Assembly: GCA_009787355.1 (NCBI GenBank)
Contig: WRGD01000144.1
Span: 1 to 43,200, forward strand
Length of the DNA: 43,200 nt
Origin: Defluviitaleaceae bacterium
Lineage (GTDB): Bacteria > Bacillota > Clostridia > Lachnospirales > UBA5962
Direction: 5' to 3'
Both the position numbers and the translations under genes were made by a program. Below the pieces are notes generated by a model. That model saw only the letters and a program-made list of their open reading frames with translations. It ran no database searches and was not told the DNA's origin. Below, piece by piece: positions 1-43,200 of the stretch; position 1 is the stretch's first letter; every line of letters starts with the position of its first letter.

Positions 1-1
1 T

Positions 2-76
2 CGTAATCGTCGTAAACGTTTTAATTTAAGAATGTCTCTCATTTGTGGCATTATTAATTTTGAAGCTCGTTTTTAG
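2..76 (+). CDS. C-terminal end of an unidentified gene, cut by the window edge
   Basis: The second frame is open from the window edge to a TAG at 74-76 and encodes about 24 residues, beginning RNRRKRFNLR and ending in a mixed hydrophobic tail. It is basic at its visible start. The piece is too short to assign to a family. It ends just before a strong GAGGAGG ribosome site at 82-88 that belongs to the next, decayed gene, so the two probably formed one rightward unit. It could be a chance open frame. Confidence 0.35.
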   Translation, partial: RNRRKRFNLRMSLICGIINFEARF

Positions 77-96
77 TTTCCGAGGAGGTCTAGTAT

Positions 97-361
97 ATAA
101 ACAAAACAGATAAGTTTAAAATATATAAAAATACCGAAGTATTAGAGTGTGTAAAGTATAAGTCAGTTGTAGACATTGCTATATTAGAAAATACAATGTA
201 TTTTATAGAAATGAAAGATGGGTATATTTACAAGGTAAACCTTGATAAAAGTTATTTAACATGGAGTTTAGAATTCTCTAAAGGAAGGTGTCATTTTTTT
301 TGATACAAAAGATGATGGTATATATTACATTGATTATAATTTTATTTTACAAAAATTATAA
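97..361 (+). pseudogene. Decayed small gene of unknown function (frameshifted, ATA in place of the start codon)
   Basis: A GGAGG site at 84-88 is followed, eight bases later, by ATA (97-99) instead of ATG. The frame then runs through codons that look genuinely protein-coding (IAILENTMYFIEMKDGYIYK and so on, alternating aromatic and hydrophobic residues as in a beta-propeller or WD-like blade). It hits a TGA at 301-303, directly after a run of eight T (294-301). Removing one T joins it to a second open stretch (DTKDDGIYYIDYNFILQKL) that ends at TAA 359-361. A damaged start plus a homopolymer frameshift is what a recent pseudogene looks like. A sequencing error in the T run could explain the frameshift but not the ATA. 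The family is not recognised. Confidence 0.55.
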
Positions 362-385
362 AAAGTCGAAATATATTCGACTTTT
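361..385. terminator. Bidirectional hairpin terminator
   Basis: The arms AAAAGTCGAA (361-370) and TTCGACTTTT (376-385) pair perfectly around a 5-base loop. The A-rich left arm and T-rich right arm make it usable from both strands. It sits between the decayed gene on the plus strand and the end of engB on the minus strand. Confidence 0.75.
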
Positions 386-392
386 GAAACTT

Positions 393-995
393 CTAACTTA
401 TATTACATCTATTAAGCATGGTGTCCCATAAATCTTCTATACCTTTTTTTTCTAGACTAGAAAATGTAATAATTTCTAAATCCAAGTTTTGATTATTTTC
501 GTTTTTTATAAGAAGTGAATTTTTTATTTGAGAGATATGCTTATTTATTTGGCTTCTTTTTATTTTGTCTAGTTTTGTTGCTACAATAACAACTTCATAA
601 TTATAATGTAATAGCCAATTATACATCATTTTATCATTTTCTGTTGGCAAATGTCTTATATCTAAGAGAAGGGCTATCATTTTTAGTTCGTTACGATTTT
701 CAAGATATTTTTCTATCATTTTGCCCCATTTTTCTATTTCTGATTTTGGAGCTTTTGCGTATCCGTAGCCGGGTAAGTCTACAAGATTTATAATTTCGTT
801 TACATTATAAAAATTAATAGTACGAGTTTTACCGGGATTTTGGCTAACTTTGGCTATTTTTTTTTTAAGTAATGTGTTTATTAAAGAGGATTTTCCAACG
901 TTTGAGCGTCCTACAAATGCTATTTCTGATAAATTATTTGTTGGATACTTGTCTTTTGAAACTGCAACGGTTAAATCTATTTTTTTAATTTCCAT
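393..995 (-). CDS. engB: Ribosome biogenesis GTPase EngB/YsxC
   Basis: This 200-residue TRAFAC GTPase of the EngB (YihA/YsxC) family is needed for late assembly of the large ribosomal subunit. All G motifs are visible: P-loop GRSNVGKSS at residues 29-37, the TRT switch I stretch near 57-60, DLPGYGYA at 73-80 (G3), TKLD at 140-143 (G4) and an FSS G5 near 176-179. The length is normal for the family. The start is ATG with an AAAGGA ribosome site upstream. In many Firmicutes it follows lon, but here it stands alone, preceded by the WG-repeat gene and ending at the shared terminator at 361-385. Identification is secure. Confidence 0.97.
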   Translation of the reverse strand: MEIKKIDLTVAVSKDKYPTNNLSEIAFVGRSNVGKSSLINTLLKKKIAKVSQNPGKTRTINFYNVNEIINLVDLPGYGYAKAPKSEIEKWGKMIEKYLENRNELKMIALLLDIRHLPTENDKMMYNWLLHYNYEVVIVATKLDKIKRSQINKHISQIKNSLLIKNENNQNLDLEIITFSSLEKKGIEDLWDTMLNRCNIS

Positions 996-1101
996 TTATT
1001 TAAATTGTTCCTTTAGTTTTTGATTATATACTAACAAACGAAAATATCTTTTAATTAGGTCAAAAGCGAATTTCTTTTTGCTCTTTAATATAATTAAATA
1101 A

Positions 1102-1127
1102 AAAATAGGGAGATTTCCCCCTATTTT
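1102..1127 (-). terminator. Terminator overlapping the stop codon of the WG-repeat gene
   Basis: The arms AAAATAGGG (1102-1110) and CCCTATTTT (1119-1127) form a 9-bp stem with an 8-base loop. The stop codon of the minus-strand gene (1126-1128) lies inside the stem. On the minus strand the hairpin is followed by TTTATTTAATT. Confidence 0.7.
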
Positions 1128-2079
1128 AAGTAAATTTTTCGAAGCCAGATTTGAAAATTGGCAGTAAATTTACATAATTGAACGGAGTTTCACTCACAAT
1201 GCCATTTTCTACAGAGTAAATATTTTTATTTTTCTTTACAATTCTATGTTGTTGTTCTCCGAAAATAAATAGTATAGAATTTTCAAAACTTTTGTTAAAT
1301 TTTGAAGAACCTAAAAATTTACCTTCTATAGTATGTTTGTAATATTTTCCTTTATTTTTTTCTGAATATGTTAAAAATCCATCAAAAGTTTTATTATCTA
1401 ATTTATTAACTCTTTCAATATACTCCCAATCGAAATCTAAAATAATTTCATTTTTTTTGTTTATAACACCTAGGTATTTATTTTTTTTCTTTATAATAAA
1501 TGTATCATTTTCTACATAATGATTACCATCGTAATATTCTATAGGTATTATAATTTCACCTATCGTGTTTATATAACCACATACGTCTTCATCACTTAAT
1601 TTCCAATTGTATAAATGCCATTCTTTTTTATCTTTTAATACATTGCCGGGATTAAACGGACTTCTTGCACCTTCTATATTTTCACAACCTAAACGAACAA
1701 GTGCATAACCATTATAAAATGGAGCAGAAAAATCATAGGTAGGGGCTATAACAATATCTCCTGTGTCTATATTACAATAACCCCATTTTCCTTCCATTTC
1801 TATTTGTATAAGCCTATTGTTGCAATTTTTATTAAAATTATTAAACCAAAAAGGGGGAAGATAGGTTCTATCATTTTTTTCTACTTTTGTCTTTTCAAAA
1901 AGTTGCTCAGATGTTTCGCATTTAAATAATTCTTTTAAATAGTCATTTATTTGAAAATTGTTTATAAAGTTATATTGGTAATCTATATGTTCATGTATTT
2001 TGATTAGAGCTTTGGAACCGAAAACGAAACCTAAGCTAAATTCATTTTTATCGGTATTGTGAAATCTGGCATATTTCAT
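1126..2079 (-). CDS. WG-repeat (KWG-like) protein
   Basis: This 317-residue protein has no signal peptide or membrane segment, so it is probably cytoplasmic. It contains WG-type beta repeats: GKWGYCNIDTGDIVIAPTYD near residues 97-116, CGYINTIGEIIIPIEYYD near 166-183, and a third around KYLGVINKKNEIILDFDWEY near 201-220. These have the usual pattern of a G-[WYL]-[GI] strand, a short turn and an I-[IV]-P strand. WG-repeat proteins are common and often multicopy in Clostridia and Bacteroidetes, and no biochemical role is established. The start is ATG with an AAAAGGAGG site 7 bases upstream. The gene lies 100 bases downstream of the NlpC/P60 gene on the same strand and may share its transcript or use its own A/T-rich promoter. 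Confidence 0.8.
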   Translation of the reverse strand: MKYARFHNTDKNEFSLGFVFGSKALIKIHEHIDYQYNFINNFQINDYLKELFKCETSEQLFEKTKVEKNDRTYLPPFWFNNFNKNCNNRLIQIEMEGKWGYCNIDTGDIVIAPTYDFSAPFYNGYALVRLGCENIEGARSPFNPGNVLKDKKEWHLYNWKLSDEDVCGYINTIGEIIIPIEYYDGNHYVENDTFIIKKKNKYLGVINKKNEIILDFDWEYIERVNKLDNKTFDGFLTYSEKNKGKYYKHTIEGKFLGSSKFNKSFENSILFIFGEQQHRIVKKNKNIYSVENGIVSETPFNYVNLLPIFKSGFEKFT

Positions 2080-2179
2080 AATGACCTCCTTTTATTTAAA
2101 GTAAAAAGTTCTTTTATTCTTATATTTTTGACATATATAAAAAATATCATACCATACCATTTTTTATAAGTAAATAGTA

Positions 2180-2977
2180 TTAATTAAAAATCGTGCCAAA
2201 TCCCAAAAGTTCCCATTCTAGATTTTTATCATTTAAAGAATTTATATAAACACCATCATTTTTATCAGAAGAATGTATAAATAAATCATTTTCGATATAT
2301 AAGCCTATATGATTTTGGAAATATATTAAATCAGATTTTTTTAACACATTTTTTTCAATTTTTTTTATACCAAAACCTTTTTCAAATTTTGCATCTCTAT
2401 GAATTATAATTTTATTTAGAAAATAAGACATAAATGTAAGACCAGAGCAATCTATTCCTAAATGTGTTTTACCGCCCCATTTGTAGCCCGTTTTGAAATA
2501 GGAATACGCAGTATTCCAAATATTATCTCGTATTTTTTCTTCTGTATATTTTTTATCTTTGTAATATTTTTGTCCAAAATATGGTTTTTTATATTCTTTC
2601 AAAAAATTTTTTCTTACATAACCATATTTATTTAGTAAATTTACTTTTAAGCATCTTTCAGTTTCTTCTATACTATTACCAACATATGCCCCTTTTGTTA
2701 ATGTTAAAAAAATCTTTTCTTGTAGTTTATCTTTTAACAATACATCTGAAAAAGAAGAATTTATAATATATTTTGGAAATGACTCTGGTTTTTCTAATAT
2801 TTTTACATATTCTTTTTTTATGTATCCATAGTAATTGTAAAAAGTTTTTACTTTATAGTGCTTTAGGTATTCTTCTATTATTTCTAGTGGCCAACCGAAT
2901 AATACTTCATCTATAATTTCAATATCTTTTGTATTTGGTGTTAAATTAGCAATTGGTACTATTACAACACTATTCAT
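2180..2977 (-). CDS. NlpC/P60 cysteine peptidase, YkfC-like (gamma-D-glutamyl-diamino acid endopeptidase)
   Basis: This 265-residue protein has SH3-like beta segments in the first ~130 residues and an NlpC/P60 domain from about 150 on. The catalytic Cys is C177 in GIDCSGL, with His H223 in NHIGLYI and a further H235 in FIHSS. There is no signal peptide or membrane segment. That fits cytoplasmic YkfC-type enzymes, which trim imported muropeptides, rather than secreted wall hydrolases. The frame could be extended to a TTG at 3004, but the ATG at 2977 has an AAAAGGAGA site directly upstream and is preferred. It overlaps the end of ldcA by 8 bases, so translation is probably coupled. In Bacillus subtilis ykfA (an LD-carboxypeptidase relative) and ykfC are also neighbours. 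Confidence 0.85.
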   Translation of the reverse strand: MNSVVIVPIANLTPNTKDIEIIDEVLFGWPLEIIEEYLKHYKVKTFYNYYGYIKKEYVKILEKPESFPKYIINSSFSDVLLKDKLQEKIFLTLTKGAYVGNSIEETERCLKVNLLNKYGYVRKNFLKEYKKPYFGQKYYKDKKYTEEKIRDNIWNTAYSYFKTGYKWGGKTHLGIDCSGLTFMSYFLNKIIIHRDAKFEKGFGIKKIEKNVLKKSDLIYFQNHIGLYIENDLFIHSSDKNDGVYINSLNDKNLEWELLGFGTIFN

Positions 2978-3857
2978 GATTCTCCTTTTTTTTATTTGTA
3001 ACAATTGTTCCTAATGGCAAAGTTATGTTTGGTAGTTTATGACCTGCTGGTATATTATATATACACGGTATCTTCATTTTTTCTAATATATTTTTAAATA
3101 TATCTAAAACTTTTATATTTTGTTCATTTTCTGTAGAAAAATGACCTAGCATAACAGCAGATACATTTTCGAATTTTTTTGCAAGTTTTAGATGATTTAA
3201 CATTCTATCTATTTTGTACCTTGATTCTCTTACTTCTTCCAAAAAAAGAACACAACCATTTGTATTAATTTCATACGGTGTACCTAAAGTAGAGATTATT
3301 GTAGATAAATTTCCACCTATTAATTTTCCTTCAAAATCTCCTTTTATTAAAACTTTTGCGTTTATGTCATCAAAAAAATTTTGAGTTTTTCCTGTTAAGG
3401 TATTAAAAATATATTTGTATGTTTTTTTATCTAGTTTATTATTTAAAAGTTCTACTGCTATCATAGGTCCATGATATGTAATAATACCTGCTATTTGGTT
3501 AATACTAATGTGTAGTGCTGTAACATCGCTATAGCCTATAAAGATTTTTGGGTTCTGTTTTATTATATCAAAGTCAATTTTTTCTAATATTCTTATAGAG
3601 CCATATCCACCACGTATACACATTATAGCAGATATATCTTTATTTTTAAACATATAGTTAATATCTTCTGCACGTTCTTCATCTGTACCCGCTAGATATT
3701 CATTATTTTTAGATATATTTTTTCCAAAATAAGGTTCAAAACCGATTGTTTCTATAGTTTTTTTACAGTATTTTAATATTTTTGTATCTGGTATAGGTCC
3801 AGATGGTGCTACTATACCTATTGTATCACCTTTTTTTAAAGGTTTTGGATGTATCAT
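2970..3857 (-). CDS. ldcA: Murein tetrapeptide LD-carboxypeptidase family (S66)
   Basis: This 295-residue S66 peptidase is of the LdcA/MccF/YkfA family, which removes the terminal D-alanine from L,D-linked tetrapeptides during cell-wall recycling. The N-terminal VAPSGP motif is at residues 16-21. The catalytic Ser is S110 in IGYSDVTALH, the acid is at E207/E208 in FLEEVRESRYKIDRM and His is H273 in AGHKLPNITLPLG, which together make the family's Ser-Glu-His triad. The start is ATG with a GGGGAGG site 5 bases upstream. It is the first gene of a two-gene unit with the NlpC/P60 enzyme. Some members of this family instead hydrolyse microcin-like acyl adenylates, but the NlpC/P60 partner favours peptidoglycan peptides. 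Confidence 0.9.
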   Translation of the reverse strand: MIHPKPLKKGDTIGIVAPSGPIPDTKILKYCKKTIETIGFEPYFGKNISKNNEYLAGTDEERAEDINYMFKNKDISAIMCIRGGYGSIRILEKIDFDIIKQNPKIFIGYSDVTALHISINQIAGIITYHGPMIAVELLNNKLDKKTYKYIFNTLTGKTQNFFDDINAKVLIKGDFEGKLIGGNLSTIISTLGTPYEINTNGCVLFLEEVRESRYKIDRMLNHLKLAKKFENVSAVMLGHFSTENEQNIKVLDIFKNILEKMKIPCIYNIPAGHKLPNITLPLGTIVTNKKKENHE

Positions 3858-3953
3858 AGAGCCTCCCCACTCGTGATTTATTTGAATAAGTATTATTATA
3901 CACTATATAATTATTTTAGGAAAATGTGAATATTAAATTTGGTATCATTTTAT

Positions 3954-3981
3954 TTGAAAAAATTCTAACTTATGATATAAT
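3954..3981 (+). promoter_or_regulatory. Sigma-A-type promoter of the carD gene
   Basis: TTGAAA (3954-3959) and TATAAT (3976-3981) are separated by 16 bases. They lie about 45 bases before the start of the CarD-family gene, in the divergent gap shared with ldcA. Confidence 0.6.
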
Positions 3982-4025
3982 AAAACAAATTACTAGTTTT
4001 TGAATAAATGGAAAGGGAGATATAA

Positions 4026-4526
4026 TTGTACTCTGTTGGCGATAAAATAGTTTATCCAATGCACGGCGCTGGTATTATTTTAGATTTAGAAGAAAAACAA
4101 ATAGATGGAGAAAGTTCGGTATATTATATATTAAATATACCTGTTGGTAATTTAAAAATTACTATATCTAGTAAGAAAGCCTCTAATTTAAATATTAGAT
4201 ATGCAAATAAAAAAGAAGAAGTTTTAAATATATTTAACAATTTCAAGCAAATTCCAGTAAATATACCAGATAATTGGACGAAAAGATATGAGTATAATTT
4301 AGAGAAAGTAAAATCTGGATGTTTGTATAATGTTTTAGAAGTCTATTTAAGCTCGTATTTACGAGAAAGGGAAAAAAGTTTATCTGGAATAGAAAAAAAA
4401 TTACTATTTACAGTAAAGCAAGTTATAATAAGCGAGCTTATAGTTTCTCATAATATCGATAAGTCAAACGCTGAAAATATTTTAAAAGAGCTTACAAATA
4501 GATTTGTCAGCCATGTTGAAAAGTAA
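4026..4526 (+). CDS. CarD/CdnL-family RNA polymerase-binding transcription regulator
   Basis: This 166-residue protein has an N-terminal CarD/TRCF-type RNA polymerase interaction domain. Residues 1-60 (YSVGDKIVYPMHGAGII onwards) carry the conserved GD-x-V-x-Y-P-x-H-G-x-G signature. Residues ~85-166 form an all-helical C-terminal domain. Such proteins bind the beta subunit of RNA polymerase and stabilise open complexes, mostly at rRNA and housekeeping promoters. Translation starts at TTG 4026 with an AAAGGGAG site six bases upstream, and no ATG fits. It is monocistronic: its own promoter lies upstream and a terminator follows at 4618. Confidence 0.88.
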   Translation: MYSVGDKIVYPMHGAGIILDLEEKQIDGESSVYYILNIPVGNLKITISSKKASNLNIRYANKKEEVLNIFNNFKQIPVNIPDNWTKRYEYNLEKVKSGCLYNVLEVYLSSYLREREKSLSGIEKKLLFTVKQVIISELIVSHNIDKSNAENILKELTNRFVSHVEK

Positions 4527-4617
4527 TTTGTTTAAACAACTTAATTTATTAATTAAAAATGTTTAATTTTGAATTATGGTTTTCTCAAAAAAATTACCTA
4601 AATATTTATATATATAT

Positions 4618-4646
4618 AAAACCTGTGTAATATTTCACGGGTTTTT
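4618..4646 (+). terminator. Intrinsic terminator between carD and metA
   Basis: AAAACCTGTG (4618-4627) pairs with CACGGGTTTT (4636-4645), with one G-T wobble and a short A/T loop, followed by T residues. It ends 30 bases before metA. It could also act as a metA leader terminator, but I see no S-box or T-box core in the short gap. Confidence 0.7.
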
Positions 4647-4675
4647 ATTTATATTTTTTATGAAAGGAGGCTTTC

Positions 4676-5611
4676 GTGCCTGTTAATTTACCAGAAAACT
4701 TACCTGCTGTAAAGATATTAGAAGATGAAAATGTTTTTGTAATGACGGAAAAAAGGGCGAAATCTCAAGATATAAGACCATTAAAAATTTGTATTTTGAA
4801 TCTTATGCCAACAAAAATAGAAACAGAAACTCAACTTTTAAGATTACTATCGAATAGTCCTTTGCAAATTAATATAACATTATTACAAATGGAAAGCCAT
4901 GTGTCTAAAAATACATCTAAAGAACATTTAAGCAAATTTTATTTTAGCTTTAAAAATATAAAAAAAGAATTTTTTGATGGTCTTATAATAACAGGTGCTC
5001 CAGTGGAAACATTGGATTTTGAAAAGGTTACTTATTTTAAAGAATTATGTGAAATTATGGAATGGTCAAAGTCTAATGTTTTTAATACACTTCACATATG
5101 TTGGGGTGCTATGGCAGGGCTTTATTATCATTATAATATAGAAAAACATTTACTTGATAAAAAATTGTTTGGTGTTTTCGAACATAAAGTTAATATTGTA
5201 TCTAATGAGCTTATGCGTGGATTTGACCATAGTTTTTATGCTCCTCATTCACGAGGTACATACGTTTCTCATAGAGATATAGAAAAAGTAGGTCTTGATA
5301 TATTATCTTTTTCAAATGAAGCAGGTGTATATATTGCAGCTACTAAAAATAAAAGACAAGTTTTTATAACGGGTCATCCAGAATATGATTTATTGACATT
5401 AGATTATGAATATAAACGAGATATAGAAAAAGGATTAAATACAGATTTACCTATGAATTATTATAAAAATAATAATCCAGATAATATTCCATTAATGCTT
5501 TGGCGTTCTCATGCTTATTTGCTTTTTTCTAATTGGTTAAATTACTATGTTTATCAAGAAACATTTTATGATTTATCTAAACTTGAGTATAATCTTGATA
5601 AAAATTTTTGA
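4676..5611 (+). CDS. metA: Homoserine O-acetyltransferase (MetA family, acetyl-CoA type)
   Basis: This 311-residue MetA-family acyltransferase activates homoserine in methionine synthesis. The nucleophile C142 lies in [12 protein letters not shown], and the His/Glu pair H234/E236 in TGHPEYD. Residue 111 is Glu (GAPVET). The family literature links Glu111 to acetyl-CoA use (Bacillus type) and Gly111 to succinyl-CoA (Escherichia coli type), so acetyl-homoserine is the predicted product. The start is GTG with an AAAGGAGG site upstream. The serine dehydratase gene follows after 49 bases on the same strand and may be cotranscribed. The usual partner genes for sulfur incorporation (metY/metB) are not in this window. 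Confidence 0.95.
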
Positions 5612-5660
5612 AAAAGTAGATAATAAAAAGTAAGAGATTATAGAGGGATGTATTAATTTT

Positions 5661-7049
5661 ATGAAAAATTTAAAATATAAAAGTATTTTTGATATAATAG
5701 GTCCAAAAATGATAGGACCATCTAGTTCTCATACAGCTGGTGTAGTAAGAATAGGTAACAAAGCAAGAGAACTTTTCGATAGTAAAACAGCGAATCCACC
5801 GACACAGGCAGATATATATTTGTATGGTTCTTTTGAAAAAACATACAAAGGTCATGCAACAGATGTTGCTTGTGTTGGTGGAATACTTGGTTTTGAACCA
5901 CACAATCCTAAAATATCAAATGCTTTTCATTATGCACAACAAGAAAAAATAAATATAAACATATTACCAACATCTCTCAAAATACCTATAGATATTATGG
6001 AAAATTTAGGGGAAAATAATCCACACCCAAATACAATAAAAATAGTATTAAAAAATGATTATTTTGTATTAGAAGTAATAGGTATTTCCATCGGTGGAGG
6101 TAATATAAAAATAATTAGTCCATATTTAGAAGTAGACGAATTTTCAAAAGAATATGCTGTAATTACAAGTATAGAAAATTTGCTATATCTTTCTGAAAAA
6201 ACAAATAAGACAATAGCTGAAATAACAATAGAAAATGAAGCTATAAATACTGGATATACAAAAGCCCAAATTATAAATACCATGAAAGAAAATTATAATA
6301 TTATGGAACTTGCAATACAAAAAGGTATAGAGGGTGTTAATAGTATATCTGGCAAAACAGGATATGGTGGAAAAATATTATATGATTATTTAAAAATCGG
6401 TAATTTTATAACAAGTGAAACTTTTGTAAAAGCTCTTTGTTATGCTATATCTACAAATGAAGTAAATGCCGCTATGGGAGTTATATGTGCTACTCCTACA
6501 GCTGGTTCTGCTGGTGTTATTCCTGCTGTATTATTTTCCATAAAAGATAAATTAAAAATGACAAAAGATGATTGTATAAATTTTCTTTTCAATTCTGCAG
6601 CTTTTGGGCTTTGTATTGCAAATAATGCTTATATATCTGGTGCTTCTGGTGGTTGTCAGGCCGAAATAGGTTCGGCTAGTGCAATGGCTGCGGCTTCTAC
6701 TGTTATAGCTTCTGGTGGAACAAATAATCAGGCTGCAAATGCATTTTCTTTTGCAATAAAAAATATGCTAGGATTGATATGCGATCCCGTCGCAGGGCTT
6801 GTAGAAATACCATGTATAACAAGAAATGCGGCAGGGGCTACAAATGCATTATGTGCAGCAGAAATGGCAATAGCAGGTATGAAAACAAGAATACCAGCAG
6901 ATGAAGTAATATTAGCAATGAAAAATGTAGGTGATAGAATGCACAAAGATTTTAAAGAAACGGGTCGTGGAGGGCTTGCAACTACAAAAACTGGTATGCA
7001 AATAGAAAAATATGTATTTGGCAGCAATGGACCTAATAGTTTAAAATAG
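5661..7049 (+). CDS. L-serine dehydratase, iron-sulfur dependent, single chain
   Basis: This 462-residue enzyme converts L-serine to pyruvate and ammonia using a 4Fe-4S cluster. It fuses the beta part (residues 1-~155: SIFDIIGPKMIGPSSSHTAG, ending in the GISIGGGNIKI strand) to the alpha part (~165-455: STNEVNAAMGVICATPTAGSAG and onwards). The cluster cysteines are C332 (GGCQAE), C374 (GLICDP) and C385 (EIPC). Their 42- and 11-residue spacing is the one I recall for structurally studied members. Separate Gram-positive beta subunits carry an ACT domain after the beta core. Here the beta core runs almost directly into the alpha part with only a short linker, so the ACT domain appears to be absent. 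The ribosome site AGAGGGA is rather far from the ATG. Confidence 0.95.
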   Translation: MKNLKYKSIFDIIGPKMIGPSSSHTAGVVRIGNKARELFDSKTANPPTQADIYLYGSFEKTYKGHATDVACVGGILGFEPHNPKISNAFHYAQQEKININILPTSLKIPIDIMENLGENNPHPNTIKIVLKNDYFVLEVIGISIGGGNIKIISPYLEVDEFSKEYAVITSIENLLYLSEKTNKTIAEITIENEAINTGYTKAQIINTMKENYNIMELAIQKGIEGVNSISGKTGYGGKILYDYLKIGNFITSETFVKALCYAISTNEVNAAMGVICATPTAGSAGVIPAVLFSIKDKLKMTKDDCINFLFNSAAFGLCIANNAYISGASGGCQAEIGSASAMAAASTVIASGGTNNQAANAFSFAIKNMLGLICDPVAGLVEIPCITRNAAGATNALCAAEMAIAGMKTRIPADEVILAMKNVGDRMHKDFKETGRGGLATTKTGMQIEKYVFGSNGPNSLK

Positions 7050-7054
7050 AACAG

Positions 7055-7087
7055 AAACCATGCAGAATAAATTGGTTTTTATTTTGT
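7055..7087 (+). terminator. Probable terminator of the serine dehydratase gene
   Basis: AAACCA (7055-7060) pairs with TGGTTT (7073-7078), followed by TTATTTTG. The stem is short, so confidence is moderate. Confidence 0.5.
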
Positions 7088-7176
7088 AGAAATTGGTTAG
7101 AAGCTTATTATGGTATTAATTACAATTAATTTCGTATATAGGCTTAAACATATTAAAAAACAAAAAGGGGATTATT

Positions 7177-7863
7177 ATGACCAAAAGAAATACTTTTATT
7201 TTATCAATTTTTGTATCATTTTTATTTTTTCTTACTGCTTGTGGTAGTGCACAATCCAGAACCACTACATCTAACACACAAGAAATTCCGACTGAAAACA
7301 CAAACTCAAATGGTCTAAAACGTGGTATTTGGGATGGTAACGTTTATACTAACGAATGGTTAGGCGTCCGTTTTTTTATGCCTGATAATTGGGTTATCGC
7401 AACAGATGAAGAAATAGCGGACTTGTTAGGTGTTGCATCTGATATTTTACCTGTTTTAGGTAAAGATATTCCAGCAGATTTTTGGGAAATTGCAGGTGTT
7501 ACAACTATGCACGATATGCTGGTATCAGAAGCTGAGACAGGTAATAGTGTCCAAATCATTTTTGAAAGATTAGTATTTCCAAATACTCAAATGACTGTAG
7601 AAGATTTAATGGAATCTATGATGGGATTTTTACAAGAAGTAGGTATAAATGCTTATATTAATCCTGGTACAACACAAATAGGTGGTTACAATTGGCATTC
7701 CCTTAATACAGAATTGGATGTTTCTGGTACTATTATTTATGGACGTCAATTCTATAGCATAAGAGATAACTTTGCTAGAACGATTGTTATAACTTACAGC
7801 AATGATGCCCAGTTAGAAGATTTTCTATCAATGTTTGCTGATTCTAATTCTCCTATAACGTAA
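7177..7863 (+). CDS. Predicted lipoprotein of unknown function
   Basis: This 228-residue protein has a basic start (MTKR), a hydrophobic stretch and a lipobox LTAC with C22 as the probable lipidated cysteine, so it should be anchored to the outer face of the membrane. A Ser/Thr/Asn-rich linker (residues 23-45) leads to a folded domain beginning GIWDGNVYTNEWLGVRFFMP. This kind of opening recurs in clostridial lipoproteins and DUF-type exported proteins, but no enzymatic motif is visible. The start is ATG with an AAAGGGG site. It is monocistronic, bounded by a weak terminator upstream and tandem hairpins downstream. Confidence 0.8.
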   Translation: MTKRNTFILSIFVSFLFFLTACGSAQSRTTTSNTQEIPTENTNSNGLKRGIWDGNVYTNEWLGVRFFMPDNWVIATDEEIADLLGVASDILPVLGKDIPADFWEIAGVTTMHDMLVSEAETGNSVQIIFERLVFPNTQMTVEDLMESMMGFLQEVGINAYINPGTTQIGGYNWHSLNTELDVSGTIIYGRQFYSIRDNFARTIVITYSNDAQLEDFLSMFADSNSPIT

Positions 7864-7899
7864 CTTATAAAAGAAAAAGAATAAGTTATTATTTTTTTA
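7862..7899 (+). terminator. First of two tandem terminators after the lipoprotein gene
   Basis: AACTTAT (7862-7868) pairs with ATAAGTT, followed by ATTATTTTTTT. The stem overlaps the stop codon region of the gene. Confidence 0.6.
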
Positions 7900-7910
7900 A
7901 ATTAAAAAAT

Positions 7911-7954
7911 AATCCCTTTCATGCCCAATTTAACTTTTAGGTATGAAAGGGATT
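7911..7954 (+). terminator. Second tandem terminator, long stem
   Basis: AATCCCTTTCATGCC (7911-7925) pairs with GGTATGAAAGGGATT (7940-7954), with one wobble pair, and is followed by TATATTT. It is the strongest hairpin behind the lipoprotein gene. Confidence 0.75.
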
Positions 7955-8124
7955 TATATTTCTACCATTTAAATCAGAGCACCAATATGCTATTAATAGT
8001 CCATTAATTTATATAGATTTAGAATAGAAGGCAAGCAATTCATATAAATATAATACCTCTAAGAGATGACCAAGTATTAGTAAATGTTAGGGATTATGCT
8101 GCAACTTATCCTAAGGGCTCTTTT

Positions 8125-8508
8125 TTACTTCTTATATCTATCTACAAACAATTTTATTTTCTCTATAGTCTCACTAGATAGTATATGCTCTATCTCGCAA
8201 GCTTCTTTATCTGCTTTTTCTTCTTCTATTTCTAATACATCTATAAGAAATTTTTTCAAAATATTATGTTTATCACGAACTTTTTTAGCAATATTTTCTC
8301 CTTCATTTGTAAGAGTTATAGTGCCATATTTTTCGTGTTCTATTAGACCAAGATTTTTCAAATTTATAATTGCTTTATTTACACTTGGTTTAGATATTTT
8401 CATTTCAATTGCCAAATCTGTTACACGAACATCTGTTTTTTTTCTCGATAAATGAAGTATATTTTCCAAATAATCTTCGCTAGAAGAAGATAAATTATTA
8501 GTTTTCAT
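8125..8508 (-). CDS. DtxR/MntR-family metal-dependent transcriptional repressor
   Basis: This 127-residue protein has a winged helix-turn-helix (residues ~8-65, SSSEDYLENILHLSRKK onwards, recognition helix near KPSVNKAIINLK) followed by the helical metal-binding and dimer domain. There is no C-terminal SH3-like domain, so the length matches MntR rather than DtxR. Candidate metal ligands are D12, E15, H81, C104, E107 and H108. C104-x-x-E107-H108 has the Cys seen in DtxR/IdeR where MntR has Glu, which may favour Fe(II) over Mn(II). The ATG starts one base after the cca stop codon, so the two genes are probably translationally coupled. No metal transporter lies nearby to reveal its target. Confidence 0.88.
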   Translation of the reverse strand: MKTNNLSSSSEDYLENILHLSRKKTDVRVTDLAIEMKISKPSVNKAIINLKNLGLIEHEKYGTITLTNEGENIAKKVRDKHNILKKFLIDVLEIEEEKADKEACEIEHILSSETIEKIKLFVDRYKK

Positions 8509-8509
8509 A

Positions 8510-9706
8510 TTAATAAATTTCTTTCAATTTTTCTATTTCTTTAAATAGTATATGTTTTTGATTAAATTCTGGATTTTTCAAAACAATTTCATGAAGTTTT
8601 TTAAGTATATTACCGATTTCTGGACCCTCCGAAAAACCGCATTGTTTCACATCTTCTCCTCTTATACATAATTGATGTAGATAAATCGGTTCGCCATTGA
8701 TTAAAATTTCAAAATATAAATCTTCTATATCCTTACTAAAAGATATACATTTTTTTATCTCTAATAACTTTTCAAAGCTATCTCCAATTTTTAATATCAT
8801 TTTTTTCAATTCGTATTTATCAGCTTTTAATTCCATTTTTAAAGCTTTTGATAAATTCCATATTTGGTTTATTTCATCATTACTAAATTGAAAAAATCTA
8901 GCTATAGTTTTAGCAAAAAAATAATTTTCATGCTCACTAAAAAGAAATGCAATTCTTGTAATATGACATTTTGGCAATAATTTTATATGTGCTATTTTTT
9001 GTTTTAAATTTTTTTGTAGGTAATCAAATATAAGTTCATCAATATATTTAAAAATTTCTGTACTATTTATATATTCAGCTTTTTCCAAGAAATCGGACAA
9101 AATTATTTTTACAAATTCATCTCTTATTCTTTCACGGCTTATATTTTTCATTAAATGTATGTTTTGTACTATAGCTTTGTAAGTTATTTCTTCTATGTCA
9201 AAGCCAAGTTTTGTACTAAATCTTATACATCTTAACATTCTTAAAGCATCTTCATTAAATCTGTTATCTGCTTCTCCAACACATCTTATTATTTTTTTTT
9301 GTATATCCGTTTTTCCATTAAATGGGTCTACAAATTTTTTGTATGGATGATATGCCATTGCATTAATTGTAAAATCTCTTCTAGATAAATCCTCTATTAA
9401 ATTTTTACTAAACTCTACAGTTTCAGGTTTGCGATTATCTATATAATCTCCATCTATTCTAAAAGTAGTAACTTCGTAATTTATACTATTAATAACAACA
9501 GTAATTGTACCGAATTTTACTCCTGTTTCTATTGTTTTTTCAAATATACTACAAATTTCTGTAGGCGTTGCACTTGTGGTTATATCGTAATCATAAATAT
9601 TCGTTTCCATAATACTATCACGTACTGCACCACCAACAATATAAGCTTCAAAATCGTTTTTGTTTAATTCTTCTATAATATAATTAACATCCTTGGGTAT
9701 ATTCAA
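8510..9706 (-). CDS. cca: tRNA nucleotidyltransferase (CCA-adding or poly(A) polymerase family, class II)
   Basis: This 398-residue class II nucleotidyltransferase builds or repairs the 3' CCA end of tRNAs. The head domain has YIVGGAVRDSIM (residues ~18-29) with the DYDITTSA catalytic aspartates just after it, the RRDFTINAMAYHP motif near residue 110, and the EDALRMLRCIRF motif near 155-166 that reads the incoming base. A helical body and tail follow. Full CCA-adding activity is assumed, but an A-adding or CC-adding partner system cannot be excluded by eye. The start is TTG with an AAAGGT site six bases upstream. It heads a two-gene unit with the DtxR/MntR-type regulator. Confidence 0.93.
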   Translation of the reverse strand: MNIPKDVNYIIEELNKNDFEAYIVGGAVRDSIMETNIYDYDITTSATPTEICSIFEKTIETGVKFGTITVVINSINYEVTTFRIDGDYIDNRKPETVEFSKNLIEDLSRRDFTINAMAYHPYKKFVDPFNGKTDIQKKIIRCVGEADNRFNEDALRMLRCIRFSTKLGFDIEEITYKAIVQNIHLMKNISRERIRDEFVKIILSDFLEKAEYINSTEIFKYIDELIFDYLQKNLKQKIAHIKLLPKCHITRIAFLFSEHENYFFAKTIARFFQFSNDEINQIWNLSKALKMELKADKYELKKMILKIGDSFEKLLEIKKCISFSKDIEDLYFEILINGEPIYLHQLCIRGEDVKQCGFSEGPEIGNILKKLHEIVLKNPEFNQKHILFKEIEKLKEIY

Positions 9707-9726
9707 TTTTTTACCTTTTAATTTTT

Positions 9727-10323
9727 TTATTTTTTAATAAATGGACTTAAAACAAAAGCCAAAATAATACCAGCTACTAAGCCACCAATATGCCCCGCAT
9801 TATCTATATTACCAGAAAATTGAGAAAAACCCCATGCTAAATTTATAAAAATCAAAAAAAGTATACTATTCCAATTTGAACCAGCTAATGTTTTTTTTCT
9901 TTCAAAATATAATATAACAAGTAAAGCACCCATAATACCGAAAACAGAACCACTAGCTCCAAGAGATATAACTTGAGGATTTCTAAAAAATAAACTTAAA
10001 CCACTACTAGCTAAACCAGTTAAAATATATATAATAATAAATAAGAATATCCCAAAAGATTTTTGTACTTTTGCACCAAAGCTAAGAAGTGCTTGCATAT
10101 TAAAAAGGAGGTGCATAAAATTTATGTGAAGAAATGTACTTGTAAAAAGCCTGTACCATTCTCCTGTTTTTACTATATGTTGTAAACTTGTAGATGCTCC
10201 GAATCTTATTAAATTTTCTGTAGTTTGTCCACCATTTAAATAAACATAAATATGTATGTACATATTTATAGCAATAATAATTACAGGTAGTAAAAAATCT
10301 ATAATTCTTAAACTTTTTTCCAT
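9727..10323 (-). CDS. Rhomboid-family intramembrane serine protease
   Basis: This 198-residue membrane protein has about six hydrophobic helices. Family motifs are complete: H71-x3-N75 in MHLLFNM (oxyanion and structure), the GASG motif with catalytic S124, and H178 in AGHIGG in the last helix. It cleaves transmembrane substrates within the bilayer, but substrates cannot be inferred from context. The start is ATG with a GAGG site upstream. It lies after the hslO terminator and 20 bases before cca on the same strand, so it may be cotranscribed with cca and the metal-dependent regulator. Confidence 0.93.
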   Translation of the reverse strand: MEKSLRIIDFLLPVIIIAINMYIHIYVYLNGGQTTENLIRFGASTSLQHIVKTGEWYRLFTSTFLHINFMHLLFNMQALLSFGAKVQKSFGIFLFIIIYILTGLASSGLSLFFRNPQVISLGASGSVFGIMGALLVILYFERKKTLAGSNWNSILFLIFINLAWGFSQFSGNIDNAGHIGGLVAGIILAFVLSPFIKK

Positions 10324-10342
10324 AGCTTTCTGCCTCTAAAAT

Positions 10343-10375
10343 AAAGCTGATACTTAGATTATAAGTATCAGCTTT
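10343..10375 (-). terminator. Strong hairpin between hslO and the rhomboid gene
   Basis: AAAGCTGATACTTA (10343-10356) pairs perfectly with TAAGTATCAGCTTT (10362-10375) around a 5-base loop. On the minus strand it lies about 30 bases after hslO and is followed by TATTTTAG. The T-rich plus side would also allow termination in the other direction. Confidence 0.8.
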
Positions 10376-10404
10376 TTTGTATTTTATATATAATAAAATA
10401 TTCA

Positions 10405-11265
10405 TCAAATTTGAAATATTAAACTTTTCAAATCCTCATCGTTAAATACATAGTCTTTCTTACAAAAATAACAGTGCATTATAGCTTTTTTATCTTCTAC
10501 AAGAATTTCGTTCAATTCTTTTTTACCAATCGCTATAAGTGCTTTCTCAGTTTTTTCACGATTACAATTACAATAAAATTTTGGTTCTATTTCCCCATGT
10601 TTTATTACACTATTATTTTCAAACAACATTTTTATAATATCATCTTTATTTAAAAGCATATTTGTGATACTAGGTAAGTTTTTTATAGTATTTTCTAAAT
10701 TGTTTATAAATATTTCTTTTGCATTTGGCAAAAGTTCTATAATAAATCCACCAGCTTCTTTTACGGTATAGTCTATATCTACAAGCACGCCAAGAGAAAC
10801 AGCTGTGGGTATTTGTTCACTCTTTGCGTAATAATACGTTATATCCTCTGCTATTTCTGAAGTAGTAAGTGGAACCATACCACTAATAGGAGTTTTAAGT
10901 CCTATATCTTTTGTAATACTAATTGTTCCAGAACCTACTGCTTTAGAAACATCTAGCTTGCCATTTGGTTTTAAAGGTATATCTACATAGTTATTGTAGA
11001 CATATCCCTTTACTTCTGCTCCATTATTTGCTGTGGTTACAATTCCTCCAAGTGGTCCATCACCCTTTATCGTAATTGTAAGTAAATCTGTTTCATTTTT
11101 CATCATACTACCCATTATAGTTGCTGCAGTTAGTGTTCTTCCAAATGCAGCTGTAACAACAGGGGTTGTTTTGTGTATTTTAAAGGCATCATTTACAAGT
11201 TTTTTTGTATTTGCTATATATACTCTTGCACTTTCGTCCACTGTATAAAAACTTATTATATCCAT
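10405..11265 (-). CDS. hslO: Redox-regulated chaperone Hsp33
   Basis: This 286-residue Hsp33 is a cytosolic holdase activated by oxidation of its zinc centre. The four zinc cysteines are C232 and C234 (YCNCN) and C265 and C268 (HCYFC). The N-terminal domain shows the typical GRTLTAATIMGSMMK stretch near residues 42-56. The start is ATG with an AAAGGGG site rather far upstream (about 11 bases). It is the last gene of the leftward tilS-hpt-ftsH-methyltransferase-hslO series and ends at a strong terminator. Confidence 0.96.
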   Translation of the reverse strand: MDIISFYTVDESARVYIANTKKLVNDAFKIHKTTPVVTAAFGRTLTAATIMGSMMKNETDLLTITIKGDGPLGGIVTTANNGAEVKGYVYNNYVDIPLKPNGKLDVSKAVGSGTISITKDIGLKTPISGMVPLTTSEIAEDITYYYAKSEQIPTAVSLGVLVDIDYTVKEAGGFIIELLPNAKEIFINNLENTIKNLPSITNMLLNKDDIIKMLFENNSVIKHGEIEPKFYCNCNREKTEKALIAIGKKELNEILVEDKKAIMHCYFCKKDYVFNDEDLKSLIFQI

Positions 11266-11295
11266 AATATTTTAATGCCCCTTTGAAGTATTGTA

Positions 11296-12039
11296 CTACT
11301 TTTTTGTTACTATATACAACAAACGCTCAGTTTCATTTTTGGGTTTATTTTTTGTATAGTCATCGTATTTTTTCAATATCTTCAAATTAGATTTTTGTAA
11401 ATATTCATCTATTAAAATTTCACTATACGATTTTTGATAGTGAATTTCTTCTGTGCGGATATATTTTTCTCCATCTTTTAAAAAAATTGTTAGAAAATAT
11501 TCGTTTATTTGACTATCAAAATCGAAATAATTTTCCCATATAACAGCACCATTTTCATCTACATAGCTAAAAGAATTGTTGCTTAAAATATTTTTATATT
11601 TGTATTCTGTATTTATATCAAATATAAATAATCCGCCGTCTATCAAATACTTACTTACTTTATTAAATATTTTTAAAATATCAGTTTCATCTAATATATA
11701 GTTTATACTATCACAAGTAGATATAACTACATCCAATTTATCTAAAACCTCAAAATCTCGCATATCTTGATTTAAAAACAATATATTCTGCTCTAAATCA
11801 TGTGCTTTTTGGTTTGCAATTGCTAGCATTTCAATAGAATTATCTATACCTATAACATCATATTTTTCAAATCGTGTTGTTAGATTTCCTGTTCCACAAC
11901 CCAAATCTAATAACATTAGTCTTTCTGTATTGTTTGTAAAATGTTCATCTATAACATCTTTTATAAAATATGACCATTCAAAATAATCTATTTCCATAAA
12001 AATATCATATAATTTCGACAAATTCTCATATGCAATCAT
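11296..12039 (-). CDS. Class I SAM-dependent methyltransferase
   Basis: This 247-residue protein has a Rossmann methyltransferase fold: motif I LLDLGCGTGN at residues 43-52, an acidic residue after the second strand (VIGIDNS), and a VISTCDSINYIL post-motif. The substrate is unknown. Similar genes occur next to ftsH and hslO in Clostridia. Its ATG overlaps the ftsH stop codon by one base (TAATG), so translation is probably coupled. Confidence 0.85.
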   Translation of the reverse strand: MIAYENLSKLYDIFMEIDYFEWSYFIKDVIDEHFTNNTERLMLLDLGCGTGNLTTRFEKYDVIGIDNSIEMLAIANQKAHDLEQNILFLNQDMRDFEVLDKLDVVISTCDSINYILDETDILKIFNKVSKYLIDGGLFIFDINTEYKYKNILSNNSFSYVDENGAVIWENYFDFDSQINEYFLTIFLKDGEKYIRTEEIHYQKSYSEILIDEYLQKSNLKILKKYDDYTKNKPKNETERLLYIVTKK

Positions 12040-13952
12040 TATATAGTTAACCCTCTATCTAATAATGTACCTTCGATACTTCTATTCTTATCTGGTAAAA
12101 CACCATCTTTAAATAATTTTCTAAATTCTTCACCTGTTATTTTTTCTTTTTCTAGTAACAAGTTAGCACAATCATGTAATATTTGTATATTTTCTGTCAA
12201 AATTCTTCTTGCCTCTGTATAAGCAGTTGTTATAATTCTATTTATTTCTGCATCTATACTTGTAGCTATTTTTTCGCCATAATTACGACCACCACTTATA
12301 TCCCTACCCAAGAATACTTCTGTTTGTTCTTCACCAAATAATATTGGACCTAATTCATTACTCATACCGTATTTTGTAACCATATTACGAGCAATGGAAG
12401 TTACTTTTTCTATATCGCCAGATGCACCAGTTGTTATATCACCCAAGATTATTTCTTCAGCAACTCTACCACCTAAAGAAACTACTATTTCTTGTTCCAT
12501 TGCTTTTTTGGACAAATATAATTTATCTTCTTTTGGTAATGGCATCATATATCCTCCTGCCATTCCTGTAGGTATTATAGAAATCATGTGTACACCATCT
12601 AATAAATCGGACATTTCTTGTAATATTGCATGACCAGCCTCATGATATGCTGTAACTTTCTTTTCTTTTAGAGTAATAACACGGCTTTTTTTCTCTGTTC
12701 CTATTCCTATTTTTACAAAAGCTTTTCTTATTTCTTCCATATCTATTTTTTGTTTATTATTTCTAGCTGTTAAAAGAGCAGCTTCATTTAGTAAATTTTC
12801 TAAATCTGCACCAGTAAAACCAGATGTTGTTCTAGCAACCACTTTTAAATCCACATCTTTTGACATTTGTTTACCTGATGCATGTACCTTTAATATCTCT
12901 TCACGACCTTTTACATCTGGTCTACCTACTACAACTTGTCTGTCAAATCTACCGGGTCTTAATAATGCAGGGTCTAAAATATCTGGTCTATTTGTTGCAG
13001 CAATCATTACTATACCTTCATTTGTGCCAAAACCGTCCATTTCAACAAGCAATTGATTTAACGTTTGCTCTCTTTCATCGTGTCCACCACCTAAACCTGC
13101 ACCACGCTTACGACCAACTGCATCTATCTCATCTATAAAAACAATACAAGGAGTATTCTTTTTTGCTTGTTCAAACAAATCCCTAACACGAGAAGCACCA
13201 ACACCGACAAACATTTCCACAAAATCTGAACCAGATATAGAAAAGAAAGTGGAACCAGATTCTCCTGCTACAGCTTTTGCTAAAAGCGTCTTTCCAGTAC
13301 CCGGAGGACCTACCAAAAGTATACCTTTTGGTATTCTCGCTCCTATATCTGTATACTTTTTTGGAGATTTTAGAAAATCTACAAGCTCTTCTAAATCATT
13401 TTTTTCTTCTTCAAGACCTGCAACATTTTTAAATGTTATTTTTTTGTCTGTTTCTGTAGACATTTTAGCACGACTTTTTCCAAAATTCATTACACGGTTT
13501 CCACCGCCACCACCAGAACCCCCACCTTGCATTTGGTTGATGACAACAAACATAAATATAATGATAGAAACTACTATTGCTATTGGAATTAAAAATTGTA
13601 TTATTGTACCACTTCTTGGTGGAGATAGCGTTATAACATCTATATTATGATTTGCCATTGCATAATTTAGATGACCATGAAAATCGTCCATCCATGTTAT
13701 AGGTACGGTTGTGCTAGGTCTAGCAGGGTCTGTAAAAAATACTCTAACACTACCTGCTCCATGTACATCTGTATTTGTACTAATTTCCACACGTGAAATA
13801 TTTCCTTCATTTAAATCGTATAGAAGATTGCTGTAAGTATATGTAACAGCATTAGAATTACTATTATTTAAAGTATTTGCAACTGTTGTTATTACAATAA
13901 AAACTAAAAAAACTATAAAAAATGTAGTTAAAGCTCCCGAATTTCTTTTCAA
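12039..13952 (-). CDS. ftsH: ATP-dependent zinc metalloprotease FtsH
   Basis: This 637-residue membrane AAA+ protease degrades misfolded membrane and regulatory proteins. An N-terminal membrane helix (residues 9-27) and a second one (~115-138) enclose an extracytoplasmic domain. A Gly/Ser-rich linker (143-151) leads to the AAA domain, with Walker A GPPGTGKT (215-222), Walker B IVFIDEID and the SRH around [19 protein letters not shown]. The protease domain has the zinc motif HEAGH at 437-441. The start is TTG with an AAAAGGAGG site six bases upstream. It follows hpt by 30 bases. Confidence 0.98.
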
Positions 13953-13982
13953 TTGTGCCTCCTTTTGTTCATAGTATATATT

Positions 13983-14483
13983 TTATTTCTGTTTGAATAT
14001 ACTTATATTTGGTAAATTTCTGTATTTTCCATCAAAATCTAAACCGTAGCCTATAACAAACTCGTTTGGGATTTCAAAACCTGTGTAATCGATTTTATAA
14101 TTAATTTTATTTTTATTCAAAAATGAACAAATTTTAAGACTTTCTGGCTTTTTTGAATTTATATGATTAATTAAAAAATCTAATGTAAGACCTGTATCTA
14201 TTATATCTTCTACTACAATTGCATTTTTTCCTTTTAAATCTGATGTAATATCATTTATAAGATTAATTTTTCCTGTGCTTTCTGTACCTTTATAGCTACT
14301 AATCTGCATAAAATCTATTTCTGTTGTTGTTTCATCTAGCTCCCTTGCTAAATCTGTCATAAAAAAAACACTGCCTTTTAATACGCAGATAAGAACTACT
14401 TGTTTACCTTTATAATCGTTTCTTATTTCTCTTCCCAATTCTTTTACTCTATTTTTTATTTTATCTTCCGTTATAAGAATCAC
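13983..14483 (-). CDS. hpt: Hypoxanthine phosphoribosyltransferase
   Basis: This 166-residue purine salvage enzyme makes IMP (and GMP) from hypoxanthine (and guanine) with PRPP. The PRPP-binding motif VVEDIIDTGLTL is at residues 90-101, and the CVLKGS loop near 33-38 is typical. The start is GTG at 14483, with AAAGGTG seven bases upstream, inside the end of tilS (23-base overlap). The tilS-hpt-ftsH order is conserved in Firmicutes. Confidence 0.96.
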   Translation of the reverse strand: MILITEDKIKNRVKELGREIRNDYKGKQVVLICVLKGSVFFMTDLARELDETTTEIDFMQISSYKGTESTGKINLINDITSDLKGKNAIVVEDIIDTGLTLDFLINHINSKKPESLKICSFLNKNKINYKIDYTGFEIPNEFVIGYGLDFDGKYRNLPNISIFKQK

Positions 14484-15864
14484 TTAAATTCACCTTTTTC
14501 CAAATTTGTAAAAATGCACTTTTATTATTTATTTTACTTTCGTGTAATTTTGAAATGTAATAATTCATAATCCACAATATATTATTTTCATGTGCTAAAA
14601 TTGGCATATTTCTCTCATTTAACGGTATTTTTTTATTTGTAAAAAAACTTTTCAGTTTCTGTGTACCATTGTTTTGCAAAATATCCCCTGTTTTTCTTGT
14701 CCTAATTTGTAAATCTTGTTTTAATATACTTTCGTCAAAAGCTATGGTAATTATATTATCTAATTCTAAATAGTCATCATTTTCAAAAATACATTTACTA
14801 AAAAGAGTTACATATAAATCTAACTCTTTTATGTATAAGAAATCATTAGACTTTATATTATAGCAAAATTCTAATTTATTTTCTATAAAAGTTTTGTTTT
14901 CAAAAACAATATGTTTGTACAATTTTGTTACTATAACATCTGATTTTAAGTTTATTTTTTTTCCTGTTTCGTTACTCGCAAGTTTTATTATATCATCTAC
15001 ATTTACTTGTGATACATTTTCTAAATTTTTATAAAAATTTGATAATACAATTCTAACAACTCTTCTTTTTAAAGCAATATTTATACTATTAAATTTTTCT
15101 AAATTCAGAGCTATATTTTTATTTTTTAAATTTTCCAAACATTTTTTATATTCTTCTTTTGCAAGAAATTCTAAAAAATTATCTTCTATTTCAAAGTTTT
15201 TAGAACTTTCAAATATAGTTTCTACTACATTTTGATTTATTTCAGACATATTTTTTAATACTTTATGCCTTATTTTATTTCTTGTATAAATCAAATCTAA
15301 ATTTGTTTTATCTGTCCTATATTTTATATTTTTCAAAATACAAAAATTTTCTATTTCAATTCTTGTGCAATCTATAAGGGGTCTTATAATATTATCTTTT
15401 ACTTTAGGTATACCTTTTAAACCAGAAATACCAGTACCACGTATAATATTAAAAATGATTGTTTCTACACTATCATTTTTATTGTGTGCTGTTACTATTT
15501 TATTTCCTTTTATATCTTTTATTGTTTTTTGTAAATATTCGTATCTTAGTTTTCTTCCTGCTTCTTCTATTGTTATTTTATTACTTATCGAATAATATTT
15601 TACATCATTTGAATGTATAAAAATAGGTATTTTTAGCGTTTTACATAATTTTTTTACAAACTCTTCATCTCTTTGTGAATCTTCACCACGCAAATTGTGG
15701 TTCATATGAAATACATTTAAATCTATTTTATAAAAATCTTTGAGAGAATTTAGAACATAGAGAAGTGATACAGAATCACATCCCCCTGAAAGTGCAAGCA
15801 AAACTATATCTCCATTATTTAACATGTTGTATTTATCTATTGTGTTTTTTACTTTTTCTATCAT
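14461..15864 (-). CDS. tilS: tRNA(Ile)-lysidine synthetase
   Basis: This 467-residue N-type ATP pyrophosphatase converts cytidine 34 of the AUA-reading isoleucine tRNA to lysidine. The PP-loop SGGCDS is at residues 26-31, followed by the NHNLRGEDSQRDEEF substrate motif near 54-68. The C-terminal domains include RTRKTGD and the LKSFFTNKKIPLNERN tail motif. The length is normal for the family. The start is ATG with an AAGG site. A 23-base overlap with hpt suggests coupled translation. Confidence 0.96.
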   Translation of the reverse strand: MIEKVKNTIDKYNMLNNGDIVLLALSGGCDSVSLLYVLNSLKDFYKIDLNVFHMNHNLRGEDSQRDEEFVKKLCKTLKIPIFIHSNDVKYYSISNKITIEEAGRKLRYEYLQKTIKDIKGNKIVTAHNKNDSVETIIFNIIRGTGISGLKGIPKVKDNIIRPLIDCTRIEIENFCILKNIKYRTDKTNLDLIYTRNKIRHKVLKNMSEINQNVVETIFESSKNFEIEDNFLEFLAKEEYKKCLENLKNKNIALNLEKFNSINIALKRRVVRIVLSNFYKNLENVSQVNVDDIIKLASNETGKKINLKSDVIVTKLYKHIVFENKTFIENKLEFCYNIKSNDFLYIKELDLYVTLFSKCIFENDDYLELDNIITIAFDESILKQDLQIRTRKTGDILQNNGTQKLKSFFTNKKIPLNERNMPILAHENNILWIMNYYISKLHESKINNKSAFLQIWKKVNLSDSYNGR

Positions 15865-15961
15865 AGTATACCTTAATCTAGTATGTAATCTTTTATTTTA
15901 AGAAAATTTTACCGAAAAATGATTTTCGAAAAAAACGTAAATAAAAAAATTAAAGCATTTG

Positions 15962-16000
15962 TGTGAAATAAAATAAAGACACACTTCATTTTATTTCACA
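15962..16000. terminator. Hairpin between the small membrane protein gene and tilS
   Basis: TGTGAAATAAAAT (15962-15974) pairs perfectly with ATTTTATTTCACA (15988-16000), a 13-bp stem with a 13-base loop. It lies seven bases after the minus-strand stop at 16007 and separates that gene from tilS. Confidence 0.6.
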
Positions 16001-16006
16001 TTATTA

Positions 16007-16291
16007 TTAATTCACAACAACCATAAAAATCATAGATAAAATAAGACCTATGCTAGATAAGCACAAAAAAAGATATAGCAAAAACCTTGAAGTGCTAGTA
16101 TCACGTATTACTACTTTTTTAATTCCGTTTTCTTCTAATACTTGTGCTTTGGTCGATTTTTTAAAATTTATTATTCTTTCTGCTTCAGCAACAAAATCTA
16201 ATATTGGCATTTCTTTTTCTTTCAAAATAAATATAGCATGGCTATAAGGATGTCTCTTTTCTCCTTTTATAGATATTGCCCGCTTATTCAT
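16007..16291 (-). CDS. Small membrane protein of unknown function
   Basis: This 94-residue protein has a cytoplasmic-looking, Lys/Glu-rich N-terminal part (MNKRAISIKGEKRHPYSHAI onwards) and a single C-terminal membrane helix (about residues 70-92). The frame is open further upstream, but the ATG at 16291 has an AAAGAGGTG site six bases before it, so the short form is preferred. The family is not recognised. It lies 87 bases downstream of dnaJ on the same strand and could be the tail gene of the heat-shock operon or have its own promoter in the A/T-rich gap. Confidence 0.7.
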   Translation of the reverse strand: MNKRAISIKGEKRHPYSHAIFILKEKEMPILDFVAEAERIINFKKSTKAQVLEENGIKKVVIRDTSTSRFLLYLFLCLSSIGLILSMIFMVVVN

Positions 16292-16378
16292 ACACACCTC
16301 TTTACTAGCTATTTTAATTTGATATTTTAATATAAATATTGCCATAAAATATCTTAAATATACTAATGAAACGAGGGT

Positions 16379-17524
16379 TTACTTTTTATGCTTTCTACCA
16401 AATAATCCTTTTTTATTTTCTTTATATTCTTCTCCAGATTCTTTTGCAAATTCACGAAGTAACTCTTGTTGCCTATCTGTAAGATTTGTTGGAATATTTA
16501 CTTTTACTGTAAATATTAAATCGCCAAAAATTCTATTATTTTTAACACTTGGAAAACCACGTCCTTTTATAATAGAAACTTCTTCTGGTTGTGTACCGGG
16601 TCTTAGTGTGTATCTTTCGTTGCCGTCCATTGTTGGTATAGATATTTCTGCACCAAGTGTAGCTTGCACAAAATTTACTGGTATATCTAAATATATATTA
16701 CTTCCACGTCTTTTGAAATGCTCATGTTCCATCACAGATATATTTATTAGCAAATCACCATTTCTAGCTCCACGCTCTCCAGCTTCACCTTTTTCACTAA
16801 GACGTATTGTCTGTCCTGTATCTATACCACGTGGTATTGTAACTTCAAGCATTTTTGATTTTTTAATTCTACCTGCACCATTACAAGTTCTACATGGGTC
16901 TTTTATTAATTTCCCATCTCCACGACAGACGCTACAAGTCCTTACACTTGCCATTGTTCCAAACATTGTTTGTTGTTCTACACGCTCCTGTCCACTACCA
17001 TTACAATGTTTACAAGTTTCCGGATGAGAACCTGTTCTTGCTCCTGTACCAGTACAAGTATGACATATCTCTCTCATTGGTAAAGTTATTTCTTTTTTTA
17101 CACCAAAATAAGCTTCTTCAAAAGATATATTTAAATGAGTTTGAACATTTGCACCTTGCTGTGGACCTCTTTTTCCTCTATTTGTTCTTCCGCCACCAAA
17201 AATATCTCCAAATCCACCACCGAAAAAGCTTTCAAAAATGTCATCCATATTGGAATAACTACCACTAAAACCACCACCAGCACCTCCTCCTGCACCATTA
17301 AATGCCGAATGTCCGAATTGGTCATATGTAGCTTTCTTTTTAGCGTCACTCAATACTTCATATGCTTCTGAAACTTCTTTAAATTTCTTTTCTGCTTCTT
17401 TATCATTTTGGTTTGCATCTGGATGATATTTTTTTGCCATTTTTCTGTAGGCTTTTTTTATTTCATCATCTGTAGCACTTCTAGAAATACCCAATGCTTC
17501 GTAATAATCTTGTTTTTCTGACAT
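16379..17524 (-). CDS. dnaJ: Chaperone DnaJ
   Basis: This 381-residue type I Hsp40 is the co-chaperone that stimulates DnaK ATPase activity and delivers substrates. The J-domain HPD is at residues 34-36, followed by a Gly/Phe-rich stretch (~75-115). Four CxxCxGxG-type zinc repeats have cysteines 154/157, 171/174, 197/200 and 211/214, and the substrate-binding C-terminal domains follow. The third repeat reads CSVCRGDG. The gene follows dnaK by about 100 bases that hold two tandem stem-loops. Confidence 0.97.
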
Positions 17525-17547
17525 TTTTAACCCCTATTAAATTTAAA

Positions 17548-17593
17548 GGGGCTTCAGTTAAGAAACCCCTAATTTGGCTCCGACTAAGAAACC
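17548..17593 (-). promoter_or_regulatory. Two similar tandem stem-loops between dnaK and dnaJ
   Basis: On the minus strand the first hairpin is GGTTTC-TTAGTC-GGAGCC (17593-17576). The second is GGGGTTTC-TTAACT-GAAGCCCC (17569-17548). The loops and flanks look like an imperfect duplication. The second hairpin is followed by only three T, so it is a weak terminator at best. A role in partial termination or mRNA stability between dnaK and dnaJ is an inference. Confidence 0.5.
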
Positions 17594-17627
17594 TATTATT
17601 TTTTAATATTTACAATTACTAAGTTTC

Positions 17628-19463
17628 TTATTTTTCTCTAGCCTCTGCATCTATTGTATCATCATGGTCGGGCCCAAAATCACTTGGCTCAGCACTAGCG
17701 TCTGCATTTTGATACAATTTTGCAGATATTTCATAAAATACAGCCGTATACTTTTCTAAAGCTTCTTTTAATGTAGCAGTATCAGATTCTGTCATACTAT
17801 CTGCAGACATAGGCTCTGCTATAGCTTTAAATTTTTCTAACTCTTCTTCAACTTTTGCTTTATCTGCTGCATCTATTTTATCTGCATTTTCTTTTAATAT
17901 TTTCTCTGTTTGAAAAATCATAGATTCAGATTCATTTTTAGCATCTATTGCTTCTTTATGTTTTTTATCTTGTTCTGCAAATTTTTCTGCTTCTTGTACA
18001 GCTTTGTCTATTTCTTCATCACTTAAATTTGTGCTTGCTGTAATTGTTATTTTCTGTTCTTTTCCTGTACCTAAATCTTTTGCACTAACATTTACTATAC
18101 CATTTGCATCTATATCGAAACTAACCTCTATTTGTGGTACACCACGAGGTGCAGGAGCAATACCATCCAATCTAAATTGCCCAAGGCTTTTATTATCTTT
18201 TGCGAATTGGCGTTCACCTTGAACTATATTAATATCAACTGCTGTTTGATTATCTGCAGCTGTAGAATATACTTGTTTTTTGTTTGTAGGAATTGTTGTG
18301 TTTCTTTCTATTAGCTTGGAAACTACACCACCCAAAGTTTCTATACCAAGAGATAATGGAGTAACATCTAAAAGTAATATACTACCAGCACCAGCGTCTC
18401 CAGCAAGCTTACCACCTTGTATACTTGCACCAACCGCAACACACTCATCTGGATTTATTCCTTTAAATGGTTCTTTTCCAGTAAGTTTTTTTACAGCCTC
18501 TACAACAGCAGGTACACGTGTAGAACCACCAACCAATATAACTTTATCTAGTTCACTTGGGTTTAAATCTGCATCTTTTAAAGCTGTACGAACTGGTCCC
18601 ATAGTTTTTTCTACTAAATCTGAAATAAGCTCTTCAAATTTAGAACGGTTAAGATTTATATCTAAATGTTTTGGACCATCTTGATTTGCAGTTATAAATG
18701 GCAAGTTTATATTTGTTGTATTTGTACTTGAAAGCTCTTTTTTTGCTTTTTCTGCTGCATCTCTTATACGTTGCATCGCCATTTTATCGCTAGATAAATC
18801 TATACTTTCAGATTTTTTGAACTCGGATACTATATATTCTATTACTCTTTCATCGAAATCGTCGCCACCAAGTTTATTGTTACCACTTGTTGCTAAAACT
18901 TCGATAACACCATCTCCAATATCTATTATACTTACATCGAAAGTACCACCACCAAGGTCGTAAACCATTATTTTTTGCTCATTTTCATTGTCAAGACCAT
19001 ATGCGAGTGCTGCAGATGTAGGCTCATTTATAATACGTTCTACTTTAAGACCTGCTATTTTACCTGCATCTTTTGTTGCTTGTCTCTGACTATCTGTAAA
19101 ATATGCTGGAACTGTAATTACTGCTTCTGTAACTGGCTCACCTAAGTAATTTTCTGCATCTTGCTTTAATTTTTGAAGTATCATAGCAGATATTTCTTGT
19201 GGTGAATAACTTTTTCCATCTATAGCTGCTTTGAAATTTGTACCCATATGACGCTTTATACTTATAATTGTCCCATCTGGATTTGTAATAGCTTGACGTT
19301 TTGCACTATCTCCTACAAGTCTTTCTCCAGTTTTAGAAAATCCAACTATAGAAGGTGTAGTTCTCGCTCCTTCACTATTTGGAATAACAACAGGCTGACC
19401 ACCCTCCATAACTGCAACACAAGAATTTGTTGTACCTAAATCTATACCAATAATTTTTCCCAT
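17628..19463 (-). CDS. dnaK: Chaperone DnaK (Hsp70)
   Basis: This 611-residue ATP-driven chaperone carries the [14 protein letters not shown] phosphate loop at residues 4-17, the [13 protein letters not shown] motif near 171-183 and the [13 protein letters not shown] motif near 310-322. The substrate-binding domain follows, with an acidic tail ending near [11 protein letters not shown]. It has the shorter Gram-positive form of the nucleotide-binding domain. The start is ATG. It is the third gene of the CIRCE-controlled operon hrcA-grpE-dnaK-dnaJ. Confidence 0.98.
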
Positions 19464-19527
19464 TTATTTAATTCCTTTCATTAATATCTTTATTTTTATT
19501 TAAAATCTTCAATATAAATTCAAAATC

Positions 19528-20046
19528 CTAGCTTACAACCTTAACCATGCTATGTCTTATTACTTTATCTTTATATATATATCCTTTTTGTAGCTCTTCT
19601 ATTATAGTTCCAGATTCATAATTTGCATCTTCTACTGTACTAACTGCATTATGAAAACTTGCGTCGAACAGTAATCCATCACATTCTATTTTTTCTAAAC
19701 CAATGTCTTTCAAAATACTTTCCATTTGCTTATATATCATAAGTATTCCCTTGTGTAAATCATTATCTGAAGGAATACTTTCTAAAGCTCTTGAAAAATT
19801 ATCTATTACAGGTAATAGCTTGTCTAAAGTTTCTCTTACTCCTTGGTCGTACATTCCAGATTTTTCTTTTATTGTACGCTTGCGAAAATTATCAAACTCC
19901 GCCATTGTTCTCATTAGTTTATCTTGCAAATCTTTTACTTGTGCATTTGTATCTTCTACTTTTATTTCTATATCATTTTCATTTTCGTTATTTTCTGTGT
20001 CATCTTTTGTAATATCTTCAAATTCTTCTTTTGTTTCTTTTTCCAT
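19528..20046 (-). CDS. grpE: Nucleotide exchange factor GrpE
   Basis: This 172-residue GrpE releases ADP from DnaK. An acidic, disordered N-terminus and coiled coil (about residues 1-80) contain the family motif FDNFRKRTIKE. A beta domain follows with the GLEKIECDGLLFDASFHNAV signature. The frame extends to an upstream ATG at 20082 that has no ribosome site, whereas ATG 20046 has GAGG five bases upstream, so it is preferred. Even so the start lies 29 bases inside the end of hrcA. Confidence 0.95.
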   Translation of the reverse strand: MEKETKEEFEDITKDDTENNENENDIEIKVEDTNAQVKDLQDKLMRTMAEFDNFRKRTIKEKSGMYDQGVRETLDKLLPVIDNFSRALESIPSDNDLHKGILMIYKQMESILKDIGLEKIECDGLLFDASFHNAVSTVEDANYESGTIIEELQKGYIYKDKVIRHSMVKVVS

Positions 20047-21112
20047 TTTGCCTCGTTTCTTCTTCAATTCTATCAACCTCATTTAAAAATTTAGCATGAT
20101 TTTTTTTGTTTCCATACAAAACAGAATTTATGTTTTTTACGACTGCACTCAAAATAGAATGAGCAGCAGAATAATCCATCCTAGTTGGTCCAATTATACC
20201 AATAGAGCCTATGGGGCTATCATCTTGTTTATATGTCGCTTTTATTACACTACAATTCTTCATTTCTACTAAAGAATTTTCCGAACCTATAACAACTTGA
20301 ATATTGTCATTGTTATCTTTTTTGTCCAAAAGAGTAATAAGTACATCTTTTTCTTCAAAAGTTTTAAAAATACCCTTTGTTTTTTCTAAATCGCTAAACT
20401 CGGGATAATTTAAAATATTATTAACACCACTTGTAAAAATTTGTGTTCTTTCTTCCAAAGTTAAAATTCTTACTATAACTTCGATAATTTTACCTATCAA
20501 ATTTTTATGTGGGTTATCTTGGATATTTATAATTACAATATCTTCTACAGTTTTTCCACATAGTAGTTCATTTAAAAACAATGTTAGTTTATTAAGCGTT
20601 TCTAAGTCTGGTGCGTTCGGAACATTTAAAACAGAATTTTTTACAATTCTACTAACTGTTATAATAACGATAACTATATTAGATGAATCCATTGGAATAA
20701 GCTGTATATATTTTACAGATAATTTTTGATGAGATACCTCCGAAATAATTGTTGCATAATTCGTAAGAAGAGAAATAGCCTTAGCTGTTTCTTTCATCAA
20801 ATATTCCATATGATTTATATTTGTTTCTATTATAGTTTTTAAATACTCCGACTCTTCAGATGTTAAGTCTCTAAGTGTTAAGTTATCTACATGAAGTCTA
20901 TAACCAAGGTCTGTAGGTACTCTACCACTACTTGTATGCGGTTGATATATAAACCCGAAATCTTCCAAATCACTCATTTCATTTCTTATTGTAGCGGAAC
21001 TAATACCAAAGTTATGCCTTTTTTCTAAACTTCTAGAACTTACAGGTTCTCCAAATTTAATATAGTCATTTATTATAGCTTCTAATATTTTTATTTTTCG
21101 TTCATTCAACAT
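20018..21112 (-). CDS. hrcA: Heat-inducible transcription repressor HrcA
   Basis: This 364-residue repressor binds CIRCE operators and is kept folded by GroEL. The N-terminal winged helix-turn-helix has the signature SSATIRNEMSDLEDFGF (about residues 43-59) and the QPHTSSGRVPTDLGYR motif that follows. A GAF-like domain makes up the rest. The frame could start at TTG 21127, but ATG 21112 has GGAGTG upstream. It is first in the heat-shock operon and should repress itself through the operator at 21202-21228. Its end overlaps grpE. Confidence 0.96.
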   Translation of the reverse strand: MLNERKIKILEAIINDYIKFGEPVSSRSLEKRHNFGISSATIRNEMSDLEDFGFIYQPHTSSGRVPTDLGYRLHVDNLTLRDLTSEESEYLKTIIETNINHMEYLMKETAKAISLLTNYATIISEVSHQKLSVKYIQLIPMDSSNIVIVIITVSRIVKNSVLNVPNAPDLETLNKLTLFLNELLCGKTVEDIVIINIQDNPHKNLIGKIIEVIVRILTLEERTQIFTSGVNNILNYPEFSDLEKTKGIFKTFEEKDVLITLLDKKDNNDNIQVVIGSENSLVEMKNCSVIKATYKQDDSPIGSIGIIGPTRMDYSAAHSILSAVVKNINSVLYGNKKNHAKFLNEVDRIEEETRQNGKRNKRRI

Positions 21113-21181
21113 AAAATCACACTCCAATTCAGAAAAACCTAGATAAGTGTAGTGTGTGCAATAATGCTAATTAAATTTTTC

Positions 21182-21187
21182 ATTATA
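21182..21187 (-). promoter_or_regulatory. -10 element of the hrcA operon promoter
   Basis: On the minus strand a perfect TATAAT occupies 21187-21182. The matching -35 region (a poor TTTGCT or GTTTGC, 16-17 bases upstream) would lie inside the CIRCE-like operator, so repressor binding would block polymerase directly. Confidence 0.55.
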
Positions 21188-21201
21188 TTAGCAATTTTTT
21201 G

Positions 21202-21228
21202 TTAGCAAACACAACTAGTGATTGCTAA
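21202..21228. promoter_or_regulatory. CIRCE-like HrcA operator (diverged)
   Basis: TTAGCAAAC (21202-21210), nine bases, then GATTGCTAA (21220-21228). The consensus CIRCE is TTAGCACTC-N9-GAGTGCTAA. The 9-9-9 layout is exact, with two mismatches in the left arm and one in the right. The inverted repeat extends outwards by TTG and CAA. It lies 90 bases upstream of hrcA and overlaps the expected -35 region. Confidence 0.85.
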
Positions 21229-21231
21229 CAA

Positions 21232-22950
<1,719 letters not shown>

Positions 22951-22958
22951 TAATATAG

Positions 22959-22987
22959 TTGTTTTTTTTTAAAAATTGTTATATTAT
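22959..22987 (+). promoter_or_regulatory. Probable promoter of purH-purD
   Basis: TTGTTT (22959-22964) and TATTAT (22982-22987) are 17 bases apart, about 45 bases before purH. No purine riboswitch or PurR box is evident in this short gap. Confidence 0.4.
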
Positions 22988-23034
22988 AGATATATTATGA
23001 AACAACTATTTTTAAGATACAAAGGGGAATTTTA

Positions 23035-24570
23035 ATGAAAAAACGTAAACGTGTACTTATAAGCGTTTCGGACAAAACAGGAATTATAGAATTTGCAAAA
23101 AAACTTAACTGCTACAATTTTGAAATTATATCTACTGGGGGTACTTATAGTACACTTTTAGAAAATGGTATAAATGTAATAAATATATCTGATATAACAA
23201 AGTTTCCGGAAATGATGGACGGTCGTGTAAAAACACTGCACCCAAATATACATGGAGGTATTTTAGCTGTTCGTGATAATGAAAAACATATTTTAGAAAT
23301 ATCAAATATGAATATAGAAACTATAGATATGGTTGTATGCAATTTATATCCATTCAAGAAAACTATAGAAAATGAAAATAATACGTTCGAAATAGCTATT
23401 GAAAATATAGATATTGGTGGACCTTCTATGATTCGCTCTGCTGCAAAAAATCATAAATTTGTAACAGTAATTGTAGACCCAAATGATTATGATAGAGTAA
23501 TAAAAGAAATAGAAAAAGGTGAAATATCTAATAAAACGAAACTAAGCTTTGCAAATAAAGCATTTTTTCATACCTCCCTTTATGATAGTATCATAGCAAA
23601 TTATTTGAACAAATTTGTAGATGAAGAGGAAAACGACAAAATAATTTTAGCATACGAGAAAAAGAAAACTTTAAGGTATGGAGAAAATCCACATCAAAAA
23701 GCATATTTTTATAAAGATATTACTAAAAAAAGTGGAAGTATAGCATTTTCAAATCAAATACATGGAAAAGAACTTTCATACAACAATATTAACGATGCAG
23801 ATGTCGCTATATCGATAATAAAAGAATTTGAAGAACCAGTATGTGTAGCTGTAAAACATATGAATCCTTGTGGTGTTGCCGTAGGAAATACAGTATACGA
23901 AGCATTTGTTAAAACATACGAGGCAGACAAAATTTCTATTTTTGGTGGTATAATTGCAAGTAATAGAGAAATAGATGAACAAACTGCTATTAAAATGAAC
24001 GAAATATTTTTGGAAATAATAATAGCTCCTTCTTTTTCAAAAAAAGCACTAGATATATTAAAAACAAAGAAAAACTTACGACTAATCACAATAGATATTA
24101 CAAAAAACAAAGATGAAAACCAATTTGTTTCTGTTTCTGGTGGACTATTAGTACAACAAAATGATTTTTTAAATATAGATGAAATAGATATAAATATACC
24201 AACAAAAGTAAAGCCAAGCGAAGAAGATATAAAATGTGCAAAATTTGCTTATAAAGTTGCAAAATTTGTAAAATCTAATGCAATTGTAATAGCAAAGTCA
24301 AGTATGACAATAGGTATAGGTCCCGGACAAACAAATCGTGTTGGTGCTGCAAAAATTGCACTTATTCAAGCTGGTGATAATGCCAAGAATGCTGTTTTAG
24401 CCTCGGATGCCTTTTTTCCTATGTCTGACACAGTGGAAGAAGCGGCTAAATACGGAATAAAAACAATAATACAGCCGGGAGGCAGTATAAAAGATAATGA
24501 GTCTATAGAAGCTTGTAATAAATATGGAATAGCTATGATATTTACAGGATACAGACATTTTAAACATTAA
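23035..24570 (+). CDS. purH: Bifunctional AICAR transformylase / IMP cyclohydrolase
   Basis: This 511-residue protein catalyses the last two steps of IMP synthesis. The N-terminal IMP cyclohydrolase part opens with VLISVSDKTGIIEFAK (residues 7-22) and includes GRVKTLHPNIHGG. The transformylase part includes RYGENPHQKAYFY, HGKELSYNNINDADVA and AVKHMNPCGVAVG, and ends IFTGYRHFKH. The length is normal. The start is ATG with an AAAGGGG site. purD follows 19 bases later. The rest of the purine pathway is not in the window. Confidence 0.98.
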   Translation: MKKRKRVLISVSDKTGIIEFAKKLNCYNFEIISTGGTYSTLLENGINVINISDITKFPEMMDGRVKTLHPNIHGGILAVRDNEKHILEISNMNIETIDMVVCNLYPFKKTIENENNTFEIAIENIDIGGPSMIRSAAKNHKFVTVIVDPNDYDRVIKEIEKGEISNKTKLSFANKAFFHTSLYDSIIANYLNKFVDEEENDKIILAYEKKKTLRYGENPHQKAYFYKDITKKSGSIAFSNQIHGKELSYNNINDADVAISIIKEFEEPVCVAVKHMNPCGVAVGNTVYEAFVKTYEADKISIFGGIIASNREIDEQTAIKMNEIFLEIIIAPSFSKKALDILKTKKNLRLITIDITKNKDENQFVSVSGGLLVQQNDFLNIDEIDINIPTKVKPSEEDIKCAKFAYKVAKFVKSNAIVIAKSSMTIGIGPGQTNRVGAAKIALIQAGDNAKNAVLASDAFFPMSDTVEEAAKYGIKTIIQPGGSIKDNESIEACNKYGIAMIFTGYRHFKH

Positions 24571-24589
24571 AATAAACAAAGGAATCTGT

Positions 24590-25840
24590 ATGAATAAAGT
24601 ATTAATAATAGGAAGAGGTGGGCGTGAACACGCTTTGGCAATGAAATTTAGCGAATCGCCCCATGTATCTACAATTTTTGTAGCTCCGGGAAATGTGGGT
24701 ATGAAAGATGTAGCAACTACAATAGATATAGATGAAAATAATTTCAGCGAACTAATAAAATTTGCAAAAAAAGAAAATATTAAATTAACATTTGTAGGTC
24801 CAGAAGTACCACTTGTAAATGGTATTGTAGACAAATTTAAAGAAAATAATTTAAATATTTTTGGTCCTACAAAAGCAGCCTCTATAATAGAAGGTAGTAA
24901 AGATTTTTCAAAAAATTTAATGAAAAAATATAATATACCAACAGCAGAATACGAAACTTTTACAGAATTACGACCTGCTGTAGAATATTTAAAAAAATCT
25001 AAACCTCCATATGTTTTAAAAGCCGATGGTTTAGCTGCAGGTAAGGGTGTAGTTATTTGTAACAATATAAATGAAGCAGAAAATACATTAAAAGATATGT
25101 TAAGTCAAAATAAATTTGGTGATGCTGGAGCTAAAGTTGTAATAGAAGAATTTCTTGTGGGAGAGGAATTTTCTTTTATGGCATTTGTAAATAATGAAAA
25201 AGTATATCCACTAGAACTTTCTAAAGACCATAAAACAGTTTTTGAAAATAACCAAGGCCCAAATACTGGAGGAATGGGAGCATATTCGCCTGTACCCTCT
25301 ATAACAAAAGAAATAATAGAAAGTTCTGTGAAAAATATTTTAAATCCTACAGCAAAAGCGATGGTGAAAGAGGGTAGACCTTTTACGGGGGTATTATATG
25401 CTGGGCTTATTTCTACTGTAGATGGTGTAAAAGTAATAGAGTTTAATGCACGTTTTGGAGACCCCGAAACAGAAGTTTTACTACCAAGACTACAAAGCGA
25501 TTTATTTTTAATTTTGCAAGATATACTAAATGATAAAGATATTAATTTGAAATGGAGCGAAGAAGCTTGTATAGGTGTTGTACTTTGTAGTGATGGGTAT
25601 CCAAATAAATACAAAACAGAAATACCTATAAATGGATTAAAAGAAGTTTCGAAAAATATAAATGTACTACATAGCGGTACAAAAGAAAAAAACAGTGAAA
25701 TTGTAACAAGTGGAGGTAGAGTGCTTGTACTTACAAATATAGCAAACAATTTGAAAAAAGCAAGAGAAAACATATATAATGAGATTGAAAAAATCAAATT
25801 TGATGGTATGCACTTCAGAAAAGATATTGCAGATGTTTAA
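24590..25840 (+). CDS. purD: Phosphoribosylamine-glycine ligase (GAR synthetase)
   Basis: This 416-residue ATP-grasp enzyme carries out the second step of purine synthesis. It begins with VLIIGRGGREHALA (residues 4-17) and has KADGLAAGKGVV and the signature NTGGMGAYSPVP. The metal and ATP site EFNARFGDPETEVLLPRL is present. It is cotranscribed with purH. The next promoter and terminator (25907-26022) belong to the PTS regulator. Confidence 0.98.
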   Translation: MNKVLIIGRGGREHALAMKFSESPHVSTIFVAPGNVGMKDVATTIDIDENNFSELIKFAKKENIKLTFVGPEVPLVNGIVDKFKENNLNIFGPTKAASIIEGSKDFSKNLMKKYNIPTAEYETFTELRPAVEYLKKSKPPYVLKADGLAAGKGVVICNNINEAENTLKDMLSQNKFGDAGAKVVIEEFLVGEEFSFMAFVNNEKVYPLELSKDHKTVFENNQGPNTGGMGAYSPVPSITKEIIESSVKNILNPTAKAMVKEGRPFTGVLYAGLISTVDGVKVIEFNARFGDPETEVLLPRLQSDLFLILQDILNDKDINLKWSEEACIGVVLCSDGYPNKYKTEIPINGLKEVSKNINVLHSGTKEKNSEIVTSGGRVLVLTNIANNLKKARENIYNEIEKIKFDGMHFRKDIADV

Positions 25841-25906
25841 TTTTTTATAATTAGTACCATCGAAAAAATTTTTTGAAATTTTTTAACTTTTTATTGATAT
25901 TTCATA

Positions 25907-25935
25907 TTGACAAAATGCGATAAAAAAAATAAAAT
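25907..25935 (+). promoter_or_regulatory. Strong sigma-A-type promoter of the licT-ptsH fusion
   Basis: A perfect TTGACA (25907-25912) and TAAAAT (25930-25935) are separated by 17 bases. Transcription would begin just before the RAT element at 25944. Confidence 0.8.
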
Positions 25936-25943
25936 AGTAAAAT

Positions 25944-25991
25944 AGATTGTTACTTGATTGATATCAACACTGAATCAAAAAAGGCAAAACT
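25944..25991 (+). promoter_or_regulatory. RAT: ribonucleic antiterminator target of a LicT/BglG-family protein
   Basis: AGATTGTTAC (25944-25953) and GGCAAAACT (25983-25991) are the two conserved halves of LicT/SacT-type RAT hairpins (family form GGATTGTTAC...GGCAAAACC). The usual outer GG/CC pairing is replaced here by AG/CT, a compensated change that keeps the pairs. The middle is longer than usual and has its own stem, TTGATT with AATCAA. The right half overlaps the left arm of the following terminator, so forming the RAT hairpin excludes termination. Confidence 0.82.
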
Positions 25992-26022
25992 ATAAGCCCG
26001 CGGGTATAGTTTTGCCTTTTTT
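25983..26022 (+). terminator. Regulated intrinsic terminator in the leader of the licT-ptsH fusion
   Basis: GGCAAAACTATA (25983-25994) pairs perfectly with TATAGTTTTGCC (26005-26016). A GC-rich loop containing CCCGCGGG separates the arms, and six T follow. The left arm shares its bases with the RAT element, the classical arrangement for BglG/LicT antitermination. Confidence 0.9.
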
Positions 26023-26064
26023 GATTTTCTAAATTATTTAAGGGTAAAACTAGGAGGTTTGAAA

Positions 26065-27246
26065 ATTAAGATTTTTAAAATTTTAAACAATAATGCAGCA
26101 ATTGTAAAAGAAGAATGTAAAAGAGAAATAATAGTTATTGGAAAAGGTATCTCTTTTGGTAAAAAAACCGGAGATATTTTAGCAAAAGAAAAAGTAGAAA
26201 AAACTTTTATACTTTTGGAAGAAGAAAATATAATCAAGTTTAAAGAAATTTTAAAAAAAACACCTATAGAACACATTATAATAAGCGAAAAAATAATAAA
26301 AAAAGCAAAAAATATATTAGATAATGACATTTACGAAAATATTTTTATTTCGCTTACAGACCATATATCTTTTGCTGTACAAAGATACAATAGTGGTATT
26401 TTTCTAAAAAACACTTTTTTATTTGATATAAAATTTTTTTACCCAAAAGAGTTTGAAGTAGGAAAAATAGGTATAGAAATTATTAAACAGTCTTTGGGAA
26501 TAATTTTCACAGAGGACGAGGCTGCCTTTTTAGCACTTCATTTTGTAAATGCAACTTTGTATAAAGATATAAATATTGAAAAAATTATGAATATAACAAA
26601 GCTTATAAAAGATATTTTATACATAGTTTGTGATTTTTTTAACGTTGATTTTTTTAGTATGGAAAATGACATGATTAATAAATCTGCTGAAAAATATTAC
26701 TACATTAGATTTATAAATCATATAAGATTTTTTTCATCGAGAGTTATAGAAAAAGTAATTATAGAAAATGATTATAACGGTGAGCTTGATTTTATAAAAG
26801 ATAAATACCATAATTCTTTTGCCTGTACCTTGAAAATATCAAATTTCCTTATACAAAATCATAATTATGTTATGAGCTTGGAAGAAATGTTGTATATGAC
26901 AATTCATATACAAAAAATTGTAAAAGATAGAAAACAGGATAAAATAAAAACAGACACAAATAAAACAAAATTAAACGGAGGCAAAAACATGAAAGAATTT
27001 ACTTACACTATAAAAGACCCATTAGGAATACACGCAAGACCAGCTGGTCTCTTAGTAAAAGAAGCAAAGCTATTCGATAGTGATATAAAAATAGAAGCAA
27101 ATGGAAAATCTGCAGATGCAAAAAAAATATTTTCTATAATGGGTCTCGGTGTAGAAACTGGACAAAAAATTACAGTTAAGATAGATGGTACGGATGAAGA
27201 CGTTGCGTTTGATTCTATAAAAGCGTTCTTTGAAGATAATTTTTAA
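26065..27246 (+). CDS. LicT/BglG-family transcription antiterminator fused in frame to HPr
   Basis: This is a 393-residue fusion. Residues 1-~56 are the CAT RNA-binding domain (KIFKILNNNAAIV, then VIGKGISFGKKTGD). Residues ~65-170 and ~172-283 are two PTS regulation domains, with all four phosphorylatable histidines: H100, H159, H219 and H281. From M309 on it is a complete 85-residue HPr with the active His at 323 (GIHARPAG). HPr position 46 is Lys, not the regulatory Ser. No stop codon separates the parts. AGGAGG (26052-26057) is seven bases before an ATT at 26065. Starting there aligns with the LicT N-terminus and puts the PRD1 histidines at 100 and 159 as in LicT. The TTG at 26059 is only one base from AGGAGG. 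The RAT/terminator upstream suggests autoregulation. Confidence 0.85.
   Translation: MKIFKILNNNAAIVKEECKREIIVIGKGISFGKKTGDILAKEKVEKTFILLEEENIIKFKEILKKTPIEHIIISEKIIKKAKNILDNDIYENIFISLTDHISFAVQRYNSGIFLKNTFLFDIKFFYPKEFEVGKIGIEIIKQSLGIIFTEDEAAFLALHFVNATLYKDINIEKIMNITKLIKDILYIVCDFFNVDFFSMENDMINKSAEKYYYIRFINHIRFFSSRVIEKVIIENDYNGELDFIKDKYHNSFACTLKISNFLIQNHNYVMSLEEMLYMTIHIQKIVKDRKQDKIKTDTNKTKLNGGKNMKEFTYTIKDPLGIHARPAGLLVKEAKLFDSDIKIEANGKSADAKKIFSIMGLGVETGQKITVKIDGTDEDVAFDSIKAFFEDNF
26989..27246 (+). CDS. ptsH: HPr phosphocarrier from an internal start within the fusion
   Basis: ATG 26989 lies inside the fusion frame and has a perfect GGAGG (26977-26981) seven bases upstream, exactly where a free-standing ptsH would have it. 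Initiation here would give an ordinary 85-residue HPr: H15 in GIHARPAG, Lys at position 46, length normal. HPr must work with soluble enzyme I and the EII of the same region, so a free form is expected to be needed unless another ptsH exists elsewhere. The internal site therefore probably makes the bulk of HPr. This is inference from the ribosome site; the frame itself is certain. Confidence 0.7.
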   Translation: MKEFTYTIKDPLGIHARPAGLLVKEAKLFDSDIKIEANGKSADAKKIFSIMGLGVETGQKITVKIDGTDEDVAFDSIKAFFEDNF

Positions 27247-27296
27247 AATAATTATCAAAAAGTCCATTTAATCGATGGTCGTAGGATAAATTTCCT

Positions 27297-27368
27297 AAAA
27301 TAAGTTTAGAAAAATTGGTGGGCGGAGCGAAAGCGGTATCCCATTACGAAGAAATCTAAATTTATTGT
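27297..27368 (+). other. Candidate structured leader RNA before the histidine phosphatase gene
   Basis: AATAAGTTTAGA (from about 27299) pairs over 12 positions, with one G-T wobble, with TCTAAATTTATT (ending about 27366). Inside it TGGTGGG can pair with CCCATTA around a GC-rich core that contains a GAAA tetraloop-like stretch (GAGCGAAAGCGG). A small hairpin CTTGC/GCAAG follows. The region is clearly more GC-rich than its surroundings and has no poly-T tail, so it is not an ordinary terminator. I do not recognise a known riboswitch class. Confidence 0.35.
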
Positions 27369-27415
27369 CTTGCTCCTTACTACCGCAAGTAAAATTAAAA
27401 CAAAAAGGAATGATT

Positions 27416-28012
27416 ATGAAAAAAAGGTTATATTTAGTGCGACATGGGCAAACATTATTCAACTTACGCAAAAAAATACAAGGACATTGCGACAGCCCTT
27501 TAACTGAGCTAGGACGCAAACAACCACTATATGTAAAAAAGCATTTTGAAGAACACAAAATACAAATAGACAATTATTACTGTTCTACATCGGAACGTGC
27601 AAGTGATACACTTGAAATAATAGCCCCAAATAAGCCATATATAAGATTAAAAGAACTAAAAGAACTAAATTTCGGTGTTTTTGAAGGAGAAAGTGAAGAC
27701 TTACATCAAGTACGTCCAAAAGATGCAAAAACTCATGGTGATTTATATGTAAAATTTGGTGGAGAAGATGTAGCAGATGCACAAAAACGTGTTGTAAATT
27801 GTCTAACAGAAATAATGAAAAAAGATGACCATCAAAATGTGCTTGCTGTAAGCCATGCAGGGGCTTGTTATTTTTTCACTTTGAAATTTTTTCCTGAAGT
27901 TGACTTAAACAAGATAACATTTTCTAACTGTTGTGTTTTGGTTTGGGATTATGAAGATGGAAATTTTAGTTTTGTAGAAGCTATAGAACATGACTTCTCT
28001 TTGGAAATATAA
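27416..28012 (+). CDS. Histidine phosphatase family protein (phosphoglycerate mutase-like)
   Basis: This 198-residue protein has the RHG motif LVRHGQT (catalytic H10) and the second histidine H147 in AVSHAGA. An acidic LKELNFGVFEGE stretch near residues 81-92 supplies the proton donor region. It could be a cofactor-dependent phosphoglycerate mutase, a sugar phosphatase or a broad-specificity phosphatase; sequence alone does not decide. The frame is open to 27365, but ATG 27416 has AAGGA six bases upstream and aligns with the family start. It lies between the HPr part of the fusion and ptsI, all on one strand. Confidence 0.88.
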   Translation: MKKRLYLVRHGQTLFNLRKKIQGHCDSPLTELGRKQPLYVKKHFEEHKIQIDNYYCSTSERASDTLEIIAPNKPYIRLKELKELNFGVFEGESEDLHQVRPKDAKTHGDLYVKFGGEDVADAQKRVVNCLTEIMKKDDHQNVLAVSHAGACYFFTLKFFPEVDLNKITFSNCCVLVWDYEDGNFSFVEAIEHDFSLEI

Positions 28013-28058
28013 TTTAACATTGAGAAAATATCAAACAAAATAAAGGGGGTATTTATTA

Positions 28059-28778
28059 ATGAAAAAATCTGCAATACTAGTTTTATCAATATTAGTTATA
28101 ACAATAGGAACGGTTTTATTTTTCATAAGCAGAAATAATACAAATCACGAATTAGTCCGAATAAATGAAATCTTAACAGAATTTAGTAGTATAGATGTTG
28201 ATTTAAATTCTACAGATTTGAACATTATTTCTGTAGATAGTTCAAATTTTAGATTATTAGGTCAAATTCACTCTGATGGTTTAAACTGGTCTGTACAAGA
28301 CGATACATTAACACTTTCCGAGCCAGATAGAATTAATGTTAATATACTTAACGCAGAAATAAGTTCTCCTAAAATCACATTAGAAGTCCCTAGAGGATTT
28401 TTAGAAGAAGCAGAAATAAAAACAATTTCTGGTTATGTAAATATAACAAATATGTTATTTAATAGGCTATACGTAGACATTATTTCTGGAGATTTAACTC
28501 TTACAGATGTAAATGCAAATATTTTTGAAGCCAAATCGTTGTCTGGAGATACATTATCTAATAGGATTATTTCGGAAAATATTAATATAAATGTTACCTC
28601 TGGAGATGTTAGATTGAACTTGCCATATGGACGTGCAGATTATGATTATACAACAAACACGTTATCTGGAGATGTTAGTATAACAGGTGTGCAAGAAGCC
28701 ATAGCTGATATTATTAGAAATATACATATAACTACTGTTTCTGGTGATATATATTTGAACTTTTTAGGGCTTCAATAG
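28059..28778 (+). CDS. DUF4097-like membrane-anchored beta-repeat protein
   Basis: This 239-residue protein has an N-terminal membrane anchor (residues 4-24) and an extracytoplasmic right-handed beta-repeat domain. The repeat unit with SGD/SGY turns recurs about every 20-25 residues (TISGYVNI, IISGDLTL, SLSGDTLS, VTSGDVRLN, TLSGDVSI, TVSGDIYLN). This is the pattern of DUF4097/adhesin-like proteins often found beside stress-sensing regulators in Firmicutes. The function is unknown. The start is ATG with an AAAGGGGG site. Its place inside a PTS gene series is odd. Confidence 0.82.
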   Translation: MKKSAILVLSILVITIGTVLFFISRNNTNHELVRINEILTEFSSIDVDLNSTDLNIISVDSSNFRLLGQIHSDGLNWSVQDDTLTLSEPDRINVNILNAEISSPKITLEVPRGFLEEAEIKTISGYVNITNMLFNRLYVDIISGDLTLTDVNANIFEAKSLSGDTLSNRIISENININVTSGDVRLNLPYGRADYDYTTNTLSGDVSITGVQEAIADIIRNIHITTVSGDIYLNFLGLQ

Positions 28779-28847
28779 ATAAGTGCAATGTTAAGTGATG
28801 CTAAAATATCACCGTAAAAATAAAAATTCAAAATTATTGGAGGAAAT

Positions 28848-30458
28848 ATGAAAATTTTAAAAGGAACACCGATAACAGAAAGAATAGCCTTTGGAAAATT
28901 ACATTTTTACAAAAAAACAGATTTGGATATAAAAAAACGTGAAGTTTTAGACATAACAGAAGAGCTAAAAAAATATGAAGACACAAAAAAAATAGCAGTT
29001 GGTCAATTAAAAGATTTATATGAAAAAACACTAAAAACTATTGGTGAAGAAGAGGCAATGATTTTTGATGTTCACCAAATGATGTTATTAGATGATGAAT
29101 ACAACGATTATATAAAAGATATAATCGAAAAAAATTTAAATGCAGAATATGCAATAAATGAGGCAAAAAACGAATTTAAAAATATGTTTCTTGCTATGGA
29201 TAGCGAATATATGAGAGCTAGGTCGGTTGATATTTGTGATATTTCTGACAGATTAATAAATATAATTTTGGGTAATTCTAACAGCCTTAATTTTGAAGAA
29301 CCAGTAATATTAGCAGCTGAAGATTTAACTCCGAGTGAGACAGTTTCTATGGACAAAGAAAAAATATTAGGGTTTGTTACAACTGCAGGTTCTAAAAATT
29401 CACACACTGCAATTTTAGCAAAAATGTTAGATTTACCAGCTCTTATTGGTGTTGATAAAGAAGTTGAAAGTTTTCATGGTGAAAATGTAATAGTATGTGG
29501 TGCAAGTGGACAAATATACGTAAATCCAGACGAAGAAACGACAAACGATATTAAACAAAAAGTAAAAGAACAAGAAGAAGCAAAAGATTTTTTAAAAAGC
29601 TTAATAGGTCAAGAAAATGTAACAAAGGATGGTAGAAAAATAGATATATTTTCAAATATTGGAAATGTATACGATGTTACAAATGTTATAAAAAATGACG
29701 CTGGTGGAATAGGACTTTTTAGGTCGGAGTTTTTATACCTAGATTCCAAAGATTATCCAACAGAACAAGACCAATTTTTTGCATACAAAACTGTGCTAGA
29801 AAAGATGCATGGAAAAAAAGTAATAGTAAGAACTTTAGACATAGGAGCAGACAAACAAGTAGACTATTTCGGCTTAGAAAAAGAAGAAAATCCAGCACTT
29901 GGTATGCGTGCAATACGTATATGTCTTACAAGACCAGATATTTTCAAAACACAACTTAGAGCACTTTTCCGTGCTAGTAGTTTTGGAAATTTAGCAATAA
30001 TGTTTCCTATGATAATATCTGTAGAAGAAGTTTTAAAATCTAAACTAATAATTGAAGAAGTAAAAAAGGAACTTGAAAAAGAAGGTCATCCATATGCAGA
30101 CAATGTTGAAATAGGAATAATGATAGAAACACCAGCAGCAGCAATAATAAGCGACCTTTTGGCAAAAGAAGTAGATTTTTTTAGTATAGGTACTAACGAT
30201 TTAACAAGCTATGTAACAGCAATAGATAGACAAAATCTTAGCTTAGCAGAGTTCGATAATCCTTATCATCCAGCAGTTCTTAGAATGATAGAACAAACAA
30301 CCAAAAATGCAAAAGATGCTGGTATTTGGGTAGGAATATGTGGAGAACTTGCAGCAGATACAAATTTAACAGAATATTTTTTAAAAATAGGTATAGACGA
30401 ACTCTCTGTTTCCCCACCTTATGTACTGCCACTTAGAAATAAAGTTAGAAGTTTGTAA
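28848..30458 (+). CDS. ptsI: PTS enzyme I (phosphoenolpyruvate-protein phosphotransferase)
   Basis: This 536-residue enzyme transfers phosphate from PEP to HPr, the first step of PTS sugar uptake. The active His is H186 in TTAGSKNSHTAILA. PEP-binding motifs are TLDIGADKQ, NPALGMRAIR and, near the C-terminus, GICGELAAD with the proton-donating Cys. The length is slightly below the usual ~570. The start is ATG with a GGAGG site. It lies two genes downstream of the HPr-containing fusion and upstream of the beta-glucoside EII. Confidence 0.97.
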   Translation: MKILKGTPITERIAFGKLHFYKKTDLDIKKREVLDITEELKKYEDTKKIAVGQLKDLYEKTLKTIGEEEAMIFDVHQMMLLDDEYNDYIKDIIEKNLNAEYAINEAKNEFKNMFLAMDSEYMRARSVDICDISDRLINIILGNSNSLNFEEPVILAAEDLTPSETVSMDKEKILGFVTTAGSKNSHTAILAKMLDLPALIGVDKEVESFHGENVIVCGASGQIYVNPDEETTNDIKQKVKEQEEAKDFLKSLIGQENVTKDGRKIDIFSNIGNVYDVTNVIKNDAGGIGLFRSEFLYLDSKDYPTEQDQFFAYKTVLEKMHGKKVIVRTLDIGADKQVDYFGLEKEENPALGMRAIRICLTRPDIFKTQLRALFRASSFGNLAIMFPMIISVEEVLKSKLIIEEVKKELEKEGHPYADNVEIGIMIETPAAAIISDLLAKEVDFFSIGTNDLTSYVTAIDRQNLSLAEFDNPYHPAVLRMIEQTTKNAKDAGIWVGICGELAADTNLTEYFLKIGIDELSVSPPYVLPLRNKVRSL

Positions 30459-30476
30459 TAGATACTATATAAATTA

Positions 30477-30515
30477 ATATCGTGTTAAGAACTGTAGTTG
30501 TTTTTAGCACGATAT
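30477..30515 (+). repeat. Intergenic hairpin after ptsI without a T-tract
   Basis: ATATCGTG (30477-30484) pairs with CACGATAT (30508-30515), with further pairing inside the loop (GAAC/GTTG). It lies 20 bases after ptsI and is followed by GATGAA, not by T residues. Confidence 0.5.
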
Positions 30516-30608
30516 GATGAAATATATAGAATTTTTAATAGAAAATAACTAATACTAAGGTATAAGATAATATAGCTACACACGACGTATAGTTTATAAG
30601 AAATAAAA

Positions 30609-30652
30609 AAATATCTATGGATACTAAATGGAGTAAGTATCCATAGATATTT
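30609..30652 (+). repeat. 17-bp perfect stem-loop between ptsI and the beta-glucoside EII gene
   Basis: AAATATCTATGGATACT (30609-30625) pairs perfectly with AGTATCCATAGATATTT (30636-30652) around a 10-base loop. A T-run (T6) follows only after eight bases (AAAACTTG). It may terminate the ptsI transcript or act as a leader structure or operator for the downstream gene. I find no RAT sequence next to it. Confidence 0.65.
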
Positions 30653-30706
30653 AAAACTTGTTTTTTAAGAAATATAAAAAAGTATACGGCTACAAAAAAA
30701 TTATAA

Positions 30707-32680
<1,974 letters not shown>

Positions 32681-32701
32681 AAACATTATATTTAACAATA
32701 T

Positions 32702-32748
32702 TTTTGCCTACTTTTAGTTTGAAAATGTTATATTAAAAGTAGGCAAAA
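32702..32748 (+). repeat. 15-bp inverted repeat before the LBR-repeat gene
   Basis: TTTTGCCTACTTTTA (32702-32716) pairs with TAAAAGTAGGCAAAA (32734-32748). The polarity is T-rich then A-rich, the reverse of an intrinsic terminator. It ends 32 bases before the next start codon. Confidence 0.55.
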
Positions 32749-32780
32749 TAAAAATTCAAAGCAAAAGAAAGAGGTAAACC

Positions 32781-34616
32781 ATGAAATTTATAAAATTTTC
32801 ATTAGTATTTGTTTTAACATTCGTATTATTTAATACCATATATACACAGACTTTTTATGCAAGTAGTATTTTGGGGGGTGATAATAATTTCGATGATTGG
32901 GGAGGTTGGGGTGTACCTGGTTATTTAGATGACCAGCAAGCAATGAATAATAATCCCGTTATGGTTACAGTAACATTCGATTTAAATGGTGGTGATTTTG
33001 GTGGTACATCAGATGTAAATGTTTCTGTTCCAAGAGGAAGTATTTTGTCTGCTTCTCAAATACCAACACCTAGTAGAGCAGGTTTTACATTTGGTGGATG
33101 GAGCCAAAATTTAAGTGGTTCCCTTATAGATTTTGATATATATGTTTCTGCTGTGTGGATACCAACAGGTGGAAATATTGGCGGTGGAAACATAGTTACA
33201 CAAAATGATGTAAGAGTAGTTTTTAATCTTGCTGGAGGTAATTTGTACGGAGATACAAACCAACAAACAGCTTGGATACCATATGGAACTATGGTAGAAA
33301 GTTATAATATGCCAACTCCTCCTACAAGAACAGGATTTATTTTTAATGGCTGGAGTCCAAACATACAAGGTATGGTTATAACAACAGACACATATGTAAC
33401 AGCACAATGGGTACCTGTACAAAATTCTTCTGTAGATGTAATATTCAATTTAAACGGTGGTAATATAAACGGAAATACAAACAGTATTATTAGAAGTTTA
33501 CCAGGGAACTCTACATTTTCATCTAGCTTATTCCCAACTACTCCAACTAGAGCAGGGTATACGTTTAATGGATGGACTCCTAATATAACAAACTCTATTA
33601 TTTCAAGTAACACAACTGTTACTGCAACATGGGTAGCAAATCAATCTCAAAATATAAATATAACATTCAATCTGAATGGTGGTACTATAAATAATAGTGG
33701 TCAAAATATTGTTAGAACTGTAATGTCTGGAAATGTACTTGCTAGTAATCAATTTCCTGCAAATCCTATTAGACCAGGCTTTACATTTGTTGGTTGGAAT
33801 CCGAATATAGCTAATACTCCATTATATGGAAATCAAACTATTACAGCACAATGGAGTGCTATACAAACACAAAATGTTACAGTAACTTTCAACCTAAACG
33901 GTGGTAACATAGGTGGTGATACACAGAATGTTATAAGGAATATTACAAGTGGACAAGTTTTCCCAGCGAATCAGTTCCCAGCGAATCCAACTAGAATCGG
34001 TTATACATTCAACGGTTGGAATCCTGCTGTGGGTAACTCTGTAATAAATCAAAACATTACTATTACGGCACAGTGGATACAAAACCAACCACAGAATTTT
34101 CCGGATATTACTCCTGCACCAGTTCCTACTGCTCCTGTACAGCAAGTTATAACAAATGCATCTACTGTAAATCAAATAGTTACATTGGCTCCAAATGGTG
34201 CTGTTTTTATAGGTGGTACACCTTTAAATTATGATATAGATACTTTCGGCTCTGCACATATAACAAACCAAGGTGTATCTGTACTACCTGCAAGGCTATC
34301 TCTTGCTATATTGTTTGGACTTTCTCCAAGTGAAGCATTAACTAGTGATTTGTTATACTGGGATGCTCTTACCTCTACATTTATTATAGACCCACAAGGT
34401 CATAATATACGTCTAACAGTTGGTAGCTATACAATGCAGGTAGGAGATGTGCAAGTTCCAATACTTTCTGGTTCTGGTACAGATGCTTTTCCTGTTGCAG
34501 TTTTTATAGACCCTGCAACTGGTAGAATGTTCTTACCTACTCGTGCTATCGCTGATGCTCTAGGTTTTACTGTAGGTTGGGATGCAAATTTAAGTGCTGT
34601 AACATTAACACCTTAA
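32781..34616 (+). CDS. Secreted protein with five Listeria-Bacteroides (InlB B-type) repeats and a stalk-like C-terminal domain
   Basis: This 611-residue exported protein has a signal peptide at residues 1-~28 (hydrophobic core FSLVFVLTFVLF). Five ~66-residue repeats occupy about 62-126, 145-210, 218-284, 293-358 and 366-432. Each has a V-x-F-[ND]-L-[NA]-GG opening, an R-x-G-[FY]-x-F-x-GW centre and a closing T-A-x-W, the PF09479 pattern. A Pro-rich linker (~440-455) leads to a domain that ends with VFIDPATGRMFLPTRAIADALG. This ending is typical of copper-amine-oxidase N-terminal-like stalk domains of clostridial wall proteins. There is no LPXTG or SLH motif. Adhesion or wall attachment is an inference. 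Confidence 0.85.
   Translation: MKFIKFSLVFVLTFVLFNTIYTQTFYASSILGGDNNFDDWGGWGVPGYLDDQQAMNNNPVMVTVTFDLNGGDFGGTSDVNVSVPRGSILSASQIPTPSRAGFTFGGWSQNLSGSLIDFDIYVSAVWIPTGGNIGGGNIVTQNDVRVVFNLAGGNLYGDTNQQTAWIPYGTMVESYNMPTPPTRTGFIFNGWSPNIQGMVITTDTYVTAQWVPVQNSSVDVIFNLNGGNINGNTNSIIRSLPGNSTFSSSLFPTTPTRAGYTFNGWTPNITNSIISSNTTVTATWVANQSQNINITFNLNGGTINNSGQNIVRTVMSGNVLASNQFPANPIRPGFTFVGWNPNIANTPLYGNQTITAQWSAIQTQNVTVTFNLNGGNIGGDTQNVIRNITSGQVFPANQFPANPTRIGYTFNGWNPAVGNSVINQNITITAQWIQNQPQNFPDITPAPVPTAPVQQVITNASTVNQIVTLAPNGAVFIGGTPLNYDIDTFGSAHITNQGVSVLPARLSLAILFGLSPSEALTSDLLYWDALTSTFIIDPQGHNIRLTVGSYTMQVGDVQVPILSGSGTDAFPVAVFIDPATGRMFLPTRAIADALGFTVGWDANLSAVTLTP
32964..34076 (+). repeat. Five in-frame repeats encoding the LBR domains
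   Basis: Units lie at about 32964-33158, 33213-33410, 33432-33632, 33657-33854 and 33876-34076. The last three resemble each other most (FNLNGG opening), and units 4 and 5 also share the QFPANP stretch, suggesting later duplication. Units 1 and 2 have longer spacers. Confidence 0.8.
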
Positions 34617-34635
34617 AACTTAAAATTAATCAATA

Positions 34636-34673
34636 TCACGAACTACTTATATATTTTTAGAAGTAGTTCGTGA
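34636..34673 (+). repeat. 13-bp perfect hairpin after the LBR-repeat gene
   Basis: TCACGAACTACTT (34636-34648) pairs perfectly with AAGTAGTTCGTGA (34661-34673) around a 12-base loop. It is followed by TTAATATAG, not a T-run, so any terminator function would be weak or factor-assisted. Confidence 0.6.
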
Positions 34674-34747
34674 TTAATATAGACAATATTTATATTTTTA
34701 TTATCATATCCAAAAAACACAATTATTATTACAGAAAGGTAAGCATT

Positions 34748-36466
34748 ATGAAATATAAAAAACATATAGCTTTTACATTATCATTACTTTTTGCTATATC
34801 TCCATTTTCTATTACAACTGCATTTGCCGAAGATACAAATGTAGAAATAGCTGAAGAAATTATCTTTGTTCATCCAAACGATTTAACACTAATAGAAGGA
34901 AATTGGTACAATCGTATTAATTTATGGAGAGAAGATATAGAACAATTTAGAGATGCTATTGTAAATAGCCACCCAAGATTTTGGGACGACGAGGCTATTG
35001 TTGTTCCCACAGAATGGTTATTTGGTCAACGTAGTTTTATTAGACACCCATGGAATACTTTTGAAGATAATGTAGAAATGCAAGAAAGATTTCTAAATGG
35101 TATCGATTCTCTAATTTTTAATATTGGTATTTTATCAGACATAGAAATATTTACAGAATTAAGAAGACTAGCAACTTTTTTAGAAGATGGGCATTTTGTG
35201 ATTACGCTATTTGATGAAAATTCATATGTGTATCCTATTGCTTTTAAATGGCTCGGTGGCGATGGTGGGGGCTTTTACCTATTATCTGCAGCCGAAGAGT
35301 TTGAAGAATATCTAAACAAAGTTGTTGTACAAATAAACGGTATAGATATAGGCAGTATTTTAGACAAATTTTATAGTATAGGATTTTCAGAAAATAGATT
35401 TTCTAATAGATTTTTCCTTGAAGAAAATTTAAACTCTCCTTATTATTTAGCATTTCTAGGTTTTTTCGATGAAGAAATTTGGGGAATTGAAAATAATGAA
35501 ATAATTCTCACGCTAGAAGATAGTGAACAAAATAGACATGATATGGTTCTTACATTAGATGATTTATTTTTAATAGATGAAGACAACAGAGATGGAGTTG
35601 TTGACTTTCCCGCTATAAGTGTAGACATAGAAGAATTACCACGTTTTTTGAGAAGACAAGGATATAATAGTTTTTATATATTGGAAGACTATGGAATTTT
35701 ATATATTGTACTAGAGGAAATGGATGCAACACTTTTTAACTTTTCACCACAGGAAATTGAAGAAGAAGGTTTTGATTTAGTTATGGTATTAGATGAAGTA
35801 GCTGCAGGTATTACACATTTAGAATTATGGGAAATTTTTAATCAACTTGATGAAGCAGAAGATGATGACGAAATTTTTGATATTGTGAATGATGAATTTT
35901 GGAATAGAATAGACAATAATCTTGCTCCAAATCAAAAAATTGTAGATGCTATAAACTCTGGCATTGTACACACTGTAATTATAGACGGTCGTGGAAATGG
36001 TGGCGGTAATCTATCATTTCTTGTAAATTTGTTTAGATTTTTAGATGAAAATATAGAAGATGATAATTTATTTTATTTTAAAGATATTCGTTCTTTTTCT
36101 GCAGCATCTGTAGCAGCTGTTATAACGGAATATTTGGGTGGAAGAACTGTAGGAGACCCTACTGGACAAAATCTTATTTTCCACGGTACAGCTAGAGGAG
36201 ACGATGTAGGTGCTAGAGTAGCGGATGTAATCTTGAACAATTCTAGAATATATATACAAATACCAAACTTTACAGCACATTTAGAACAACCAGACAGCTA
36301 TTTGGGCGGTATTATCATAAATGACGTATGGGAATTTATACGTAGAAGCCCATTTTTGGAGCAATACGCAATTTGGCCAACTATAGATATAGATTATACT
36401 TTGGAAGATTGGTTAAACTTAAATGACCCATTGCTTGAACATATAAAAGACCTTGTTAATAATTAA
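34748..36466 (+). CDS. Secreted S41-like (tail-specific protease family) protein
   Basis: This 572-residue protein has a signal peptide ending near residue 27 (AFA-ED). The frame is open from 34670, but ATG 34748 has an AAAGG site and begins the signal peptide. The C-terminal third looks like an S41 peptidase core. DGRGNGGG at 413-420 corresponds to the family's DLRGNxGG strand-turn. The SFSAAS stretch at 449-454 followed by GRTVGDPTGQ corresponds to the Ser-containing helix start and following loop. The N-terminal part is very acidic and has no recognised domain. A catalytic Lys typical of CtpA is not obvious, so a tricorn-like Ser/His/Glu mechanism or an inactive relative is possible. It lies between two other exported-protein genes. 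Confidence 0.65.
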   Translation: MKYKKHIAFTLSLLFAISPFSITTAFAEDTNVEIAEEIIFVHPNDLTLIEGNWYNRINLWREDIEQFRDAIVNSHPRFWDDEAIVVPTEWLFGQRSFIRHPWNTFEDNVEMQERFLNGIDSLIFNIGILSDIEIFTELRRLATFLEDGHFVITLFDENSYVYPIAFKWLGGDGGGFYLLSAAEEFEEYLNKVVVQINGIDIGSILDKFYSIGFSENRFSNRFFLEENLNSPYYLAFLGFFDEEIWGIENNEIILTLEDSEQNRHDMVLTLDDLFLIDEDNRDGVVDFPAISVDIEELPRFLRRQGYNSFYILEDYGILYIVLEEMDATLFNFSPQEIEEEGFDLVMVLDEVAAGITHLELWEIFNQLDEAEDDDEIFDIVNDEFWNRIDNNLAPNQKIVDAINSGIVHTVIIDGRGNGGGNLSFLVNLFRFLDENIEDDNLFYFKDIRSFSAASVAAVITEYLGGRTVGDPTGQNLIFHGTARGDDVGARVADVILNNSRIYIQIPNFTAHLEQPDSYLGGIIINDVWEFIRRSPFLEQYAIWPTIDIDYTLEDWLNLNDPLLEHIKDLVNN

Positions 36467-36499
36467 GAATGAATTAGACAACTAATTTTATAAAATCCT

Positions 36500-36527
36500 G
36501 TGTTGAAGATATTAATATCTTCAACAC
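36500..36527 (+). terminator. Palindromic hairpin after the S41-like gene
   Basis: GTGTTGAAGAT (36500-36510) pairs perfectly with ATCTTCAACAC (36517-36527), followed by TATATTCTT. It is a possible terminator with a poor T-tract. Confidence 0.5.
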
Positions 36528-36576
36528 TATATTCTTAAAAATTTAATTTTACAAAAAATCACAAATCGAAGGTAAG

Positions 36577-39500
36577 GTGTACAAAAAAATTTTTAATTTA
36601 TTTATAATCACATTGTTTGTTATGAATACGCAACCCGTTTTTGCAAATGAAAATAACGAAGAGTATCAAAGTATTTATTACATTCAAAATGAAATCGAAA
36701 ATATAAATAATTTAGAAGTAGCAAATGTAGAGCAAACTGTAACAGAGATATTTAACTATAGTTTTAATAAGAGATTACAACTAGGTTCATATAGTCAAAT
36801 ACCTGTGCTTTATGAAAACGAAAATAATATAAATCCTGTTCTATATTTCAACACTGATAGTAACAATAATATATGGCAAGTTATATACAGATTAAATAAC
36901 TTACAAAATGCAATCGTAACATTTGAAACTCACGAAGATTTTTTATATATAGATTATAAACTATCAAGCTATGAGAATATACCAAATATTTTTATACACA
37001 CAAATAATTTTGGTATGCTAGATATATTGCAGTATATTTATAATATCCCCCAAAATGAAAATTATACGATTTTCAATAATAGTGATAACCCTAATTTTAG
37101 AATTAAAAATGGTTACGGTATTAGTTTTATGTACGGAACAAGACCAGTACACATACTTTGGGAAAATGACATTCTTTATATAAGTTTTGAAGATTTTAAA
37201 AATAATTTTAATCACTACACTGAATTTTGGATTAGCGAAAATGATAACGAATTAGTATTATATAAAACTTTAAATATTTCAAATTTTGTAGATGATAATG
37301 GTTATACGGGTGGTACAAATGTTGGGGGTAGTGATAATAATCAAAATAATAGCCAAGATACATTTACAGAAAATTGGATAAACCCACCTAGCTTACAGGG
37401 AAATGAAGTAAGTTTATTTGAAAATTCTGATATTGTATGGTTTGCAAATACAAGATTAACAGCTCTTTTACAAAGTGGTATAACAACGGAAGATATAAAT
37501 AAAGCTATAGAATATTTGGGTGGTAGAGTTATTGGGTATATACCTATAATACGAGAATTTACAATAGAAGTACCTGCTAATGATTTAGATGGTTTGTTTG
37601 ATTTATCAAATTATTTGATGAATAACCATAGCAATATTTTTGATTATGTTACTATTTATACAGGACTTTTTGAAGATGCAACAAATTCTACTAGAGGAAG
37701 GGTACCAGAAGGAACCCCTTCTCCTTTTCATCCTGTGGAACCAGTAACGGAAGAACAAAGAGTAGGCACTCAAATTATAGGATTATTATTTTTAACAGGA
37801 TTAATATATTATCGTATAATATTACCTTTTTTAATATTATCTACAATAATTGCGATAACTATAAAATTTATAAAGAACGAATACAAATACGAAAAAATAG
37901 TATTTAAAACTTTAAAAATATTATGGCTTTTATTTATAATTGTTATACCATCCATATTATATGCAAGAACAACTAATACACCAACAAATGACCCTTGGTG
38001 GAATAATAGAGAATGGGGATTAACAGCTATAAATGCACCTCTTACATGGGATATTTATGGAGATGAAATATCTAATATACGAGTAGGTATTGTAGACGAT
38101 GGTATTGGCGTTGATTCTGAAATAAATGGTCTTTTTAATTCTCACGAAGACTTAACGATATCATTTAGAAATTTTAGAGTGCATCATGGTTTAAGAAATC
38201 ATGGTCAGCACGTTTTAGGTACAATAGGAGCAACACATAATAACGGTCTTGGTGTAACAGGGGTTGCAAATTTATTACCCAGTTACCTTTTTAGTTACGA
38301 TGCATTTGGTAGTTTTTGGTGGGTACATGAAGATTGGAGACTAGCTGTATCTGACAGAGAAACAAGAGCAGGTTTAGTTTGGAATGTAGAGAGAGGTACT
38401 AGAATAATAAATTTTAGTATTGGATGGCCAAAATATGTTAATGTTTTCGGTAATACTGTTACAAATGTTCCTGTTACTGTAGGTCAATCAACTAGACTAT
38501 ATAGAAATACTTTACAAGAATTATTAAATCAAGGTCATGATTTTTTAATAGTACACGCTGCAGGTAACGATACAAGAAATGCTAGATTAACGGGATTTTG
38601 GGCTTTAATACAAGAACCAAATTTAAGAGACAGAATAATCACAGTAGGAGCAACAGATAGAAACAACAAATTAGTATATTTTTCAAACTATGGTTCTATA
38701 GTAGATATAGTAGCCCCCGGCTATAGCATTTTTAGTACACTTGCAAATAGAAATGGGGGATATAGTCAAGTAGGAAGTGGTAGAGGAGTATATGGCTACA
38801 TGGACGGAACCTCAATGGCAGCTCCCCATGTAACAGGTGTTGCTGCTCTCGTATGGGGTGCTAATCCGAATTTGACAGCTAGTGAAGTAAAAAATATTAT
38901 TGTAACAGCCAGTACAAGAGAAGATAGGCAAATAAGAGAGCATAGAAATGTTACTGATAGACGAAACTACTATCTAATAGACTCACTATCTTCTGTTCAT
39001 ATGGCAGTACACGGTGAAACTGCTAGATTGCGTGGCACTGTACTATCTGATGCAAATAATAATTTTGTAAGAAATTCTGCTATAACTTTAGAAAGTATAT
39101 TTGGTGATACTGTATTTACTGCTTTTAGCGATGAAAATGGTTTTTTTGATATAAATGAAATACCATTAGACAGATATAGATTAACAATAAGAGCTTCTGG
39201 CTTTATAACTTATGAGGAAACGCTAGATTTAACGAATGTTAAAGTTCTTATAGATGATTTTGCTTTGGAACCTTTTACGGGGCTAATAAATATAAATACA
39301 GCCAGCTTAGAGCAATTATTAACTCTTCCCGGTATAGGTATTACACTTGCAAACCGTATAATAGAACATAGAAATACATATGGTTTATTTAATACTACAG
39401 AAGATTTGATGAATGTACATGGAATAGCATTAATGAGATATTTAGGTGTAGCAAGTCTTATAACAGTAGATGAAACATTAAATATACCGAATGTAAGAAT

Positions 39501-39846
39501 AAATCTAAATACGGCAAATAGTTCACAATTGCAAAGACTACCCGGCATAGGAAATGTACTTGCGAACAGGATAATAGCGTATAGAAATACGCACGGTCTT
39601 TTTAACACTACAAATGAAATAACAAATGTAAGTGGAATAGGAATACATACATATATAAAAATAAGCAATTTTATATATGTAGATAGCAGAAATATATTTT
39701 TGCCACCTACTTTAAGAACAATTATTGTAAATGAGGATTTTACAATATACGAAAATGATTTTTTAGATGATTTCTTAGAAGAGCAAGATATAACACTTAA
39801 CGATATTTTTGAATATATTAATGAATTTAATGAAATTATATATTAG
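36577..39846 (+). CDS. Membrane-anchored subtilase (S8) with CarboxypepD-reg-like domain and two C-terminal ComEA-like HhH modules
   Basis: This 1089-residue exported protein starts at GTG with an AAGG site. It has a signal peptide (1-~24), then an N-terminal region without known domain (25-~280). A propeptide-like segment (~285-365) is followed by membrane segments at ~398-431 and ~446-463 enclosing a basic cytoplasmic loop. This places the subtilase domain (~475-785) outside the cell. The catalytic triad is complete: D507 (GIVDDG), H542 (NHGQHVLG) and S746 (DGTSMAAPHV), with oxyanion N664 (AAGND). A carboxypeptidase-regulatory-like beta domain follows (~815-898). Two helix-hairpin-helix modules (~903-963 and ~973-1036) share ININTASLEQLLTLPGIG-type sequence with ComEA. 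Such HhH units normally bind DNA. The function of the combination is unknown. Confidence 0.88.
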   Translation: MYKKIFNLFIITLFVMNTQPVFANENNEEYQSIYYIQNEIENINNLEVANVEQTVTEIFNYSFNKRLQLGSYSQIPVLYENENNINPVLYFNTDSNNNIWQVIYRLNNLQNAIVTFETHEDFLYIDYKLSSYENIPNIFIHTNNFGMLDILQYIYNIPQNENYTIFNNSDNPNFRIKNGYGISFMYGTRPVHILWENDILYISFEDFKNNFNHYTEFWISENDNELVLYKTLNISNFVDDNGYTGGTNVGGSDNNQNNSQDTFTENWINPPSLQGNEVSLFENSDIVWFANTRLTALLQSGITTEDINKAIEYLGGRVIGYIPIIREFTIEVPANDLDGLFDLSNYLMNNHSNIFDYVTIYTGLFEDATNSTRGRVPEGTPSPFHPVEPVTEEQRVGTQIIGLLFLTGLIYYRIILPFLILSTIIAITIKFIKNEYKYEKIVFKTLKILWLLFIIVIPSILYARTTNTPTNDPWWNNREWGLTAINAPLTWDIYGDEISNIRVGIVDDGIGVDSEINGLFNSHEDLTISFRNFRVHHGLRNHGQHVLGTIGATHNNGLGVTGVANLLPSYLFSYDAFGSFWWVHEDWRLAVSDRETRAGLVWNVERGTRIINFSIGWPKYVNVFGNTVTNVPVTVGQSTRLYRNTLQELLNQGHDFLIVHAAGNDTRNARLTGFWALIQEPNLRDRIITVGATDRNNKLVYFSNYGSIVDIVAPGYSIFSTLANRNGGYSQVGSGRGVYGYMDGTSMAAPHVTGVAALVWGANPNLTASEVKNIIVTASTREDRQIREHRNVTDRRNYYLIDSLSSVHMAVHGETARLRGTVLSDANNNFVRNSAITLESIFGDTVFTAFSDENGFFDINEIPLDRYRLTIRASGFITYEETLDLTNVKVLIDDFALEPFTGLININTASLEQLLTLPGIGITLANRIIEHRNTYGLFNTTEDLMNVHGIALMRYLGVASLITVDETLNIPNVRINLNTANSSQLQRLPGIGNVLANRIIAYRNTHGLFNTTNEITNVSGIGIHTYIKISNFIYVDSRNIFLPPTLRTIIVNEDFTIYENDFLDDFLEEQDITLNDIFEYINEFNEIIY

Positions 39847-39931
39847 ATAGAAGAAATTTAATTAAAGGAGGTGATTGAAAAGGTAGCCGAAATAGAAATA
39901 TTTTTAAAATTAAATATAACAAAATTTTTAA

Positions 39932-41383
<1,452 letters not shown>

Positions 41384-41407
41384 AAATAATAATTAATTAA
41401 ATATTTA

Positions 41408-41446
41408 AGGGTCTTTTGTCAAGAGTTTTTATTGATAGAAGACCCT
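41408..41446. terminator. Hairpin between convergent GH1 and hsdR
   Basis: AGGGTCTT (41408-41415) pairs with AAGACCCT (41439-41446), with additional TCAA/TTGA pairing towards the loop. The hsdR stop codon (41429-41431) lies in the loop. On the minus strand an A/T-rich tail follows; on the plus strand there is no T-run. Confidence 0.6.
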
Positions 41447-43200
41447 CAAATGATATATGCCAATTCTACGACCGTAACAAAAAAACTCTAAAAACTCACG
41501 AACACGTCCATTAATTTTTAACGGGCTTAGATTTTCTCCTATTTTTTGTTCAAAATATTTTTTTGCTTGTTGTTTATTTACTGTGCTTAAAAGATTGTCA
41601 AATCTACCAAAATCATTTATGTTTTCTTTTGTTATGTTAAGTAATATCATTTCACGAAACATTTTTTCATCTAGCCCAAAAGTTTTGATAATTAGATTTA
41701 TTTCATCATCTTTTGCATTTGCTTGATAAATTGTTATATAATCACGCAGAGTATTGCCCTCTTGAACTACAAAATCACCGCTTTGTATATCACGGATTAT
41801 TATTTCTGCAAAATCTTGTTCGGTTTTTGCTAGGGTTTTAAATGTTTTGTGTAGCTCGTTTAAGGCTTGTTTTGTTTCGCTATCGTTTGCATTTTCTAGG
41901 CATTTTAGATATTTTGTAAAGCGTGAATTTAGCCATTCGGTATCTATGCGACCGGTGTTTTTGTTTGTTAAATATCCTGATATTTCGTATGGTATATTTA
42001 TTATTTTTTCTGTTTGCTCGTAATCTGATTCTTGCTCTGATTCAAAAAGCTCTTTATAACGTAATAATAAAACATTATATGTTGTTTCGTCTAGCACAAG
42101 CGTTATATTTTCATCTTTGTATTCATATTCTGCTTGTTCCCATTTATGCCCTTGTATTTTTGCAGCTTCTAACAAGTCTGAAATTTCTACAAAAAGTTGT
42201 GCAAACTTTATTTTTTCTGCTTGTTCGCTTGGTAAGATTTTAAAGTCATCTACTCCACTTGTTTCAAATATTTCTTTTATTTGTACAAAAACTTCGTTTA
42301 TTTTTTTAATATTTTCGCCTAGTTTCGGCACAAACATATCATATGGCTTGTCTCCAGAATATAGTTTTAATGCGGCTTCTATATTTTTTTGCATTGTATG
42401 TGGCTTGCGGTAATATTTTATTGTGCCGAATGGTTTTTCATATCCCAAAAGACGGTTTGTACGAGAAAAAGCCTGTATAATATTTGCGTGTTCTAGAACT
42501 TTGTCCATATACAATGTATTTATCCATTTGCTGTCAAAACCTGTTAGCATTTGGTCAACTACTATTAATATATCTATTTGTGCATCTTTTGTTTTGTCTA
42601 TTGTGCTGTATGGTTTTTTATGGGCAAGCCTTGCGGCAATATCTTTTTTAAACTTGTCGTGGGCATTTATTTTAAAGTCTTGGTTATACGCTTCGTTATA
42701 ATCCTCTATTATTTCTACAAGCCCATCTTCTTTAAACTTTGTGTTTTCTAGATTATCTATATTTGGGTCAAAAAGTGCTGTTATTTTTAGTTTTGGTGCT
42801 TCTTTTTTGAAAAGCCTGTAATATTCTATTGCATCTGGTATACTATTTGTTGCAAAAATAGAGTGGAACTTTCCATTTTGTGAAAGTGTTGTCCAGTTTT
42901 CTTTTATATCTGTTACTACCATTTGTGGGTGTGATGTTTCAAAACTGTATTGCGAATTTTTTAAATAGCTTTCTATACCTTTTATTTTTTTGCCGTCGTC
43001 TCCTTTTTCATCTCCCATTTGCATTTCGTTTAAAAATTTTAAATATACTTTTGTTTTGTTTTCATCTTCAAAAACTTCTTCTTCGGTTTGGACTTTTACT
43101 TCTTTTAGAGCTACTGCTTTTCTTATGTCTTTTTCTTTATATGTTTCTACCATTACCGGGTCAAAGCCTAGCACATTTTTATCACGTATGCCATCGGCTA
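41429..43200 (-). CDS. hsdR: Type I restriction enzyme R subunit (HsdR), C-terminal part; N-terminus beyond the window
   Basis: About 590 residues are visible. The frame is open to the right edge (upstream of the GTG at 43174 it still reads DGIRDKNVLGFDPV, a typical HsdR stretch). Helicase motif V (ILIVVDQMLTGFDS) and motif VI (NIIQAFSRTNRLLG) belong to the second RecA-like domain of this SF2 translocase. The helical C-terminal region that contacts the methylase core follows. The nuclease domain and helicase motifs I-IV must lie beyond the edge. Transcription is leftward, so hsdM and hsdS, if present, probably lie upstream to the right. The last ~10 residues are encoded within the terminator hairpin. 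Confidence 0.93.
   Translation of the reverse strand, partial: ADGIRDKNVLGFDPVMVETYKEKDIRKAVALKEVKVQTEEEVFEDENKTKVYLKFLNEMQMGDEKGDDGKKIKGIESYLKNSQYSFETSHPQMVVTDIKENWTTLSQNGKFHSIFATNSIPDAIEYYRLFKKEAPKLKITALFDPNIDNLENTKFKEDGLVEIIEDYNEAYNQDFKINAHDKFKKDIAARLAHKKPYSTIDKTKDAQIDILIVVDQMLTGFDSKWINTLYMDKVLEHANIIQAFSRTNRLLGYEKPFGTIKYYRKPHTMQKNIEAALKLYSGDKPYDMFVPKLGENIKKINEVFVQIKEIFETSGVDDFKILPSEQAEKIKFAQLFVEISDLLEAAKIQGHKWEQAEYEYKDENITLVLDETTYNVLLLRYKELFESEQESDYEQTEKIINIPYEISGYLTNKNTGRIDTEWLNSRFTKYLKCLENANDSETKQALNELHKTFKTLAKTEQDFAEIIIRDIQSGDFVVQEGNTLRDYITIYQANAKDDEINLIIKTFGLDEKMFREMILLNITKENINDFGRFDNLLSTVNKQQAKKYFEQKIGENLSPLKINGRVREFLEFFCYGRRIGIYHLRVFYQ

Follow-up and report, generated by a model that had tools for sequence, protein, structure and literature searches.

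A predicted licT-ptsH fusion gene at the head of a putative autogenous beta-glucoside PTS operon in a Defluviitaleaceae bacterium

A window of 43,200 nucleotides, the whole stretch of DNA analysed here, carries an open reading frame that links a LicT-type antiterminator to a complete HPr. The preferred reading of this locus, to which I would assign a probability of roughly 0.45, is an autogenous operon for beta-glucoside and general PTS functions that opens with a licT-ptsH fusion, a gene from which two products are likely, and in which the tethered HPr would charge PRD2 of the antiterminator. The window is contig 144 of an assembly of 2.25 Mb in 152 contigs that is 96.5% complete.

Results

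A single open frame for antiterminator and HPr

The preliminary description of this DNA had placed the regulator and HPr in one uninterrupted frame, and this held: the frame on the forward strand is without a stop throughout, the nearest in-frame stop upstream lies at 25993-25995, and all domains were recovered by Pfam from a single protein, with E-values of 2.7e-17 for CAT_RBD, 4.6e-31 for the two PRD stretches and 2.2e-27 for PTS-HPr. The gene and its parts are:

26065..27246, + strand: CAT-PRD-PRD-HPr fusion gene, one open frame of 393 aa plus stop
26068..26229, + strand: CAT RNA-binding domain (PF03123, 62.9 bits, cut-off 25)
26287..26553, + strand: PRD1 (PF00874, 78.5 bits; aligned to 1tlv/6twr) with His100 (26362-26364) and His159 (26539-26541)
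26677..26916, + strand: PRD2 (PF00874, 43.2 bits; aligned to 1tlv and relatives) with His219 (26719-26721) and His281 (26905-26907)
26923..26988, + strand: Lys/Asn/Thr-rich linker of 22 residues, counterpart of the ptsH leader in relatives
26989..27246, + strand: HPr domain and probable separate HPr of 85 aa (PF00381, TIGR01003, alignments)
27031-27033 and 27124-27126, + strand: His15 and Lys46 of HPr (alignments)

Pfam matches together with LicT and HPr alignments bore out the CAT domain, the two PRDs with all four histidines and the complete HPr with His15. In an alignment with B. subtilis LicT (1tlv, 1h99) and 34 relatives, His100, His159, His219 and His281 correspond to LicT sites 100, 159, 207 and 269, and all four are invariant or nearly so across the solved B. 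subtilis LicT chains and these relatives. The HPr part scores above the cut-offs of both PF00381 and TIGR01003 and has kept its active-site His15. The N-terminal CAT domain, the two PRDs with four histidines and a predicted RAT overlapping a terminator (see below) are those of the BglG/SacY (LicT-type) family. The protein reached 274.6 bits against the NCBIfam LicT equivalog NF046042, which is below the curated cut-off of 300, and it is consequently filed as LicT-type and not as a LicT equivalog. It is the sole PRD protein of the genome.

The linker is rich in Lys, Asn and Thr, as had been described, and is 22 codons long instead of about 25. Its residues 291-305 had a pLDDT below 50 in both AlphaFold models and are predicted to be disordered, while CAT, PRD1 and PRD2 were well predicted with full LicT relatives in the alignment and HPr was well predicted with HPr relatives in the alignment. 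One model was built from an alignment with shortened rows and the other from LicT rows alone; both are monomers and thus uninformative on docking. The licT half has no stop codon of its own. If the assembly is correct, the organism can therefore have LicT in fused form only, and it is the disappearance of all licT stops that created the fusion.

A predicted autogenous leader and the PTS genes behind it

Upstream of the fusion the following elements were predicted:

25907..25935, + strand: sigma-70-type promoter for the operon, TTGACA-17-TAAAAT, 11 of 12 consensus positions (consensus match only)
25945..25990, + strand: RAT (ribonucleic antiterminator) of LicT type, GATTGTTACT...GGCAAAAC
25972..26027, + strand: intrinsic terminator hairpin with T-run, overlapping the 3' half of the RAT

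The promoter is the best site within 25800-31000, and its position relative to the RAT resembles that of the mapped S. mutans bglP promoter (PMC1489936). The RAT pattern was expected 0 times in shuffles, and this copy, which folds at -6.8 kcal/mol, is the sole exact match in the whole genome. Relatives have RATs of mostly 24-27 nt; this one, extended at its apex by about 20 nt, has an unusual length of 45 nt, and binding of the antiterminator is for this reason assumed. An Rfam scan of the window returned no matches, the RAT included. The 86-nt leader has a predicted folding energy of -33 kcal/mol (z -7.2), matched by 0 of 200 shuffles. With its own promoter, RAT and terminator preceding the fusion, the locus is predicted to be an autogenous operon. 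The preliminary description had been silent on the RAT and terminator that would make it so, as well as on the ATT start and the missing Ser46 described below, all of which were found here.

The genes following the fusion are:

27416..28012, + strand: histidine phosphatase superfamily gene (PF00300)
28059..28778, + strand: DUF4097 (LiaG-like) gene (PF13349; NF049997 below cut-off)
28848..30458, + strand: ptsI, enzyme I (PF05524/PF02896, TIGR01417), the sole EI N-terminal domain of the genome
30740..32680, + strand: bglP-type beta-glucoside PTS EIIBCA (TIGR01995, 685 bits against a cut-off of 614.7)

A G+C-richer stem-loop, present in one copy in the window, lies between the fusion and the next gene (27299-27366). 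Two very stable hairpins occupy the gap between ptsI and bglP (30468-30521 and 30609-30652, z about -6 and -6.7), neither with a RAT, and these are possible processing or termination sites. Further downstream, 36577-39846 encodes, judged from its translation only, a large subtilisin-like protease with C-terminal helix-hairpin-helix (ComEA-like) repeats.

A scan of the genome's contigs gave five HPr loci only. The second HPr has His15 and Ser46 and belongs to another PTS cluster, and a Crh-like HPr has Gln15 and Ser46 (L064, 5174-5467 on the - strand of contig C123). The Crh-like HPr adjoins a frame that, read by eye, is RNA-pseudouridine-synthase-like. HprK is also encoded.

Two probable translation starts

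Two ribosome binding sites were predicted for the fusion gene, one ahead of the frame and one within it:

26052..26057, + strand: Shine-Dalgarno sequence AGGAGG of the fusion (-10.8 kcal/mol anti-SD duplex), 7 nt before ATT 26065
26065..26067, + strand: probable ATT start codon of the fusion, aligning with Met1 of almost all relatives
26976..26981, + strand: internal Shine-Dalgarno sequence CGGAGG for free HPr (-9.5 kcal/mol), followed by ATG 26989

The next canonical in-frame start after ATT 26065 is codon 51, and TTG 26059 was rejected as the start since it abuts the Shine-Dalgarno sequence with zero spacing. As no ATG, GTG or TTG is usable, the start was read as ATT. Gene finders that accept canonical starts only would overlook or misassign this probable ATT behind a well-spaced AGGAGG. 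Initiation at ATT is rare and is repressed by IF3; the known example is E. coli infC, and a non-canonical start in Streptomyces determines how much of a sigma factor is made relative to its partner (PMC5472188). Because ATT is a rare start under IF3 repression, the fusion is probably a minor product of its gene.

The internal site outranks all 152 internal in-frame ATGs of the 21 window genes and is stronger than 18 of the 21 gene starts (weaker than just three), and the region around it is predicted to be unstructured. The frame thus holds a predicted internal ribosome site with its start codon, as a gene for two products would. Because this site is strong and intact, I consider it likely that free HPr is also made, provided that the fusion is real. 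The earlier view that the linker took in the former ptsH ribosome site stands, but not as a mere relic, and a picture with tethered HPr only is too simple. In G+C content and residue make-up, the HPr part is like ptsI and other likely well-expressed genes of the window, and the licT part is like tilS.

Relatives carry licT and ptsH as two genes

Four genomes (G225, G330, G371, G1249) have licT followed by ptsH in the same frame, with HPr starting 24-63 nt past the licT stop and one to three in-frame stops parting the two genes; in G225, G330 and G371 ptsI comes next after ptsH. The search method favours such in-frame pairs. All four gave full-length matches in the search table, yet with their internal stops they were rejected as fusions. 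The proposal that the fusion arose by loss of the licT stop gains partial support from this layout.

No second CAT-PRD-PRD-HPr fusion was found in about 1,700 genomes drawn from the order, the class, the phylum, a related family and another class within the phylum; the large searches applied strict cut-offs (1e-40 to 1e-50), and for each genome only four to six candidates were scored. The database search proposed for CAT-PRD-PRD-PTS_HPr architectures hence gave no other instance. An HMM scan of frames in 143 loci with a match yielded no further fusion, and the open-licence literature yielded no CAT-PRD-HPr protein. A conserved family of this architecture is ruled out at the sensitivity used for these genomes and loci. 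The preliminary description took relatives with invariably two separate genes as evidence against the fusion, and all relatives found do have two genes; none is of the same genus. Since they all come from other genera, their layout points to a lineage-specific fusion rather than a false one.

Read in the same register, the window linker (AACGGAGGCAAAAACATG) is similar to the G1249 ptsH leader (AATGGAGGCAAACTAATG), with GGAGGCAAA common to both, and the linker is therefore best read as a former ptsH leader. In a LicT tree the window protein has a long branch and groups on the LicT side, away from the other licT-ptsH pairs; these are scattered at distant places, none of them closely sister to it. 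Common descent of the window licT with other licT-ptsH neighbours was considered and receives no support from the tree. The scattered positions indicate that licT-ptsH adjacency probably arose repeatedly. The window HPr and EI showed mostly 48-61% identity to other families of the order tested and 33-43% to their own family, which suggests horizontal exchange of the pts genes. In another genome (G020), a second HPr follows directly after EIIA (L119, 8404-8676) in a cluster that already has HPr-EI-licT, making two HPr types.

Position 46 of the fused HPr is Lys, and the regulatory Ser46 of B. subtilis-type HPr is absent, so that HprK should be unable to act on the fused HPr although the genome encodes it. 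Across the order, EI-linked HPrs nearly always have Lys, Arg or Gln at this position and not Ser (L103, L104, L105, L108, L110, L111, L117, L060, L146), and all four HPrs of G225, G330, G371 and G1249 lack Ser46; a genome of the same family (G001, L122) has kept it. Loss of Ser46 as a consequence of the fusion was discarded, as the free HPrs of relatives likewise have Lys, Arg or Gln.

Discussion

The fusion shares with LicT of B. subtilis and S. mutans, and with BglG-SacY antiterminators generally, the order CAT-PRD1-PRD2 and the four histidines, and with the two LicT systems also a RAT-terminator leader and a BglP-type beta-glucoside EIIBCA in the same cluster. Its own are the C-terminal HPr, the ATT start, the sub-cut-off NCBIfam LicT score, and a RAT that precedes its own gene and is about 20 nt longer in its apical part. 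GlcT and the ptsGHI operon are similar in that a PRD antiterminator regulates a cluster with ptsH and ptsI, but GlcT stands alone as a protein, the fusion scores higher for LicT (274.6 bits) than for GlcT (184.5 bits), and its RAT fits the LicT consensus pattern. The licT-ptsH(-ptsI) clusters of the four genomes described above also have licT immediately before an in-frame ptsH, but as two genes. Covalent joining of PTS carrier domains to partners is found in FPr (EIIA-HPr) and DhaM; to my knowledge, no known protein joins HPr to a CAT-PRD antiterminator. The PRD regulators LevR, MtlR and Mga/AtxA bear EIIA/EIIB-like domains and not HPr (PMC6148471, PMC8560693). Clostridiales sigma-54 enhancer-binding proteins are likewise transcription regulators bearing an HPr-like domain (PMC6615313), but these are AAA+ DNA-binding activators without CAT or RAT, and they carry the domain in their N-terminal regulatory region.

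That free HPr phosphorylates the PRDs of LicT-type proteins, as the preliminary description assumed, is established in B. subtilis, where HPr(His15~P) activates PRD regulators via PRD2 and the cognate transporter or EIIB inactivates them via PRD1 (PMC6148471; PMC1489936); LicT is activated by HPr~P and controls bglPH (PMC1489936). By analogy, transcription of the locus would end in the leader whenever active LicT is not bound to the RAT. The fusion would be translated at a low level from the ATT start, and free HPr at a higher level from the internal site to serve EI and the EIIs. Enzyme I would phosphorylate the fused HPr on His15. From there the phosphate may pass to PRD2 (His219/His281), in the same chain or in that of the dimer partner, because the flexible 22-residue linker keeps HPr tethered nearby. 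The antiterminator would thereby be kept in a state permitted by the supply of PEP and EI. Without beta-glucoside, BglP-EIIB~P would inactivate the fusion through PRD1; beta-glucosides would drain phosphate from EIIB and the fusion would turn on its own operon. With Lys46, HprK could not switch the fused donor off. Phosphorylation of PRD2 in cis is plausible by this analogy, and whether the tethered HPr is an important cis donor rather than a passenger is about even. Free HPr and the second His15 HPr could charge PRD2 in trans, which would make the tether redundant. The divergence of the LicT part, seen in its long branch and its score below the NCBIfam LicT cut-off, also counts against the preferred reading.

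The strongest rival, distinctly less probable than the preferred reading though a serious one, is a real but neutral fusion in which the HPr tail is a passenger, free HPr charges PRD2 as in B. subtilis, and HPr is made mainly from the internal start. The strong internal ribosome site and weak ATT start fit it, as does the second HPr with His15. The linker is like an unselected AT-rich leader, and, given adjacent same-frame genes, about 9% of 22-codon intergenic stretches of the AT-rich window would be open by chance, so that an open linker is unremarkable in itself. Nevertheless, every LicT would still bear an HPr with intact His15 within a few nm, and hence at high local concentration, unless enzyme I is excluded from it.

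I hold the fusion itself to be very probably real. The chief weakness of the case is that the evidence comes from one assembly only, and an error of consensus or assembly, with the organism having a licT with stop and a ptsH as its relatives do, would fit the one to three stops retained by every adjacent pair found elsewhere; 11 of the 22 linker codons are, moreover, one base from a stop. This is improbable, since the linker has stops in both alternative frames, the adjacent genes are undamaged, and nothing interrupts the frame, which stays in phase up to the ptsH start. A substitution error would need to hit the stop exactly, and consensus substitution errors are rare in a well-covered contig. 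Least probable is a decaying licT whose ATG became ATT, whose stop was lost and from which only HPr is made at the internal start: the non-canonical start, the long branch and the very low G+C of the licT part (22%) are met by 286 open codons in a window of 29% G+C, retained conserved CAT/PRD residues and all four histidines, a consensus RAT with a strong Shine-Dalgarno sequence, and an equally low G+C of tilS in the same window.

A more far-reaching version of the self-charging fusion is speculative and somewhat less probable than the passenger account. An IF3-sensitive ATT and a strong internal start would fix the proportions of two proteins from one gene. Free HPr would be abundant; the antiterminator would be scarce and, by carrying its own HPr, would read EI/PEP directly, with no input from HprK. 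Stop loss would then have turned a phosphorelay between two proteins into a self-charging RNA switch.

PRD regulators are normally charged by a diffusible HPr that serves every sugar transporter, and local and global phosphate flow are hard to separate. A natural LicT-HPr fusion would offer a ready test of whether a regulator with a tethered donor is shielded from competition and from catabolite control through HprK. The locus, with relatives that show the parental layout, also illustrates how a new signalling protein could arise when stop codons between in-frame neighbours are lost and an internal ribosome site keeps the original product in place.
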